Translations under genes and position numbers: made by a program
Shown: positions 1 through 64,000 of the stretch, one piece after another
Layout of the letters: each line of letters begins with the position of its first letter
Numbering within the stretch: the first letter of the stretch is position 1
From: Mycolicibacterium boenickei
GTDB lineage: Bacteria; Actinomycetota; Actinomycetes; Mycobacteriales; Mycobacteriaceae
Reading direction: 5' to 3'
Assembly: GCF_010731295.1 (NCBI RefSeq)
Contig: NZ_AP022579.1
Span: 1,612,001 to 1,676,000 of the forward strand
DNA length: 64,000 nucleotides
Notes under the pieces: generated by a model
The model's input: only the letters and a program-made list of their open reading frames with translations
Told to the model about the DNA's origin: nothing
Database searches by the model: none

Positions 1-481
1 ACAGCAGGCCCGCCGTCGCCGCAGCGCCCGGCGCCGTTCGTAGGCGCAGCACGCACACCGCGACCCAGGGCAGGCAGCCGTAACCGACCAGCAGGCTCCA
101 GTGCCCCTGCAGCAACCGTTCGGCCACATACGGATTCCAGATGGCCAGAGTCGCCGCGAGGAACTGTCCGGGTGAAGCGGATCCAAGGACGGTCGAGGCG
201 AGCCGCGCGGCGCCCCAGCCGGCCAGCCACAGGGCGGCCACCAGCAACACCTTGACCACCACTCCGCCGTCGAGGACGGCAGAGGCCAGAGCGACGAAGA
301 AATCCTGGGGCAGTGCCCGGGGTGCGGCCTCGGTCAGTCCGAGCGCCGCGTCGGTCAGATATGACCGGGGAGTGGAGACGGCGTCGCGCAAAAGCAGATA
401 ACCGGGCCCCAGCAGGGGCCCGGTTATCAGTAACGACAGTGCCAGCGCATAGGCCGGCAGCAGCGCGGACCGCAGACGCAG
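1..481 (-). CDS. Membrane protein, Rv0226c-like (partial, 3' end outside window)
   Basis: An open minus-strand frame runs without a stop from just below the DUF3068 gene to the window edge. Its translation has long hydrophobic stretches (LLPAYALALSLLITGPLLG, VVVKVLLVAALWLAGWGAA) and the phrases YLLLRDAVSTPRSYL and ALPQDFF, which I associate with the Rv0226c family of mycobacterial integral membrane proteins encoded directly after Rv0227c. The function of that family is not established; a polytopic envelope role is inferred. The start is unresolved: no ATG, GTG or TTG lies in frame near the upstream stop codon, and the first plausible initiator is a CTG at 481, nearly touching the TAG of the upstream gene, so translational coupling is likely. 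Only about 160 codons are visible. Confidence 0.6.
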   Translation of the reverse strand, partial: MRLRSALLPAYALALSLLITGPLLGPGYLLLRDAVSTPRSYLTDAALGLTEAAPRALPQDFFVALASAVLDGGVVVKVLLVAALWLAGWGAARLASTVLGSASPGQFLAATLAIWNPYVAERLLQGHWSLLVGYGCLPWVAVCVLRLRTAPGAAATAGLL

Positions 482-483
482 GT

Positions 484-1674
484 CTATCGGTCCGGCGGTA
501 GATCGGACGGACGTTGTGCGGGCAGCTTCTCGGTCTTGGCCTCGGCGCCGGGGACCTGGAAACCTTGGGTGTTGAAGAACCCGTGATCGGCGGTGTCCAG
601 TCCGGGATCGATCAGAGTCGACTCGGCGCGCACCGCGAACGAGCCGACGACGGCGCCGCCGACCAGCGCCAGCAGGCCAAGCGCGGCGAAGGTGATCGGC
701 AGGACGCGGGTCCACAGCGACACCCGGTCCCGCTCGTCCTGAGCGGCCGCGACCTGAGACTCCACGGTCTCCTCGTTGTAGGTGACCTTGTAGTCGACGT
801 AGGTCACCTCGGGCTTGAGTGCGTCACGCGCGTAGTACTGGTAGCCGTGGTCCTGCGTCTTGACGATGGTGCCGGACACCGGATCGACCCAGAAGGTGCG
901 CTGCGCGGCGTAGAAGCGGTCCATCGTGATCCGCTCGTCGGGTTCGCCGGGCACACCCCACATCGCGGGACTCGCGGTGACCGAGCTGTCGGCGTCGTCC
1001 TCGTAGAGCGAGGAGTACTTGATCGGATCGGCCAGCTTGCCGTTGGAGTCGTAGCCGACGTTCTGGATGAACCGGTAGGTGGTCAGCCCGTTGACGTCCT
1101 CTTCGCCGTCGTAGTTCGCGTCGAACGCCTTCTGCGCGATCGGGTCGAAGAACGGGTAGGTCTTCTTCTCGGTGTCGAACGGGAACCGGTAGGTCAGACC
1201 CTCGTGCGGCAGCGCGACGTTCGTCGGCGGCTTCTCGTCCTCGATGGCCCGCGGCTTCTGCAGCGCCCCGCCCGGGTTGTTGTCGCTGGACACGGCCAGC
1301 GCCGTGCTGCGGTTCATGGTGACGGTGTCCACCATCGCCAGCAGCAGGCCGGAGTCCTTCTGCCGGTCGGTACGCCGCAGCGTGCTGCCCACCTGCAGAG
1401 TCACCACCTCGGCGTTGGACGGCGATTCCACGCTGACCTGTTGCTGGAGGGCGACCGGCACGTTGCGGTCGACAGAGAACTTCTCGGCCACCAGCGATTC
1501 CGGATCGAAAGCGGTCGCGGTTCCATCGCTGACCAGGCTGGTATCCAGATTGAGCGGGATCTTGGCGATCTTGCCCTTGGTGTAGGTGGTCAGCAACAGT
1601 GCGGCGATGAGCAGGGCTGCACCCAGCCCCATCAGTCCACATGCCGCGATACGCAGCGCAACTGCGCGGTTCAA
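484..1674 (-). CDS. DUF3068 (PorA-family) membrane protein, Rv0227c-like
   Basis: The 396-residue protein has one N-terminal membrane segment (about residues 8-31), a long extracytoplasmic domain and one C-terminal membrane segment (about 325-348). This is the layout of the DUF3068/PorA family, conserved across mycolic-acid bacteria. The M. tuberculosis counterpart is Rv0227c, and the family has been linked to cell-envelope glycolipid or lipoarabinomannan physiology, though no enzymatic activity is known. Start choice: TTG at 1674, preceded on the minus strand by GGAGG with a 6-nt spacer. The Rv0226c-like gene follows at once, so the two form an operon. The acyltransferase gene on the other strand diverges from it. 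Confidence 0.85.
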   Translation of the reverse strand: MNRAVALRIAACGLMGLGAALLIAALLLTTYTKGKIAKIPLNLDTSLVSDGTATAFDPESLVAEKFSVDRNVPVALQQQVSVESPSNAEVVTLQVGSTLRRTDRQKDSGLLLAMVDTVTMNRSTALAVSSDNNPGGALQKPRAIEDEKPPTNVALPHEGLTYRFPFDTEKKTYPFFDPIAQKAFDANYDGEEDVNGLTTYRFIQNVGYDSNGKLADPIKYSSLYEDDADSSVTASPAMWGVPGEPDERITMDRFYAAQRTFWVDPVSGTIVKTQDHGYQYYARDALKPEVTYVDYKVTYNEETVESQVAAAQDERDRVSLWTRVLPITFAALGLLALVGGAVVGSFAVRAESTLIDPGLDTADHGFFNTQGFQVPGAEAKTEKLPAQRPSDLPPDR

Positions 1675-1828
1675 ACCGGGCCTCCTTCAGTGTGGGCCAA
1701 CTCGTCGTGAGGCAAACCCGTTCGACCCTAACAGCACTATTTAAGGCCATCACTTACTCCGGCGGCACGCCGCGGGTGCATTAACCCGCAGTTTGGCGGG
1801 GTTGCCATGGCGCGGCACACTGGTCGCC

Positions 1829-3028
1829 GTGGCCACCCGAGTAGCGGAGCCGGAAACGGGTTCGGAGCCGGTCGGCGGAACTCGCAGCTTCCTGCCGGCC
1901 GTCGAAGGCATGCGTGCCTGCGCGGCCATGGGTGTGGTGCTCACCCACGTTGCCTTCCAGACGGGACACACCACCGGGGTGAGCGGCCGGTTCTTCGGCC
2001 GGTTCGACCTCGCGGTCGCGGTGTTCTTCGCGCTCTCGGGGTTCCTGCTGTGGCGGGGTCATGCCGCGGCCGCCCGGGGTTTGCGTCCTCGTCCGCGCAC
2101 CGGTCATTACCTGCGCTCCCGCGTCGTGCGCATCATGCCCGGATATGTGGTCGCCGTCGTGGTGATCATCCTGCTGCTCCCGGAGGCCAAGGCCGATCTG
2201 ACGGTGTGGCTGGCGAACCTGACCCTGACCCAGATCTATGTCCCGCTGACGTTGACCGCGGGGCTGACCCAGATGTGGAGCTTGTCGGTCGAGGTCAGTT
2301 TCTATCTGGCATTGCCGATACTGGCGCTGTTGGCGCGCCGGCTGCCCGTGCGGGCCCGCATCGGCGTGATCATCGCGTTGGCGGCGCTGAGCCTGTTGTG
2401 GGTGCGCATCCCCTTCTCCGGTACCACCGGGCTCAACCCGTGGAACTGGCCGCCGGCGTTCTTCTCGTGGTTCGCCGCGGGCATGGTGCTCGCTGAACTC
2501 ACGGTGAGCCCATTCGGCTGGGTACACCGGCTGGCCCGGCGTCGCGTCCTGATGGGCGTCATCGCCGCGGTGGCCTTCGCGATCGCCGCCTCGCCGCTGG
2601 CGGGCCTGGAAGGGTTGCGTCCCGGTTCGGTCGGCCAGGTGACGCTGAAGACCGCGATGGGCGCGATCGTCGCGGGAGCGCTGTTGGCTCCGCTGGTCCT
2701 CGACCACCCCGACACCGGGCATCCGATCCTTGGCAACAAGGTGATGGTCACGCTGGGCCGCTGGTCTTATGGGCTGTTCGTCTGGCACCTGGCGGCGTTG
2801 GCGATGGTGTTCCCGATGATCGGGGAGTTCCTGTTCAACGGGCAGATGCTGGTGGTGTTGGTGCTGACGCTGGTGTTCGGCTTCGCGCTGGCCGCGGTGA
2901 GCTACGCGCTGGTGGAATCCCCGTGCCGGGAGGCGTTGCGGCGCTGGGAGTACCGGAACCAGAAACCGGTGCCTCCCCTGGACAGCTCGATCACCGACGA
3001 GCCTGAGCCTGCGCCAGCCGCGCGATGA
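1829..3028 (+). CDS. Acyltransferase family 3 membrane protein, Rv0228-like
   Basis: About 399 residues, polytopic, with the Acyltransf_3 signature: FLPAVEGMRACAAMGVVLTH near the N-terminus, whose His is the usual catalytic candidate, followed by ALSGFLLWRG and about ten hydrophobic helices. Family members O-acetylate or O-succinylate cell-envelope sugars. The substrate here is unknown, but the position beside DUF3068 and Rv0226c-like genes (as in the Rv0226c-Rv0228 cluster) suggests an envelope polysaccharide or glycolipid. A GTG at 1829 is preferred because it sits closest to the conserved FLPAVEG start. An in-frame TTG at 1793 would add 12 residues. The last 38 bases overlap the convergent ligase gene. 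Confidence 0.82.
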   Translation: MATRVAEPETGSEPVGGTRSFLPAVEGMRACAAMGVVLTHVAFQTGHTTGVSGRFFGRFDLAVAVFFALSGFLLWRGHAAAARGLRPRPRTGHYLRSRVVRIMPGYVVAVVVIILLLPEAKADLTVWLANLTLTQIYVPLTLTAGLTQMWSLSVEVSFYLALPILALLARRLPVRARIGVIIALAALSLLWVRIPFSGTTGLNPWNWPPAFFSWFAAGMVLAELTVSPFGWVHRLARRRVLMGVIAAVAFAIAASPLAGLEGLRPGSVGQVTLKTAMGAIVAGALLAPLVLDHPDTGHPILGNKVMVTLGRWSYGLFVWHLAALAMVFPMIGEFLFNGQMLVVLVLTLVFGFALAAVSYALVESPCREALRRWEYRNQKPVPPLDSSITDEPEPAPAAR

Positions 3029-4475
3029 CCTCGTCGCGCACCGCGGTGCGGCGCGCCTTGCCCGCGTCGTCGCGCAGCGGGGTGTCGACGAACTCGACGT
3101 CAACCGGCACCTTGTAGCCCGAGAGGCGCTCGCTCAGGAAGTCTTGCACCGCCGTGGCGTTCAGAGCTGAGTCCGCGGCTGCCTGCACCAGCGCGTACGG
3201 CACCTGGCCCAGGTCTTCGTGTGGGATGCCGACGACGAGGCAGGACAGCACGTCGGGATGCTCGGCGAGCGCCGCTTCGATCTCGGCCGGGTACACGTTC
3301 TTGCCGCCCACGGTGAACATGTCCACCCGGCGGTCGTTGAGATAGAAGAAGCGCTCGTCCCCGTCGTCGACGTAATACCCGAGATCTCCGAGTGAATCCC
3401 AGCCGTCGCGGCTCTTGGCCGTGCTGCCCACGTAGCGGTAGGTGGGTGCGCTGCCGGGGCCGGGTCGCATGTAGATCTCGCCGGTCACTCCAGGTGGGCA
3501 CTCCGCGCCGTCGTCGTCGAGCACCTTCATCTCACCGGCCACCGCCACCCCGACCGATCCGGGATGTCTCAGCCACTGTTCGCCGGAGATGAAGGTCAGG
3601 GCCTGCAGTTCGGTGCCCCCGTACAGTTCCCACAGTGCGTCGGGGCCGAGCAGGTCGATCCAGGCCTGTTTGACCGCGGGCGGGCAGGGTGCTCCGACGT
3701 GCCAGAACCGCCGAATGCTCGACAGGTCAAAGCCATTCGGGTCGGCGCGGTAGACCGGCAGCAGTCGCTGCATGATGGTGGGCACCGTGGTCAGGAATGT
3801 CACGCGATGCTCGGTGACCAGTCGCAGGAACTCGGCCGGGTCGAAGCGCGGCATCAGCACCAGGTGGTGGCCCTGCAACAAGGCGATGGCGAACGTGGTG
3901 AAGCCGGTGTTGTGGCTCATCGGTACCGACATCAGCGTGACGTCACCGGGCTCGGCACCAAGGGGAACGCCGATCAGGGCAGGCACCCGGCTGTCGCCGC
4001 CGGCCTCGATCAGCTTCGGCCGTCCGGTGCTGCCGCCCGAGGCCATCGATTTCCAGGTCGGCGCGACGGCCTCGGGTAGTGGGGTGTCCGACAGCCCGGC
4101 ATCGGGGGCGAATCCGGCTGGGACCCAGGGTGTTTCACCGGCATCACGACCGACCACCAGCGCCCGGGGCCGGAGCGCCAGGATCCCGGCGAATTCGGCG
4201 TCCGGCAACCGGGGTGACAGGGGTTGCGGCACCGCGCCGAGTTTCCAGGTGGCCAGCACGGCCCGCACCCATTCGATCGAGTTGGGCAGACTTATGGTGA
4301 CGTAATCGCCCTGTCGCACACCGCGTTCGGCGTAGGCGCGGGCGAGTCGATTGGCGGAGCGGTCCAGCTCCGCCCGGCTGAGTGTGACCCCCTGGCAGGT
4401 CACCGCGGGCCGGTCGGGGTCGGCCGCGGCCAGCTGGGAGAACTGGGTCGGGATGGTTGGGATGGCTGCGGTCAT
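2991..4475 (-). CDS. AMP-dependent acyl-CoA synthetase/ligase (bile-acid-CoA-ligase-like)
   Basis: The 494-residue protein is a class I adenylate-forming enzyme. It shows the phosphate-binding loop MASGGSTGRPKLI, the YGGTE adenylate motif, the GDLGYY hinge region and a C-terminal GKARR with the expected catalytic Lys. Such enzymes activate a carboxylic acid with ATP and load it on CoA. The shortened MASGGSTGRPK loop, lacking the usual SSGTTG form, resembles ligases for steroid or bile acids and short aromatic acids; the actual substrate is not evident. The ATG at 4475 is one base beyond the stop of the phosphotriesterase gene, so it is the last gene of a tight leftward operon. Its 3' end overlaps the convergent acyltransferase gene by 38 bp. 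Confidence 0.85.
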   Translation of the reverse strand: MTAAIPTIPTQFSQLAAADPDRPAVTCQGVTLSRAELDRSANRLARAYAERGVRQGDYVTISLPNSIEWVRAVLATWKLGAVPQPLSPRLPDAEFAGILALRPRALVVGRDAGETPWVPAGFAPDAGLSDTPLPEAVAPTWKSMASGGSTGRPKLIEAGGDSRVPALIGVPLGAEPGDVTLMSVPMSHNTGFTTFAIALLQGHHLVLMPRFDPAEFLRLVTEHRVTFLTTVPTIMQRLLPVYRADPNGFDLSSIRRFWHVGAPCPPAVKQAWIDLLGPDALWELYGGTELQALTFISGEQWLRHPGSVGVAVAGEMKVLDDDGAECPPGVTGEIYMRPGPGSAPTYRYVGSTAKSRDGWDSLGDLGYYVDDGDERFFYLNDRRVDMFTVGGKNVYPAEIEAALAEHPDVLSCLVVGIPHEDLGQVPYALVQAAADSALNATAVQDFLSERLSGYKVPVDVEFVDTPLRDDAGKARRTAVRDEVIARLAQAQARR

Positions 4476-4476
4476 C

Positions 4477-5448
4477 TCAGTAGCCGCCCTTGCGGTCGAA
4501 GATCCGTCGCGGATTGTCCACCAACATGGTGGTGATCTGGTCCTCGGTGACGCCGCGCTCTCGCAGTGCGGGCAGCACGTCGTTGTGGATGTGCAGGTAG
4601 TGGCTGTTCGGAAGGGCCTGTGCGGTCAGTTCGCCGGGCAGCGCGTCGAAGTAACACCAGGTGTCGTGCGAGAGCACCATCTGCTCGGCGTGGCCGCGCT
4701 CGCACATGGTCGCGACCGTGGCGACCCGCTCCTCGAACGGTAGGAAGACATCGACACCGAAGCGGTCCATGCCGAGGTAGGAACCGTTGGCGATCAACTC
4801 CTCGAGGTAGCCGATGTCGGTGGTGTCGCCGCAGTGCCCGATGATCACCCGGGACAGGTCGACGCCCTCTTCCGCGAAGACGCGCTGCTGTTCGAGGCCG
4901 CGCCGGCTGGCTGCGTGGGTGTGGGTGGAGATCGGCACCCCGGTCTGCCGGTGCGCCTGCGCCACGGCCCGCAGGACCCGTTCGACGCCGGGCGTGACGC
5001 CGGGCTCGTCGGTGGCGCACTTGAGGATCGCCGCTTTGATCCCGGTGTCGGCGATGCCGTGTTCGATGTCGCGGACGAACATCTCGGTCATCGGTTCGGG
5101 CAGACCCACCGCGGGGCCGCTGAAGTGGAAGGTCAGCGGCAGGTCGTTGTAGGTGTAGAAGCCGGTGGCGACGACGATGTTGAGGTCGGTGGCCTCGGCG
5201 ATGCGGGCGATACGCGGAATGTAGCGGCCGAGGCCGATCACCGTGAGGTCGACGATCGTGTCGACGCCGCGGGATTTGAGTTCGGTGAGCCGCGCGATCG
5301 CATCGGCTTCCCGGGAGGCGTCGTCTCCCCAGGACTCGGGATAGTTCTGGGTGAGCTCGGTGCTCATGATGAAGACGTGCTCGTGCATGAGCGTGACGCC
5401 GAGGTCGGCGGTATCGATGGCTCCGTGGGCGGTGTTGACAGTCGGCAC
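4477..5448 (-). CDS. php: Phosphotriesterase-family metal hydrolase
   Basis: The 323-residue TIM-barrel amidohydrolase has the full phosphotriesterase metal set: HEH (His22/His24), the Lys of AAILKCATDEPG that would be carboxylated, His in STHTHA, His in IIGHCGD, and Asp in LSHDTW. Relatives act on organophosphate triesters or, more often natively, on lactones. The mycobacterial counterpart is Rv0230c. The GTG at 5448 gives a family-typical length (about 325); longer in-frame extensions upstream overlap the PPOX gene in another frame and are rejected. Nineteen bases separate it from the PPOX gene and one base from the ligase, so it is cotranscribed under the MarR-like regulator. A lactonase/CoA-ligase pair in one operon suggests ring opening followed by acid activation (inference). 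Confidence 0.88.
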   Translation of the reverse strand: MPTVNTAHGAIDTADLGVTLMHEHVFIMSTELTQNYPESWGDDASREADAIARLTELKSRGVDTIVDLTVIGLGRYIPRIARIAEATDLNIVVATGFYTYNDLPLTFHFSGPAVGLPEPMTEMFVRDIEHGIADTGIKAAILKCATDEPGVTPGVERVLRAVAQAHRQTGVPISTHTHAASRRGLEQQRVFAEEGVDLSRVIIGHCGDTTDIGYLEELIANGSYLGMDRFGVDVFLPFEERVATVATMCERGHAEQMVLSHDTWCYFDALPGELTAQALPNSHYLHIHNDVLPALRERGVTEDQITTMLVDNPRRIFDRKGGY

Positions 5449-5467
5449 GAGCCCGATGCTAGGTGCG

Positions 5468-5884
5468 TCAGTCCGCCGCGCGTGGGGATTCGGCCCAGTC
5501 GCGGGCGGAGGTGCCCGCGCCGTCGAGCCCCCAGCTGATGACGCGGCGCGGCACGATGCGGATGATGTCGCCGGACAGCCCCCCGTCGGTGGTGCCGGCC
5601 TGCCGCAACGGGGTTGCCGTACCTCGGATTTCGATACCGCGCGCGTCCGGCGGCCGTACCGAGAGCACGGTGTCGACGATGAACGCCACCTGTGGGTTGC
5701 GAACAACGTTGCGCCACTTCTGTGTCGACGCGAGGGCGTGGCCGACGATGTCGATGCCGTCTTCGTCGGGACTGAGGTGGACGCCGACCGGGCGGATTTG
5801 CGGATCGCCGTCAGGGCCGACGGTGCCCAACCGCCCGATCGGCTGCTCGCGTAGGTATGCCAGTTCGGCGGGGGTGAATGTCAT
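5468..5884 (-). CDS. PPOX-class (split beta-barrel) F420/FMN-dependent oxidoreductase
   Basis: The 138-residue split beta-barrel protein has the N-terminal pattern LREQPIGRLGTVGPDGDPQIRP followed by KWRNVVRNPQVAFIVDT, typical of the pyridoxamine-5'-phosphate-oxidase-like F420-dependent families of actinobacteria. Such enzymes reduce or oxidise small molecules using F420H2 or flavin; the substrate is unknown. The ATG (5884) overlaps the stop of the MarR gene in an ATGA arrangement, so the pair is translationally coupled. Confidence 0.8.
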   Translation of the reverse strand: MTFTPAELAYLREQPIGRLGTVGPDGDPQIRPVGVHLSPDEDGIDIVGHALASTQKWRNVVRNPQVAFIVDTVLSVRPPDARGIEIRGTATPLRQAGTTDGGLSGDIIRIVPRRVISWGLDGAGTSARDWAESPRAAD

Positions 5885-6366
5885 GAGGTCTGCTCTCGGT
5901 CGTCGTGTTGCCGGTCGGCTTGTGCCAGGTTCTCGTGCAGCCTGGTGAATACTCTTTCGACACAGTCGAGTTCATCGGGCCGGATGTGGTCGAAGAACAG
6001 TTCGCGTACCGACTCGCTGTGCAGCGGCACGGCGAGTCGCAGCGCTTCGGCGCCGGTGGCGGTGAGCACCGCGCGATAGCCCCGGCGATCCTCGGGGACC
6101 GGTTCGCGCAGTACCAGGCCCCGCTTCGCCATCGAGTTGATCTGATAGGTGATCCGGCTGCGGGAGAACACCATCTTCTCGGCGAGTTCGCTCATCCGCA
6201 GGCGGTGATCGGTGGCGTTCGCCAGCATCATCAGCAGGTGGTAGTCGATCAGCGTGAGGTTCGCGGCCTCCCGTAGACGCTCGTCGAGCAGCGTCTCCAG
6301 ACGCAGGCTGGACTCGATGTAGGGCCGCCAGGCCTGCTCCTCGGCTGGGGACAGCTTGCGTGCCAT
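5881..6366 (-). CDS. MarR-family transcriptional regulator
   Basis: The 161-residue winged-helix protein contains LTLIDYHLLMMLANATDHRLRMSELAEKMVFSRSRITYQINSM, covering the DNA-recognition helix, and the wing motif PEDRRGYRAVLTATG. MarR proteins are usually repressors released by a small aromatic ligand. It is the first gene of the leftward operon with the PPOX enzyme, phosphotriesterase and CoA ligase, and its promoter faces that of a methyltransferase. A GTTCA-N4-TGAAC inverted repeat at 6388-6401, just upstream of the start, is the likely autoregulatory operator. Confidence 0.88.
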   Translation of the reverse strand: MARKLSPAEEQAWRPYIESSLRLETLLDERLREAANLTLIDYHLLMMLANATDHRLRMSELAEKMVFSRSRITYQINSMAKRGLVLREPVPEDRRGYRAVLTATGAEALRLAVPLHSESVRELFFDHIRPDELDCVERVFTRLHENLAQADRQHDDREQTS

Positions 6367-6387
6367 CTTCCTCCAATCGGCAAACTG

Positions 6388-6401
6388 GTTCAGTTTTGAA
6401 C
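6388..6401. promoter_or_regulatory. Candidate MarR operator (inverted repeat)
   Basis: GTTCAGTTTTGAAC is a perfect 5-bp inverted repeat with a 4-nt centre, 22 bp upstream of the MarR start codon in the divergent MarR/methyltransferase region. Location and size fit an autoregulated MarR site; binding is inferred. Confidence 0.5.
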
Positions 6402-6417
6402 AGTGTGAAGTATCGCC

Positions 6418-6446
6418 TTGTCATGCAGTGAATGTCGACCTACAGT
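6418..6446 (+). promoter_or_regulatory. Candidate sigma-A promoter of the methyltransferase gene
   Basis: TTGTCA (6418-6423) and TACAGT (6441-6446) are separated by exactly 17 nt, close to the housekeeping consensus. The predicted transcript start near 6453 leaves a leader of about 35 nt holding GAAGGG before the ATG at 6488. Confidence 0.45.
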
Positions 6447-6487
6447 CAATATAGTACAAATTTTAACTAACTGAAGGGATGGTCGAC

Positions 6488-7102
6488 ATGACCCATCGAA
6501 TCGACTGGGACCAGGCGTACCAGGCCGAGGGCACACCCGCGTGGAGCATCGGCGCGCCACAACCGGAATATGCCGTGATCATCGACGCTGAAGGCGCGGT
6601 CCAGGGTGAGGTGCTCGATGCCGGCTGCGGCCACGCCGAGCTGGCGCTGGCGTTGGCGGCGCGAGGCCATGCCGTCGTCGGCATCGACCTGAGCCCGACG
6701 GCCGTGGCTGCCGCGGCCACGGCGGCCGAGGAACGCAACCTGGGCAACGCGACGTTCGCGGCCGCCGACATCTCCACGCTCACCGGGTACGACGGGCGGT
6801 TCGGCACGATCTTCGACAGCGGGCTGCTGCACGCGCTGCCCGACGAGCTGCGTGACGGCTATCTGAAGTCGATGCACCATGCTGCCGCTCCCGGCGCGCG
6901 GTTCTACATTCTGGCGTTCGGCGCCGGTGCGTTCGGCGAGCACGACGGGCCCGGGCCCACCCAGTTCACCGAAGACCAATTGCGCGACGAGGTTTCGCGG
7001 TACTGGCAGGTCGACGAGATCCGCCCGGCGCAGCTGCACGCCGCCCTGCCGGAAGGCCCCGCGCAGATGCCCGGCTTCCTGGTGACCGCCACCAAGGTCT
7101 AG
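6488..7102 (+). CDS. Class I SAM-dependent methyltransferase
   Basis: The 204-residue protein has the SAM-binding motif I VLDAGCGHAELALALAARG followed by VVGIDLS, then AAADIS and FDSGLLHALP. The family methylates small molecules or detoxifies thiols and halides; no substrate can be assigned. The ATG at 6488 is chosen because GAAGGG lies 9 nt upstream; the ATG at 6479 would overlap that ribosome-binding site. The TAG stop is nested with the stop of the convergent GNAT gene in a shared CTAG. Confidence 0.8.
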   Translation: MTHRIDWDQAYQAEGTPAWSIGAPQPEYAVIIDAEGAVQGEVLDAGCGHAELALALAARGHAVVGIDLSPTAVAAAATAAEERNLGNATFAAADISTLTGYDGRFGTIFDSGLLHALPDELRDGYLKSMHHAAAPGARFYILAFGAGAFGEHDGPGPTQFTEDQLRDEVSRYWQVDEIRPAQLHAALPEGPAQMPGFLVTATKV

Positions 7103-7416
7103 TTGGCGGCCTCGACCGCGGCCAGCACCTCGGGAGTGATCGGGTCGAGCAGGTCGTCGAAGTCGTGGTGTTCCTGCACGTACTTCTTCACGTACGGGCA
7201 GACCGCCACGATGCGCTTGCCTGCCGCCCGGGCGTCGGTCAGGGCGGCCGACACCAGTTCGCCGGCCAGGCCGCGCCCGCCGAACTTGTCGTCAATTTCG
7301 GTGTGGTAGAAGATTCGCTGGTCGCCGGAGTCGACATAGGCTTCGAGGCCGGCATGCTCACCGTCGACGGTGATCTCGTAGTGGCGCGCTTCGGGAATGT
7401 TGCGGACTTCAGCCAT
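7099..7416 (-). CDS. GNAT-type N-acetyltransferase (YjdJ-like, short)
   Basis: The 105-residue protein has the compact acetyl-CoA site DDKFGGRGLAGELVSAAL and the phrase VAVCPYVKKYVQEH, as in the small YjdJ/GtnA-like GNAT proteins. These bind acetyl-CoA with a minimal fold; substrates are unknown. The ATG at 7416 is preferred over an upstream GTG-type extension because a CATAGT -10 box (7423-7428, minus strand) lies 6 nt before it, predicting a leaderless mRNA. It converges with the methyltransferase gene, with overlapping stop codons. Confidence 0.78.
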   Translation of the reverse strand: MAEVRNIPEARHYEITVDGEHAGLEAYVDSGDQRIFYHTEIDDKFGGRGLAGELVSAALTDARAAGKRIVAVCPYVKKYVQEHHDFDDLLDPITPEVLAAVEAAN

Positions 7417-7422
7417 GACCCC

Positions 7423-7428
7423 ACTATG
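7423..7428 (-). promoter_or_regulatory. -10 box of a leaderless promoter (GNAT gene)
   Basis: CATAGT on the minus strand ends 6 nt before the ATG at 7416, so transcription would start at or beside the start codon. No ribosome-binding site is seen. Confidence 0.4.
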
Positions 7429-7456
7429 CCGCAGCGGCACTGGCACGATCAGTGAG

Positions 7457-9043
7457 ATGGCGGACCGAGCAACGTCGACGTGGGCGCCGTTGGCGTCGCC
7501 GATCTACCGGGCGCTGTGGATAGCCCAGTTCGTCTCCAACCTTGGGACCTGGATGCAGACGGTGGGTGCCCAGTGGATGCTGGTCGGGGATCCGCGCGCC
7601 CCGGTCCTGGTGCCGTTGGTGCAGACCGCCACCACGCTGCCGGTGATGCTGCTGGCCCTGCCGTCCGGCGTGCTGGCCGATCTGGTCGACCGGCGTCGGC
7701 TGCTGCTGGCCACCCAGGGGGCGATGGCGGCCGGGGTGGCCACGCTTGCGACCCTGACCGGTGCCGGGTTGGCCACCCCGACGGTGTTGCTGATCCTGCT
7801 GTTCCTGATCGGCTGCGGGCAGGCGCTGACCGCTCCGGCCTGGCAGGCGATCCAGCCGGACCTCGTTCCCCGCGAACAGATTCCGGCTGCGGCGGCGCTC
7901 GGCAGCATGAGCATGAACGGTGCCAGGGCGATCGGTCCGGCGATCGCCGGGGCGTTGGTGTCGCTGTCGGGTCCGACGCTGGTGTTCGCGCTCAACGCGG
8001 TCTCGTTCGCAGGCATCGTGGTGGTTCTGTTGCTCTGGCGCCGCCCCGCCGCCGAGCACATACTGCCCGCTGAACGGCCGTTGGCCGCGCTCGGCGCGGG
8101 TGGCCGGTTCATCCGAAGGTCACCGATCATCAGGCGAATTCTGCTGCGGGCGGTGCTGTTCATCGCGCCGGGCAGCGCACTGTGGGGCCTGCTCGCGGTC
8201 GTCGCCGAGAGGCAGCTGGGGTTGTCCTCGTCCGGCTACGGGCTGCTGCTGGGTGCGCTGGGGGTGGGGGCGGTGCTCGGCGCGCTCGTCCTGGGCCGCC
8301 TGCAGTTCGCCTTCGGACTGAACACCTTGTTGATCGTCGCGGCTCTCGGATTCGCCGGAGCCACTGCGGTTCTGGCGCTGGTCCACAACTTCGGCATCGT
8401 GCTCGTGGCACTCGTCGTCGGCGGTACGTCCTGGTTGCTGGCCCTGTCCACGCTCAACGCGTCGATGCAGTTGAGCCTGCCGGCGTGGGTCCGGGCCCGC
8501 GGGTTGTCGGTCTATCAGCTGACGTTCATGGGTGGTCAGGCCATCGGCTCGCTGGTGTGGGGCCTGGTCGCCGGCGCCGCGAGCACGGTCACGGCGCTGC
8601 TGATCAGCGCAGGTCTGCTGGTGTTCTGCGCGGTATCGACGTGGTGGTGGCCGTTGCACGCGCGGACCGGTGATCTCGATCTGACTCCGTCGGCGCACTG
8701 GCCCGAACCGGCGCTGGTGTTCGAGCCGGAGCCACCGGACGGCCCGGTCCTGGTGCTGACGTCCTACCGGGTGGAACCCGAGCATGAGGCCGAGTTCTTC
8801 GCTGCCATGGGTGTACTGGGCCGGTCACGTCAGCGCACCGGCGCCACGCAATGGCGATTGTTCCGGGACGTGGAGCGCGAGCGCGTGTTCGTCGAGGCGT
8901 TCGTGGTGCGGTCCTGGGATGAGCATCTGCGTCAGCACCGCACCCGCCTGACGGGCAACGACCTGGCCATCGAGCAGGCGGTTGAGCGCTGGGTCGAGGG
9001 TGAGCCCATCTCGCACCATCTGATCGCGGTGAAGACTCCTTGA
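7457..9043 (+). CDS. MFS exporter (MFS_3 type) with C-terminal ABM-like domain
   Basis: The 528-residue protein is a fusion. Residues about 12-405 form a 12-helix major-facilitator transporter of the enterobactin-exporter-like MFS_3 group (early motif LWIAQFVSNLGTWMQTVGAQW, then LVDRRRLLLATQ). Residues about 425-528 are soluble and resemble a dimeric alpha/beta-barrel (antibiotic-monooxygenase-like) domain: VLVLTSYRVEPEHEAEFFAA, QWRLFRDVERERVFVEAF, SWDEHLRQH. This combination recurs in actinobacteria, and the tail may sense or modify the cargo (inference). The ATG at 7457 is chosen because the longer upstream frame overlaps the divergent GNAT promoter. Ligand and direction of transport cannot be read from sequence. 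Confidence 0.83.
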   Translation: MADRATSTWAPLASPIYRALWIAQFVSNLGTWMQTVGAQWMLVGDPRAPVLVPLVQTATTLPVMLLALPSGVLADLVDRRRLLLATQGAMAAGVATLATLTGAGLATPTVLLILLFLIGCGQALTAPAWQAIQPDLVPREQIPAAAALGSMSMNGARAIGPAIAGALVSLSGPTLVFALNAVSFAGIVVVLLLWRRPAAEHILPAERPLAALGAGGRFIRRSPIIRRILLRAVLFIAPGSALWGLLAVVAERQLGLSSSGYGLLLGALGVGAVLGALVLGRLQFAFGLNTLLIVAALGFAGATAVLALVHNFGIVLVALVVGGTSWLLALSTLNASMQLSLPAWVRARGLSVYQLTFMGGQAIGSLVWGLVAGAASTVTALLISAGLLVFCAVSTWWWPLHARTGDLDLTPSAHWPEPALVFEPEPPDGPVLVLTSYRVEPEHEAEFFAAMGVLGRSRQRTGATQWRLFRDVERERVFVEAFVVRSWDEHLRQHRTRLTGNDLAIEQAVERWVEGEPISHHLIAVKTP

Positions 9044-9064
9044 CTGTGAGGGCGATCACAGTAA

Positions 9065-9081
9065 TATGACCAGTGGTCATA
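9065..9081. promoter_or_regulatory. TetR operator (17-bp perfect palindrome)
   Basis: TATGACCAGTGGTCATA is a perfect palindrome centred on G9073, 17 bp before the TetR start codon. It has the ATGACC...GGTCAT pattern seen for many actinobacterial TetR repressors, and the site probably autoregulates the TetR/R2lox operon. Confidence 0.75.
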
Positions 9082-9097
9082 CAGGCTGGAGAGTCAC

Positions 9098-9778
9098 ATG
9101 CCGACGGTCACCTGGGCACGTTTGGACCCCGTTCGCCGAGCCGCGGTGGTGGACGCCGCCGAGGCGGAATTCGGGGCGCACGGATACTCCCGTGGCAGCC
9201 TCAACGTCATCGCCCGGCGTGCGGGTGTGGCGAAAGGCAGTCTGTTCCAATACTTTGCGGACAAGCGCGACCTCTACGCGTTCATCGCCGACATCGGCAG
9301 CCAGCGGGTGCGGGCGTACATGGAAGAGCGCATCCGCACGCTGGACCCGGACCGCCCGTTCTTCGATTTCCTGACCGATCTGCTCGACGACTGGGTGGCC
9401 TACTTCGCCGACCATCCCCAAGACCGTTCGCTGCACGCCGCGGCGAGCTTCGAGGTGGACACCGACGCCCGGGTCAGCGTCCGGACCGTCATCCATCGCC
9501 ACTATCTCGAGGTGCTGCGCCCTCTCGTGCAGGAGGCCCAGGCCCGCGGTGACCTACGGGCCGACGCCGACGCCGGCGCGCTGTTGTCGCTGCTGTTGAT
9601 GATCTTTCCGCACCTGGCGCTCGCGCCGTACGTGCGTGGGATGGACCCGATCCTGGGCTTGGACGAGCCCAGTCCCGAGCAGCCGGCACTGGCCGTGCGC
9701 AGACTCGTCGCGGTGCTGGCGGCCGCCTTCGCGGTACCCAAGACCCCGGCGGCCACCGAAGCAGCCCACCAGACCTGA
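9098..9778 (+). CDS. TetR-family regulator, Rv0232-like
   Basis: The 226-residue protein has the N-terminal TetR helix-turn-helix (residues about 10-60): [20 protein letters not shown] and [20 protein letters not shown]. The ligand domain is all-helical. It begins 17 bp after a perfect operator and ends 14 bp before the R2lox gene, which starts with its own strong Shine-Dalgarno site. The same TetR-R2lox pairing occurs as Rv0232-Rv0233 in M. tuberculosis, so this regulator probably controls the oxidase in response to a lipid-like or redox ligand (inference). Confidence 0.88.
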
Positions 9779-9792
9779 GGAGGTCAATTCCC

Positions 9793-10734
9793 ATGTCACA
9801 CACGAAGTTCGGTTCGCTGTCCAAGGGCGGTCTCAATTGGGACAGTGTGCCGTTGCGGTTGTTCGCCGGTGGGAATGCGAAGTTCTGGAATCCGGCCGAT
9901 ATCGACTTCTCCCGCGACCGGGCGGACTGGGAGGCGCTGACGGACCGGGAACGCGAGTACGCCACCCGGCTGTGTGCCCAGTTCATCGCGGGTGAGGAGG
10001 CCGTCACCAAGGACATCCAGCCGTTCATGAGCGCGATGCGATCCGAAGGGCGGCTGGGTGACGAGATGTACCTGACGCAGTTCGCCTTCGAGGAGGCCAA
10101 ACACACGCAGGTGTTCCGCATGTGGCTCGATGCCGTCGGGATCACCGACGATCTGCACAACTACTTCGACGAACTCCCGGCATACCGGCAGGTGTTCTAC
10201 GAGGAGCTGCCGGCGTCGCTCGATGCGCTGTACACCGACCCGTCACCGGCCGCCCAGGTCCGGGCGTCGGTCACCTACAACCACATCGTCGAGGGCATGC
10301 TGGCGCTCACGGGATACTATGCGTGGCACAAGATTTGCGTCGATCGCGGGATCCTGCCGGGGATGCAGGAACTGGTCCGGCGGATCGGGGACGACGAGCG
10401 TCGCCACATGGCGTGGGGCACCTTCACCTGCCGTCGTCACGTCGCCGCCGACGATGCCAACTGGGAAGTCTTCGAGAACCAGATGAACGAGCTGATCCCG
10501 CTGGCGCTGCGTCTGACCGAAGAGGGGTTCGCCCTCTACGCACCCGACATCCCGTTCGGGCTGGTGCAAGACGAGTTCATGCAGTACTCCGCCGACAAGG
10601 GCATGCGCCGATTCGGCACCATCAGCAGCGCGCGAGGCCGCCCGCTCGAAGAAATCGATCTCGACTACTCGCCGCTGACCCTGGAGGACACGTTCGCCGA
10701 CGAGGATGCCAAGGCTCTGGCGGCCACCGCGTAG
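9793..10734 (+). CDS. R2-like ligand-binding oxidase (R2lox), Rv0233-like
   Basis: The 313-residue protein belongs to the ribonucleotide-reductase R2-like ferritin superfamily but is the ligand-binding oxidase type, not a true NrdB. All six metal ligands of the Mn/Fe site fall at the residue numbers known for Rv0233: Glu68, Glu101, His104, Glu167, Glu202 and His205. Val71 and Tyr162, which form the tyrosine-valine ether crosslink, are also present. The enzyme assembles a heterodinuclear Mn/Fe cofactor, binds a long-chain fatty acid and is thought to perform two-electron oxidation of an unknown substrate. GAGGAGG lies 8 nt upstream of the ATG. It is cotranscribed with the upstream TetR gene, and a strong hairpin ends the unit. 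Confidence 0.93.
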
Positions 10735-10745
10735 GCCCCGAGCGT

Positions 10746-10780
10746 GCGGTGTCGGCGAACCCCTCCGTCGCCGACACCGC
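10746..10780. terminator. Bidirectional terminator hairpin (13-bp perfect stem)
   Basis: GCGGTGTCGGCGA (10746-10758) pairs perfectly with 10768-10780 across a 9-nt loop, 12 bp after the R2lox stop. No T-tract follows. It lies between the convergent R2lox and aftD genes. The rest of the 245-bp gap (10781-10979) shows nothing recognisable. Confidence 0.75.
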
Positions 10781-10979
10781 GCGCCGTGCGCACTGATTAG
10801 TGCGCAGCCACGCGAACACAGCTAAGTTTCAGCTCAGCCGTCAACTGACTGCGTAGTTACTGCATCCAGTCCGGCGCAATCCAGGTCCGCAACCTGCGAT
10901 CCCCCACACAGCAAAGTGTTTCCGGGACTGCGCCACGCGTGCCGGTACCGTAAGTACCGCATACCCATGTTGTCAACAG

Positions 10980-13900
10980 CTACGCGGAATCCGTCGGAAT
11001 CCTTCGGCGCAAGCCCAGTTCAGGCGTGATCGCGGACGCCGCGACGAATACCACCGACAAGAGTGCGAGCAGCTGCACCCACGGTGAGTGCCCGACGTAG
11101 CCGTCGACCGACCGCCACGGGTACTGGCTCAACGTCGCCCCGGCCAGGATCAGTCCGCCCGCCGACACCCCCACGGTCAACTTCTCGCGCCAGCTGTCGC
11201 GATCGCGCAGCAGATAGCGCAACCCCAGCGCGCCACCGGCGACCAGTAATCCCGGCAGGCCGGAGATCGCCGTCCCCGCCGCGAGTACGCCCGCCCCGGC
11301 GAGCAACGGGGACGGTTGCCACGGCCGCACCGGATCGAGAACCGGAGTGCGGCGGCGGGCCGGCCACAGAGCCAGCAGGGCCAGTATCGGCAGCAACGCG
11401 AGGCCGCCGATCAACCCGATGCGGTACGGCCGGTTCGAGGGGAACGACAGCGTCACGGTGTCGGCGCCACCGGCGGGGAGCACCCAGCCCTGCTGCCAGC
11501 CGTTGATCTTCACCGGGGTCAGCACGGCACCGTCGGCGGTGCGGGCGATCCAGCCCGGGTTGACGCTTTCGGGCACCACCAGGACCCTGGTGTCGGCGCC
11601 GGCCGGCACCTGAACCTGCCGATGATCCGGTGACCACACCGGAGTTTCGACGGGAGTTGTTGTCGCCGTGCGTAGTTGGCCGGACACGGGGGTGTTCAGG
11701 ACGACGCCGTCGACGACGAACGCCGCGCCGGGGCTGACCAGCAGTTCCTGCTGACCGGCAGGCAGGGCGATCGGTCCGGTCCGGCAGGGGCGGGCCGCAA
11801 TCGGATCGCCGTCGAGCAGGGCGCCGACGGTGGTGCGCACCGACGTCTGGACGAACTGCCCGGCCACACCGATGATCGGGCCCTGCCCGCATGGAAGTGA
11901 CACTGTCCGTTTGCGATTGGCGGCGGCGTCGGCCGCGGCGATGGGCTTGCCGTGGACATCGAGCACGGTCAGCTCGGCCAATCCGGGCGGCTTGAGCTGA
12001 TCGAAGCCCAGCGAGGTGCGGTCGATGATGTCGTTCCACCCCAACAACGACACCGTGATGGTGTCCGTCACCCGCGGTTTGAGCTTCGCAGTCTGGACTT
12101 CGCTGTTGCCTGCCAGTTTGTGCATCTGTGGACCGTCGCCGAGGTCGATCGCCACCTGTGTCGGGTGCGCCGGCGGTTCGGTGGCACCGGGATCGATCCG
12201 CAGCGCGCCGACCTCGGTCGGAGCCGGCAATTTCAGCGTCAGCGTGGGCGGCGCCTTGAACTGGACGACGCGTTGCGGTGCGGTCCAGGACGTCCGCGGG
12301 TCACCGTCGGTGGCGGCGTAGGACGACCCGAGGACGTCGATCGGGTCGGCGTCACCGGTGGCGCGGATGGTCCCCGGTTGAGCGACCAGGTCGGCCAGTT
12401 GAGGCCCCTGCCGCGCCCGGATCCACACCGTCGGCTCGACATCGGTGGCGGTCGGCACCGTCAGCGTGCGGCTCAGGTTGACGGGCTCCTCGGAGGCCAG
12501 CGCCAACGCCGCCGCGCACCGCACCCCGACCGGACTGTCCGCACACCCTGACCGGCCGAGCAGTTCGGTCCCCAGATCCCATTGAGCGACAACGGAATCG
12601 GCCGGGGGAGCGGGAACCTCGACGGTGTGCCGCAGGTTGATGGGGTGGGCGAAGCCCGACGCGTCGTACTGGGTCACCGACAGGTCGGTGATGCCGAACT
12701 GCACACCGGCGGAGCCGTCGTCGGTGGCGACCGCGGTGATCCGCACCCACGGGGTCTCGCCGACCGGCAGCGGCACGGTCAACTGCTGGCCTGCGGTGTC
12801 GAAACGCAGGCTGCTGGTGCCGGTCGCGGTGGCCACCTCGATGCGGCGCACCTGCGCGCCGACGGCGGTCGCGCTGGGGGTGATGGTCAGCGTGGCATTG
12901 GTGACCGGATGGTCGAAATCGACCTGGAGCCACTGGCCGACGGCAGCTTGCAGTGCGTTGGACACCCACGATGTCGAGCCGTCGTTGTCGATGGCCGCGG
13001 CGGGCCCGGTGGCCGGTGCCACGTTGGGCAGTGCCGTGGAGTCCGCCGCCGAGCTCGACACGGAGATCCGTCCGCCGTTCCACTTGCCGTACACCGGCGC
13101 GGCCCCGTTCGACGGATAATCCGGGACCCGGTTGTGGGTGTGCCGGGCGTCGTCTGGGCCGCGGATCGCAGAGGCGTGGTCGTCGACGCGACCGTAGTCG
13201 ATCTCCCGCGCAGTAGGGGTGTCGGTGACGATGACGCCGGCGGATCCGCGCGGTTGGACCCGCAGGCCGGCCCGCTCGGCGTCGGCAGACAGCAGCATCG
13301 GGCCCAGCGGGGGCAGTCCGGCCAGGCGGCGTCGCTCGTCCAGTCGCAGCAGTGCTTCGGGCGCACCGGCCACCCGCGTCATCGCGTCGGCGCCGACGAG
13401 ATACGGCGCGGCCGGGTTCTTCCCGCCGGTGTCGACCCGGTAGATCTCGACGGCCGGGTACCGCGGCCGCAGCCCGCTGTCCGCGACGAAGCCTTCGAGC
13501 GTGCCCGGGCCGATCGGATCGCCGAACTCCGCCACCTTCGTCAGTCCGGGTGATCCCTCGATCGACCGGTGCACCAGCACGGGGCGGGCCGACCGGGACA
13601 CGTCCGGATCCAGATCGTTGCGTAACACGACGTAGGAAATGCCTTGGCGGGCCAGGCTGTCGGCCAGTCCCGCCGAGGGCCGTCCGGCGGCGAACAATCG
13701 CTGCACCGAGTCCAGGGCGCGGATCGTCTCCGGTGGGGTCAGCGGGATCGAATCCCGCACGCCCCACGGGCTGGAGCCGAGCACCTGCAACGGCTCGTCG
13801 TGGCTGTTACCCCACGTCTGCGTCGCGAACGGCGCGCCGGGGGCCACCAGCACCCGGCCCCGCTCGGTGTTGTGCTCGTCGAGCCAGTCCGCGGTATCGT

Positions 13901-15206
13901 GCCAGTACTGCGGGATCGCGGTGAACGTCCCGGCCGGGGCGATGCGACCCGTCCAGGCCAGCGAGGTTCCGGCGGCCATGGCGGCGAGGATCACGATCGC
14001 CACCGCGATCCGCTTGTCGCGCTCGGGCCGGGCGAACGCTCGCACCCACACAGGCCTCGGCACGGTGCCCGGCAACGGGATCCGGCCCAACAGATGCGCC
14101 AGGCCCAGCGCCAGCGGCAGCCGCAACACCGGATCGAGCTTGGCCAGGTTGCGCAGCGGCGTGCCCGTTCCGTCCAGGAAGTCCTGAACGGCCGCCCCCA
14201 CCGGGGAGCCCAGCCCCCCGGAGTAGCCCAGGGCCAACAGCACCACGCCGATCAACAGCATGGTGATCAACCGGCCCCGCGCCGGCATCGAGCGCAACGC
14301 GAGGCCCGCCAGCCCGGCTGCGGCGATCAGCGTGGTGGCCAGCACCGCGACCGTGCTCGTCACCAGCGACGCCGCCGCGGTGGCGGTCGACGCAACGAAC
14401 GGGGTCCAGGTATGGGTGCCGCGCAGCATCTCGGTCAGCGACATCCACTGCGTGGTCACGCCGGATGATTCGATGAAGTCGAGGAACGGCGGGCTGATGC
14501 GGCCCAGCATGACCAGCGCCACTATCCACCAGGTGACGGCCAGTGCCGTGCAGCCGAACCACCACGCGGTGAATCGCCACCACAACCGGTTCGGCCGGTG
14601 GCAGGCCCACCAGATGAGCGCGGCCAGGCAGCCGGTCAGCGTGGCGAACGCGTTCACCGCACCCATCAGGGCCACCGCGCCCGCGGACCTCGCGGCCATG
14701 AGCCGGAGATTCCGATTCCCGCGGAACGCCAGGATGACCGGCAACAACACCCACGGCGCCAGCATCATCGGCAGGGTCTCCGACGAGATCGCGCCGAGAG
14801 TGGTCAGCACCCGTGGCGACAACGTGAACGCCAGCGCACCGAGCACGCGGGAGCTGGTACTGCCGATGCCCAGTGCTTCAGCGACCCGCAGCACACCCCA
14901 GAACCCGACCGTCAGCAGCAGGGCCCACCACACCCGCTGGGTGACCCAGCCGGGGACTCCGAGCAGATCACCGGCCAGGAAGAAGGCGCCATGCGGAAAC
15001 AGGTAGCCGTAGGCCTGGTTCTGCGCCTGCCCGAACGGCAGATCGCTGTTCCACAGATTGAACGCCCGCGCCAGGAACCGCACCGGATTCGCGGTCAGGT
15101 CGAGCTTTGTATCGGGTGATATCTCTCCGGGTGACTGGGCGAAAGTCAGGAGCAGAGTCGCAGCCGCGACCACCCACAGCCAGCGCCGCGACAGCGGCAC
15201 GGCCAA
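10980..15206 (-). CDS. aftD: Arabinofuranosyltransferase AftD
   Basis: The 1408-residue GT-C glycosyltransferase matches Rv0236c in size and layout. It has an N-terminal membrane region of about a dozen helices with the acidic motif near SPDTKLDL and the conserved phrase FNLWNSDLPFGQAQNQAYG. A very large periplasmic segment (about 450-1290) contains carbohydrate-binding, discoidin-like repeats (for example TSWVSNALQAAVGQWLQVDF and TSWTAPQRVVQFK). Terminal helices end the protein. AftD transfers arabinofuranose from decaprenyl-phospho-arabinose to arabinogalactan and lipoarabinomannan and is essential in mycobacteria. The start is TTG at 15206 (or GTG at 15200), one base after the stop of the small DUF2613 gene, so the two are coupled. 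Confidence 0.95.
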   Translation of the reverse strand: MAVPLSRRWLWVVAAATLLLTFAQSPGEISPDTKLDLTANPVRFLARAFNLWNSDLPFGQAQNQAYGYLFPHGAFFLAGDLLGVPGWVTQRVWWALLLTVGFWGVLRVAEALGIGSTSSRVLGALAFTLSPRVLTTLGAISSETLPMMLAPWVLLPVILAFRGNRNLRLMAARSAGAVALMGAVNAFATLTGCLAALIWWACHRPNRLWWRFTAWWFGCTALAVTWWIVALVMLGRISPPFLDFIESSGVTTQWMSLTEMLRGTHTWTPFVASTATAAASLVTSTVAVLATTLIAAAGLAGLALRSMPARGRLITMLLIGVVLLALGYSGGLGSPVGAAVQDFLDGTGTPLRNLAKLDPVLRLPLALGLAHLLGRIPLPGTVPRPVWVRAFARPERDKRIAVAIVILAAMAAGTSLAWTGRIAPAGTFTAIPQYWHDTADWLDEHNTERGRVLVAPGAPFATQTWGNSHDEPLQVLGSSPWGVRDSIPLTPPETIRALDSVQRLFAAGRPSAGLADSLARQGISYVVLRNDLDPDVSRSARPVLVHRSIEGSPGLTKVAEFGDPIGPGTLEGFVADSGLRPRYPAVEIYRVDTGGKNPAAPYLVGADAMTRVAGAPEALLRLDERRRLAGLPPLGPMLLSADAERAGLRVQPRGSAGVIVTDTPTAREIDYGRVDDHASAIRGPDDARHTHNRVPDYPSNGAAPVYGKWNGGRISVSSSAADSTALPNVAPATGPAAAIDNDGSTSWVSNALQAAVGQWLQVDFDHPVTNATLTITPSATAVGAQVRRIEVATATGTSSLRFDTAGQQLTVPLPVGETPWVRITAVATDDGSAGVQFGITDLSVTQYDASGFAHPINLRHTVEVPAPPADSVVAQWDLGTELLGRSGCADSPVGVRCAAALALASEEPVNLSRTLTVPTATDVEPTVWIRARQGPQLADLVAQPGTIRATGDADPIDVLGSSYAATDGDPRTSWTAPQRVVQFKAPPTLTLKLPAPTEVGALRIDPGATEPPAHPTQVAIDLGDGPQMHKLAGNSEVQTAKLKPRVTDTITVSLLGWNDIIDRTSLGFDQLKPPGLAELTVLDVHGKPIAAADAAANRKRTVSLPCGQGPIIGVAGQFVQTSVRTTVGALLDGDPIAARPCRTGPIALPAGQQELLVSPGAAFVVDGVVLNTPVSGQLRTATTTPVETPVWSPDHRQVQVPAGADTRVLVVPESVNPGWIARTADGAVLTPVKINGWQQGWVLPAGGADTVTLSFPSNRPYRIGLIGGLALLPILALLALWPARRRTPVLDPVRPWQPSPLLAGAGVLAAGTAISGLPGLLVAGGALGLRYLLRDRDSWREKLTVGVSAGGLILAGATLSQYPWRSVDGYVGHSPWVQLLALLSVVFVAASAITPELGLRRRIPTDSA

Positions 15207-15207
15207 G

Positions 15208-15381
15208 TCAGGACCGGTCGCCGTACTCGACCCGGTTGAGCACCGATGACGCCGGGTCGCCCGCTTGCAGCGGAGGCTTAGTGTCCTGCTGCACCATCAG
15301 CGTCACACCGAAGACGGCTGCCGCCCCCAACAGCAGGCCGACGACAATGCTGGCCGCGGAGGGAATGACGAACCGGTTCAC
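15208..15381 (-). CDS. Small secreted/membrane-anchored DUF2613 protein, Rv0236A-like
   Basis: This short gene encodes 57 residues: GTG start at 15381, N-terminus MNRFVIPSAASIVVGLLLG, one hydrophobic segment (about residues 6-29), then a polar tail containing QQDTKPPLQAGDPASSVLNR and ending VEYGDRS. This is the DUF2613 family, annotated as a small secreted protein (Rv0236A) directly upstream of aftD in M. tuberculosis. Its TGA is one base from the aftD TTG, so the two are cotranscribed and probably coupled. The function is unknown; the constant pairing suggests a helper or envelope partner of AftD (inference). Confidence 0.85.
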   Translation of the reverse strand: MNRFVIPSAASIVVGLLLGAAAVFGVTLMVQQDTKPPLQAGDPASSVLNRVEYGDRS

Positions 15382-15470
15382 CCGGCCAACCTAGCACGGC
15401 GATACCCCGAATCCGTGTGAGGAGGACCTGGGGCGACACGCAGAGAATCGATTACCGCCTATTCAGCGGC

Positions 15471-15476
15471 TAAGGT
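15471..15476 (+). promoter_or_regulatory. -10 box of lpqI (near-leaderless)
   Basis: TAAGGT ends 8 nt before the lpqI ATG (15485), placing the transcript start at or within a base or two of the start codon. No Shine-Dalgarno sequence lies between. Confidence 0.4.
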
Positions 15477-15484
15477 CGGGGCCC

Positions 15485-16624
15485 ATGGCTTCACCGCGTC
15501 TCGTCGCAACTTTCGCAGCGTTGTCCGGACTGTTGCTGGCGTGCTCTCCGAGCACCCCGGCGCCAGAGTCTCAATCCTCGGAGACGAAGCCACTGTCGAC
15601 TCACGCGCCGATGCCGGCCGCGCCGGTGTGCGATCTGGCCGCTCTCTCGCCCCGCGACAAGCTGGCCCAGCTGCTGACCGTCGGCATCAAAGATGCGGCC
15701 GATGCCCGTTCCGTGGTGTCCGAGCAGCATGTCGGCGGCATCATGATCGGCAGCTGGACCGACCTGTCGATGCTCAGCGACGGCTCCCTGCCCGATATCT
15801 CGGCGGCCGGCCCGCTGCCGCTCGCGGTCACCGTGGACGAGGAGGGCGGCCGGGTGTCGCGGCTCGCTTCGTTGATCGGTGAGCAGCCGTCCGCGCGGGT
15901 GCTGGCCCAGACCAAATCCGTCGACGAGGTGTACGGCATCGCGCTGGATCGCGGGAAGAAGATGCGCGACCTCGGGATCACCGTCGACTTCGCGCCCGTC
16001 GTCGACGTCACCTCGGACGCCGACGACACCGTCATCGGTGACCGGTCCTTCGGCGACGACCCGGCCAAGGTCACCGAGTACGCCGGAGCCTTCGCCCGCG
16101 GCCTGCGCGACGCGGGGGTGCTGCCGGTGCTCAAGCACTTCCCCGGCCACGGCCATGGCTCGGGCGACTCGCACACCGCCGGTGTCGTCACCACACCGCC
16201 GCTGGCGGAGCTGCAGAACAACGACCTCGTGCCGTACCGGACCCTGACCACCCAGGCCCCGGTCGCCGTGATGGTCGGACACCTGGAGGTGCCCGGCCTG
16301 ACCGGAGCGGATCCGGCGAGCCTCAGCCCCGCGGCATATGACCTGCTGCGCTCTGGCAACTACGGCGGGCCGGCCTTCAACGGCGTCATCTACACCGACG
16401 ACCTGTCCAGCATGGCCGCGATCAACCAGCGCTACGGCGTGGCCGCGGCGGTGCTCAAGGCACTGCAGGCCGGGGCCGACAACGCGCTGTGGATCACCAC
16501 CGATGAGGTGCCCGCGGTGCTGGACGGTCTCGAGAAGGCCCTGGCCGACGGCCAGCTGAACCAGGCCGCCGTGGATGCCGCGGTGCAGCGGAACATCGAC
16601 GCCAAGGGCGGGGTGCACTGCTAG
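15485..16624 (+). CDS. lpqI: Lipoprotein beta-N-acetylglucosaminidase LpqI (GH3, NagZ-like)
   Basis: The 379-residue lipoprotein has a signal peptide ending in the lipobox LLAC (Cys20). The mature part is a single-domain glycoside hydrolase family 3 enzyme: TVDEEGGRVSRL, the KHFPGHG motif, GDSHTAG with the Asp/His acid-base dyad typical of NagZ enzymes, and YTDDLSSM with the likely nucleophile Asp. It matches Rv0237 (388 residues), which releases GlcNAc from muropeptides in peptidoglycan recycling at the outer face of the membrane. Unlike cytoplasmic NagZ it is anchored by a lipid. It converges with the PLP decarboxylase gene, 15 bp away. Confidence 0.92.
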   Translation: MASPRLVATFAALSGLLLACSPSTPAPESQSSETKPLSTHAPMPAAPVCDLAALSPRDKLAQLLTVGIKDAADARSVVSEQHVGGIMIGSWTDLSMLSDGSLPDISAAGPLPLAVTVDEEGGRVSRLASLIGEQPSARVLAQTKSVDEVYGIALDRGKKMRDLGITVDFAPVVDVTSDADDTVIGDRSFGDDPAKVTEYAGAFARGLRDAGVLPVLKHFPGHGHGSGDSHTAGVVTTPPLAELQNNDLVPYRTLTTQAPVAVMVGHLEVPGLTGADPASLSPAAYDLLRSGNYGGPAFNGVIYTDDLSSMAAINQRYGVAAAVLKALQAGADNALWITTDEVPAVLDGLEKALADGQLNQAAVDAAVQRNIDAKGGVHC

Positions 16625-16630
16625 TAGTCA

Positions 16631-16651
16631 GTGGTGCGGTCACCGCACCAC
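16631..16651. terminator. Terminator hairpin between lpqI and the decarboxylase gene
   Basis: GTGGTGCGG (16631-16639) pairs perfectly with CCGCACCAC (16643-16651) around a TCA loop that is itself the minus-strand stop codon of the decarboxylase. It can act on both convergent transcripts. Confidence 0.6.
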
Positions 16652-18094
16652 GGTGACGACGTCGAGCCGCGGATCCGACGCACTGATCGGGTTGCCTGCC
16701 TCGCGCAGCGCCTGCAACAGCGTGATGACGTCGGCGGTGAGCCGTTCGCCGGGCATCACCAAGGGGATTCCCGGTGGGTAGGGCGTGATGGCTTCGGCCG
16801 CGATGCGGTCGGTGGCCCGGACTGACGGCACGGTCTCGGTGTCGGCGAAGAAGGCTTCCCGCGGGGTCAGCACCGTCTCGGCGCGATGTGCGAGCAGGTC
16901 GGCGATCAGGGTGCCGTCGTGGGCCGATTTCGCGGTCGCCTCCCCGGCCCAGGCGGCCACCTCGGCGAATCCGTCGACCAACCTATCCATGTCGGCGTCG
17001 GTGTTGCCGATGGTGCTGATGCACAACACATGGCCGGCGCCGCTGAGTTCGGGCTGCACGCCGTGCAGTTTGTTGAGGCGGGCGACGATGTCGCGGGCGT
17101 CGGCCGCCAGATCACGCGTCCCGATCAGCAACTTGGTCTCGTCGAGCTGATGGAACCCCGTGCCGGGTCCGATGGCATCCGCAGGCCGCAGCACCCGCAG
17201 GCCCCTGATGGTCGCCAACCTGGCCGCCGCCCGGCGAGCCCGGTCCAGTGCGGCACCGAGGAGCTCGTTGCCCTGGGTCATCATCTGCCGGCGGGCCAGG
17301 TCGATCGAGGCCATGATCGCGAAATGCGGGCTCGTGGTCTGGATGAGCTGCAGCGACCGCCGGACCGTCACCGGGTCCAGGGCGGCCGGGTCGACGTGCA
17401 GGACGGCGGCCTGGCTCAGGCCCGACAGGACCTTGTGCACCGATTGCACGGTGGCCACCGCGCCGGACTGTTCGGCGGCCACCGGAAGTTCGGGGTGGAA
17501 CGCGAAATGCGGGGAGTGCGCGCCGTCGACCAGCAGGCGCGCCCCGGCGCGGCGGCACATCTCGGCCAGCGCCGCGATGTCGGCGGTGGTGCCGTAATAC
17601 GTCGGGTGCAGCGCCCACAAGGCCTTGGCCCGGCTTGCGGCCAAAGCCTTTTCGACCACGTCGGCATCCAGTCCGTGTGCGATGCCGAACCGAGGATCCC
17701 AGCGGGGCTCGAGCCAGACCGGGCGCGCACCCACCTGCACGAGTCCGGCGAGCACCGACTTGTGCGCATTGCGCTGAACCAGCACGGGTTCACCCGGGCG
17801 CAGTGCCGAGAGTGCGACGGCGATGTTCCCACCGGTCGATCCCTGCACCAGGATGAAGCTCTGCCCGACGCCCCAGGCGTCGGCGATCAGCTGCTCGGCG
17901 GCGAGGATCGGACCCTCGGGGCAGTGCAGGGTGTCGGTGTCGGGCAGGTTGTTCAGGTCGATAGCCGCGATGTGATCGCGAAACCAGGGATCGAGGGTGC
18001 GCCCACCCTTGTGGCCGGGACTGTACAGCGGCGCCTGGTCGCGTTCGACGAATGCCCGCAGTGCCTCCAAAAGCGGTGCGGCGTCATGGTTCAC
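16640..18094 (-). CDS. PLP-dependent Orn/Lys/Arg decarboxylase-family protein
   Basis: The 484-residue fold-type I PLP enzyme of the Orn/Lys/Arg decarboxylase family (shorter, YaaO/SpeA-like form) has PLYSPGHKGG near the N-terminus, LVQGSTGGN, LLVDGAHSPHF, and the PLP-lysine motif SVHKVLSGLSQ. A small C-terminal decarboxylase domain ends LDVVTVVR. Members convert basic amino acids to polyamines such as cadaverine, putrescine or agmatine. The GTG at 18094 overlaps the amidohydrolase stop as GTGA; an in-frame extension further upstream runs through the amidohydrolase gene and is rejected. It is the last gene of the leftward operon with permease, aminotransferase and GS-like ligase, so it may supply or process the amine of that pathway. 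Confidence 0.87.
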   Translation of the reverse strand: MNHDAAPLLEALRAFVERDQAPLYSPGHKGGRTLDPWFRDHIAAIDLNNLPDTDTLHCPEGPILAAEQLIADAWGVGQSFILVQGSTGGNIAVALSALRPGEPVLVQRNAHKSVLAGLVQVGARPVWLEPRWDPRFGIAHGLDADVVEKALAASRAKALWALHPTYYGTTADIAALAEMCRRAGARLLVDGAHSPHFAFHPELPVAAEQSGAVATVQSVHKVLSGLSQAAVLHVDPAALDPVTVRRSLQLIQTTSPHFAIMASIDLARRQMMTQGNELLGAALDRARRAAARLATIRGLRVLRPADAIGPGTGFHQLDETKLLIGTRDLAADARDIVARLNKLHGVQPELSGAGHVLCISTIGNTDADMDRLVDGFAEVAAWAGEATAKSAHDGTLIADLLAHRAETVLTPREAFFADTETVPSVRATDRIAAEAITPYPPGIPLVMPGERLTADVITLLQALREAGNPISASDPRLDVVTVVR

Positions 18095-19275
18095 AGCGAG
18101 TAGACCCGTTCGGCGTTGCGCACGCCGATCATGTCGACGATGCGGATCGCGTCGGCCTCGCTGCAGTCCCCGGCCCGGACCCACTCGCCCAGCGTCAGCC
18201 CCATCGTGCGGCGCCACAACACCGAACCCAGCAGGTGCAGCTCGGGTGGGCCGAAGGCGTCCGAGGAGTACAGCTGTTTGGCGAACGGAGCGGTCTCGAG
18301 TGCCTCGGCGACCACCGCGTTCGAGCGGGCCCCGAGGTAGTTGATGGCAAGGCCGACATCGAAATTCACGTGGTCGAAGGCCTGGGCCAGGTAACCGGCC
18401 TGGCGGTGGAACGGATAGCAGTGCAGCAGCAGCACCGGCACCGGCGCCATGGTGCGCAGCAACGGCAGCAGCAGCATCGGGTCGGTGCGGTGCAGATCCA
18501 GATCGCGGTCGCCGAACCCGACGTGGACCTGGATGGGCAGCCCATGGTCGGCGGCCTCGTGCACACCGAACGCGATCAGCACGGGGCTGTCCACCCGTTG
18601 TGAGTCCCTGGCGCTCAGGTCCCGGGCATGCTCGATCACCTGCTGCTCGGTGGGACGGGACCAGTCGATGTCGAACGACGTGCGATAGGCCGCAATCGTC
18701 TTGGTACCCACGATGTCCCGGGAGCCCACGGCGTCCGCCAGCGCGGACCGGAATGCGCCGGGAAACGCCTCCGGACTGGTGCCGGACTCGAGGAGGTCCT
18801 GCGCCAGCTGCTCCAGACGCAAGATTTCCGAGGACGGACGGCCGCTGAGTTCGGTCAGTCGTTGCGGGGTGGTGATGAGATCGCCCTGGAATCCGGTGTC
18901 GACGATCCAGCGTTGGACCCCGGCCGGTGGCAGCATCAGCGCCGCCAGCTCGTCCGGGGTGTGTTCGTTGCGGCGTTGCCAGTAGGTGTCGGCGTCGGCG
19001 TGGGTGGGCAGGCCGAGAACCGGTGCGCACCAACGCCGGATCGACAAGCCGAGCGGTGAGTCGAACTGCGTCATGAAATCCGGTATCGGGTCGGTGGACC
19101 CTTCGTTGATCGATGCTTCGAAGCCGGCCCGGTCGACGGGCTTGTGGAACGTTCCGTGCACGTGGTGGTCGATCAACCGGATCGTGTGCAGATGCTCGGC
19201 GAGCGCGTCGGGCACCAGGTGGTGGACCCCGTCGAACACGTAGATCATCGGGCCGGTGATGTCACCATCCGGCAT
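18091..19275 (-). CDS. Amidohydrolase related to the N-terminal half of FluG
   Basis: The 394-residue TIM-barrel amidohydrolase (amidohydrolase-2 superfamily) has IRLIDHHVHGTF with the metal-binding His pair, then IQVHVGFGD, LLHCYPFH and LYSSDAF with the late Asp. In fungal and some bacterial FluG proteins such a domain is fused to a glutamine-synthetase-like domain; here the two occur as separate genes in one operon. The role proposed for the family is hydrolysis of gamma-glutamyl or related amides; the specific substrate is unknown. The ATG at 19275 overlaps the aminotransferase stop by 14 bp; an alternative start at 19248 would avoid overlap. The 3' end overlaps the decarboxylase start (GTGA). 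Confidence 0.8.
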   Translation of the reverse strand: MPDGDITGPMIYVFDGVHHLVPDALAEHLHTIRLIDHHVHGTFHKPVDRAGFEASINEGSTDPIPDFMTQFDSPLGLSIRRWCAPVLGLPTHADADTYWQRRNEHTPDELAALMLPPAGVQRWIVDTGFQGDLITTPQRLTELSGRPSSEILRLEQLAQDLLESGTSPEAFPGAFRSALADAVGSRDIVGTKTIAAYRTSFDIDWSRPTEQQVIEHARDLSARDSQRVDSPVLIAFGVHEAADHGLPIQVHVGFGDRDLDLHRTDPMLLLPLLRTMAPVPVLLLHCYPFHRQAGYLAQAFDHVNFDVGLAINYLGARSNAVVAEALETAPFAKQLYSSDAFGPPELHLLGSVLWRRTMGLTLGEWVRAGDCSEADAIRIVDMIGVRNAERVYSL

Positions 19276-20557
19276 AGCGCGCAACCTCCTCGGCATCGAC
19301 CTTCCCTGTCATGGCGTCTGCGATGGCCGCGCCGATGATCTCGGCGGCGCGGTGCGCCTCGTCCTCGGACAGCACGAGTGGCGGGGTGATCTCCAGAACG
19401 TTGCCGCCGACGTAGTACACCACCGCACCGAGTTGCCAGGCCCGGTAACTCACCTGTGCCGCGAGTCGGGAGTCGGGTTCGCCGGTCGCCGGGTCGACGA
19501 GTTCCAGGCCGATCGCCAGACCGCGGCCCCGCACGTCACCGACTTGTTCGGTATCCACGGCCCGCAGTGCATCCTGCAGTACCGCACCGACTTTGGCGGC
19601 CCGCTCGGGCAGCTGCTCGCCCGTGATGGTCGCCAGCACCGCCCGGCCGGCCGCGGTGCAGATCGGATTGCCCGCGGTGGTCAGCAAGGCCGAGGCGGCC
19701 GGTTCGTCGAGCAGGTCGGCCGGGCCGACCGCTGCCGACAGCGGCAGACCCCCACCCAGCACCTTGCCGAACGTGACGATGTCGGGCACCACACCGTCGT
19801 GCTCGAACGCGTGCAGGGTGCCCGGCCTGCCCAGGCCCATCTTGACCTCATCGCAGATCATCGGCACAGCGTGGCGCCGGCACAGGGCATGGAGCTCGGC
19901 CAGGAAGCCGTCCGGCGGGACCACGAGGCCACCGTCGGACAGGATCGGTTCGACGATCAGACACGCGATCGCGCCCGTGGCCAGGTGATGGTCGGCCAGC
20001 TTCAGGCAGGCCGCGACGTCGGCGGCGACATCACCTGATGCGGGCCGGAATGGGTTGGGGTACGGCAGGAAAACTGCGTCGGGATCCGGTGCGACGCCGG
20101 CGTCGACGTGGACTCCGGAGACTCCCATCGCGACGCCAACGCCACCGTGATAGCTGTGCTCGAACGCCAGCACCGTCCACCGCCCGCTGGCGTGACGGCA
20201 GGCGCGCAACGCGACGTCGTTGGCGTCGGATCCGGCATGGCCGAGGTAGACCCTGCGCTCACCGGATCCGGGGACCAGCTCCAGCAGATCCTCGGCCAGC
20301 CCCACCGAGTCAGGATGCACCGCCGACAGACCGCCGGAACCCGGCGCGTTGCGCACGGCCCGGCTGACGGCCTCGACGACCGCGGGATGCCCGTGTCCGA
20401 GACCGGATGCCGTCCAGGTGGCCGACAGGTCGAGCAGTTCCCGGCCGTCGGGTGCGACCAGTGTGCAGCCGTGGCCGGAGACGACCTCCAGCGGGAAGAA
20501 CCGGAGCTTCTCGATCCCGGCGACGGCGGCCGCGTCGCGGGCGTAGAGCGTGTTCAC
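19262..20557 (-). CDS. Class III PLP-dependent aminotransferase
   Basis: The 431-residue class III (omega-amino acid/acetylornithine) aminotransferase has the PLP-phosphate loop region LGHAGSDANDVALR, Asp in MICDEVKMGLGRPG and the PLP-Lys in VTFGKVLGGGLP. Such enzymes remove the terminal amino group of diamines, gamma-aminobutyrate or gamma-glutamylated diamines. The GTG start (20557) overlaps the permease stop in a GTGA, and its end overlaps the amidohydrolase start. In context it resembles the PuuE/SpuC step of polyamine utilisation. Confidence 0.88.
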   Translation of the reverse strand: MNTLYARDAAAVAGIEKLRFFPLEVVSGHGCTLVAPDGRELLDLSATWTASGLGHGHPAVVEAVSRAVRNAPGSGGLSAVHPDSVGLAEDLLELVPGSGERRVYLGHAGSDANDVALRACRHASGRWTVLAFEHSYHGGVGVAMGVSGVHVDAGVAPDPDAVFLPYPNPFRPASGDVAADVAACLKLADHHLATGAIACLIVEPILSDGGLVVPPDGFLAELHALCRRHAVPMICDEVKMGLGRPGTLHAFEHDGVVPDIVTFGKVLGGGLPLSAAVGPADLLDEPAASALLTTAGNPICTAAGRAVLATITGEQLPERAAKVGAVLQDALRAVDTEQVGDVRGRGLAIGLELVDPATGEPDSRLAAQVSYRAWQLGAVVYYVGGNVLEITPPLVLSEDEAHRAAEIIGAAIADAMTGKVDAEEVARYAGW

Positions 20558-22047
20558 CGGACCTCCACGGGTGGCGTCAGCGCCAGCTCGGCGGTCAGCG
20601 ATTCACCCACCCGCTTGGCGATACCCGAGGCGGCCAGCGCGATCACCAGGCCGACCGCGCACCAGTACAGCCCCAACAACGGTGCTGCGGTCCAGGTTTG
20701 GGCGTCCTTCACGTTGAACCACAAGACCACGGCGATCACCACGGCGCCCAGTAGCGGCAACGCGAGGCCGAGCACCTTGCCCTGGCCGCCGTGCACCCCG
20801 ACGAACCTGGGTGCGCCGACGAACCACGCGGCGGCGATCTCGACCAGCAGGTAGCACACCATCAGGCAGACCGAACCGGCCACCGCGAACAGGAAGTACG
20901 TGTCGATCGCGTCGTTGCCGGTACCCATGTCCGGCCAGTCGAGCAGGCCACAGATCACGTCCACCACCAGAGCCAGTCCGACCACCAGCCAGGTGGCGCG
21001 GCGCGGACCGCCGGTGGCCTCATGGATGTGCGCCAGCGACTTCGGACCGAAGCCGTCACGACCGAACGCGAACAGCATGCGGCCCGAGGTCGCCGCGGTC
21101 GCCATGTGGCAGCCGAACGCGGCGACGGTCGCGGTGAAGATGATGAGCAGCGAGAACCACTGGCCGATGTAGCTGCTGCCCAAGTCTCCCAAGGTGTTTC
21201 CCGAACCCTGGAATGCGGCCAGGCCGGCCTCGTCGGTGCCGAAGCCGATCACCTGGGCGAACATCACGACGACGAACAGCACGCCGGTGAGGATCAACGT
21301 TCCGCCCAGCGCCCGCGGGATGTTGCGGCCGGGGTTGTCGGTCTCTTCGCCCATCGACGCGCATGCCTCGAAGCCGGCCCACGACAGGAACGCCGCGACC
21401 ACACCGCTGAGGACTGCCGAAGGCGATACGCCACTGCCGGAGAAGGAGAACACGCTGAAGTCGAATCCGGTCGTCGGGGCACCGCCTTTCGCGAAGATCG
21501 CGACGACCAGCACGATCATGGCCACGATGCCGATGCCTTCGATGCCGAGCAGGATCTTGGCCAGCACCCTGATGTCGCGACCCGCCAGGGCGAACGAGAT
21601 GGCCGCGCCGATCACCACGATGACGAGCCACGGCACCTGGTAGGGGTTGTCGTTGCCCGGTTGCAGCTGTGCGATGAACGCGTTGGTGAAGGCCGCTGTC
21701 AGCGCGAGGGTTCCGATCGAGAACCCGACGTAGGCGCCGAGCATCGCGAAGCCGGAGAAGAACCCGGTGCGTGGGCCCACGGTGCCGCCGACGAGCGCGT
21801 AGGCGGAACCGGCGTGGTTGAGGTGACGGGTGAGCCGGACGAAGCTGTAGCCGACCAGCGAGACGCCGATCAGGCCGATCAGGAAGACCAACGGGATGGC
21901 CTTGCCCACAGTGCCGATCAGGCCCTGCCCGTTCCCGGACATCGCCAGCGTGGGGCCGACCGTCGCGACCGACAACGCCAGCGCCACCCAGAACGGTAGG
22001 CGTCGGTGGGGTAGTTGATCGGGGTCGGCAGCGGCACTGGTTGTCAT
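20554..22047 (-). CDS. APC-superfamily amino acid/amine permease
   Basis: The 497-residue protein has 12 predicted membrane helices and the APC first-helix pattern VATVGPTLAMSGNGQG, followed by LTRHLNHAGSAYALVGGTVG and SWAGFEACASMGEETDNPGRNIPRALG, the typical helix 6/loop region. It imports amino acids or amines in symport with protons. The short gap (25 bp) downstream of the GS-like gene and the GTGA overlap with the aminotransferase place it in the operon, where it would bring in the amine to be glutamylated. Confidence 0.88.
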   Translation of the reverse strand: MTTSAAADPDQLPHRRLPFWVALALSVATVGPTLAMSGNGQGLIGTVGKAIPLVFLIGLIGVSLVGYSFVRLTRHLNHAGSAYALVGGTVGPRTGFFSGFAMLGAYVGFSIGTLALTAAFTNAFIAQLQPGNDNPYQVPWLVIVVIGAAISFALAGRDIRVLAKILLGIEGIGIVAMIVLVVAIFAKGGAPTTGFDFSVFSFSGSGVSPSAVLSGVVAAFLSWAGFEACASMGEETDNPGRNIPRALGGTLILTGVLFVVVMFAQVIGFGTDEAGLAAFQGSGNTLGDLGSSYIGQWFSLLIIFTATVAAFGCHMATAATSGRMLFAFGRDGFGPKSLAHIHEATGGPRRATWLVVGLALVVDVICGLLDWPDMGTGNDAIDTYFLFAVAGSVCLMVCYLLVEIAAAWFVGAPRFVGVHGGQGKVLGLALPLLGAVVIAVVLWFNVKDAQTWTAAPLLGLYWCAVGLVIALAASGIAKRVGESLTAELALTPPVEVR

Positions 22048-22072
22048 CGATGCTCCCTTCGGGAATGAGCGG

Positions 22073-23392
22073 TCAGCAACTCCAGGCCAGGCGCAGTGCC
22101 TGGCAGGCTTCGGCGAGCGGGCGGTCGCCGTAGGTGGTGAGCTCGTGGCGGCGCACGGCCACGAGTCCCTGGATGACGGCCGGTGTTAGCAGATCCGCGG
22201 CCAGCGAGGAGGATTCGAGCGTTTCGATCACCGCGCGGTGATCGGTGGGCAGGGGTTGCGAGGCGGTGGCGGCGGGATCGTCGGTGACCTCGGACGGCAA
22301 CGGGAGGGCCTTGTCGATCCCACGCAACGCGCTGCCGAGAAGTGCCGCGGCCGCCAGGTACGGGTTGGCGCTCGGGTCGATGATCTTCAGTTCGACGTTG
22401 GCGCCGTGTGGATTCCCCGGTGTCGCGGCGACGAAGCGCACCGCGGCTTCGCGATTCTCCAGGCCCCAGCATTTGGTGGCGCCGGCCCAGTTGCCGGGTT
22501 TGAGGCGGGCCGCCGAGAGCGTCGAGCCAGCGTACACCCCGAGCAGATCCGGCAGTCCGTCGAGTACTCCGGCGATGGCGGATTGTCCCGTGTCGCGCAT
22601 GCCGTGCGGGCCGGTGCCGCCGGACAGCAGTGGGCCGTCGACATCGGCCAGGGACAGGTGCAGGTGGGAACCGTTGCCGGCCTCGCCTTCGAACGGGACC
22701 GGGGAGAACGAGACCTTCAGTCCGTGCCGGGTGGCCACCCGGCCGATCACGATCCGGGCCAGGATGACGCTGTCGGCGACGGCCACGGGCGTGGCCGGGG
22801 CCAGTGACACCTCGACCTGGTCATGGCCGTATTCGGTGTGCAGCTGCTCGATCTCGAGTCCGGCCATCTCGGCCGCGAGCGCGAGGTCGACCAGGAATCC
22901 GGAGCGGTCGAGCGAGGTCCGCATGCCGTACGGCGACCAGGGATCGGTGCTGGCGTGGCCACCCTCGTCCGAGAGCAGGGTGAACTCCAGCTCGGCCCCG
23001 GCCAGCGCGGTCAGCCCGCGATCGGCCGCGGAGCGTTCGATGTCGCTCAGCAGGGACCGGGTGCACAGCGGCGCCGGGTTGCCGTGCTGGTCGTGCAGGC
23101 TGGCGGGTGCCCAGGCCACGCCGTCGTCGATCAGGCGCAGATCGTCGGGATTGATGCGGATCCGCAGGTCGCCCACCACGCCGATGTCGGGGGTGAAGGC
23201 GATGCCGCTGTCCACACAGAACACGCTCCATGACGGCGACACGCCCATGCCTGACTTCTCGAACGCGGAAAGTCGCTGCAGAGGAACATATTTGGCCCGA
23301 GTTACGCCGGCCAGGTCGGTCAGTGATCCAGCCACGATCTCGACACCGTGTGCGCGCAGATCCTCGGTGCGTGACGTGTTGGCTCCCGGCAT
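22073..23392 (-). CDS. Glutamine-synthetase-like gamma-glutamyl-amine ligase
   Basis: The 439-residue GS-I-fold protein has the metal/ATP motifs AELEFTLL, GEAGNGSHLHLSL, RLKPGNWAG...WGLENREAAVR and IDPSANPYLA. It lacks the C-terminal adenylylation-site sequence of assimilatory GlnA, and its ammonium-site region is divergent. Together with its neighbours this points to a ligase joining glutamate to an organic amine (PuuA, GlnA3 or GlnA4 type), not to ammonia. AGGAGGG lies 5 nt upstream of the ATG. It is the first gene of the five-gene leftward operon and diverges from the class II amidotransferase gene; a 15-bp perfect palindrome lies in the shared promoter region. Confidence 0.85.
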   Translation of the reverse strand: MPGANTSRTEDLRAHGVEIVAGSLTDLAGVTRAKYVPLQRLSAFEKSGMGVSPSWSVFCVDSGIAFTPDIGVVGDLRIRINPDDLRLIDDGVAWAPASLHDQHGNPAPLCTRSLLSDIERSAADRGLTALAGAELEFTLLSDEGGHASTDPWSPYGMRTSLDRSGFLVDLALAAEMAGLEIEQLHTEYGHDQVEVSLAPATPVAVADSVILARIVIGRVATRHGLKVSFSPVPFEGEAGNGSHLHLSLADVDGPLLSGGTGPHGMRDTGQSAIAGVLDGLPDLLGVYAGSTLSAARLKPGNWAGATKCWGLENREAAVRFVAATPGNPHGANVELKIIDPSANPYLAAAALLGSALRGIDKALPLPSEVTDDPAATASQPLPTDHRAVIETLESSSLAADLLTPAVIQGLVAVRRHELTTYGDRPLAEACQALRLAWSC

Positions 23393-23460
23393 AAGTCCCT
23401 CCTGATGTGCTGACTCTCCGCGTACGCTATGTCATGAATGTTTCAGAATCTTTAATATCG

Positions 23461-23475
23461 TCGATCTAAGATCGA
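23461..23475. promoter_or_regulatory. Candidate RpiR operator (15-bp palindrome)
   Basis: TCGATCTAAGATCGA is a perfect palindrome centred on A23468 in the 128-bp region between the divergent GS-like and amidotransferase genes. It is the obvious candidate site for the RpiR regulator encoded in the cluster. The rest of the gap is unusually AT-rich (around 23430-23490), consistent with back-to-back promoters. Confidence 0.55.
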
Positions 23476-23520
23476 TTTGTTAGATTTTGGCTGCAGGTCC
23501 CGAGACGGAGGGCGGAATCC

Positions 23521-24318
23521 ATGTGCCGACTGCTGGGTGTGGTGTCAGCACAGCCGATAACCGTCTCCGACGCGGTCGGGGCGCACGTCCTGAAGGATTT
23601 CGTGGCCCTGACCAAGGTGCACGGCGACGGCTGGGGCATTGCCCGGATCGAGCAGGCCGGGCAGGCTCCGACCGCCGAGGTGTCCCCCGGCAGCGCACTC
23701 GACGACCCGGCCTTCGCGGCCGCGGTGTCCGGCCCGGCCGCGCTGGCCAGCGTGGTCCACCTGCGCTGGGCCACCAACGGCCTGGCGGTCCGGCCGCAGA
23801 ACTCGCACCCGTTCGTGGCCGACGGAATTGCCATGGCGCACAACGGTTCCATCAAACCCGCCGGCCCGCTCGACGAGCTGCTGGATCCGGACATCGCGAT
23901 GTCGCTGCGCGGCACCACGGACAGTGAGCGCTACTTCGGCATCATCCGCAGGCACCGCCGCACCGCGCCGGATCTGGCGGAAGCGGTCCGCCGGGCGGTG
24001 GCGCAACTGCGGCCGCTCTACCCGGAAGCCAGTCTCAACGCGCTGATCCTCGGCGAGGGGCAGTTGATCGCCGTACACGCCCACGCGCACAGTTATCTGC
24101 CGGACGAGGACGTCGAGGAGATCACCGCGGCCGATCTGCCCACCGAACACCTTGAGGACTACTTCGCCCTGCGGTGGGCCAGACCTGCGGACGGCACGCT
24201 CGTCATCGGTTCGACCGGCTTCGGCGACCTGGACTGGCAGCCGTTACCGCCGGAGAGCGTCACCGCGATTTCCATGAGCGACTTGTCGATGACTTCGGTA
24301 CCGGTCATGGCACATTGA
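23521..24318 (+). CDS. Class II glutamine amidotransferase / gamma-glutamyl hydrolase (EgtC-like)
   Basis: The 265-residue Ntn-hydrolase begins MCRLLGVVS, so Cys2 becomes the N-terminal nucleophile after Met removal. Conserved motifs follow: HGDGWGIAR, VHLRWATNG (Arg and Asn contacts for glutamine), NSHPFVADGIAMAHNGSI and GTTDSERYFGII. The family includes EgtC, which hydrolyses a gamma-glutamyl amide in ergothioneine synthesis. Here no ergothioneine genes are adjacent; instead it faces the GS-like ligase, so it may release glutamate from the gamma-glutamylated product (the PuuD role by another fold; inference). The stop TGA overlaps or nearly touches the RpiR start. Confidence 0.85.
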   Translation: MCRLLGVVSAQPITVSDAVGAHVLKDFVALTKVHGDGWGIARIEQAGQAPTAEVSPGSALDDPAFAAAVSGPAALASVVHLRWATNGLAVRPQNSHPFVADGIAMAHNGSIKPAGPLDELLDPDIAMSLRGTTDSERYFGIIRRHRRTAPDLAEAVRRAVAQLRPLYPEASLNALILGEGQLIAVHAHAHSYLPDEDVEEITAADLPTEHLEDYFALRWARPADGTLVIGSTGFGDLDWQPLPPESVTAISMSDLSMTSVPVMAH

Positions 24319-24323
24319 GCATC

Positions 24324-25214
24324 GTGGCCCACGAACCCGCACCAGCCGCACAGGCGGCGTCGGGCGCGCAGACGGTGGAGGCCCGCACCACCGCGGCGCT
24401 CCCGACGCTGAGCAAAGCCGAACGCCGGGTCGGACGGGCGTTGCTCGCCGACTATCCGAGCGCCGGGTTGGCGAGTGCGGCCCGGCTCGCGGAGCGGGCC
24501 GAGGTGAGCCCCCCGACCGTGCTGCGCTTCGCGCAGTCTCTGGGATTCGACGGCTTCGCCGATCTGCAGGTCACGTTGCGTGCCGAGCTGTCGAGCCGAT
24601 CCAGCGGACCGATCAATCGGTTGCCGGACGCACCGCCTGCCGGCGGCCTCTTGGAGCGTCTGCTGCAGCAGGCCCAGGCGCAGACCGACCAGGCCGCCCA
24701 GACGCTGGCGATGCTTCCCGAATCCGCCCTCGAGGCTGCTGTCGCGCTGTTGGCCGACACCAGCCGCACCGTGTACCTGCACGGCGGCCGCTTCTCGCAT
24801 CTGCTGGCCCTGCACCTGGCGGCGCATCTCGAACAATTGCGACCCAGGGTGCGGGCGCTCGGCGACCCCACCGGAGGTGATCTCGGCGCGCTGCTCGAGC
24901 TGTCTCGCAGCGACGTGGTGGTGCTGTTCGACTACCACCGTTACCAGCGCAGTGCGGCGGAGCTGGCGCAGCGGGTACATCGCGCCGGGGCCACCGTGCT
25001 GCTCATCACCGACGATCTGGCCTGTCCGGTGGCGCCGGAGGCCGAGGTGGTGCTGGCTGCATCGAGCACCGTCGGCACCGTGTACCAGAGCATGGCGGCC
25101 GGATTTCTGATCACCGAACTGCTGATCCCGTTGGTGATGGATGCGATCGGGGAGTCCGCGCGGACCCGGATGGCGCTGTGGGAGGAGCAGCGGCGCACTG
25201 AGCTGCTGCCCTGA
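24324..25214 (+). CDS. RpiR-family transcriptional regulator with SIS domain
   Basis: The approximately 296-residue protein has an N-terminal RpiR helix-turn-helix (TLSKAERRVGRALLADYPSA, LAERAEVSPPTVLRFAQSLG; residues about 25-85) and a C-terminal SIS sugar-isomerase-like ligand domain (VYLHGGRFSHLLA, VVVLFDYHRYQRSAAELA, VLLITDD). RpiR proteins sense phosphorylated sugars or, in some amine and purine catabolic clusters, other metabolites. The start is GTG at 24324; a TTG at 24315 overlapping the previous stop (TTGA) is the alternative. It is cotranscribed with the amidotransferase and likely controls the divergent operon. Confidence 0.85.
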   Translation: MAHEPAPAAQAASGAQTVEARTTAALPTLSKAERRVGRALLADYPSAGLASAARLAERAEVSPPTVLRFAQSLGFDGFADLQVTLRAELSSRSSGPINRLPDAPPAGGLLERLLQQAQAQTDQAAQTLAMLPESALEAAVALLADTSRTVYLHGGRFSHLLALHLAAHLEQLRPRVRALGDPTGGDLGALLELSRSDVVVLFDYHRYQRSAAELAQRVHRAGATVLLITDDLACPVAPEAEVVLAASSTVGTVYQSMAAGFLITELLIPLVMDAIGESARTRMALWEEQRRTELLP

Positions 25215-25230
25215 CCGTCAACCGGACGCT

Positions 25231-25236
25231 TATCCT
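25231..25236 (+). promoter_or_regulatory. -10 box of a leaderless promoter (Rv0238-like TetR)
   Basis: TATCCT ends 6 nt before the ATG at 25243, predicting that transcription begins at the start codon. No ribosome-binding site is present in the 28-bp gap after the RpiR gene. Confidence 0.45.
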
Positions 25237-25242
25237 GTTCGG

Positions 25243-25866
25243 ATGGCAGGTGGAACGAAGCGGCTGCCGAGGGCCGTGCGTGAACAGCAGATGCTCGACG
25301 CTGCTGTGCAGATTTTCTCGGTGAACGGCTATCACGAGACCTCGATGGACGCGATCGCCGCGGAGGCCGAGATCTCGAAGCCGATGCTGTACCTCTACTA
25401 CGGCTCCAAGGAGGAGCTGTTCGGCGCCTGCCTGGACCGCGAGCTGACACGTTTCGTGGATGTGGTGCGCGGGGAGATCGACTTCACCCAGAGCCCCAAG
25501 GACCTGCTGCGCAGCGCCGTGCTGGCGTTCCTGACGTACATCGATGCCAACCGGGCGTCGTGGATGGTGCTCTACACCCAGGCCACCAGCTCCCAGGCGT
25601 TTGCGCACACCGTCCGCGAGGGTCGCGACCGGATCATCGACCTGGTGGCCCGGCTGCTCAGCACCGGTACGCGTAATCCTCAGCCCGACAGCGACTTCGA
25701 GATGATGGCGGTCGCACTGGTGGGCGCCGGTGAGGCGATCGCCAGCCGGGTCAGCACGGGCGACGCCGACGTCAACGAGGCCGCCGAGTTGATGATCAAC
25801 CTGTTCTGGCGCGGCCTCAAGGGCACGCCGTCGGACGCGGGCACGCAGTCCGTCACGGCGGGCTAG
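25243..25866 (+). CDS. TetR-family regulator, Rv0238-like
   Basis: The 207-residue protein starts MAGGTKRLPRAVREQQMLDA, with helix-turn-helix VNGYHETSMDAIAAEAEISK and PMLYLYYGSKEELF. The N-terminal half is nearly identical to what I recall of M. tuberculosis Rv0238, making it a backbone gene that marks the right edge of the amine island. The target is unknown. The ATG at 25243 fits a leaderless promoter; an upstream frame overlapping the RpiR gene is rejected. The TAG stop is interlocked with that of the convergent methyltransferase (CTAG). Confidence 0.88.
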   Translation: MAGGTKRLPRAVREQQMLDAAVQIFSVNGYHETSMDAIAAEAEISKPMLYLYYGSKEELFGACLDRELTRFVDVVRGEIDFTQSPKDLLRSAVLAFLTYIDANRASWMVLYTQATSSQAFAHTVREGRDRIIDLVARLLSTGTRNPQPDSDFEMMAVALVGAGEAIASRVSTGDADVNEAAELMINLFWRGLKGTPSDAGTQSVTAG

Positions 25867-26951
25867 ACGGCCACACCCTCCACGAGGCTGAACGGGGACG
25901 CCGTGTCCACGACGCGGGTCAGCCGGAACCCGGCCTCCTGGTACAGCTTTCGGTAGTCGTCCTCGGTGCGTTCTCGCGCGGCGATACCGACCAGCATCTC
26001 CATATCGGTCCACTTGGCGAGGAACTCGCGGTCGTGGTCGGGAATCACTCCTTCGATCAACAGCAGCGTGGTCCCGGGGGTCGCGGCGGCCCGCACATTG
26101 CGCAGGATCGCCAGCGCCTCGTCGTCGGGCCAGTCGTGAATGATGTTCTTCATGACGTAGGCGTCGGCGCCGGTGGGAACACTGTCGAAGAAGGACCCGG
26201 GAATCACCTGTACCCGGTCGGCCACTCCGTATTTGGTGAGCAGCTCCGGAGCGCCGTCCACCACATGCGCCAGGTCGTACAGCACGCCCTGGGCCGTGGG
26301 GGTGGCCTGCAGGATCGCGGCGAGCAGCCGGCCGTGACCGCCGCCGACGTCGGCGATGGTGCCGAACGGGCGGAAGTCGTAGGCCGCCGCCACCGGTGCG
26401 ATCGCGAGCTCGGAGACGCTGGTCATGGCGTCGTTGAAGATCGCCGCCAATTCGGGCACGGAGGCGAAGTAGTCGAATGCGCTCTTGCCCCGCAGCTTGG
26501 GGATGACGGCTTCGCCGGTGCGGACCGCGTCACCCAGGTGGCTCCAGTGCTCCCGGTGCTGCGGTGAGCCGATGAATTTCGCCATGCCGGCGATCGAGAC
26601 GGGCGCATCCTTGCGCAGGGTGTCACCCAGCGGGTTGAGCGCATAGCGCCCGTCACGGGTGCGGCGAAAGACGCCCTCGCCGACCAGGGCGCGCATCAGC
26701 CGGTTCAGCGCATCAGGGTCGGCCCCGACCCGGCGCGCCAGCTCCTCGGGGTGCAGGGGGCCTGCGGCCAGCGCGTCGGCCACCCCGAGCTGTGCGACGA
26801 CTGTGATGCCCTGGGAGAGCCATGCGCTCAGGATCATCTCCAACATCGCGGCCGGCGCCGGAACGGCGCGTTGATGCAGGCGACGCAGGTGGTGGCGGAC
26901 GCGTTCGACCGCGCGAACCAATCCGGCGGGAGGCACCTTGGCGGGAGTCAC
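25863..26951 (-). CDS. SAM-dependent O-methyltransferase (plant COMT/hydroxyneurosporene type)
   Basis: The 362-residue protein has an N-terminal winged-helix dimerisation domain (about 35-115) and a C-terminal Rossmann domain with SAM motif IADVGGGHGRLLAAI, and NIIHDWPDDEALAILRN containing the catalytic-type His. This is the architecture of O-methyltransferases for phenols, quinones and polyketides. GTG start at 26951. It shares a CTAG with the end of the TetR gene. No neighbouring biosynthetic partner identifies its substrate. Confidence 0.85.
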   Translation of the reverse strand: MTPAKVPPAGLVRAVERVRHHLRRLHQRAVPAPAAMLEMILSAWLSQGITVVAQLGVADALAAGPLHPEELARRVGADPDALNRLMRALVGEGVFRRTRDGRYALNPLGDTLRKDAPVSIAGMAKFIGSPQHREHWSHLGDAVRTGEAVIPKLRGKSAFDYFASVPELAAIFNDAMTSVSELAIAPVAAAYDFRPFGTIADVGGGHGRLLAAILQATPTAQGVLYDLAHVVDGAPELLTKYGVADRVQVIPGSFFDSVPTGADAYVMKNIIHDWPDDEALAILRNVRAAATPGTTLLLIEGVIPDHDREFLAKWTDMEMLVGIAARERTEDDYRKLYQEAGFRLTRVVDTASPFSLVEGVAV

Positions 26952-27078
26952 CGGATGACTCTATGGCGTGTTTGCTTAGGCGTCGCAACGGAACGTTGTG
27001 ATTTCCTGCACGCCAACCACTTTGGGTGGCAAGTAACCGTCAGTCGGGCGCAGTCTCATCGTTTGTGGCGATTCCCGA

Positions 27079-27084
27079 TAATGT
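27079..27084 (+). promoter_or_regulatory. -10 box of a near-leaderless promoter (CoA-transferase gene)
   Basis: TAATGT ends 7 nt before the ATG at 27092, and no Shine-Dalgarno site lies between. The remaining 26952-27078 region between the divergent genes shows no clear palindrome. Confidence 0.4.
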
Positions 27085-27091
27085 GCAAACC

Positions 27092-28450
27092 ATGCAGACT
27101 GGAACGCCTGACATCCCAGAGCTGTATCGATGGCTTGCGCCCGGTACGGGGGCGATCGACGACCCAGCCGTGGCACGGGTGACGGGTCCACGTTCCTGGT
27201 GGGGAGGGCCGCTCGATGTGGAAGGGCTCGCCCTCGGCAGTGTTCAGGCGGCGCTCACCGCCGCGGGACTGGTATGCGGACCGCAGGAGCAGTTCCACAC
27301 CGAAAGTAGTTCGGTTGCCGCGGCTTTCGCCTCTCTGGATCATCTGCGCATCGACGGCCGCAGACCGGCGGGATTCGCGCCGTTATCTGGCTACTTTCCG
27401 GCCCGAGACGGCTGGGTGCGGGTCCATGCGAACTATCCGCACCATGCCCGAGTCCTGTCGAGCGTCCTCGGCTCCGACAGCAAGGAGGGCCTCGGCGATG
27501 CGATCGCGTCGCTGTCAGCGGTCGATGTCGCGCATCGGGTTACCGATGCCGGCGGACTTGCCGTCGCTGTCAGGACGCCCCAGGACTGGCGGGAAAGCCC
27601 GGAAGGCTGTTCCGTCGACACGCAACCATGGATCCGGTTCGATCTCGTCGAGGCCCTCGGGCCTGCCCTGGAGGCCGGCCGTCGCCTTGCCGGCGTGCGG
27701 ATTCTCGACCTCACCCGGGTGATCGCCGGTCCCGTCGCCACGCGGTTTCTCGCCCTGCTCGGCGCAGATGTGTTGCGGATCGACCCGCCCGCGGTCCCGG
27801 AACTGATCGATCAGTATATCGACAGTGGGTTCGGTAAGCGCAGCGCCGAATCGGACTTCGCCGACCCCGCCCAGCGCGAGAAGCTGACAGCACTCCTGCA
27901 ACGCGCAGACGTCCTGATTACGGGTTATCGACCTGGCGCGTTGGAAAAGTTCGGGTTGGACCCGCATACGTTACGAGAGCGCTATCCGAGCCTGGTGGTC
28001 GTCACCCTGGACGCGTGGGGTGACCAGGGACCGTGGGGCCGTCGTCGAGGGTTCGATTCACTGGTTCAGGCCGCCGTCGGTATCGGCAGGCTGTATGGGC
28101 AGTTGAATGCAGCCGGTTGGCGGCCCGGTGCCCTGCCCGTCCAGGCCCTGGACCATTCCACCGGCTATGGCGTCGCAGCCGCAGCTCTGGCGCTCCTCGC
28201 CCGACGGTCTACCGACGGAGCCGGCTGGGCACACCTGAGCCTGGCACGGACGGCGCATCTCCTCATGGATCTACCAGCGAGTGGTGGTGACCGACGAGAG
28301 CTGGATGTGCCTCGCGAGGAGACCGAATCAATCTTCGGGCATTTGTCTTTGGCGTCACCACCGGTCTTCGCCCGCGGTAGCCGCATCGGCTACCGCGGGG
28401 CTCCCGGCCCATACGGTGCCGATCCGCTCGAGTGGGCGGCCGACGAGTAA
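27092..28450 (+). CDS. CaiB/BaiF (family III) CoA-transferase-like protein
   Basis: About 452 residues. The middle contains the family III CoA-transferase core LAGVRILDLTRVIAGPVATRFLALLGADVLRIDPP, then LITGYRPGALEKFG and VVVTLDAWGDQGPWGRRRGFDSLVQA. The N-terminal part (DVEGLALGSVQAAL) resembles a degenerate first copy of the fold. Family members move CoA between carboxylic acids or act as racemases. The length exceeds single-domain members (about 400), and the spacing of the expected catalytic Asp is not clear to me. Codon use looks less biased toward G/C at third positions than its neighbours. ATG at 27092 is chosen over an upstream in-frame start at 27026 because of the -10 box between them. 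Confidence 0.75.
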   Translation: MQTGTPDIPELYRWLAPGTGAIDDPAVARVTGPRSWWGGPLDVEGLALGSVQAALTAAGLVCGPQEQFHTESSSVAAAFASLDHLRIDGRRPAGFAPLSGYFPARDGWVRVHANYPHHARVLSSVLGSDSKEGLGDAIASLSAVDVAHRVTDAGGLAVAVRTPQDWRESPEGCSVDTQPWIRFDLVEALGPALEAGRRLAGVRILDLTRVIAGPVATRFLALLGADVLRIDPPAVPELIDQYIDSGFGKRSAESDFADPAQREKLTALLQRADVLITGYRPGALEKFGLDPHTLRERYPSLVVVTLDAWGDQGPWGRRRGFDSLVQAAVGIGRLYGQLNAAGWRPGALPVQALDHSTGYGVAAAALALLARRSTDGAGWAHLSLARTAHLLMDLPASGGDRRELDVPREETESIFGHLSLASPPVFARGSRIGYRGAPGPYGADPLEWAADE

Positions 28451-28616
28451 CGACGTGGTCGTCGTCACACCGCAGCGCACGGCATCGCGACCGCGACGGC
28501 GGCGAGCAGGCGAGGCCTGACACGACATGTGAGCAGCAAACCGAACTGGAGTCGGGCCCTGTCGCGGCTGCCGCCTAAAGTGGTGCGAATGTTCACCGCG
28601 ACGGAAGCGCCCAACC
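28451..28616. other. Intergenic region before the condensin operon
   Basis: This 166-bp gap holds the promoter of the mksFEB operon. A TAAAGT -10-like word occurs at 28576-28581, but I see no convincing -35 and no ribosome-binding site immediately before the ATG at 28617. No further gene is visible. Confidence 0.4.
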
Positions 28617-30083
28617 ATGCCTGAGGCGGGCATGAGCGGCCCGTCGCTGGACCAGCTCTACCAGCTCAATCGCGAGGTCGCCGACTCGCGGTCGGCGCGG
28701 CTGCTGGTGACCAACAACCTGGCCACCTACCTCACGCTGATGGAACGCCACCTGGACCGCGGCGCCAAGCTCACCGAGATCGAACTGGTCGTGCGGCTGG
28801 AACGCGACCTGGCCGACCTCGGCTCGGAGACGGACCAGTCGGGCCTGGCCCTGATCAAGTACTGGGCCAGCCAAGGTTGGTTGCACCGGATCACCGAGCA
28901 GTCCGGCGACACCGAACGCAATGTCTGCTACCTCACCTACGAGGCGCGGGCCGTGCTGGATTTCGCCCGCCGGATGCGCCGCGAGGACACTATCGCCACC
29001 GGGGGCTCGATCACGGGCATCGCGGCCGGACTCCGACGGGTGGCCGGGCAGGTCAGCAACGATCCCGAGCGCATCCGCGCCGACATCGAAGCCGAGATCG
29101 CCAAGCTGCGTGACGAATTGGATGCGCTGGAGCAAGGGCAGCGGCCCGAACCGGATCTGGTCGACGTCGAGGACGAGGCCCGCGCCATCGCCCTGCAGAT
29201 GGAGCAGATCGTCTCCGACATCGGCCAGTACGGCAGCATGCTCAACCGGATCACCACCCGGCTGCTGGATGCCTCGGCCGACACCGATCTCGGGTACCGC
29301 GAGCGCCAGCGCCAGTTGTTCGACGACTACGAGTCGCTGTTCGCGTCCCGCGAGAGCGCGTCCTACACGGCCTTCACCCGGATGATCCAGGACCCCGAAC
29401 AGCGCGCCGCGCTGGTGGCCGACATCGAGGCGGTGACCCGTGAGCTCCCACACCTCGACCCGGGCCTGCGCGAGGTGATGACCGGGTTCTTCAGCCTGGT
29501 GTCCGCCCAGACTGCCGAGGTCGGCCGGACCCGGCAGCGCTGTGCCCGCCGGATCAAGCGCTTCGTCGCCTCCGGGACCCTTGAGCACAGCCGCGGCGTC
29601 ACCCGTCAGCTCAACGATGCGTTGACCAGCGCGCACGAACTGCTGAGCGTCTCGCTGGCCGACAGCCGCATCGGCGTCGAGGTGCCGCTGGTCCGGACGG
29701 ACTTCAATTCGATTGGCGCCGTGGCGTTCAAGATCCGTGACGCCATCCCACCGTCGCAGGCCGAGTCGTCGGAGGGCGAGGTGAACCTGTCGGCGTTCTC
29801 GGCGCTGGCCTCTCAGGTGGACGCCGCCGAACTGGCCGAGTTGATCAACGGCGCGGTGGCGGCCGGTCCGTTGTCGCTGCCCGACGCGATCGGCATGCTG
29901 GACTCGGCCTACCTCGGGCACGTGATCGTGCTGTGGTCCTGGGCGCTCAAGCAGCAGACTGCCGACGGTGCCGAATCCGTTCGGGTGCGCTTCCGGTCGC
30001 TGGAGGGCGCCGACCGCGAAATCGAGATCCCCCGACTGGTTTTCACCGAGCCGATCCCTACCGTCAGCGAGAGCATGCTATGA
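28617..30083 (+). CDS. mksF: MksF/JetA-like condensin subunit (DUF3375)
   Basis: The 488-residue DUF3375 protein is the kleisin-type subunit (JetA, MksF, EptA in different naming schemes) of MukBEF-like SMC complexes. Visible features: an N-terminal winged-helix-like region ([31 protein letters not shown]), a helical central part with long charged helices (about 140-260), and a C-terminal winged-helix region ending [13 protein letters not shown]. It bridges the SMC heads. It is the first gene of a three-gene operon, and its stop overlaps the next start as ATGA (30080-30083). Start ATG at 28617, with 28632 as alternative. Confidence 0.87.
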
Positions 30084-30829
30084 CCGACACCCCGGATACC
30101 TCGCCCGTCAAGGACGGCGCGATCGATTTCGATGCCCTGCCGAGCATCGACGCCGTCGAACGGTCCACCGACCAGCGTCGTGCACCCCGCTTCGACGGGG
30201 ATGTCAGCGAACTGCCCGACCGCGCGTGCTGGGCCCTGCAACACCTGCTGTCGCGCCGCTACGTCAGCAAGGACAACCACTCCGAGCTGTGGTCGTGGGT
30301 CACGCGCTATCGCACCGAACTCACCGTGCGGCTGTCGGAACTCGATATGCGACTGTGCATCTCGGACGATCACGACATCGCCTACGTCGAGCAGGCCGAC
30401 TACGAGTCGCAGTGGCGGCGGCGCTTGCTGCGCCGCGAGACCCTCAACACCTACGATTCGATCCTGGCCCTGCACCTGGCCAAGCTCATGCGGGCCGCGG
30501 CGCGCGACGAGAACGTGCTGATCAGCCGGGACGAGATCCACGAGCTGTTCGCCGGGGTGAACAACGACACCGACCGCGACACCGCCTCGTTCGACAAGCG
30601 GATCGACAACGCGATCGAGCGGCTCACCGACATCGACATGCTCGCCCGCAACCGGGAGGACGAGGACAGTTTCACCATCAGCCCGGTGGTCAACGCGATC
30701 ATGACGGCCTCGATGATCACCGAGCTGCAGCAGCAGTTCGAGCAGCTCAAGCGGGCCGCCAACGGGACCGTCGATGATTCCGACGAGGTAGCCGCACGGC
30801 TCGAGGACGAGGTGGACGCCCGTGGCTGA
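30080..30829 (+). CDS. mksE: MksE/JetB-like condensin subunit (DUF4194)
   Basis: The 249-residue DUF4194 protein is the small KITE-type winged-helix subunit that binds the kleisin. Characteristic phrases are [44 protein letters not shown] and [20 protein letters not shown]. The ATG overlaps the mksF stop (ATGA) and the end overlaps the mksB GTG start by 8 bp, ensuring stoichiometric synthesis. A longer in-frame reading upstream overlaps mksF and is rejected. Confidence 0.87.
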
Positions 30830-33800
30830 ACCGACCAACCAGTTCTCGCTGTCGCGCCTGCAGGTCATCAACTGGGGCGTGTTCGACGGGTATCACTCGA
30901 TCCCGTTCAGCCGGCACGGCACCCTGATCACCGGATCCTCGGGCAGCGGTAAATCCTCACTGCTGGATGCGATTTCGCTGGCCTTCCTGCCGTCGCACCG
31001 CCGCAACTTCAACGCCTCCGGTGACACCACCGCCGCGGGTTCGGGCACCGGCAAACGCACCGTCGACAAGTACGTCCGCGGTGCCTGGGGCGAGCGACGC
31101 GAGGGCACCAGCCGCCAGATCATGTACCTGCGGGGGACCGGCCCGGCCTGGTCGGCCGTCGCGGTCACCTACAGCGACCGCACCGGGCGCTCGGTCACCG
31201 GGCTCGTACTCAAATGGCTTGCCGCCGAGAAGACTTCGGACCCGGGCAGCCGTTACTACCTGATCGACGACGACCGCGACATCTTCGGCCTGTGCAACCG
31301 GTGGGCGGCCAACGGCTACGACGCCGCGGTGTTCCGCGACGACGGCTGGACCGGCGGTCGCAGTGAGAGCCAGTATCTGGCCCAGCTGTACTCGAGCATC
31401 GGCATCCGTGCCTCCGAAGCCGCCCAGCAGCTGCTCGGCAAGGCCAAATCACTCAAAAGCGTTGGTGGCCTTGAGCAGTTCGTGCGCGAGTTCATGCTCG
31501 ACGAGCCCGCCAGCCTCAGCGGTGTGGAGGAGGCGCTCGAGCAGATCAACCCGCTGGTGGAGGCCCGCGGCCTGCTCGACGTGGCCCGGCGCAAGCGCAA
31601 CACCCTCGGCAACATCGCCGCGGTGCAGGCGCGGTACGCCGACGAGGCGGCCAAGTTCGGGGTGATCGACACCATCGACAACGCCATGATCCGCGATTAC
31701 GTCGACCATGTGCGGTTGGCCCAAGCCGGTCCGGAGATCGCCAATCTCGACGATCAGATCACCCAGCTCGGGGCTCAGCGCGATGAGTTCGGTACCCAGC
31801 AGCGCCAGCTCAAGAACGAGCACAACTCGCTGATGGCCCAGATCAACACCGTGACGGTGGATCTGGTGCCCCTGCAGCAACGGCTGACCGAGGCCGAGCG
31901 GATCAGCGAAGAAGTGTCGCGTAGGCGCAGTACCTACGAGGAGAAGGTCACCTCGCTGGGGCTGACCCCGCCGGACAACGGTGAGGAATTCTGGTCGCTG
32001 CGTGAGACTTTGATGGAGGAAGCCGACCGGCTGCACCGCGAACTGTTCACCGGCAACCAGCCCTACGTCGAGGCCTCGGCGAAGGAAGTCCGGGCCCGTG
32101 AGGCACGCGAGAGCGTGGAAGCCGAGCTGGAACGCGTTCAGCGGCTGGGCTCCCCACTGCCGAGGACCGAATACGAGATGCGAGCCCGCATCGCCCGCGC
32201 CCTCGACATCTCCGAACGCGATCTGGTTTACGTGGCCGAGCTGATGGAGCTCAAGCCCGATGAGTCGCGGTGGCGGCTCGCGGTCGAAAAGGTGTTGCGC
32301 GGGGCCGGATTACGCTTGCTGGTCCCCGATGCGTACATGGAGCGGGCGCTGCGTTTCGTCAACGAGAACGACATGCGCGGCCGGATCCAGTTGCAGCACG
32401 TCCAGCACGGTTCGCAGTTGCGGACCCCGCCTGCGGGCACGCTGGCCACCAAACTCCAGCTGGCCGACCCGACGCACGACAGTGCCGTGGAGGCGCTCAA
32501 CGTGATCGCGGCGGTCGGCGATTACGTGTGTGTCGACGGTCCGGGGGAGTTCACCGAGCAGTCCCGCGCGGTCACCGACCAGGGCCTGCGCAAGGACAGC
32601 GGCCGGCTATCCATCAAGGACGACCGGTCCCGGCTGCGGCCCTCGGACTACATCTTCCTGGGCGGAACGGCAGCCAAAGTCGAAGCGTTGCAAGATGATC
32701 TGACCGCCGCACAGGATGTCTACCAGGTGGCGCGCACGGCCCGTGAGCGCCTCGACGAGCACCGCGGCCAGCTGCAATCCCGGGAACGGGCCTGCCGCGC
32801 ACTGTGCGACCAGTACATGCAGTGGAGTGACATCGACACCGATTCGGTGGACGAGATGCTCGAGCGGCTGCAGGGCGAACACGATCTGCTGGTTTCCGAC
32901 AATCCCGACGCCGAACGGCTGCAACAGCGGGCCGACGATTGCTGGGAGCGCGTCGAGAAGGTCATCCAGCAGATCGGCTCGCTCAACGAGCGGGAGACCA
33001 CGCTGGACCGCAGGCGGACCGCGCTGCTGGAGCTGAGCGAGACCTTGACCGAGCGGATCGGGTCCAGCGAGTTCCCGTCGCATGCCCGCGACACGATCGA
33101 CGGCTACGCCGCCGATATCGCCCTGAGCCTGGAGTTGCTCGAACCAGAGCCCTACCGGAACGAACTGATCCGCGTAATCAGCCGTGAGCGGGACCGGCTG
33201 CGGGCGGACCGCAACCGCTCGCACGACGAATTGGCCGGCATCATGGCCGCCTACGACAGCTCGTTCCCCGACGCGATCCCCAATGACAGCGACGTGTTCG
33301 ACGAGCGGGTGCACGACTACGTGGCGTTGTGCCGTCGCATCGACGAGCGTGAGTTGCCCGATGCCTACGAGCGCATGCAACGGCTGATCACCGAGCAGGC
33401 CCCTGGCGCGATTCTGAACCTGCACATGATCGCCGACAACGAGGCCCGCCGGATCACCGAGCAGATCGCCCGGGTCAACACGGGTCTGGGTGCGGTGGAG
33501 TTCAACCGCGGCACCCGGCTGACCCTGCACGCCGGGACCCGGCACCTGGCGGCCGTCGACGAACTCAACGAGAAGGCCCAGCGCATCTCGGCGCGCGTCT
33601 CACTGGTCAGCTTCGGTGACGAGACCGCGATGTTCGAGCAGTACACCGACATTCTGCAACTGCGGAAGTTGTTGGCCGGCAACACACCCGAGGACCGTCA
33701 GTGGACCCGCGATGCGCTGGATGTCCGCAACCGGTTCGTGCTGTACTGCGAGGAGCGCGACGCCGAGACCGGTGAGGTGATCCGGACCTACAGCAACTCC

Positions 33801-34184
33801 GGTGACAACTCCGGTGGTGAGCAGGAGAAGCTGATGGCGTTCTGCCTGGCCGGGGCGCTGAGCTTCAACCTGGCCAGCCCCGACAGCAATGACACTCGGC
33901 CGCTGTTCGCCCAGTTGATGCTGGACGAGGCGTTCTCCAAGTCGGATCCGCAGTTCGCCCAGCAGGCGCTGTCGGCGTTCCGCAAGTTCGGTTTCCAGTT
34001 GGTGATCGTGTCGACCGTGCAGAACAGCACGACCATCCAGCCCTACATCGACAACGTGGTGATGGTGTCCAAGTCGGACGCGTCGGCGCCCAATGCCCGG
34101 CCGGTCGCGTCGGTCACCTCGGCGTCGATCTCCGAGTTCGCCGATCTGCGAAAGGCTTCGGGGGACGCGGTTCCGAGCGCCTGA
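30822..34184 (+). CDS. mksB: MksB/JetC-like SMC ATPase
   Basis: The 1120-residue SMC/MukB-like ATPase has Walker A GSSGSGKS (residues 38-45), a long central region rich in charged heptads (two coiled-coil arms around a hinge near the middle, about 500-620), an ABC signature NSGGEQEKL (about 995-1003) and Walker B QLMLDEAF with Asp1035/Glu1036. Such ATPases extrude DNA loops. In Wadjet/MksBEFG systems the complex recognises small circular DNA and the fourth subunit (JetD/MksG) cleaves it. Here no fourth gene follows: a 19-bp-stem hairpin begins 10 bp after the stop, and the next gene lies on the other strand. The GTG at 30822 overlaps mksE by 8 bp. Confidence 0.9.
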
Positions 34185-34193
34185 GTTTTCGCC

Positions 34194-34247
34194 GAGTGTG
34201 CGTACAGATCGCGATTTCGCGCGAAAGTGCGATCTGTACGCACACTC
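34194..34247. terminator. Long bidirectional stem-loop (19-bp perfect stem)
   Basis: GAGTGTGCGTACAGATCGC (34194-34212) pairs perfectly with 34229-34247. The 16-nt loop contains its own palindrome TTTCGCGCGAAA (34215-34226). It fills nearly all of the 69 bp between the convergent mksB and htdX genes and has no T-tract. Confidence 0.75.
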
Positions 34248-34253
34248 GATACG

Positions 34254-35078
34254 TCAGAGGCCGGTGACCGTTGCGGTCAGGTGCGGGTAACCCTTCTTCA
34301 GGTTCCGCAGGGTCAACTCCCAGCCGTCGGCGTCGCGCTCGACGTAGAGCCCGGCCTTGGCCGGCAGTACCACGGGCTTGGCGAACCGCACCGAGTACTT
34401 GACCGCATCGGGAAGCTGTCCCTCGATGTTGGCCAGCACGGCTGCCGCACTGAACATTCCGTGTGCGATGACGGTCGGGAAGCCGAACAGCTTGGCGGCG
34501 ATCGCGTTGGTGTGGATCGGGTTGTGGTCCCCGCCGATGGACGCGTAGTTCCGGATCTGGCCCGCGGTGATGTTCAGAACCGCGTTGGGCGGCGGCAGTT
34601 TCGGCTGCTTCTGCGGTTCCGGCTTGGGTTCACCGGACAGGCTGGTCTTCTGCTGGTGCAGGAAGGTGGTCACCTGGTGCCACGCCGTGTCGTTGCCGAC
34701 CTTGAGTTCGGTGACGATGTCGACCAGCAGTCCCTTGCGGTGTTCCCGCAGGTTCTCCGCGTGGACGGCCGCGCTGACCGAATCGGTCACCTTGATCGGC
34801 CGGTACTGGGTGATGTGGTTTTCGATGTGTACCGAACCCATTGCGGCGAACGGGAAATCGAATCCGGTGACCAGCGACATCACCGTGGGGAAGGTCAGCG
34901 CGAACGGGTAGGTCAGCGGCAGCGTGTCGCCGAACCGCAGCCCGGTCACCTGCGCATAGGCGGCCACATTGGCCGGGTCGATGGGCAGGTTGTCGACCGT
35001 GACGGTGCGTGCGGGCAGGGACTCGTCGCGCGGGATGAACGGCAGGGCGCCGACGACGGCACGCAGCATGTTGTTCAC
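34254..35078 (-). CDS. htdX: (R)-specific enoyl/3-hydroxyacyl-thioester dehydratase HtdX
   Basis: The 274-residue double-hotdog MaoC protein has the hydratase-2 catalytic motif in the C-terminal hotdog: YASIGGDHNPIHT with Asp184 and His189. The N-terminal hotdog is non-catalytic. Rv0241c (HtdX) performs dehydration of 3-hydroxyacyl thioesters. It follows fabG4 with a 4-bp gap, so a ketoacyl reductase and a dehydratase are made together, and thiolase FadA2 diverges: three consecutive activities of fatty-acid elongation or degradation. Confidence 0.92.
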   Translation of the reverse strand: MNNMLRAVVGALPFIPRDESLPARTVTVDNLPIDPANVAAYAQVTGLRFGDTLPLTYPFALTFPTVMSLVTGFDFPFAAMGSVHIENHITQYRPIKVTDSVSAAVHAENLREHRKGLLVDIVTELKVGNDTAWHQVTTFLHQQKTSLSGEPKPEPQKQPKLPPPNAVLNITAGQIRNYASIGGDHNPIHTNAIAAKLFGFPTVIAHGMFSAAAVLANIEGQLPDAVKYSVRFAKPVVLPAKAGLYVERDADGWELTLRNLKKGYPHLTATVTGL

Positions 35079-35082
35079 GTGC

Positions 35083-36435
35083 TCACGCCCCCAGCATGGC
35101 CTGGCCGCAGACCCGGATGGTGTTGCCGGTGACCGCGTTCGACGCCGGATTGGCGAAGTAGGCGATCAGCTCGGCCACATCCACCGGCTTCCCGCCCTGG
35201 AACAGCGAGTTCAGCCGGCGGCCGACCTCACGGGTGGCCAGCGGGATGGCGTCGGTCATCTTGGTCTCGATGAAGCCGGGGGCCACGGCGTTGATGGTGA
35301 TGTTCTTCTCGGCCAGTACCGGGGCCAGCGCCTCGGCCAGCCCGATCATCCCGGCCTTGGTGGTGGCGTAGTTGGTCTGCCCGCGGTTACCGGCGATACC
35401 GGCCATCGAGGACAGCCCGATCACCCGGCCGCCCTCGCCGAGGGTACCGCTGGCCACCAGGCCCTCGGTGAGCCGCTGCGGGGCAAGCAGATTCACCGCG
35501 ATCACCGAATCCCAGCGGCTCTCGTCCATGTTGGCGAGCAGCTTGTCGCGGGTGATGCCGGCGTTGTTGACCAGCACGTCGACCTTGCCGCCGTGCTGTG
35601 CGGTGACGTGCGCGACGATCTGCTCGACGGCATCGTCGGCGGTGACGTCCAGCGTCAGGGCACTGCCGCCGACCTTCTCGGCGACCTTGCCCAGGTCTTC
35701 GGCGGCCTGCGGAACGTCGACGGCCACCACGGTCGCGCCGTCACGCGCGAACACCTCGGCGATGGTCGCGCCGATACCGCGGGCGGCACCTGTCACCACG
35801 GCGACCTTGCCGGCCAGCGGCTTGTCCCAGTCGGCCGGCGGCGTCGAGTCGGCGGCACCCACGCGGTACACCTGCCCGTCGACGTAGGCCGACTTGGCGG
35901 AGAGGATGAACCGCAGCGTGGACTCCAGGCCGGTGGCGGCGGGCTTGGCGTCGGCAGCCAGGTACACCAGCGACGCGGTGGCACCGCGCTGCAACTCCTT
36001 GCCGAGCGAGCGGGTGAAGCCTTCCAGCGCGCGCTGCGCGATCTGGGCATTGACACTGCCGGCCTGATCCGGGGTGGTGCCGATGACCACCACGCGGGCG
36101 CACGAGGCGAGGTTGCGCAGGACCGGGGTGAAGAACTGGTAGAGCTCCTTGAGCCCGGCGGCGTCGGAGATGCCGGTGGCGTCGAGCACCACGCCGCCGA
36201 ACGAGTCGGCCCAGCGTCCGCCGATGTTGTTGGAGACGACGTCGTAGTCGTCGGCCAGGGCGGCGCGCAGGGGTTCTACGACGCGGCCTTCGCCGCCGAT
36301 CAGCAGGGACCCGTTCAAGGGCGGATCGCCTGCGCGGTAGCGGCGCAGCGTCTCAGGCTGCGGCACGCCCAGCTGCTTGGCCAGGAACGATCCCGGCCCG
36401 GAGTTGACCACTTGGGAGAACAGGTCGGAAGCCAC
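35083..36435 (-). CDS. fabG4: 3-oxoacyl-CoA/ACP reductase FabG4 (high-molecular-weight FabG)
   Basis: The 450-residue protein has two Rossmann-like domains. The N-terminal flavodoxin-like domain (1-205) is non-catalytic. The C-terminal SDR domain (about 208-450) has cofactor motif [12 protein letters not shown] (290-293) and the catalytic triad Ser343, Tyr356, Lys360 in SSMAG and YATTK. It matches Rv0242c, an NADH-dependent ketoacyl reductase. The start lies in a 109-bp region divergent from fadA2 that contains a 16-bp palindrome. Confidence 0.94.
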
Positions 36436-36479
36436 TTCAGCTGCCTTTCGCTTCGCAGTACTGCGTTGTCAATACCGAA

Positions 36480-36495
36480 CTTACTCCAGAGTAAG
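36480..36495. promoter_or_regulatory. Candidate operator between fabG4 and fadA2
   Basis: CTTACTCCAGAGTAAG is a perfect 7-bp inverted repeat with a CA centre, positioned to control both divergent promoters. A related TTAC/GTAA inverted repeat stands before fadE5 (50104-50121), suggesting one regulator for the fatty-acid genes. Confidence 0.5.
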
Positions 36496-36544
36496 AACAG
36501 TGGGTAATATGGCCCCGGACAACCCGACAGTGGAGGGCAAACAA

Positions 36545-37846
36545 ATGGCCAACAACACGACCCGGCGACGCGTTGCCGTTTTGGGTGGCAACAGGATTCC
36601 GTTCGCACGGTCCGACGGCGCCTATGCCAACGCCTCCAACCAGGACATGTTCACCGCCGCGCTGGACGGGCTCATCGAGCGCTTCGATCTGGCCGGTGAG
36701 CAGCTCGGTGCGGTGATCGGCGGCGCGGTGCTCAAACACAGCCGCGACTTCAACCTGATGCGCGAATGCGTGCTGGGCAGCTCGTTGTCGCCGTACACCC
36801 CGGCCTTCGATCTTCAGCAGGCCTGCGGTACCGGCCTGCAGGCCGCGATCGTCGCTGCCAACGCCATTGCGCTGGGCCAATACGAGTCCGCGGCCACCGG
36901 TGGGGTGGACACCGCATCGGATGCCCCGATCGCGTTCGGCAACGACCTGCGCCAGGTCCTGCTGGGCCTGCGCCGGGCGAAGTCCAACCTGGACCGGCTC
37001 AAGCTGGTCGGCAAGCTGCCGGCCGCCCTCGGCGTGGAGATCCCGGTCAACAGCGAGCCGCGCACCGGCATGTCGATGGGCGAGCACGCGGCCGTCACTG
37101 CCAAGAAGATGGGCATCAAGCGCGTCGACCAGGACGAACTGGCCGCCGCCAGCCACCGCAACATGGCCGCCGCCTACGACCGGGGCTTCTTCGACGATCT
37201 GGTCACCCCGTTCCTCGGGCTGTACCGCGACAACAATCTCCGGGCGGATTCCTCGGTGGAGAAGCTGGCCAAGCTCAAGCCGGTGTTCGGGGTCAAGGCC
37301 GGTGACGCGACCATGACCGCGGGCAACTCGACCCCGCTGACCGACGGCGCCTCGGTGGCGCTGTTGTCCAGCGAGGAATGGGCCCAGGCGCACGGACACG
37401 AACCGCTGGCCTACTTCGTCGACGGCGAGACCGCGGCGGTCGATTACGTCAACGGGCCCGACGGCCTGCTGATGGCCCCGACCTATGCGGTACCCCGGCT
37501 GCTCGCCCGCAACGGCCTGACCCTGCAGGACTTCGATTTCTACGAGATCCACGAGGCGTTCGCCTCGGTGGTGCTGGCCACGCTGGGGGCCTGGGACTCC
37601 GACGAGTACTGCAAGGAACGCCTCGGCCTGGACAAGGCGCTGGGCAGCATCGACCGCGCCAAGCTCAACGTCAACGGCTCCTCGTTGGCGGCGGGCCATC
37701 CGTTCGCGGCGACCGGCGGCCGGATCGTGGCGCAGCTGGCCAAGCAGCTGGCGGAGAAGAAGAAGGAAACCGGCAAGCCGGTGCGCGGCCTGATCTCCGT
37801 GTGTGCGGCGGGTGGGCAGGGCGTCACGGCGATCTTGGAGGCGTAG
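36545..37846 (+). CDS. fadA2: Acetyl-CoA acyltransferase (thiolase) FadA2
   Basis: The 433-residue thiolase has the nucleophilic Cys94 in QQACGTGLQA, the active-site His in YEIHEAF, GHPFAATGG and the second Cys (about 420) in VCAAGGQG. Thiolases cleave 3-ketoacyl-CoA in beta-oxidation or condense acyl-CoAs. The length and the divergent partner fabG4/htdX match Rv0241c-Rv0243. The ATG at 36545 is preceded by GGAGG; longer in-frame extensions would run into fabG4. Confidence 0.93.
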   Translation: MANNTTRRRVAVLGGNRIPFARSDGAYANASNQDMFTAALDGLIERFDLAGEQLGAVIGGAVLKHSRDFNLMRECVLGSSLSPYTPAFDLQQACGTGLQAAIVAANAIALGQYESAATGGVDTASDAPIAFGNDLRQVLLGLRRAKSNLDRLKLVGKLPAALGVEIPVNSEPRTGMSMGEHAAVTAKKMGIKRVDQDELAAASHRNMAAAYDRGFFDDLVTPFLGLYRDNNLRADSSVEKLAKLKPVFGVKAGDATMTAGNSTPLTDGASVALLSSEEWAQAHGHEPLAYFVDGETAAVDYVNGPDGLLMAPTYAVPRLLARNGLTLQDFDFYEIHEAFASVVLATLGAWDSDEYCKERLGLDKALGSIDRAKLNVNGSSLAAGHPFAATGGRIVAQLAKQLAEKKKETGKPVRGLISVCAAGGQGVTAILEA

Positions 37847-37970
37847 CTTGCGGAGCCGACCATCGGGGAATGCGGCGTGACCTCCAGAAACCGCAGGCCG
37901 AAAAACATCCGAAAAGTTTCTTTTGGGGATGTGTAACGGCCGCGGCTTAAGGGTCGATACACGGGTAGCT

Positions 37971-38010
37971 CCGTGTTGCCGTCTGACCCCCCGACCCGAC
38001 GGCAACACGG
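37971..38010 (+). terminator. Hairpin downstream of fadA2 (13-bp perfect stem)
   Basis: CCGTGTTGCCGTC (37971-37983) pairs perfectly with 37998-38010. The 14-nt loop contains six consecutive C. It lies 124 bp after the fadA2 stop and upstream of the small-RNA promoter, so it probably ends the fadA2 transcript. Confidence 0.55.
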
Positions 38011-38058
38011 GGCGACCTAGCTTCTGATTCTCGGCAAAATTCGGCCGTACTTTTCTCT

Positions 38059-38086
38059 GGTTTGAGGGGTACCCGAGGCGTACGAT
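38059..38086 (+). promoter_or_regulatory. SigF-like promoter of the small RNA
   Basis: GGTTT (38059-38063) and GCGTAC (38078-38083) with a 14-nt spacer resemble the mycobacterial SigF consensus GGTTT...GGGTAC with one mismatch. A sigma-A-like TACGAT (38081-38086) overlaps. Either would start transcription near 38091-38094. Confidence 0.4.
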
Positions 38087-38093
38087 CGAGCCT

Positions 38094-38207
38094 ACGACGG
38101 GTTCGGGAGTGACTGATCCAAAGAGTCGGTACAGGGGTGAAAGACCGGCTGCGTGAGACGAATTGAAACGCCCCCAGGTGTCCTCCCGAACCCGCCCCTT
38201 TTTGTTT
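38094..38207 (+). ncRNA. F6-like small RNA with intrinsic terminator
   Basis: Between fadA2 and the LLM gene lies a non-coding segment whose ends form a perfect 12-bp closing helix (CGGGTTCGGGAG, 38098-38109, with 38183-38194), followed by CCCCTTTTT (38195-38203) as an intrinsic terminator. The enclosed about 73 nt can form smaller helices and contains a CCCCC loop segment. In M. tuberculosis the SigF-dependent small RNA F6 (SfdS) lies just downstream of fadA2 (Rv0243). The same position and a SigF-like promoter here make homology likely. The 5' and 3' ends are predicted, not mapped. No open reading frame with a start and ribosome-binding site is visible in 37847-38260. Confidence 0.6.
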
Positions 38208-38248
38208 GAATCCCTGCCTCTTCTGATCCCACGCGGTCCGCTCTCGCA

Positions 38249-38254
38249 TAGCGT
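38249..38254 (+). promoter_or_regulatory. -10 box of a leaderless promoter (LLM gene)
   Basis: TAGCGT ends 6 nt before the ATG at 38261, so the mRNA would start at the initiation codon. Confidence 0.4.
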
Positions 38255-38260
38255 GGTGCC

Positions 38261-39172
38261 ATGCAGATCAGCCTCATCGCCTCCCTGAGTGACACCGGCG
38301 GCCGTTCGCCGGTCGACGCCACCGTCGAGAACCTCGCACAACTGCGCGACGAGGGATTCCGGCGGGTCTGGATGACTCAGATGCCGTACGAACCAGACCT
38401 GCTGACCGTTCTCGCGGTCGCGTTCCGAGAGGTCGACGGCATCGAGGTGGGCACGGGCGTCATCCCGATCCAGAATCAGCACCCGATGCTGCTGGCCCAG
38501 CGCGCGCTGACGCTCAGCCTGATCAGTGGCGGCCGGTTCCTGCTCGGCCTCGGTATGACGCACGCGGCCGTGACCGAGGGCATGTGGGGTATTCCATGGG
38601 ACAAGCCGGTCCGCCGCCTCCGCGAGTACCTGGACGGGCTGCAACCCCTGCTGGCCGGTGAGCCCGCCGACGCGCCGGGGGAGACCGTCACCACGCGCGG
38701 CGCACTGCAGATCCCGGGGGCGTCGGCACCCGATGTCTACATCGCCGCGTTGGGGCCGCAACTGCTCAAGCTCGCCGGCCGTCGCACCGCGGGCACTGTC
38801 ACCTGGATGACAGGGCCGACCACATTGGCCGAACATGTCGCCCCGACGCTGCGCGAGGCCGCCGGGGACCGTCCGGTCAGGGTGGTGGCGGCACTCCCGG
38901 TCAGCGTCACCGACGACGTCGACGGGGCCCGCGCCCAGGCCGCCAAACAGTTCGCGATGTACGGACACCTACCGTCCTATCGGGCCATGCTCGACCGTGA
39001 GGGCTACGCCGGTCCCGAGGACGCCGCCATCATCGGAGACGAAAACACTGTGGCAGAGCGTATTCGGGCGCTCGGAACGATCGGTGTGGACGAGTACGTC
39101 GGGGTGGTGTTCGATGCGTCGCCCGAAACCCGGGCCCGTACAAGGGCACTGCTGCGCTCGCTCGACAACTGA
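38261..39172 (+). CDS. LLM-class F420-dependent oxidoreductase
   Basis: The 303-residue luciferase-like TIM-barrel protein has a short N-terminus (MQISLIASL), VGTGVIPIQNQHPMLLAQRALTL, GRFLLGLGMTH and IAALGPQLLKLAGRRTAGTVTWMTG. This pattern is of the F420-dependent mycobacterial LLM subfamily (reported under TIGR03564-like names). Substrate unknown. It has its own leaderless-type promoter and is followed by a short hairpin. It begins the block that is inserted between fadA2 and fadE5. Confidence 0.85.
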   Translation: MQISLIASLSDTGGRSPVDATVENLAQLRDEGFRRVWMTQMPYEPDLLTVLAVAFREVDGIEVGTGVIPIQNQHPMLLAQRALTLSLISGGRFLLGLGMTHAAVTEGMWGIPWDKPVRRLREYLDGLQPLLAGEPADAPGETVTTRGALQIPGASAPDVYIAALGPQLLKLAGRRTAGTVTWMTGPTTLAEHVAPTLREAAGDRPVRVVAALPVSVTDDVDGARAQAAKQFAMYGHLPSYRAMLDREGYAGPEDAAIIGDENTVAERIRALGTIGVDEYVGVVFDASPETRARTRALLRSLDN

Positions 39173-39173
39173 C

Positions 39174-39191
39174 GGTGTGGCTGGCCACACC
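39174..39191 (+). terminator. Short hairpin after the LLM gene
   Basis: GGTGTGG (39174-39180) pairs with CCACACC (39185-39191) around a CTGG loop, directly after the LLM stop. It is a weak terminator candidate without a T-tract. Confidence 0.35.
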
Positions 39192-39240
39192 CCATATTGG
39201 CGGGCAGCACCATCGCCCCGGGCCAACGTATCCGGCAACG

Positions 39241-40536
39241 ATGATGACCGTGACTACCACCGCAATCGCCTCCGCCTCCGCAACCGATGACTGGCGCCCG
39301 ACGCTGCGAACTCCGTTCACCGCGGCAGCCTGGCGTGGCTATCTGTATTTCCTGCTGATCACCGTCCTGGCCGTGGTCGGCGTGGTCTACCTGTTCGTGA
39401 CCGGGTTGGCCTCGGGGCTGTTGCTCGTCACCCTGGTCGGCATACCGCTGGTGGCGCTCGTGGTGCTGTCGGGCCGACAGTGGAATGCGTTGTACCGGTT
39501 GTTGGTCCGGCTGGTCGGTGTCACGATCGATGCTCCGGCGCCCTTCACCCGGCAGGCGAGTTGGCCGCACACCTTGGCCGCCGCGCTGACCGACGGTGTC
39601 GGCTGGCGCAGTCTGGGTTTCCTTCTCCTGCACAGCATCGTGATGACTCCGCTCGGATACGGGGTCGTGCTGGGTGTCGTGATATCGGGGGTCCTGGTGG
39701 TGTCGCCGGCGATCTGGGCGATCACCGGTGAATCGATCGTCAGCTTCGGTGAACCCGTCGACTCGCTCGGCACGTACCTGCTGCTGTCGGCGGGTGGACT
39801 GCTCGCGCTGTACCTGTTGGCCTGGGTCATGATCGGTGTCGTGCGTGCCCACGTCTGGTTGGCCGCCGCACTGCTCGCGCCGACCGAACGCGAACGCCGG
39901 GTCGGTGAACTGGAGCGGGCCCGTGCCGATGTGGTCGACGATTCGGCGGCGACCCTGCGTCGCGTCGAGCGTGACCTGCACGACGGCACCCAGGCCCGGC
40001 TCATCGCGGTGGCCATGACGCTGGCGCGGGCCGAGGAACAGCTGGCCGATCCCGACAAGGCCGAGCGGGCCCGCCAACTGGTCTCCGATGCATTGGCGAA
40101 CACCAAGGACACCCTGACCGAACTGCGTGACCTGGTCCGCGGAATCCGCCCGCCCGCATTGGATCTCGGACTGGTTCCGGCGGTGCAGACGTTGGTGGCA
40201 CGCAATCCCATCCCCGTCGAACTTGTCGATGACGTCACGGTGCGCCCGTCGATGGGTGTGGAGACCCTGGCCTACTTCTGCGTGGCCGAACTGCTTGCCA
40301 ACGTGTCTCGGCATTCGGGCGCCACCCAGGCCACCGTACGGCTGCACAGTGACACCGAAGAGCTGCGGATCACTGTGGCGGACAATGGTTCCGGAGGAGT
40401 CGAACCGGCCAACGGTTCGGGTCTGACGGGATTGGCCGATCGACTTCGGATGGTCGACGGGCGTCTCGACATCGAGAGTCCCGCAGGCGGGCCCACCACG
40501 ATCACCGCCGTCGTTCCTTCGGGAGCGCAACGATGA
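39241..40536 (+). CDS. Sensor histidine kinase (NarL/DesK type, HisKA_3)
   Basis: About 431 residues. An N-terminal membrane sensor has about four to six hydrophobic helices (about 30-75, 125-205), resembling the actinobacterial putative-sensor domain. A dimerisation helix carries the phospho-acceptor His247 (RVERDLHDGTQARL), and a C-terminal HATPase domain has the N box CVAELLANVSRHSG and DNGSGG with GLTGLADRL. It would phosphorylate the response regulator whose ATG overlaps its stop. The signal is unknown; a membrane or envelope stimulus is likely. Starts at ATG 39241 or 39244. Confidence 0.87.
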   Translation: MMTVTTTAIASASATDDWRPTLRTPFTAAAWRGYLYFLLITVLAVVGVVYLFVTGLASGLLLVTLVGIPLVALVVLSGRQWNALYRLLVRLVGVTIDAPAPFTRQASWPHTLAAALTDGVGWRSLGFLLLHSIVMTPLGYGVVLGVVISGVLVVSPAIWAITGESIVSFGEPVDSLGTYLLLSAGGLLALYLLAWVMIGVVRAHVWLAAALLAPTERERRVGELERARADVVDDSAATLRRVERDLHDGTQARLIAVAMTLARAEEQLADPDKAERARQLVSDALANTKDTLTELRDLVRGIRPPALDLGLVPAVQTLVARNPIPVELVDDVTVRPSMGVETLAYFCVAELLANVSRHSGATQATVRLHSDTEELRITVADNGSGGVEPANGSGLTGLADRLRMVDGRLDIESPAGGPTTITAVVPSGAQR

Positions 40537-41180
40537 CCCGGCTGGCGATCGCCGAGGACAACGCGATCCTGCGCGACGGGCTGACCCAGTTGCTCGTCGA
40601 ACGCGGCCACGACGTCGTGGCCAAGGCGGGCACCGCCGACCAGATCAGGGAGATCGCGCAGACGCTGCGGCCGGAAGTGTTCGTCATCGACATCCGCATG
40701 CCGCCGACCTTCACCGACGAGGGGCTTGTCGCGGCGGTCTCGCTGCGGCGTTCGCACCCGGACGTCGGAGTTCTGGTGTTCTCACAGTGGGTCGAGACCC
40801 GCTATGCCGCCGAGCTGCTGGCCGGCAATCCGGAAGGGGTGGGCTATCTGCTCAAGGACCGGGTGGCCGACATCGGTGAGTTCGACGCCGCCGTGCGACG
40901 CGTCGCCGCCGGAGGTACCGCACTGGACCCGGAGGTGGTGCGCCAGCTGATGGGGACCAGAAGTGGCGGCGACGCACTGGCGCGGCTTACTCCCCGCGAA
41001 CGCGAGGTTCTCGCCCTGATGGCCGAGGGCCACTCGAACAGTGGCCTGGCGGAGCATCTTTCGGTCTCCGAACGGGCGGTGGAGAAACACATCGGCAGCA
41101 TCTTCACCAAACTGGACCTGCCGCCGTCGACGGCTCACCATCGGCGCGTGCTGGCAGTCGTCACGTATCTGAACTCCTGA
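40533..41180 (+). CDS. LuxR/NarL-type response regulator
   Basis: The 215-residue protein has a receiver domain (1-125) with phospho-acceptor Asp53 in VFVIDIRMPP and acidic pocket AEDN. A C-terminal LuxR-type helix-turn-helix (about 148-210) contains LTPREREVLALMAEG and SERAVEKHIGSIFTKL. Translationally coupled to the kinase (ATGA). Targets are not evident; adjacent candidates are the NmrA-like gene and the mmp module. Confidence 0.9.
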   Translation: MTRLAIAEDNAILRDGLTQLLVERGHDVVAKAGTADQIREIAQTLRPEVFVIDIRMPPTFTDEGLVAAVSLRRSHPDVGVLVFSQWVETRYAAELLAGNPEGVGYLLKDRVADIGEFDAAVRRVAAGGTALDPEVVRQLMGTRSGGDALARLTPREREVLALMAEGHSNSGLAEHLSVSERAVEKHIGSIFTKLDLPPSTAHHRRVLAVVTYLNS

Positions 41181-41249
41181 GCGGACCGGGATGATAGTCG
41201 TCGATCAGTGGGTTGCAATCCATGCATCACCACAGAAACGGAGTCCGCA

Positions 41250-42188
41250 GTGCCTGCAGCACCATCAACGGCAGACGGTCCGAGCATTCTCGTCATCGGT
41301 ACCGGCGAACTCGGTGCCAGTGTGTTGGCCGCCCTCACCTCTCATCTCACGAGTCATCCCGGCGTCGCAAGCATCGCGGTCCTGCTGCGGCCACCGGCAG
41401 CAGGTGCCGGCGAGAGCGGCGACGCTCGCAGCAGAGAACTCAGCAAGGCCGGCATCTCCATCGAGTATGCCGATGTCGCGACTGCGCCGGTGGTCCAGCT
41501 CGCGGCCATCATGGGCCGCTACCACACCGTCATCAGCTGTGTTGGTTTCGCGGCCGGGCCGGGCACACAACGCAAACTCGCGGAGTCGGCGCTCGCGGCA
41601 GGGGTATCGCGGTTCTTCCCATGGCAGTTCGGGGTCGACTACGACGAGATAGGCCGCGGTAGCGCACAGCCGCTGTTCGACGAGCAGCTCGATGTGCGCG
41701 ACCTGCTGCGCGGCCAGCACGCCACGGAGTGGGTCATCATCTCCACCGGCATGTTCACCAGTTTCCTGTTCGAACCCGAGTTCGCCGTCGTGGACCTGGC
41801 TGCCAACACCGTGCATGCGCTGGGAAGTTGGGACAACCAAGTCACCCTCACCACGCCCGAGGACATCGGTGTGCTCACCGCCGACATCGTCTTCGCCGAA
41901 CCCCGTATTCGCGACACTGTCGTCTATCTCGCGGGGGACACCATCAGCTACCGGGAGCTCGCCGACATCGTCGACCGGGTGCGGGCAACCTCGACCACTC
42001 GCACCCTGTGGACCACCGACTTCCTGGCCGACGAACTACGGCAGGATCCCGAGGACACGATGAGGAGGTACCGGGCAGTGTTCGCCCGTACCAAGGGTGT
42101 TGCCTGGCCGAAGAACCAGTCGTACAACGCTGTTCGCGGTATCAGGACCACGACCGCCGAGGAATGGGCGCGAGCGAACCTCGGGTGA
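41250..42188 (+). CDS. NmrA/isoflavone-reductase-like NAD(P)-binding protein
   Basis: The 312-residue atypical short-chain dehydrogenase has a glycine-rich NAD(P) motif ILVIGTGELGASVL, then RFFPWQFGVDYDEIG and STGMFTSFLFEPEF, as in phenylcoumaran/isoflavone reductase-like and aromatic alcohol reductase proteins. The usual Lys of plant reductases is not obvious. GTG at 41250 with GGAG 7 nt upstream is preferred; an in-frame GTG at 41208 would add 14 residues. Converges with mmpL, 19 bp away. Confidence 0.78.
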   Translation: MPAAPSTADGPSILVIGTGELGASVLAALTSHLTSHPGVASIAVLLRPPAAGAGESGDARSRELSKAGISIEYADVATAPVVQLAAIMGRYHTVISCVGFAAGPGTQRKLAESALAAGVSRFFPWQFGVDYDEIGRGSAQPLFDEQLDVRDLLRGQHATEWVIISTGMFTSFLFEPEFAVVDLAANTVHALGSWDNQVTLTTPEDIGVLTADIVFAEPRIRDTVVYLAGDTISYRELADIVDRVRATSTTRTLWTTDFLADELRQDPEDTMRRYRAVFARTKGVAWPKNQSYNAVRGIRTTTAEEWARANLG

Positions 42189-42207
42189 CACCGGCACACC
42201 CCGGAGA

Positions 42208-45105
42208 CTAATTCGACGTTGTCGGCTCCGGCTCCTTGTCGAGCAGTTCGCGAACCGAGGTGCGGGTTCCGTACGGGCGCAACATGCGACTGGCCGGACG
42301 GGGCCGCACGATCTGAGGCCACCAGAACCACCGGCCGAGCAGCGCCGCGATGGACGGTGTCATGAACGACCGCACGATCAAGGTGTCGAAGAGCAGGCCG
42401 AGGCCGATCGTGGTGCCGATCTGTCCCAGGACGATGAGGTCGCTGAAGATGAACGAGGACATGGTGGCCGCGAACACCAGGCCGGCTGCGGTCACCACGC
42501 GGCCGGTGCCTGCCATGGCGCGGATGACACCGGTCTTGAGTCCGGCACCGATCTCTTCCTGGAACCGGGATATCAACAGCAGGTTGTAGTCGGCGCCCAC
42601 CGCCAGCAGCAGGATGATGGCCAGTGCCAGCACGATCCAGTACAGCTGGATGCCGAAGATGTACTGCCACACCAGGACCGACAGGCCGAACGATGCTCCC
42701 AGCGAGAGCACGACGGTCCCGACGATGACCATCGCCGCGACCAGGCTGCGGGTGATGAACATCATGATGAGCAGGATGAGGCTGATCGCGGCCAGTGCGG
42801 CGATGAGCAGGTCGTATTTGGCGCCGTCCTGGATGTCCTTGTACGCCGAGGCGGTTCCGGCCACGTAGATCTTGGCGTCTGACAGGGGAGTGGCCTTGAT
42901 CGCGTCGAACGCGGAGTCCTTGATCGCGTCGATATGTGAGATGCCCTCGGGCGTAGCGGGAGTGCCCTCATGCGTGATGATCATGCGGGCGGCCTTGCCG
43001 TCGGGCGACAGGAACAGCTTGAGGCCACGTTTGAAGTCGGGGTTGTCGAAGGCCTCTGGCGGCAGATAGAACGAGTCGTCGTTCTTGGCCGAGTCGAACG
43101 CCTGCCCCATCGCGGTCGAATTCTCCAGGGCTTCCTGGGATTGCGAGTTGGTTCCGGCGGTGGTGGCGTAGTTGGACAGGGTGAGGTCGCGGTTGCGCTC
43201 CTGGATGGCGATCTGCGGTGGGAGCAGCGCCACGAGTTGAGGCTGCAGCGCATCGAGTTTGTCCAAGCTCGCGGTGATCTCCCCGAACTGATCGCTGAGC
43301 TTGTCGATGCCGTCGAGAGCGTCGAACACCGACCTCAGCGCCGCGCACATGGGGATGTCGAAACAGTGCGGTTCCCAGTAGAAGTAGTTGCGCAGCGGGC
43401 GGAACTGATCGTCGAAGTTGGCGATCTTGTCGCGAAGGTCGTTCACGATCGCGACGGTGTCGTGGAAGGCCTGGGTCTGCTCATGCGTGGCCGCAGCGCT
43501 CGCCTGCTGCAGCGCCACTTGCTTTTTCAGGATGTTGATCGTGTTCGAGAGCTCGTTGGCCTGCTTGAGCAGATCGGCCGCGCGGTCCTGCTGATAGCCC
43601 AGGTTCATGATCTGGCTGGCGCTTTGTGCGCTGATCTGAAATGGGATGGAGCTGTGCTTGATCGGCGTGCCAAGGGGTCGGGTGATCGACTGGACCAGGG
43701 CGATGCCTCGGGTGTGCAGAACGGCCTTGGCGACGCGTTCGAGCACCAGCATGTCCGCGGGGTTGCGCATGTCGTGATCGGTTTCGATCATCAGCAGCTC
43801 GGGGTTCAGCCGGGCTTCCGAGAAGTGGCGGGTGGCGGCGGTGTAGCCGATGTTGGCCGGGGCCGATTCCGGTAGGTAGGGACGGCCGTCGTAGCTGGTC
43901 TTGTAGCCAGGCAGGGCGAGCAGGCCGACGAGCGCGATCAGGCACGACACCACCAGGATGGGGCCGGGCCACCGCACGATCGCGGTACCGATACGGCGCC
44001 AGCGCGGTGCTCGTGGGTTGCGTTTGGGCTCGAAGAGTCCGAACCGGCTGCCGATGGTCAGCACCGCGGGACCCAGTGTCAGCGCGGCCACCAGCGTCAC
44101 GAGCACACCGATGGCGGCGGGTACACCCAGGGTCTGGAAGTAGGGCAGCCGGGTGAAATGCAGGCACGCCACGGCTCCGGCGATGGTCAGCCCCGAGCCG
44201 ACGATGACGTGCACGGTGCCACGAAACATGTCGTGATAGGCGGCTTCTCGGTCCATGCCACGGCTACGTGCTTCGTGATAGCGGCCGACGATGAAGATGC
44301 CGTAGTCCGTGCCCGCGGCGATCGCCAACAGCGTCAGCAGATTCGTCGAATACGTGGACAGACCGATGACCCCGGAGTGCGCGAGGGCGGCGACGACACC
44401 TCGAGCGGCCGCCAGCTCGATGAGGACGGTGACGAGCATGAGCAGCATCGTGATGAAGGATCGGTAGACGACCAGCAGCATCACCGCGATGACCAAGAAC
44501 GTGAGGAGCGTGACCTTTTCGGTGCCCTCGCTGCCGACCTCGAAGTTGTCGGTGATGAGCGGAGCGGCGCCGGTGACGTAGGCCTTGACCCCGGGCGGCG
44601 GCGGGACGCTCGCCACGATGTCGCGGATGGCGTCGACGGATTGGTTGGACAACGCCTCACCCTGGTTGCCGGCCAGATACACCTGCACCAGAGCGGCTTT
44701 GCCGTCCTTGCTCTGCGACCCGCCGGCGGTGAGCGGATCACCCCAGAAGTCCTGAATGTGCTCGACGTGCTTGGTGTCCTCGGCGAGCCGCTTCACCAGG
44801 GTGTCGTAGTAGCGGTGGGCATCGTCGCCGAGAGGCTGATCGCCTTCGAGCACGATCATGGCGGCGCTGTCGGAGTTGAACTCGTCGAAGACCTGTCCGA
44901 TGTGTCGCATTGCCATGGTCGACGGCGCGTCGGGGGCGTTGAGCCCTACCGAGCGGGCCGCACCGACGACTTCGAGCTGTGGCACAAGGATGTTCGTCAG
45001 CGCGGCGATGGCGACCCACACGAGCACGATGGGTACGGCGAGTGCGCGGATGGTGCGCGCCGTCCTGGATCCGTCCACTGTGTCCTCGGTGTGCTGCCCG
45101 CTCAT
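42208..45105 (-). CDS. mmpL: MmpL-family RND lipid/siderophore/drug transporter
   Basis: The 965-residue RND transporter has 12 predicted membrane helices and two large periplasmic porter loops; the second loop has a long helical hairpin region with Gln/Leu-rich heptads. The MmpL proton-relay Asp-Tyr pairs are present in helix 4 (GTDYGIF, Asp267/Tyr268) and helix 10 (GADYNLL, Asp839). Coupling to an MmpS and a divergent TetR resembles the drug- and siderophore-export units MmpS4/L4 and MmpS5/L5, and the glycopeptidolipid transporters. The ATG at 45105 overlaps the mmpS stop (ATGA). A longer upstream reading overlaps mmpS and is rejected. Confidence 0.92.
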
Positions 45106-45548
45106 GCTGACTTGTCCAAGCAGGCGATGTAACCGTTCACGTTGCTGGTGGTCCTTTCGTCCTTGACCACGCCGTTGACGGTGATGCGGCACCCGATGGA
45201 TTCGCCGTCTCCTTGTGCCCGGAGATCGGCGAACATGGTCGGGTCGTCCGTGACCAGGGTTTGTGACCAGGGCAAGGTCGTGTCCTCGACCCGCTGGGGC
45301 TGGGCGTTGATGTCCAGATAGTTGATGGTGGCGACCGACCCCGGCGATCCGAACACTTCGAACAGAACCCGTTTGGGGTTGTATCCGGTGTTCTCCAGGG
45401 TGTCGGCGCTGGGCCGGGAGACTTCGTTGTCGGAACCGAATATCCCGTGCAGCCGGCTGACGGTGAAGGCGACGACGGCCACCACGAGTACGGCCACGAT
45501 CACCGTCCAGCGTCGCCTGACCAGGCTTCCTACCGAGATCCCCTGCAT
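45102..45548 (-). CDS. mmpS: MmpS-family membrane-anchored periplasmic accessory protein
   Basis: The 148-residue protein has a short cytoplasmic N-terminus, one membrane helix ([20 protein letters not shown]), and an MmpS beta-sandwich domain with the hallmark [21 protein letters not shown] and the C-terminal [14 protein letters not shown]. MmpS proteins assist the partner MmpL in export. ATG at 45548 with AAAGG 7 nt upstream is preferred to a TTG at 45566. The promoter lies in the operator-containing gap to the TetR gene. Confidence 0.9.
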
Positions 45549-45620
45549 CTCAGAGCCTTTCGACAACGGCGCACGCCCACCGGGAGGCGAGAGTCTTCGG
45601 CCGTCTACAGCTTCTGAACG

Positions 45621-45634
45621 GTACCGTACGGTAC
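45621..45634. promoter_or_regulatory. TetR operator in the mmpS/TetR intergenic region
   Basis: GTACCGTACGGTAC is a perfect 14-bp palindrome between the divergent mmpS and TetR genes, 73 bp from mmpS and 63 bp from the TetR start. It is the probable binding site for coordinate repression. Confidence 0.7.
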
Positions 45635-45697
45635 TATCCTGGACGGGGCAAGGCCTACGGACAGTTCGCCGCCCCGCTCACGGAAAGGTTTTCCCGC

Positions 45698-46300
45698 GTG
45701 GTTCCCGCTTCGACGCACGATGTTTCACCGCCGGCCCCGGCGTCGCAGTGGACCGAGCGCGAGGCTGAGTTGTTGGCGGTGACCCTGCGCCTGTTGCAGC
45801 AGCATGGGTACGACCGGCTGACAGTGGAAGCCGTGGCGACCGAGGCGAAGTCCAGCAAGGCCACGATCTACCGGCGCTGGCCGTCGAAGACCGAGCTCGT
45901 GCTGGCGGCTTTCATCGAGGGCACTCGGGTTCAGCTGGTGCCGCCACGCACCGGCTCGTTGCGTACCGATCTGCTGAGTATCGGGGCTTCGGTGTGTGCC
46001 CAGGCGCGCGAGCACGGCAGCACCATGAGCGCGATCATGTCCGAGGTGGCGCACAGTCCGGAGCTGAGTGCCGCCCTGCAGAGCCAATTCGTGCTGCAGC
46101 GCAAGAAACTGATGGCTGACGTTCTCGCGGAGGCGGTGGAGCGCGGCGAGATCGATGCCGCTGCGATCCACGACGAGCTGTGGGACGTGATGCCGGGATA
46201 TCTGGTGTTCCGGTCCTTGATACCGGGCCGCCCGCCTACTGAGGCGACGGTTCGCGCCCTCGTCGACGACGTCCTGATGCCGAGTCTGACCCGGTTCTGA
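45698..46300 (+). CDS. TetR-family regulator of the mmpS-mmpL operon
   Basis: The 200-residue protein has an N-terminal HTH (residues about 15-65: LLQQHGYDRLTVEAVATEAKSSK, ATIYRRWPSKTELV) and a C-terminal TetR_C domain of the transporter-repressor type. GTG start at 45698 with GGAAAGG 9 nt upstream. Its divergence from mmpS-mmpL and the intervening palindrome indicate that it represses that export system; inducer unknown. Confidence 0.87.
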   Translation: MVPASTHDVSPPAPASQWTEREAELLAVTLRLLQQHGYDRLTVEAVATEAKSSKATIYRRWPSKTELVLAAFIEGTRVQLVPPRTGSLRTDLLSIGASVCAQAREHGSTMSAIMSEVAHSPELSAALQSQFVLQRKKLMADVLAEAVERGEIDAAAIHDELWDVMPGYLVFRSLIPGRPPTEATVRALVDDVLMPSLTRF

Positions 46301-46315
46301 ACCGCGGGGACACGG

Positions 46316-46609
46316 TCAGCGCCGGCGCCACCACACGAGCAGTCCCACTGCCGTGAGGACGGCGAGCACAACGGCTACCGGAACCGCCGGTTTGGACCTC
46401 GCGGCCTCGGTCGCCGCGTGGGTCCGGTCGACGACGGCTTCCTTGGTCTCGACTGCCTTGTCCTGTACCCGGCCTTTGACGTCGAGTTTGTCCGACAGTG
46501 CAGCCACTGTCTCGCCCAGCTCGCCGCGCGTCTTGTCGATATCGGACTGCAGTTCGTCGATGCCGGCGTCCGGCCCTGGTTCGGGCGGAAGGCGATCAGC
46601 GGTGGCCAT
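46316..46609 (-). CDS. DUF3618 membrane-anchored protein
   Basis: The 97-residue protein has a soluble helical N-terminal part with the DUF3618 signature IDELQSDIDKTRGELGETVAAL, a heptad-rich middle and a C-terminal membrane helix followed by WWRRR. Family function is unknown. It is usually found with the holin-like gene upstream, whose end overlaps its start by 14 bp. The two resemble the YqjD/YqjE ribosome- or envelope-associated pair of proteobacteria in layout (inference). Confidence 0.8.
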   Translation of the reverse strand: MATADRLPPEPGPDAGIDELQSDIDKTRGELGETVAALSDKLDVKGRVQDKAVETKEAVVDRTHAATEAARSKPAVPVAVVLAVLTAVGLLVWWRRR

Positions 46610-47006
46610 GTCGTGCCTCCTTGAGTTCGTCGAGATCCTGCTTGACGCTGTCGACCGATTGGCTCGCCGGCGGCGGTACCTGTTTGGCTTGGCTGCGGCT
46701 GACCAGTGCGGCCACCCCGGCGCCGAGGAACAGCACCGCGGCGACGATGAGCGCGGCCGCCCATACCGGCAGGGCCAGCGCGATCGCCGCCACTGCGGCA
46801 GCGACGACCGTCATCAGACCCAGCACCGCAAGCAGGCCGGCAGCGCTGATCAGCCCGGCGCCAAGTCCGGCGTGCCGCGCGGACTCCTGGAATTCGCGTT
46901 GCGCCAATCGCAACTCGTCGCGTACCAGCCGCGTCGTCTGCTGCTGTAATTGACCGAGGAGCTCGGCCGTGGACGCTTCGTTGATGGTTTTGGGTTCGGT
47001 AGTCAT
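46596..47006 (-). CDS. Phage-holin-3-superfamily (DUF1469) membrane protein
   Basis: The 136-residue protein has an amphipathic N-terminal helix (LLGQLQQQTTRLVRDELRLAQREF), two adjacent membrane helices (about 50-75 and 80-105) and a polar tail. This is the actinobacterial holin_3_6/DUF1469 family (YqjE-like), probably not a phage gene. ATG at 47006; GTG-type upstream extensions have no ribosome-binding site. Operon with the DUF3618 gene. Confidence 0.8.
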   Translation of the reverse strand: MTTEPKTINEASTAELLGQLQQQTTRLVRDELRLAQREFQESARHAGLGAGLISAAGLLAVLGLMTVVAAAVAAIALALPVWAAALIVAAVLFLGAGVAALVSRSQAKQVPPPASQSVDSVKQDLDELKEARHGHR

Positions 47007-47173
47007 CGTTGGGCCTTTCCCCAGGCGTACTACTTCTCCCATGGCTGTGCCCGACGCGGGACCGGGCAAAACCTCATATGCCGGCAGAGGTCGTTAGAAC
47101 CGGTCGGTTCGGGGTATCCGCACTGTCAGCCCGGAAGCCGTCCATTCGGGCAGTGGAGGATGCGAGGAGAACC

Positions 47174-47446
47174 GTGAGCCGACTCTCGAAGGTGCTGTAC
47201 ATGCCGCTGTCGATGGCGACGAGTGTGAGCGGGGGCCTGTTGGCCGGCGCGTTGTTCACCCAGATCTGGAAGCGCATCGACCAGCCCAACCTGGAACCGC
47301 CCGACCCCAAGGATCTCGAACGGTCCACCGCAAAGGCGCTGACGGCTGCAGCCCTTCAGGGCTTGGTATTCGGCCTGGTCCGAGCTGCCGTCGACCGGGC
47401 GGGGGCCAAGGGCTACCGGGCCCTGGCCCATGAATCGCCGGTCTGA
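47174..47446 (+). CDS. DUF4235 membrane protein
   Basis: The 90-residue protein has two hydrophobic segments (MATSVSGGLLAGALFTQIW and AALQGLVFGLVRAAVDRA) and the DUF4235 phrase PPDPKDLERSTAKALTAAA. Function unknown; in actinobacteria it commonly accompanies DUF3618 and holin-like genes, here on the opposite strand across a 167-bp gap. GTG start with GAGGAGA just upstream. Confidence 0.78.
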   Translation: MSRLSKVLYMPLSMATSVSGGLLAGALFTQIWKRIDQPNLEPPDPKDLERSTAKALTAAALQGLVFGLVRAAVDRAGAKGYRALAHESPV

Positions 47447-47489
47447 GCCGCACCGCCAAACCTGCGTGGCAGTCAGAAACTGATGTGTA

Positions 47490-48122
47490 TCAACGCAATC
47501 CGCGTATCGCCCAGATCGTCAGATAGGCGAGCCCGAAGAACGCCGCGACCGCTATCGCCACGCCTGTCGATTGCACATAGGACAGCGGTGAGCGCATCCA
47601 GTCGAACGTCGCCGCGACCACAGCGTCGGGCCGGGTGACCAGGTCCCAGGAGTTCCAGCGCTGGAACCGGCCGATGACGACCCCGACCGCGCACAGCGCA
47701 ACGGACAGCACGACGGCGAGCCAGCCCCAGAAGGCGCCGAACTCGTCGTCCAGCCGCTGATGCACCAGCAGCAGCGACACCACGCCCAGCAGAATCCCGG
47801 TCCAGGCGGCGAACCCGTACTGCAGCACGTGGCGCCACAGCTCGTAGCCTTCGCCGAGGTGAACCAGGTCGGTCACCAGATACGGGGCGTTCGGCAGGAA
47901 CGCCAGCCAGCCTGCGCCCAGCGGCAAGAGCCACAGCCGGCGCTCGACCAGATCGAACGCGATCGCGAAGACCATCGGAATCCAGGCCAGCACCAGGTTC
48001 CACACCAGGAACTTGGTCGGGTACGACATCGGGGCGGCCGGATCGGTGATCCCCAGTGCGAGGGTCAGCGCTGTCGTCGCCATCAGCGAGACGACCAGCA
48101 GGATGCCGCGGGCTTCGGTCAT
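47490..48122 (-). CDS. DUF1361 integral membrane protein
   Basis: The 210-residue protein has five to six membrane helices and the DUF1361 signatures FLVWNLVLAWIPMVFA and WLAFLPNAPYLVTDLVHL. Function unknown. It lies downstream of fadE5 on the same strand but is separated from it by a strong stem-loop, so it probably has its own promoter. Confidence 0.82.
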   Translation of the reverse strand: MTEARGILLVVSLMATTALTLALGITDPAAPMSYPTKFLVWNLVLAWIPMVFAIAFDLVERRLWLLPLGAGWLAFLPNAPYLVTDLVHLGEGYELWRHVLQYGFAAWTGILLGVVSLLLVHQRLDDEFGAFWGWLAVVLSVALCAVGVVIGRFQRWNSWDLVTRPDAVVAATFDWMRSPLSYVQSTGVAIAVAAFFGLAYLTIWAIRGLR

Positions 48123-48157
48123 GGGGTCCAGTCTGCCTGTCCCTCACCGAATCCCGA

Positions 48158-48214
48158 CGAGCAGACGCAAAAACCCCCAATTCCATTCGGAAAAGGGGGT
48201 TTTGCGTCTGCTCG
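48158..48214 (-). terminator. Long stem-loop downstream of fadE5
   Basis: CGAGCAGACGCAAAA...CCCCC (48158-48178) pairs with GGGGGTTTTGCGTCTGCTCG (48195-48214), a 20-bp stem with one bulged A and a 16-nt loop. It starts 8 bp beyond the fadE5 stop. Confidence 0.75.
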
Positions 48215-48221
48215 CGCAGGT

Positions 48222-50057
48222 TTAGAACGCGGCCTCGTCGAGCTCCATCACCTCGTTGTCGATGGTCTCGATGACCTGACGGGTGCTGGTGAGCAGCGGC
48301 AGCATGTTCTTCGCGAAGAACGATGCGGCAGCGATCTTGCCCTCGAGGTAGGTGCGGTCCTCGCCGGTGGCGCCGGCGTCGAGCTTCTCGATCGCAACCG
48401 CGGCCTGGCGGGCCAGCAGCCAGCCGAGCAGCAGGTCGCCGACCGACAGCAGGAAGCGGACCGAACCCAGACCCACCTTGTAGATGCTGGCGGCATCTTC
48501 CTGCGCGGCCATCAGGTAGCCGGTCAGGCTGGCGGCCATGCCCTGGACATCGGCCAGCGCGGTGCCGAGCAGCTCACGCTCGGTCTTCAGGCGGCCGTTG
48601 CCGGTCTCGTTCTTGATGAACTGCTCGATCTCACCGGCCACGAACGCCAGCGCCTGGCCCTTGTCGCGGACGATCTTGCGGAAGAAGAAGTCCTGCGCCT
48701 GGATGGCGGTGGTGCCCTCGTACAGCGAGTCGATCTTGGCGTCGCGGATGTACTGCTCGATCGGGTAGTCCTGCAGGAAGCCGGAACCGCCCAGGGTCTG
48801 CAGGCTCTCGGTCAGCTTGGCGTAGGCCTGCTCCGAGCCGAAGCCCTTGACCACCGGCAGCAGCAGGTCGTTGACCTTGTGCGCGAGCTCGGGCTCGACA
48901 CCGTGCAGAGCCTTGGCGACGTCCTTGTCCTGGAAGGTCGCGGTGTACAGGTACAGCGCGCGCATGCCCTCGGCGTAGGACTTCTGGGTCATCAGGCTGC
49001 GACGCACATCGGGGTGGTGCGTGATGGTGACGCGCGGGGCGGTCTTGTCCATCATCTGGGTCAGGTCGGCACCCTGCACGCGCTCCTTGGCGTACTCGAG
49101 AGCGTTGAGGTAGCCGGTCGACAGGGTCGCGATGGCCTTGGTGCCCACCATCATTCGGGCCTGCTCGATGACGTCGAACATCTGCGCGATGCCGTTGTGC
49201 ACCTCGCCGACCAGCCAGCCGACGGCAGGCTTGTCGTGCTGGCCGAAGGTCAGCTCACAGGTGGCCGAAACCTTCAGGCCCATCTTGTGCTCGACGTTGG
49301 TGACGTACACGCCGTTGCGCTCGCCCAGCTCGCCGGTCTCGAAGTCGAAGAGGAACTTCGGTACGAAGAACAGCGACAGACCCTTGGTGCCCGGGCCTGC
49401 GCCCTCGGGGCGGGCCAGCACCAGGTGGAAGATGTTCTCGAACAGGTCATCGGAGTCGGCGGAGGTGATGAACCGCTTCACGCCGTCGATGTGCCAGGAG
49501 CCGTCCTCCTGCTTGACGGCCTTGGTGCGGCCGGCGCCGACGTCCGAACCGGCATCGGGCTCGGTGAGCACCATGGTGGCGCCCCAGCCGCGCTCGGAGG
49601 CGAGGACAGCCCACTTCTTCTGCTCTTCAGTGGCGTTGTCGTAGAAGATCTGCGCGAAGGCGGCACCGCCGGCGTACATCCACACGGCGGGGTTGGCGCC
49701 GAGGATGTGCTCGTTGAGGGCCCACAGCAGCGCCTTGGGGGCGGGCACGCCGCCGAGCTCCTCGTAGAGGCCGACCTTGTCCCAGCCGCCGTCGATCGCA
49801 GCGCGCACCGACTTCTTGAAGGACTCGGGCAGCGCGACGGTGTGGGTCTTGGGATCGAACACCGGCGGGTTGCGGTCGCCGTCGGCGAACGACTCGGCGA
49901 TGGGTCCCTCGGCCAGGCGAGCCATCTCGTTGAGCATCTCGCGGGCCGTATCGGCGTCCAGGTCGGCGTAGTCGCCTGCCCCGAGGGCCTTGTCCAGCCC
50001 GAAGACGTCGAACAGGTTAAAGACCTGGTCACGGACATTGCTCTTGTAGTGGCTCAC
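48222..50057 (-). CDS. fadE5: Acyl-CoA dehydrogenase FadE5
   Basis: The 611-residue flavin-dependent acyl-CoA dehydrogenase has exactly the length of Rv0244c and, like it, is longer than classical family members. Visible motifs are [15 protein letters not shown] (FAD/substrate region), [29 protein letters not shown] and the catalytic Glu447 in [10 protein letters not shown]. FadE5 oxidises fatty acyl-CoAs of broad chain length at the alpha-beta position. GTG at 50057 with GGAGG 5 nt before it is chosen; an upstream in-frame start at 50081 would run through that ribosome-binding site. It diverges from the DapB-like gene. Confidence 0.95.
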
Positions 50058-50103
50058 TTTTCCTCCTTGTGAGAATGCCACCTGAGGTTGGGTACTCCGG
50101 ATA

Positions 50104-50121
50104 AGTTACCCACCAGTAACT
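50104..50121. promoter_or_regulatory. Candidate operator upstream of fadE5
   Basis: AGTTACCCACCAGTAACT has 6-bp perfect inverted arms with a 6-nt centre. A further half-site AGTAACTT lies at 50141-50148. The words TTACT/AGTAA recur in the fabG4-fadA2 promoter region. Confidence 0.5.
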
Positions 50122-50280
50122 GCGGCCAACTATACCGTTCAGTAACTTCAACGCAAAGAAACTCTGAGCAATTTCTGATAGCTAACCAACCCAGCGGTTG
50201 ATCGAGCTTTGTACTTCGCTGCGGAAACCGTTCTGACCAGCAGTTTAGTCATTATGTGACGATCCTCACGAATACGCCAT

Positions 50281-50286
50281 TAGGGT
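50281..50286 (+). promoter_or_regulatory. -10 box before the DapB-like gene
   Basis: TAGGGT directly abuts the ATG at 50287. A transcript start 6-7 nt later would coincide with the in-frame ATG at 50293, arguing for a leaderless mRNA starting there. Confidence 0.4.
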
Positions 50287-51372
50287 ATGCGGATGCGTCG
50301 AATTGCGGTGTGGGGTACGGGGAACATGGGTGCGACGGCCATCAGGTCGGCCACCGCGTTCCCGGGCCTGGAACTGGTTGCAGTCATCACGTCATCCGAG
50401 GACAAGGCTGGTCGCGATGCCGCGACGTTTGCCAAGCTCGACGGCCTCACCGGGGTCAGCGCCACCACAGACGTGGACGCGGCGCTCGCCCGGTGCGATG
50501 CCGTCGCCTACATGTCCTCCGGCGATATCCGACCGGAGGAGGCGCTCGCCGAGATCGAGCGGTGCCTGCGCGCGGGCAAACAGGTGGTGACGCCGTCGCT
50601 GTATTCCCTCTACGACCCGGCGTCGGCTCCGGCCGAGTGGGTCGAACGGCTCACCGACGCCGCGGTCGCCGGCAACTCCGCACTTCTGGTCAGCGGCGTC
50701 GACCCGGGGTGGGGCAATGACGCCCTGGCGGTGATCGCGGCCGGACTGTGTACCCGCATCCGCAGCATCCGGTGTCAGGAGATCTTCGATTACTCCACTT
50801 ACAACCAGCCGCATTCGGTGCGAGTGCTGTGTGGGTTCGGCGGGTCGATGGACGAGACCCCGATGATGTTGCTGCCGTCCATCCCCAGCATGGTGTGGGG
50901 CGGCAACGTGCGGCTGATCGGCCGCGGTCTCGGCCTGGAGATCGACGACATCACCGAGACCGTGGAACGGCTGCCGCTGACCGAGGCGGTCGACAACGTC
51001 ATGGGCCGGTTCGAGGCCGGCACGCAGGGTGCGTTCCGCCTCCAGGTCATCGGATGGGCCGACGGCGTCGAGCGGGTCATCATCGAACACATCACCCGTA
51101 TCGATCCGGCCTGCGCGCCGGACTGGCCCCAGCCCGACGAGGGCGTCGGCGACCACCGGGTGATCATCGACGGCGATCCGCAGCTGAGCATCGTGGTGCG
51201 CGCCGACGTTCCCGGCGGGACCCGCGCAGACGGCGGCAACACCACCGCGGCCAACCGCCTGCTCGGCGCGATCGACTGGCTGGCCACCCAGAAGCCCGGC
51301 ATCTACGACGGGCTCGACGTGCCGCTGCACCCGCCGCTGCCGCCCGAGGTCGAGGCCACCCGCTGGATCTGA
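50287..51372 (+). CDS. DapB-like NAD(P)-dependent dehydrogenase (diaminopentanoate-dehydrogenase type)
   Basis: The 361-residue protein has an N-terminal Rossmann domain with VWGTGNMGATAIR, VITSSEDKAGRDAATF and AVAYMSSGDIRPEEALAEIE, then a large catalytic domain (SGVDPGWGNDAL, DYSTYNQPHSVR). It resembles dihydrodipicolinate reductase-related proteins such as 2,4-diaminopentanoate dehydrogenase, not authentic DapB, which is about 245 residues. Role unknown. An equivalent gene separates fadE5 and the TPP pks in M. smegmatis. The start may be the ATG at 50293. Confidence 0.78.
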   Translation: MRMRRIAVWGTGNMGATAIRSATAFPGLELVAVITSSEDKAGRDAATFAKLDGLTGVSATTDVDAALARCDAVAYMSSGDIRPEEALAEIERCLRAGKQVVTPSLYSLYDPASAPAEWVERLTDAAVAGNSALLVSGVDPGWGNDALAVIAAGLCTRIRSIRCQEIFDYSTYNQPHSVRVLCGFGGSMDETPMMLLPSIPSMVWGGNVRLIGRGLGLEIDDITETVERLPLTEAVDNVMGRFEAGTQGAFRLQVIGWADGVERVIIEHITRIDPACAPDWPQPDEGVGDHRVIIDGDPQLSIVVRADVPGGTRADGGNTTAANRLLGAIDWLATQKPGIYDGLDVPLHPPLPPEVEATRWI

Positions 51373-51393
51373 CGTTCTTACGGCCAAGAAAGC

Positions 51394-51450
51394 CGAGTGG
51401 CCAGTTATCACACGCGAAGCGCGAAAAGGTGTGTCACAACTGGCCACTCG
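51394..51450. terminator. Bidirectional stem-loop between the DapB-like and pks genes
   Basis: CGAGTGGCCAGTT (51394-51406) pairs perfectly with AACTGGCCACTCG (51438-51450). The intervening 31 nt contain additional CACAC/GTGTG pairing that extends the helix. It lies between convergent genes. Confidence 0.75.
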
Positions 51451-51455
51451 ACGGG

Positions 51456-54400
51456 TTAGTCCTTGGGTCCTGCCTCTTCTGACTCTTCTGGCTCGGGTGC
51501 TGACTCCTTCGGCGCCTCCGCCGAATCCGGCGTTGACTCCTTCGGCGCCTCCGTCGGTTCCGCGTCGGGCAGCTGCGCCACCAGATACTCGGCGAGTCCG
51601 CCGATCGTCGGGTAGTCGAACACCGCGGTCGCGTTGAGCGTGAACTTGCCGCCGAACTGACTGTGCAGCCGGTTGCGGAGTTCGATCGCCATCAGCGAGT
51701 CCGTGCCGAGATCCAGGAAGCGGCTGGTCGCGGCCGGCGGTGAGGCGAGCCGTAGGAAGTTCTGCACCTCCTTCTGCAGGAACTCGGTGACGAACCCGGC
51801 ACGCTGCGGCACCGGGATCTCGAGCAACTGCTTGAGAACCTCACTGTCACCGACGACCTCACCGACGGCACTCGGCAGCACCAGGTCGAGAATCGGCGGC
51901 CGTTGACTGCCCAATACCTTCGCGGCCCGCTGCCAGTTCGCCTTGAGGACGGTGGCCTGGCCGGTGCCGTTGGCGATGACCTCGGAAAGTGCGGCAAGTG
52001 CCGCCCCGGGGTCGAGCGGAATCAGGCCCTGGGCACTGATGTTCGCGGTCGCCGCCTCTGAGGACGCCATGCCGCCCTGACCCCACGGACCGAAGTTGAT
52101 CCCCGTGGCGGGCAGGCCCTGCGCCCTGCGTTGTGCGATCAGACCGTCGAGCAGCGCATTGGCCGTCGCGTAGTTGGACTGCCCCGGTGAACCGAACAAG
52201 CTCGACACCGACGAGGACACGATGAAGAAGTCCAGATCGTCGTCCTTCGTCAACCTGTCCAGATACTCGGCGCCGAAGGCCTTGGGGGCCAACGTCGTCC
52301 GGAACCGCTCCACACTCTGCTGACCGAGCAGCGCATCGTCGAGCACACCGGCCAGATGGGCGACGCCCGCGAGCGGAGGTAGCTCCGCACGGATCCGCTC
52401 CAGGAGCTTCGCCACCCCGGCCTCTTCACCGACATCGGCGGTGAAGACGTGGATGCGGGTCTTGTTGCGCTCGGTGATCTCCCCGATCAACCGTTGTGCG
52501 TCCGCATCGGGCTCACGCCGGCTGGTCAACACGATGTCCCCGGCACCCAGCTGTGCCAGGTACGAGGCGGTGTGCAGACCGATGGCACCGAGCCCACCCG
52601 TGATCAGGTAAGTCCGGTCCGGGCGCGGGGCAAGCGGATTCGGCAGCTGGCACACGATCTTGCCGATGTGCCGGGCCTGCTGCATGCGCCGGAACGCGGT
52701 CCTGGCCTCCGTCAGCGGGTAGATCTCGGCGGGTAGCGGTTTCCAGTCGCCCTTGGCGAGGCCTTCCGAAATTTCAACGAGCAGGTCGCGAATGCGGTCG
52801 GGTTCGGTGAACATCACCGTGTCCAACGCGACGATCTCGTAGGCGACGTCGGGCCGGGCCTCGGCCATCTGCTCAGCTGACCAGATGTCGCGCTTGGCGA
52901 TCTCGGCGAACCGGCCGTTCTTGGCGGTGGCCTTCAGGGTCGCCTCGATGAACCCTTCGCTGGTCAGCGAGTTGAGCACCACGTCCACGCCGGCGCCGCC
53001 GGTGTCCGCCAGGATCTGATCGGCGAAATCCGTTGTCCGCGAATCGTAGACGTACTTGACACCCAGCTTGCGCAGCGTCGCGCGCTTGAAGGTGCTCGCT
53101 GTCGCGTAGACCTCCGCGCCACACTGCTGAGCCATCTGGATGGCGGCCAGGCCGACACCGCCGCTGGCGGCGTGGATGAGCACCTTGTCGCCCGGCTTGA
53201 GCTGCGCCCAGTCGAACGACAGCCGGACCGTCAGTGCCGCGGCGGGAATCGTGGCGGCCTCGACCCCGCTGATCCCGTCGGGGATCGGCGCGAGGAACTG
53301 AGCCGGCACGTTGAACCGGCTGGAGAAGGCGCCCTGCATCGAGCCGTAGACCCGCTGACCGACCTCGACCCCGGTGACGCCCTCACCCAATTGCGTGACG
53401 ATGCCGGCGAAGTCACCGCCGATCGGCCCGGGATCACCCGGGTACAACCCCAGCACGTTGAGCACGTCGCGGAAGTTGAGGCCGGCGGCCTCCACCCGCA
53501 CCTGCACGTAACCCTCGTCCGGCGCGGTCACCTCCTTCTCGGTGATCCGAAGGTTGTCGATCGCGCCGCGCTCGGTGGGTGCAAGGACGTAGTCGCTCCC
53601 GCGGGGCACGTTCAGGTTCCCGCTACGCGCCCACGGAAGCAGGCGGGAAGCCAACAGCTTGCCTTGCCGCACTGCGATTTCCGGCTCTTCAACCGGTGTG
53701 ATCAACAGATTCGCCAGTGCTTGGACGGCCTCCGGGGACCCGTCGGTGTCGATGAGTTTGGCGCGCAGCGCCGGCTCCTCGTTGATCGTGGTGCGCCCGA
53801 ATCCCCACAGCGCCGCCTGCACCGGATCGACCGGCTCACCGGATTCTGTGGCGACGGCCCGTTCGGTGACGATCCAGAGCCCGCCGGGCAGTTTGATCTC
53901 GCCGCCCTGCACGGTGTGTACGGCACTGAGCAGGTTGGCGATCTCGGTCTCGAGCCGGGCCTGGCTGTCCACGCTCGATTCCCCTGCGCCCGGCGCTGCG
54001 GCGCGCCAGACGACACCGGCGAACGGCAGGCCGCGTTCCTTGGCCTGTGCCAGCACCTGCCCGAGGAGCTCCGAATCGGTGCTCCGGTCGAACGGGATGC
54101 AGCCCGGCACCTTGGTGGCAAGGTCGTCGAAGCCGGCGATCAGCCATGTGCCGCTGGTGTTCTCGGCCGCGTCCTCGGCAGCCGGCGGCACCGGAACCTC
54201 GTGCCAGCCGAGCGTGTACATCAGACGGGTGGCATCGCCGCCGAGGCCACGGAGCAGCGCCTCACGAGGTGCGCGTTTGACCGTGAAGTCGCGAACGCCG
54301 CCGAGATAACTGCCGTCCCGGTCGAGGTAATCGAGATCGAAGACCTGGGTCTCGCTGTCGAGGGCGCTCTCGTGCCACCGCGCACGGCAGTAGAAACGCC

Positions 54401-57400
54401 GCGGCATCTTCTGCTTCAGCGTCACCTGCCCGTACCGAAGCGGCAGGAACAGGTCGTTCACCCCCTGTTCGGCCGCGAGCAGTGCCGGGAAGGCGGGGAA
54501 GGCGACACCGGTGCACAAGTCCATCAACACCGGGTGCATCGGCTCGGTTCCGAGTTGTTCGGCGAGTTCCTCACCGACCAGGATGTCGCCGATCGCCTCG
54601 CCTTCGCCGAGCCACAAGGACTTCAGCGAACCCGACCACGTCGGGCCCCAGGCCAGTTCCAGATCGGCGAAGGTCTCGAACAACTCCTGCGGACGCATGC
54701 GCTCGAGGCGCTCGATGGCCTCGTCGACCGGATCCGACTCATCGGGGGCCTCGTCATCGGAGAGTCCCGCGACCACAGTGCCTTCGGCATTCAACGACCA
54801 GTCGGCACCGCGTTCGCCGTAGGGGCGGCTGTGCACCTGGAACTTCCAGCCGTCGCCGCCGTCCAGCGGGTGCAACGTCAGCTGCACCTCGCGGGAACTC
54901 TTCTCGGGCAGGATGATCGGCTCGTAGAAGAAGACGTCCTTGGCATGCGCGGGTGTACCGACCGCGGCCAGCGCCATCGCGGCGTACGTCGCTCCGGGAA
55001 CGACGACGGTGCCGTAGATGACGTGGTCGGAAAGCCAGGGCTGCGATTTGACCGACAACCGGCTGGTGTAGACCGAATCGCCGGAGGCGAGATCCTTGCC
55101 GCTGCCCAGGATTCCGGAACCCACGGGACCGTTGACATCGGCGGTGATTCCGCTGCCCTTGGGCCAGAAGCGACGCCGCTGGAACGGGTAGGTCGGCAAC
55201 TCCAGCCGCCGCCTGGTCCCGCGATGCAAGGCGCTGAAATCGGGCCGGTGCCCGCCGACGTAGGCCGAGGCCAGTGCGTCGGCGATCTGGCGCCGATCAG
55301 AGACACCCTTGCGCATCGAGACGATCGCGCGCGGCGCCGCGAGGTGCTCCGGCCAGACCTGCACCGCTGCTCCGGTCAGCACCGGTTGCGGACCGATCTC
55401 CATCAGAATCGAGCAGCCCAGTGCGGCCACTGTGCGCACGCTCTCGGCGAACTGCACGGGCTGGCGGGAATGTCGCCGCCAGTAATGGGCGTCGAGCGGA
55501 GTCTGGGCGGTCAGCACCGCGCCGGTGCGGTTGCAGACCAGGGGCATCGTCGGCTTCGCGAACTCCAACTGTGCTGCGTAGGCCTCGAATTCGTCGAGCA
55601 CCGGATCCAGCAGCTCGGAGTGGAATGCGTGGCTGGTCTCCAGCCAGGTGCACCGGATCCCCTCTTCTTCCTCGAGCTTCTCGACGATCTGCTCGAGATC
55701 GTCGCCCGGGCCCGAGAGCACGGTGTTGGGGCCGTTGTAGGCGCCCACCGAGACCCGGGGGAACTCACCTGCGACCTGCTCGACGTGCTTGGGGTCGGCG
55801 AACACCGCCACCATGCGCCCGCCCTCGGGCAGGCTGCCGAACAACCGTCCGCGCTCGGCCATCAGCCGGGCGCCGTCTTCGAGGCTGAACACCCCGGCCA
55901 CGCAGGCCGCGGCGTACTGGCCGACGCTGTGTCCGAGCACCACGTCGGGCTCGATGCCCCACGACTGCCACAGCCGGGCCAGACCCATTTCCACGGCGAA
56001 GATCGCCGGCTGGGCAAATGAGGTGTGCCGCAGGGTCTCGGCGGCCTTGCCTCCGGTTTCGCGATTGTCGGCGAACAGCACCTCGAGCAGCGGCTGCGGC
56101 AGGATGTCCTTGACCGCGTCCGCGCAACGGCGCACCGTTTCGGCGAAAACCGGCTCGGTGTCGAACAACTCACGCGCCATGCCGGCGTACTGGCTGCCCT
56201 GACCGGTGAACAGCCATGCCGTCATCGGATGATGCGGGCGCTCGCCACGTACGACGCCGTGCCGTAGCCGGTTCTCGGCCAGCTCGGCCAGACCCGCGCG
56301 GGCATCCGCGACCGAATCCACCACCAGGGCGGCGCGATGTTCGAAGTGCGAACGGCCGGTCCCGGCGGTGAGGCACAGGTCGGCGAGGTCCGCCTCGGGG
56401 TGAGCCCCGAGCCAGGTCTCGTACCGCTGCGCCAATGCCGCCAGTGCTTCCGGTGACCGTGCCGACAGTGTCAACACCTCGACCTGCGCCGGCTGCGTTT
56501 CCGCTGCCGACTCCGTCTGTACGTCGTCGGCGGGATCCGTGTCGGTGCCGGGCTCATCGGCGGGCGCGGGCTGCGACGGCGCCTCCTCGACCAGCACGTG
56601 GGCGTTGGTTCCGGTGAATCCGAAGGAGCTCACGCCCGCGCGCCGCGGCCTGCCGTTGGGCTGCCACGGTATCGCTTCGTCCACCACCCGCACCGGCAGC
56701 GAGTCCCACGGGATGTGCGGTGACGGGTTCTCGAAATGCAGGCTCTGCGGCAGAGTTTCGTGTTGCAGCGACAGCACGACCTTGATCAGGCCGGCCGCTC
56801 CGGAGGCCGACTCGGTGTGGCCGATGTTGGTTTTCACCGAGCCCATCAGCAGTGGCCGATCGGCATCACGCGAGCCGCCGTACGCGGCTGCCGCCGCCTG
56901 CACCTCGATCGGATCACCCAGCGGGGTTCCGGTGCCGTGGGCCTCCAGGTAATCCACATCGCCGCCGTTGAGGCCGGCGCGGGCCAGCACCGACCCGATA
57001 AGGCGTTGCTGTGCACCACCATTGGGCACGGTCAGGCCGCTCGAAGCGCCGTCCTGGTTCACCCCGCTGCCGGGGATGACGGCACAGATCCGATCGCCGT
57101 CGCGTTGCGCGTCGCTCAATCGCTTGAGCACCAGGATTCCGCAGCCCTCGCTGCGCACATAGCCGTCAGCCGAGGCGTCGAACGTCTTGCACCGCCCGAC
57201 CGGGGACAGCATCCTGGCGCGGGATGCTGCGACGACGGTCACCGGGGAAAGCAGGACATTGACGCCGCCGGCCACTGCCATGTCGCAATCACCGGATTGC
57301 AGCGCTTGGCAAGCCTGATGGACGGCGACCAACGCCGAGCTGCATGCAGTGTCGACCGCCACCGCGGGGCCCTCGAGCCCGAGCGCGAAGGCAACGCGGC

Positions 57401-60400
57401 CCGAGATGGCGTTGAGCGCATTACCGGTGATGAAGTGCGGCTCGATCTTCTCGATCGGCTCCGAGGACAACAGGTGTGCGTACTCGTTGGCCGCCACACC
57501 GACGAACACACCGGTACGGCTGCCGCGCAGCGCCTCGGGGGATTGACCGGCTCTTTCGAGTCCTTCCCACACCGTTTCGAGCACGAGGCGCTGCTGAGGC
57601 TCGATCCAGACCGCCTCGCGGGGCGAGATGCCGAAGAACTCGGGATCGAATCCGTCGATGCCTTCGAGGAATCCGCCGTAGCGCGTATAGGTCTTCCCTG
57701 GAGCATCCGGGTCCTCGTCGAAGAACTCGTCGATGTCGAATCGCTCCTCGGGCACTTCCCGGATGGCGTCGACACCGCCGGACAGCACCTCCCAGAACGC
57801 CTCGGGGTTCGGGGCGCCGGGGAACCGGCAGGACACCGCCACGACGGCGATCGGGTCGTCGGTGCGCGTCGCGGCCACCGATGCCGCGGCAGGGGCGGAC
57901 TTCTGCTCGCTGAGTCCGAGCACCTCGCCGAGCAGGTAGTCGGCCACATCGGAGATCCGGGGGTGATCCATCACCACGGTGACCGGAATTTCCTTGCCCA
58001 CACCCTGTTCCATGCGGCGACGCAGTTCGACGGCCATCAGCGAGTCCATGCCCAGGTCGAAGAAGCCCGCGTCTTCGCGGATCTCCGCGGTATCGACTCG
58101 GGTCACCTCCGCCACGGAATCGCGCAGGTAATCGGTCAGCAGCTTCTTGCGCTGCTGCACCGGGGCGTTCGTGAGCTGCTCGACCAGTTTGGTCTTCCCG
58201 GATGCCGTGACCGGTGACGTCACACCCAGCTGGGCAGGCACTTCGCGTTCCAGCTCTGCCAGGAATGCCCGCCTGCCGGCCTGTTGGTAGAGCGGCAGGA
58301 ACCGGGACCAGTCGATCCGGGCGATCACTCCCTGGGCCGAGCCGTGCGCGGAAGAAGTCGCCACGACGTCAGCCAGACCGGCCAGCGCGTCGGACGGTGA
58401 CAACGTCTTGATCCCGCGCTGCTCCAGCCGTGCACGGGATTCCGCGTCCGCCATGCCCGCCGACCACGGGCCGAAGTTGACGCTGGTCCCGGCGATGCCC
58501 TGCTTGCGCAGGCGCCAGGCCAGACCGTCCAGGAATGCGTTCGCCGCACTGTATGCGGTCTGGCCGAACCCGCCCCATACCGAGGCGATCGACGACGTGC
58601 TGATGAAGAAGTCGAGGTTCTCGTCGGCCACCGCCTCGCTGAGATGCCAGGCACCCCAGACTTTCCCGGCGAAGACCCGGTCCACCTCGGCGTCGTCGAG
58701 CTCGCTCAGCGGTGTCGTGCCGTTCTCGCCCGCGGCGTGCACGATGCCGGCCAGCGGCGGTAGTTCCGCCCGCACACCGGCCAGGAGACGTGCGACGTCG
58801 TGCGCGTCGGCGACATCGGCCGTGGCGACCCGGATCTCGCAGCCGTGCTGGGCGCGCAGCGCGTCGATGCGCTTCTGCGCGGCGTCGCTGGGCTGGCGGC
58901 GGCTGGTCAGCACCAACTGCTTGGCCCCGTGCGCGGCCAGGTACCCGGCCACCTCGAGTCCGATGGAGCCGAGTCCGCCGGTCACCAGATACGTTGCGTT
59001 GTCGCGCAATTCGAGCGGATTGCCGCTCGGCAGATCCTCCGGACGCACCAGCCGCGGCACGTAGACCTCTTGACCGCGCAGCGCGATCTGGTCTTCCTTG
59101 GCTGCCGCGTCGGATCCGGTCGTGACCCGGTTGAGCAGGCCGGACCATTCGTCGCTCGTGGCCTCCGAGAGATCGGCCAGGCCGCCCCACAGCTGAGGCA
59201 GCTCGAGGGCCGCGGCGCGGCCGAATCCCCACAGCGCACTCTGCTCGGGCGTCACGGTGTCCGCGTCGGTCACGTGCTGTGCTCCGCGGGTGACGAGCCA
59301 GATGGGTGCCCTGAGATCAGCGGCGACCGCGGCACGGAACAGCCGTCGCGTTCCGGCCAGGACCTGGTGCTGCATGCGCAACAGTGATCGCATCGAAGGC
59401 GCGCCGCCGGAATCCAGGCCCGCGACGTGAATGATCCGCAGCGTCCCATCTCCGGTTGCCGCGGCGCGCAACGCTTCTGCGAGTTGCGCCTCGTCGGCGT
59501 CGGACGCGGGCAATCCGAGGATCTGATGCTGTTGCCCGCGCGCGGTGAGCGCATCCACCAGGGGCTTGACGGCCTCGGATTCGTCGCCGATGAGGATCCA
59601 GGAGCTTTCCCCGGAGTCCGCAGCGGACAGCGGAGTGACGGCCTTGTCCCAGCGGAACTCGTAGCGATCGTCCGCGATGGACTGGGTCGAGCGTTGCTGG
59701 TTGTGTTGCGCCGCAAGCTTGGTCAGCACCGCCAGCGTCTGGTCGTCGTCGCCCGCGCCGCCGAGCAGGGCCGCGAGCTCCTCGATCCGGCCGTCCTCGA
59801 GAAGCCGGACCGCCTGGGTTCGTGCGGCCACGTGCTGCTGCTGGTTCGGTTCTTCCCGATTGTCGCGGTACCAGTACTGGCGGTGCTCGAACGGGTAGGT
59901 CGGCAGGTCGAGCTTGCGCGCGTGTGCCTGCCGGAAGGCACTGAAGTCGGGCAGGTGGCCCAGCACGTATGCGTCGGCCACGGCTTCGGTGATCTGCCGG
60001 TGGTCAGCGGTGTTCGGCCGCAGCGAGGCGATCACCCGCGGTGCGGTGGCCGGGTCGGGCCACGCGCCCAGCGCCGTCGCGGTGAGCACGGGGCGCGGGC
60101 CGATCTCGAGCAACACCTTGCAGTTCAGGTCGGCGAGAGTGCGCACGCTCTTGGCGAACTCGACCGGTTGCCGTGCGTGACGACGCCAGTAGGCACCGTC
60201 CATCTTGACGCTGCGGCCCAGTGCCGCGCCGGTGCGGTTGTCGATCAGAATCCGTTGCGGCGCATTGAAAGTGAACCGGTTCGCGGATGCCTCGAACTCG
60301 TCGAGGATCGGCTCCAGCAACGCCGAGTGGAACGCGTGGCTGGTCTCCAGCCAGTCACACCGGATGTTGTCGGCGGCCAACCTGGCCACCGCCTGCTCCA

Positions 60401-62552
60401 GGTCCGCTGCCGGTCCCGACAGCACGGTGTTGGCGCCGTTGTACGCGGCGACGGACAGCGTGGGGTACTCGTCGGTGAGGCTTTCGACTCGCTCGGCCGC
60501 CGCGAACACCGCCACCATCCGGCCGCCGGCAGGCAGACTGCCGAAGAGGCGGCCGCGTTCGGCCATCAGCTGTACGCCGTCTTCGAGGCTGAACACTCCC
60601 GCGACGCAGGCCGCCGAGTACTGGCCGACGCTGTGACCGAGCACCACGTCGGGTTCGATTCCCCACGACTGCCACAGCTGGGCCAGGCCCATCTCCAGCG
60701 CGAACAGTGCGGGCTGGGCGTAGGACGTCTGCCGCAGCGTTTCTTCGGCATTTGGGCCGTCCAGGTCGAAAATGACGTCCAGCAGCGGCTTTTCGAGAAC
60801 GTTCGCGACCGCGGCGGCACACCGGTCCAGCGTCTGGGCGAACACCGGTTCGGTGTCGTACAGCTCGCGGGCCATGCCGGGGTACTGGCTGCCCTGGCCG
60901 GTGAACAGCCAGGCCGTCTTCGGGGTGTCATGGGATTCCCCGCGAACCAGGCCGGGGGCCGGACGGTCGTCGGCAAGGGCGCCCAGGAGTTCCACGGCGG
61001 CTTCTCGGGAATTGACCACCAGCGCGGCGCGGTGTTCCAGGTGTGCTCGCCCGACTCCGGCCGTGAGACACACATCGGCCAAGGTGGCCTCCGGGTGTGC
61101 GGTCAACCAGGTGCGGTACTGGCCGGCGAGCTGCACGAGGGCAGCGGGCGTCCGGGCTGACAGCGGAAGCAGGCTGAATCGCTTGTTCTCGGACGGCCCC
61201 GCCTCGGGTGCCGCCACCGGCTGGGCCGTCGGTTCGGGTGCCTCTTCGAGGATGACGTGTGCGTTGGTCCCGGCGAATCCGAATGAGCTGACGCCCGCGA
61301 TACGGGGCTGACCATTGCGTTCCCAGGGAGTTGCTTCTTTGACGACCTCGACTGCGAGCCGGTCCCACGGAATGTGGGGCGAGGGGTTCTCGAAGTGCAG
61401 GTGCTTCGGCAGCGTCTCGTTCTCGAGCGACAGGACGACCTTGATGACGCCCGCGATCCCGGCGGCCGCTTCCAGGTGCCCGATGTTCGTCTTCGCCGAG
61501 CCGATCAACAGAGGCCGGTCGGCTTCCCGACCGGCGCCGAGCACCGCGCCCGCGGCCTGTGCCTCGATCGGATCACCCAGCGAAGTTCCGGTGCCGTGTG
61601 CTTCCAGGTATCCGACTTCGCTGGGCTGGACGCCCGCGCGGTTCAGCGCAGCGGTGATAACCCGTTGCTGCGCTACGCCATTCGGCACGGTCAACCCACC
61701 TGAGGCGCCGTCTTGGTTGATTGCGCTGCCGCGGATCACGGCGCGAATCTGGTCGCCGTCGCGGATCGCGTCCTCGAGGCGCTTGATGACGATGACGCCG
61801 CAGCCCTCACCGCGCACGTAGCCGTCGGCGGCGGCGTCGAACGTCTTGCAGCGGCCGTCGGGAGCCAGCATGTGAGCGCTGGAGAAGGTGATCATGGTGG
61901 CCGGTGTGAGCAGGACGTTCGCCCCGCCGGCCAGTGCGAGGTCGCACTCGCCCAGGCTCAGCGCCTGGCAAGCCTGGTGGATCGCCACCAGTGACGAGCT
62001 GCAGGCTGTGTCGACGGCGACCGAGGGGCCCTGCAGCCCCAGCCGATAGCTGATCCGGCCCGCTGCCGCGGCGTTCGAGGTCCCGATGGCCATGTAGGCC
62101 TCGATCTCGGGATACGTCAGCTCGTCAGAGGCCATTCCCAGGTAGTCGTGGGTGGCCAGACCCACGAACACACCGGTGTTGGTGTCGGCCAAAGCCGTTG
62201 GTGCAGTGCCTGAATGCTCAACCGCGCGCCACGCAGTCTCAAGCAGAAGTCGATGTTGAGGGTCCATCAAGCGGACCTCGCGGGTCGACATCCCGAAGAA
62301 CGGTGCGTCGAAGCCGGTCACGTCGTCGACGAACCCGGCGCGGCGAGTCACGACCTTGCCGGGCGAGCCCGGTTCGGGGTCGAAGAACTCGTCGACGTCC
62401 CAGCGATCTTCGGGTATCTCCGATACCGCGTCCCGGCCTTCGCGCAACACATCCCAGAACGCTTCAGCGTCCGGTGCTCCGGGAAAACGCGCTGCGTAGC
62501 CGATTATGGCAAAGCGAGGGGTCGATTTGGTCGGATGTTCGGCGGTTCCCAT
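51456..62552 (-). CDS. pks: Bimodular type I polyketide synthase (TPP/phleic acid type)
   Basis: 3698 residues in two modules. Module 1: KS (about 13-435; Cys184, His319, His359), AT (about 547-840; GHSVG with Ser641, HAFH 739-742), KR (about 1186-1365), ACP (Ser1504). Module 2: KS (about 1566-1990; Cys1737), AT (about 2110-2400; GHSVG, HAFH), DH (His2510 in HVIYGTVVVP, later HPVLMD), ER (about 2980-3290; HAASGGVGL), KR (about 3313-3490), ACP (Ser3619). An acidic tail (3662-3698) replaces a thioesterase. Both ATs carry HAFH, predicting malonyl-CoA. Size, domain set and the papA3 neighbour match the M. smegmatis PKS that makes the phleic acids of trehalose polyphleates: repeated use would add a CH=CH-CH2-CH2 unit per cycle. 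Module 1 has no DH. ATG at 62552. Confidence 0.92.
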   Translation of the reverse strand: MGTAEHPTKSTPRFAIIGYAARFPGAPDAEAFWDVLREGRDAVSEIPEDRWDVDEFFDPEPGSPGKVVTRRAGFVDDVTGFDAPFFGMSTREVRLMDPQHRLLLETAWRAVEHSGTAPTALADTNTGVFVGLATHDYLGMASDELTYPEIEAYMAIGTSNAAAAGRISYRLGLQGPSVAVDTACSSSLVAIHQACQALSLGECDLALAGGANVLLTPATMITFSSAHMLAPDGRCKTFDAAADGYVRGEGCGVIVIKRLEDAIRDGDQIRAVIRGSAINQDGASGGLTVPNGVAQQRVITAALNRAGVQPSEVGYLEAHGTGTSLGDPIEAQAAGAVLGAGREADRPLLIGSAKTNIGHLEAAAGIAGVIKVVLSLENETLPKHLHFENPSPHIPWDRLAVEVVKEATPWERNGQPRIAGVSSFGFAGTNAHVILEEAPEPTAQPVAAPEAGPSENKRFSLLPLSARTPAALVQLAGQYRTWLTAHPEATLADVCLTAGVGRAHLEHRAALVVNSREAAVELLGALADDRPAPGLVRGESHDTPKTAWLFTGQGSQYPGMARELYDTEPVFAQTLDRCAAAVANVLEKPLLDVIFDLDGPNAEETLRQTSYAQPALFALEMGLAQLWQSWGIEPDVVLGHSVGQYSAACVAGVFSLEDGVQLMAERGRLFGSLPAGGRMVAVFAAAERVESLTDEYPTLSVAAYNGANTVLSGPAADLEQAVARLAADNIRCDWLETSHAFHSALLEPILDEFEASANRFTFNAPQRILIDNRTGAALGRSVKMDGAYWRRHARQPVEFAKSVRTLADLNCKVLLEIGPRPVLTATALGAWPDPATAPRVIASLRPNTADHRQITEAVADAYVLGHLPDFSAFRQAHARKLDLPTYPFEHRQYWYRDNREEPNQQQHVAARTQAVRLLEDGRIEELAALLGGAGDDDQTLAVLTKLAAQHNQQRSTQSIADDRYEFRWDKAVTPLSAADSGESSWILIGDESEAVKPLVDALTARGQQHQILGLPASDADEAQLAEALRAAATGDGTLRIIHVAGLDSGGAPSMRSLLRMQHQVLAGTRRLFRAAVAADLRAPIWLVTRGAQHVTDADTVTPEQSALWGFGRAAALELPQLWGGLADLSEATSDEWSGLLNRVTTGSDAAAKEDQIALRGQEVYVPRLVRPEDLPSGNPLELRDNATYLVTGGLGSIGLEVAGYLAAHGAKQLVLTSRRQPSDAAQKRIDALRAQHGCEIRVATADVADAHDVARLLAGVRAELPPLAGIVHAAGENGTTPLSELDDAEVDRVFAGKVWGAWHLSEAVADENLDFFISTSSIASVWGGFGQTAYSAANAFLDGLAWRLRKQGIAGTSVNFGPWSAGMADAESRARLEQRGIKTLSPSDALAGLADVVATSSAHGSAQGVIARIDWSRFLPLYQQAGRRAFLAELEREVPAQLGVTSPVTASGKTKLVEQLTNAPVQQRKKLLTDYLRDSVAEVTRVDTAEIREDAGFFDLGMDSLMAVELRRRMEQGVGKEIPVTVVMDHPRISDVADYLLGEVLGLSEQKSAPAAASVAATRTDDPIAVVAVSCRFPGAPNPEAFWEVLSGGVDAIREVPEERFDIDEFFDEDPDAPGKTYTRYGGFLEGIDGFDPEFFGISPREAVWIEPQQRLVLETVWEGLERAGQSPEALRGSRTGVFVGVAANEYAHLLSSEPIEKIEPHFITGNALNAISGRVAFALGLEGPAVAVDTACSSALVAVHQACQALQSGDCDMAVAGGVNVLLSPVTVVAASRARMLSPVGRCKTFDASADGYVRSEGCGILVLKRLSDAQRDGDRICAVIPGSGVNQDGASSGLTVPNGGAQQRLIGSVLARAGLNGGDVDYLEAHGTGTPLGDPIEVQAAAAAYGGSRDADRPLLMGSVKTNIGHTESASGAAGLIKVVLSLQHETLPQSLHFENPSPHIPWDSLPVRVVDEAIPWQPNGRPRRAGVSSFGFTGTNAHVLVEEAPSQPAPADEPGTDTDPADDVQTESAAETQPAQVEVLTLSARSPEALAALAQRYETWLGAHPEADLADLCLTAGTGRSHFEHRAALVVDSVADARAGLAELAENRLRHGVVRGERPHHPMTAWLFTGQGSQYAGMARELFDTEPVFAETVRRCADAVKDILPQPLLEVLFADNRETGGKAAETLRHTSFAQPAIFAVEMGLARLWQSWGIEPDVVLGHSVGQYAAACVAGVFSLEDGARLMAERGRLFGSLPEGGRMVAVFADPKHVEQVAGEFPRVSVGAYNGPNTVLSGPGDDLEQIVEKLEEEEGIRCTWLETSHAFHSELLDPVLDEFEAYAAQLEFAKPTMPLVCNRTGAVLTAQTPLDAHYWRRHSRQPVQFAESVRTVAALGCSILMEIGPQPVLTGAAVQVWPEHLAAPRAIVSMRKGVSDRRQIADALASAYVGGHRPDFSALHRGTRRRLELPTYPFQRRRFWPKGSGITADVNGPVGSGILGSGKDLASGDSVYTSRLSVKSQPWLSDHVIYGTVVVPGATYAAMALAAVGTPAHAKDVFFYEPIILPEKSSREVQLTLHPLDGGDGWKFQVHSRPYGERGADWSLNAEGTVVAGLSDDEAPDESDPVDEAIERLERMRPQELFETFADLELAWGPTWSGSLKSLWLGEGEAIGDILVGEELAEQLGTEPMHPVLMDLCTGVAFPAFPALLAAEQGVNDLFLPLRYGQVTLKQKMPRRFYCRARWHESALDSETQVFDLDYLDRDGSYLGGVRDFTVKRAPREALLRGLGGDATRLMYTLGWHEVPVPPAAEDAAENTSGTWLIAGFDDLATKVPGCIPFDRSTDSELLGQVLAQAKERGLPFAGVVWRAAAPGAGESSVDSQARLETEIANLLSAVHTVQGGEIKLPGGLWIVTERAVATESGEPVDPVQAALWGFGRTTINEEPALRAKLIDTDGSPEAVQALANLLITPVEEPEIAVRQGKLLASRLLPWARSGNLNVPRGSDYVLAPTERGAIDNLRITEKEVTAPDEGYVQVRVEAAGLNFRDVLNVLGLYPGDPGPIGGDFAGIVTQLGEGVTGVEVGQRVYGSMQGAFSSRFNVPAQFLAPIPDGISGVEAATIPAAALTVRLSFDWAQLKPGDKVLIHAASGGVGLAAIQMAQQCGAEVYATASTFKRATLRKLGVKYVYDSRTTDFADQILADTGGAGVDVVLNSLTSEGFIEATLKATAKNGRFAEIAKRDIWSAEQMAEARPDVAYEIVALDTVMFTEPDRIRDLLVEISEGLAKGDWKPLPAEIYPLTEARTAFRRMQQARHIGKIVCQLPNPLAPRPDRTYLITGGLGAIGLHTASYLAQLGAGDIVLTSRREPDADAQRLIGEITERNKTRIHVFTADVGEEAGVAKLLERIRAELPPLAGVAHLAGVLDDALLGQQSVERFRTTLAPKAFGAEYLDRLTKDDDLDFFIVSSSVSSLFGSPGQSNYATANALLDGLIAQRRAQGLPATGINFGPWGQGGMASSEAATANISAQGLIPLDPGAALAALSEVIANGTGQATVLKANWQRAAKVLGSQRPPILDLVLPSAVGEVVGDSEVLKQLLEIPVPQRAGFVTEFLQKEVQNFLRLASPPAATSRFLDLGTDSLMAIELRNRLHSQFGGKFTLNATAVFDYPTIGGLAEYLVAQLPDAEPTEAPKESTPDSAEAPKESAPEPEESEEAGPKD
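55600..56260 (-). repeat. AT2 segment duplicated as AT1 (about 60270-60950)
   Basis: The acyltransferase regions of the two modules are near-identical in protein over long runs (AWLFTGQGSQY.GMAREL, GHSVGQY.AACVAGVFSLEDG, LMAERGRLFGSLP.GGRMVAVF, WLETSHAFHS.LL.P.LDEFEA), and the DNA is also very similar. The KS regions show the same to a lesser degree. This marks an internal module duplication with possible gene conversion. Confidence 0.75.
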
Positions 62553-62782
62553 GCCGCTGTCCTCCTTGCATCGGCTGTCACACGGTGACTACGCGGGACG
62601 TTTGTCGCACGCGAAAATTGTCCGCCCCCCGACGGCATTACGCACTATTGCAGATGAACCTGTGGCGTGTGGGACGCAACTCGTCCCCTGAGGTGGGGTG
62701 GGCGGTTGCCAGCGGACCGAGGGTATGTTGGGCATCCACGGGGTGACCACGGCCACAGCGGCCAAACTGGGAGGGCGACGTT
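62553..62782. promoter_or_regulatory. Divergent pks/papA3 promoter region
   Basis: This 230-bp gap separates the divergent genes. GGGTAT at 62721-62726, followed by TGTTGG, is the best -10-like word toward papA3, but no matching -35 stands at the right distance. I see no clear palindrome. Confidence 0.35.
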
Positions 62783-64000
62783 TTGCGCATCGGCAAGATA
62801 ACTGTTGGGGCACTTGAGGAATGGACGTTGAGTCCGGGCTCGGTAACTTCCTGGCATCCGACGCCCGCGGCTCAGGAAACTGCGCGCCAAGCTCCGCTGA
62901 GCTCGGTTCCAGTTAGCTACATGCAGAGTCAACATCTTAGAAATTACTGCGAGAGAAACGCTGCGGGCCTGAACTTCTCGCGGCAGATCATCGCCAGTTG
63001 TGAAGTGCCTGGGCAGTGTGATATCGCGGCCATGGATCACGCGGTCAACTCCTACCTGCGCCGGCACGACACATTCCGCAGCTGGTTCAAACAGGCTGAG
63101 GACGGCAAATTCGTTAGGCATGCGATCGAAGATCCGGCGGATATCGAGTTCATGCCGGTCGATCAAGGTCATATGACCGTCGACGAAATTCACGCGCACG
63201 TCGTGGGCATCCCGAATCCGCTGGAATGGGGCTGCTTCACTTTCGGCATCATTCAGAACGAGAATCATTTCACATTCTTCGCGGCCATGGATCACGTGCA
63301 CGGTGACGCAACGCTGATCGGTACGACGATGATGGAAGCCAATGGCATGTATTCCGCGATGAGCGGAAGCGGCCAGGCCCTTCAGCTCCCGGAAGCCGGC
63401 AGCTTCGACGATTTCTGCATCCGTGAACGTGAGTACACCTCGGCCCTCACCCTGGATTCGCCCGGCGTGCGCGCGTGGATCGAGTTCGCCGAGAACAACC
63501 GCGACGGTTTTCCGGAATTCCCACTGCCGCTTGGCAACCCGGACAAGTCGATGAGCAGTGCCTGGAGCTCTCAGGTTCTGATGGACAACGCGCAGACGGA
63601 ACGCTTCGACGCCGCGTGCGCGGCGGCCGGCGCCCGATTTGTCGGCGGTCTGTTCGCCTGTCTGGGGCTGGTCGAGCATGAGTTCACCGGTGCGCTCACC
63701 TATTACGGACTCACGCCGAGAGATTCGCGCACCGCCAGCGACAATTTCATGACGCAGGGCTGGTTTACCGGCTTGATCCCGATTATTGTGCCCGTCGCCG
63801 CGACCTCTTTCAGTGACGCGGCAGGCGCGGCGCAGGCGTCATTCGATTCGGGCCTGGACATGGCGCGAGTGCCGTACTACCGCGTGTTGGAGTTGGCGCC
63901 GTGGTTGAACTGGCCGCAGCCGAACTTCCCGGTTTCGAATTTCCTGCACGGCGGCGCGGCTCCGCTCAACGCTATCCTTGCGGCGGGGGATCTGGGCCTT
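62783..64000 (+). CDS. papA3: Polyketide-associated acyltransferase PapA3 (5' part; runs off window)
   Basis: An open frame of 406 codons starts at TTG 62783 (GGGAGGG 7 nt upstream) and is cut by the window end. It begins MRIGKITVGALEEW and contains VSYMQSQHLRNYC, AAMDHAVNSYLRRHDTFRSWF, the condensation-type catalytic motif MDHVHGD (HX3D, followed by Ala where many relatives have Gly), TRPRDSRTA-like TPRDSRTASDNFMTQGWF (structural motif) and FPVSNFLHGGAAPLN. PapA proteins transfer PKS-made acyl chains onto trehalose. PapA3 beside this PKS makes the diacyltrehalose precursor of trehalose polyphleates. Typical length is about 480, so roughly 75 residues are missing. Confidence 0.9.
   Translation, partial: MRIGKITVGALEEWTLSPGSVTSWHPTPAAQETARQAPLSSVPVSYMQSQHLRNYCERNAAGLNFSRQIIASCEVPGQCDIAAMDHAVNSYLRRHDTFRSWFKQAEDGKFVRHAIEDPADIEFMPVDQGHMTVDEIHAHVVGIPNPLEWGCFTFGIIQNENHFTFFAAMDHVHGDATLIGTTMMEANGMYSAMSGSGQALQLPEAGSFDDFCIREREYTSALTLDSPGVRAWIEFAENNRDGFPEFPLPLGNPDKSMSSAWSSQVLMDNAQTERFDAACAAAGARFVGGLFACLGLVEHEFTGALTYYGLTPRDSRTASDNFMTQGWFTGLIPIIVPVAATSFSDAAGAAQASFDSGLDMARVPYYRVLELAPWLNWPQPNFPVSNFLHGGAAPLNAILAAGDLGL

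Follow-up and report, generated by a model that had tools for sequence, protein, structure and literature searches.

A supposed class III aminotransferase of Mycolicibacterium boenickei, encoded at positions 19262-20557 (minus strand) of the window, the 64,000-nucleotide stretch of DNA analyzed here, firmly belongs, judged by its sequence, to the alpha-amino-epsilon-caprolactam/amino-acid-amide racemase family. It lies in a set of seven genes that also encodes a predicted gamma-glutamyl ligase of the GlnA3 group, a permease, putative amide hydrolases, a decarboxylase, and a MurR/RpiR-family regulator.

The racemase-family enzyme

In addition to its match to PF00202 (268.8 bits), the enzyme scored 414, 407, and 402 bits against the solved racemase chains 5m49 (49.4% identity), 2zuk, and 6gio, respectively, whereas in the same search the next family reached 243 bits and GABA aminotransferase 218 bits. 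We compared it with 37 orthologues (35 of them mycobacterial) and with 12 members from other clusters, and D210, K241, K267, and E396 were present in every sequence; none of the 15 class III paralogues of the same genome had D210 or K241. We take D210 and K241 to be the catalytic residues of the racemase family and K267 to be its PLP-binding residue. The catalytic roles are supported by PDB chains 5m4b and 5m4d, which according to their alignments are altered solely at D210 and K241. The pocket residues L19, W49, L78, and Y137 were kept in all orthologues and in 10 of the 12 other cluster members, the exceptions being Haladaptatus, which has Ile at positions 19 and 78, and the G054 sequence, whose row begins too late to cover position 19. 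The column of the Arg that meets the 2-oxoglutarate carboxylate holds Glu in the window enzyme and in 37/37 orthologues, although this Arg is not a universal feature, being present in only six of the 15 paralogues. In the tree, a clade of 19 rows including 5m49 (support 96/92) contained none of these paralogues. Within the cluster clade, 5m49 is nested and shares 84.8% identity with an enzyme of Shinella zoogloeoides, the operon of which reads RpiR-hydrolase-GS-hydrolase-racemase. Scores, residues, and clade thus argue against the aminotransferase label, and such labels in operons of this kind mislead pathway reconstruction. The family is rare, occurring in 4 of 296 sampled genomes of the class, and a search of the phylum sample (396 genomes) found it in the M. 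boenickei genome only.

Gene set and neighboring enzymes

All seven genes were found where the first-pass annotation had placed them, with the named Pfam domains above their curated cut-offs. Three of the four junctions among the leftward genes overlap (by 4, 14, and 4 nt), and the claim that all are coupled in this way fails for the GS/APC junction, which is a 25-nt gap. The neighborhood search that had been suggested as a check was based on the FluG-type amidohydrolase (AMH) and returned 52 loci, of which 38 had an AMH of at least 55% identity and enough flanking sequence. The complete set was present in 29 of these 38 in the same order and orientation as in the window, indicating that the association is not due to chance, and it occurred in at least six flanking settings. 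The racemase gene was missing from two otherwise kept clusters (L050 and L061) and the decarboxylase gene from another (L032), so neither appears indispensable. The G+C content of the cluster (68.8%) and its flanks (68.6% and 66.9%) gave no signal of recent transfer.

The divergent promoter region (23393-23520) contains the motif TGAAACA (23439-23445, minus strand), the only constant element between the GAT and GS genes, which was found in 35/35 sequences (34 loci and the window). Its conservation is in keeping with the proposal that the genes form one regulated unit. Among the regions of other clusters that were looked at, just one (L099) carried the motif. The palindrome TCGATCTTAGATCGA in the window promoter region was also considered as an operator and rejected, as it occurs only in the window and one further locus (L017). 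The rightward genes encode a class II (Ntn) glutamine-amidotransferase-like amidase (GAT; 23521-24318, plus strand; PF13230, 46.8 bits) and the regulator (about 24324-25214, plus strand, start codon uncertain; PF01418, 51.8 bits; PF01380, 44 bits).

The GS-like protein (22073-23392, minus strand; PF00120, 228.1 bits) is, on phylogenetic grounds, a GlnA3-type gamma-glutamyl ligase. It is sister to GlnA3 in the ligase tree (clade support 96/93), is 46% identical to the GlnA3 of its own genome, and has 4HPP as its best solved relative. The column of the ammonium-binding Glu327 of the GS fold holds Trp in all 35 ligase sequences. Diamines and polyamines are substrates of GlnA3-type ligases, according to the available text of PMC5403932 and PMC11841054. 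Next to the ligase gene lies that of the APC-family permease (20554-22047, minus strand; PF13520, 119.4 bits).

The AMH (18091-19275, minus strand; 394 aa with ATG at 19275) corresponds to the amidohydrolase half of FluG, with the metal ligands present, and is encoded separately from the ligase, with no fused FluG polypeptide. The description of the pair as a split FluG is therefore sound but not new, since GlnA3-amidohydrolase pairs have been published for Streptomyces, where the partner is described, in the part of PMC5403932 available, as a polyamine-induced, predicted hydrolase. The fold search returned 2QPX, a structure without assigned function, followed by uronate isomerases, matches from which no reaction can be deduced for AMH. 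Across sampled genomes of the genus Mycobacterium, its presence tracks GlnA3-type ligases genome-wide, a complementarity that ties the FluG-type amidohydrolase to these ligases. Such pairs also exist without a racemase or decarboxylase, so AMH may only remove glutamate, which would leave the mycobacterial set without a dedicated amide opener.

The second candidate hydrolase, GAT, keeps its N-terminal Cys and the HLRWAT, HNG, and TDSE motifs in orthologues (34 compared). The suggestion of an EgtC-type Ntn hydrolase holds as to the class II (Ntn) amidotransferase-like family but not as to EgtC, as GAT scored 50.6 bits on TIGR03442 against a cut-off of 218.65, and the EgtC of the same genome, encoded at another place, scored 295.4. 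The Orn/Lys/Arg-type PLP decarboxylase (16640-18094, minus strand; 484 aa), whose GTG start overlaps the amidohydrolase stop, has both Orn/Lys/Arg domains (PF01276, 193.8 bits; PF03711, 48.5 bits). Its PLP-lysine motif SVHK and the motif TPYPPGIPLVMPGE were kept in orthologues (33 compared). The closest solved chains were lysine decarboxylases, at only 113 bits, and matches to the named Orn/Lys/Arg equivalogs fell far below cut-off.

Racemase clusters in other microbes and possible pathways

We examined 17 further racemase clusters, drawn from plasmids (enterobacterial, rhizobial, and other), from three actinobacteria, and from one haloarchaeon. A GS-like ligase gene was found within 10 kb of the racemase gene in all 17 and an RpiR gene near it in 15, while the amide hydrolases vary; in one cluster (L098), a class II GATase adjoins racemase and GS. 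Putative diamino-acid decarboxylases were found in G054 and G068 as well as in the mycobacterial clusters. In G054, which represents one lineage, a diaminobutyrate-decarboxylase-like gene (215.7 bits, below the cut-off of 900) follows racemase and amidohydrolase and occupies the slot of the Orn/Lys/Arg decarboxylase. No decarboxylases of these types were detected among the annotated or searched genes of 13/13 proteobacterial clusters. Our literature search, which covered few subscription papers, found no paper on the gene combination among the matches listed.

Caprolactam racemase has long been used for amino acid manufacture (PMC7431475, PMC6061476), and the available parts of these two papers name no natural substrate or pathway for it. 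That relatives of the racemase lie beside the same kind of ligase in distant microbes hints at its natural job, and the recurrent grouping of racemase, gamma-glutamyl ligase, permease, and amide hydrolases makes this natural role a testable question. With a confidence only a little short of even, we propose that the natural role of caprolactam racemases may lie in a widespread, partly plasmid-borne catabolic module of amide/lactam racemase and gamma-glutamyl ligase under RpiR with interchangeable amide hydrolases, the mycobacterial form of which would make gamma-glutamyl diamines from racemic lactams of diamino acids. Somewhat more tentatively, the window cluster may be an operon under RpiR control that serves to salvage amides or lactams (D/L) of basic acids, meaning diamino acids; its substrate and order of steps are inferred. 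The permease would import an alpha-amino amide or lactam, such as alpha-amino-epsilon-caprolactam (lysine lactam) or ornithine lactam, the racemase would convert its D form to the L form, and an amidase would open it, giving the L-diamino acid. From this the decarboxylase would produce the diamine, the ligase would gamma-glutamylate the amine, either to detoxify it or to pass it on for further breakdown, and AMH and/or the class II amidase would take off the glutamyl group. Either hydrolase could open the amide or remove glutamate, and glutamylation could precede amide opening.

The pathway of the first-pass annotation, in which a diamine is imported and glutamylated, its free amine is transaminated by the class III enzyme, and the product is deglutamylated, appears unlikely. 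In its favor are a ligase of the gamma-glutamylpolyamine group and the amidohydrolase, whose Streptomyces counterpart is the polyamine-induced predicted hydrolase noted above, but the transamination step conflicts with the racemase residues and the Glu of the class III enzyme, and an aldehyde dehydrogenase is not among the seven genes. The missing Arg alone does not exclude a transaminase, given its presence in only 6/15 paralogues. Still less probable is peptidoglycan salvage, with the racemase acting on wall-derived D-isoglutamine or amidated diaminopimelate in step with lpqI and a MurR-type regulator. The gene lpqI, which reportedly serves peptidoglycan recycling, adjoins the window cluster, 13 of the 29 complete sets are flanked by lpqI and the TetR gene, and D-isoglutamine is a D-amino-acid alpha-amide. 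The suggestion from lpqI is weakened, however, by the 16 complete sets found elsewhere, in at least five other settings, and no wall genes were seen in the stretches read of the Klebsiella, rhizobial, and Haladaptatus clusters. Detoxification of aminolactones or thiolactones (homoserine lactone, homocysteine thiolactone) by racemization, amine glutamylation, and ring opening is equally improbable, for although alpha-proton exchange on homocysteine thiolactone is described for a caprolactam racemase (PMC11391342, in the text available), this scheme leaves the putative diamino-acid decarboxylases of the mycobacterial clusters, G054, and G068 without a function.

Comparison with known systems

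The window set shares with the Puu pathway of E. coli the expected gamma-glutamylation of an amine, a permease, and a deglutamylation step. Equivalents of PuuB, PuuC, PuuD, and the transaminase are absent among its seven genes, and the ligase falls far below the PuuA-type cut-off (NF045547, 197.7 against 650), which bears out the earlier view that this is not a plain Puu pathway. Compared with the enzymes of 2ZUK (Achromobacter obae), the 5M46 series, and 6GIO, the window enzyme shares catalytic and pocket residues and clade; those enzymes are described, in the portions of the sources available, as biocatalysts, whereas the gene of their window relative shares its operon with that of a predicted gamma-glutamyl ligase. 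The GlnA3-amidohydrolase pairs SCO6962-SCO6961 and Rv1878-Rv1879 belong to the same ligase group and amidohydrolase family, but the window pair is parted by the permease and racemase genes and is joined by a decarboxylase, a class II amidase, and RpiR. FluG of Aspergillus likewise combines amidohydrolase and GS-like halves, which in the window are two separate, non-neighboring genes.

Layout and conservation of the seven-gene set

The seven genes at 16640..25214 were placed and oriented as the first-pass annotation had claimed, flanked by lpqI and Rv0238 homologues. The named species closest to the source genome were Mycolicibacterium porcinum and M. septicum. Their genomic order was decarboxylase, FluG-type amidohydrolase (AMH), a gene annotated as class III aminotransferase (AT; 19262-20557, minus strand), APC permease and GS-like ligase, all leftward, followed by a class II amidotransferase-like amidase and RpiR, both rightward. 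The overlaps said to couple all leftward genes were found at three junctions, GS and APC being separated by 25 nt. The start of AMH was set at 19275 (394 aa), in line with the lengths of its closest relatives. The motif TGAAACA was present in the divergent promoter stretch of all 35 sequences.

Using AMH as query, which guarantees its own presence in the count by construction, we obtained 52 loci, 47 of them with AMH at ≥55% identity and, of those, 38 with sufficient flank. A neighbourhood search for the same seven genes had been proposed, and the complete set was recovered in 29 of the 38 loci, between lpqI and a TetR gene in 13 and elsewhere in 16; flank comparison gave 8 left and 6 right groups. 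In three incomplete loci (L020 9950-11167, L024 and L052), AMH by itself adjoined lpqI and the other six genes were gone. Two Arthrobacter-group loci (L057, L058) held GS and AMH only, Pseudarthrobacter (L056) had GS-APC-AT-AMH, and L032 was missing the decarboxylase. AT was missing from L050 and L061, which kept the rest and in which APC ran directly into the amidohydrolase region. A search with AT itself found it in 28 of the 198 genomes sampled from the genus, all with a close AMH, at ≤100 bp in 26; the exceptions were G660 (separate contigs) and G702 (partial AT match). These counts indicate that the set is conserved yet patchy.

The class III enzyme and its partner ligase

The name class III aminotransferase did not survive comparison with solved structures, in which the best relatives of AT were caprolactam and amino-acid-amide racemases: 5m49 and kin (414 bits; 49.4% identity to 5m49, itself deposited as aminotransferase class-III), 2zuk (alpha-amino-epsilon-caprolactam racemase, 407 bits) and 6gio (amino acid amide racemase, 402 bits). 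Other racemases scored ≤243 bits and GABA aminotransferase 218 bits. We take 5m49 to be a caprolactam racemase from a rhizobium. L19, W49, L78, Y137, D210, K241, K267 and E396 were common to 5m49, the window AT and 37/37 orthologues (35 mycobacterial, plus those of Pseudarthrobacter and of G054, L081); among other cluster members, the catalytic four were kept in 12/12 and the whole residue set in 10/12. In racemases, D210 and K241 are catalytic and W49 and Y137 are pocket residues; the roles of D210 and K241 were backed by alignments of the PDB chains 5m4b and 5m4d, altered solely at D210 and K241, respectively. The alignments also placed the motifs of 5m49 in 2zuk. PMC7431475 describes L19 and L78 as specificity positions. 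The M. boenickei genome encodes 15 further class III enzymes, none with D210 or K241; at the racemase-Glu column, six of the 15 had Arg and one, own_L122, had Glu in a doubtful row. In the tree, 5m49 fell inside the cluster clade, beside the Shinella zoogloeoides enzyme (84.8% identical). Judged from sequence, membership of AT in the racemase family is well supported. The family is rare, since it was found in 4 of 296 genomes of the class sample, our genome included (AMH adjoined AT in two of the other three), and in our genome only among 396 of the phylum sample.

AT relatives were present in 85 plasmid records, 45 from Klebsiella. We read 14 (Pluralibacter, K. oxytoca, Pantoea, two Shinella, S. 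meliloti, S. medicae, two Ensifer, Rhizobium, Ciceribacter, Maritalea, Sulfitobacter and Haladaptatus) and added clusters of Pseudarthrobacter, G264 (L097) and G247 (L098), giving 17; G054 was excluded because its contig stops within AT. A GS-like gene lay ≤10 kb from the racemase-family gene in 17/17 clusters, and RpiR was nearby in 15/17, not being found in the Haladaptatus cluster or in that of G247, where the contig stops nearby. With 8 GS-family genes in the 6.59 Mb of our genome, the chance of one in a 21-kb stretch is ~2.5% at that density. The 17 clusters are not independent, several being rhizobial kin; their ligases are spread over three or more parts of the GS tree. The partnership of the racemase-family gene with a ligase is well supported. 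In 13/13 proteobacterial clusters the accompanying hydrolase genes were N-formylglutamate-amidohydrolase-like plus isochorismatase-like; actinobacterial clusters had AMH, M20 or class II GATase, and Haladaptatus had M20 plus amidohydrolase.

The module was seen on Klebsiella, Pluralibacter and Pantoea plasmids (L100 6588-13290, L101, L132), that of Pluralibacter having ectoine-transport genes and insertion sequences near it and arsenic-resistance genes on the opposite side. The haloarchaeal Haladaptatus plasmid (L107 4242-14100) carried the racemase-family gene, APC permeases, M20, a GS-like gene and another class III gene that lacks the racemase residues. RpiR (L131 2106-3001) and the racemase (L133 8986-10304) were each found in two pieces.

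Ligase, hydrolases and decarboxylase

Of the GS active-site residues, the cluster ligase retained Glu, His and Arg residues, and Trp took the Glu327 position in 35/35 mycobacterial orthologues; the loss of Glu327 in gamma-glutamyl ligases is stated in PMC6478659. In the tree, it grouped with GlnA3, a gamma-glutamyl ligase group, and with Pseudarthrobacter and Arthrobacter ligases. The class II amidase, previously proposed as EgtC-type, was not EgtC by profile cut-off; it kept the N-terminal Cys and the motifs binding the gamma-glutamyl group in GlmS.

The nearest fold to AMH (predicted model, pLDDT 92.6) was 2QPX, named in PMC6478659 as a relative of the FluG N-half, and the six presumed metal ligands of AMH were invariant. 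Among the 198 genus genomes, 36 had the cluster-type AMH (72-100% identity), 102 another type only, matching at 40-56% at best, and in 60 no AMH was found at 1e-40; G758 and G690 had both types. GlnA3 was present in 31 of 35 cluster-type genomes (our own apart) and in all 20 sampled of the other type; of 20 sampled AMH-less genomes, four had it intact and a fifth in two pieces (G680:C1:680927-682271). It directly adjoined AMH in 20/20 other-type and 0/31 cluster-type genomes, and no AMH stood beside GlnA3 of our genome (L124). Genomes with cluster-type AMH but no AT had GlnA3 in 8/8. From this distribution, AMH goes with a GlnA3-type ligase, and the cluster AMH seems to stand in for the AMH that is missing beside GlnA3. 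Fisher values for the association were 5.9e-11 and 2.1e-9, ignoring genome kinship and the way genomes were picked. The four genomes that have an intact GlnA3 but no AMH argue against a strict rule. The association favours action of AMH on gamma-glutamyl products, as PMC5403932 predicts for SCO6961; the amide-opening step then has no clear enzyme in mycobacteria.

At L124 (6299-7657 onward), GlnA3 is preceded by bacterioferritin- and MFS-like genes, an arrangement shared with M. moriokaense (L060), but the slot for the amidohydrolase has been lost; next comes a short open frame (by eye, a glyoxalase-type protein). In L060 (11126-15140), the GlnA3-amidohydrolase pair has two D-aminoacylase-like neighbours, both leftward; the one that was scanned matched PF07969.

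In G054, AT and AMH are followed by a PLP decarboxylase of group II (PF00282). Its top-scoring NCBIfam profile, L-2,4-diaminobutyrate decarboxylase, gave 215.7 bits, under the cut-off of 900. G068, with no AT, has a GS-like gene divergent from APC-AMH-M20-Orn/Lys/Arg decarboxylase. That two unrelated diamino-acid-type decarboxylases keep the same company suggests that the operon may handle a diamino acid; the substrates after which the racemase family is named are lactams of such acids. Matches of the window decarboxylase to named NCBIfam profiles assign no particular substrate, and other members of its family (30-39% identity) occur in 83 of 296 class genomes, our own included.

Comparison with known operons

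The substrate, step order and hydrolase roles of the cluster are not well supported. We found no description of this gene combination in the literature searched, whose coverage leaves out most subscription papers. On sequence grounds, the cluster is a conserved variant on the gamma-glutamylation operon, in which a racemase-family enzyme takes the place of the assumed aminotransferase.
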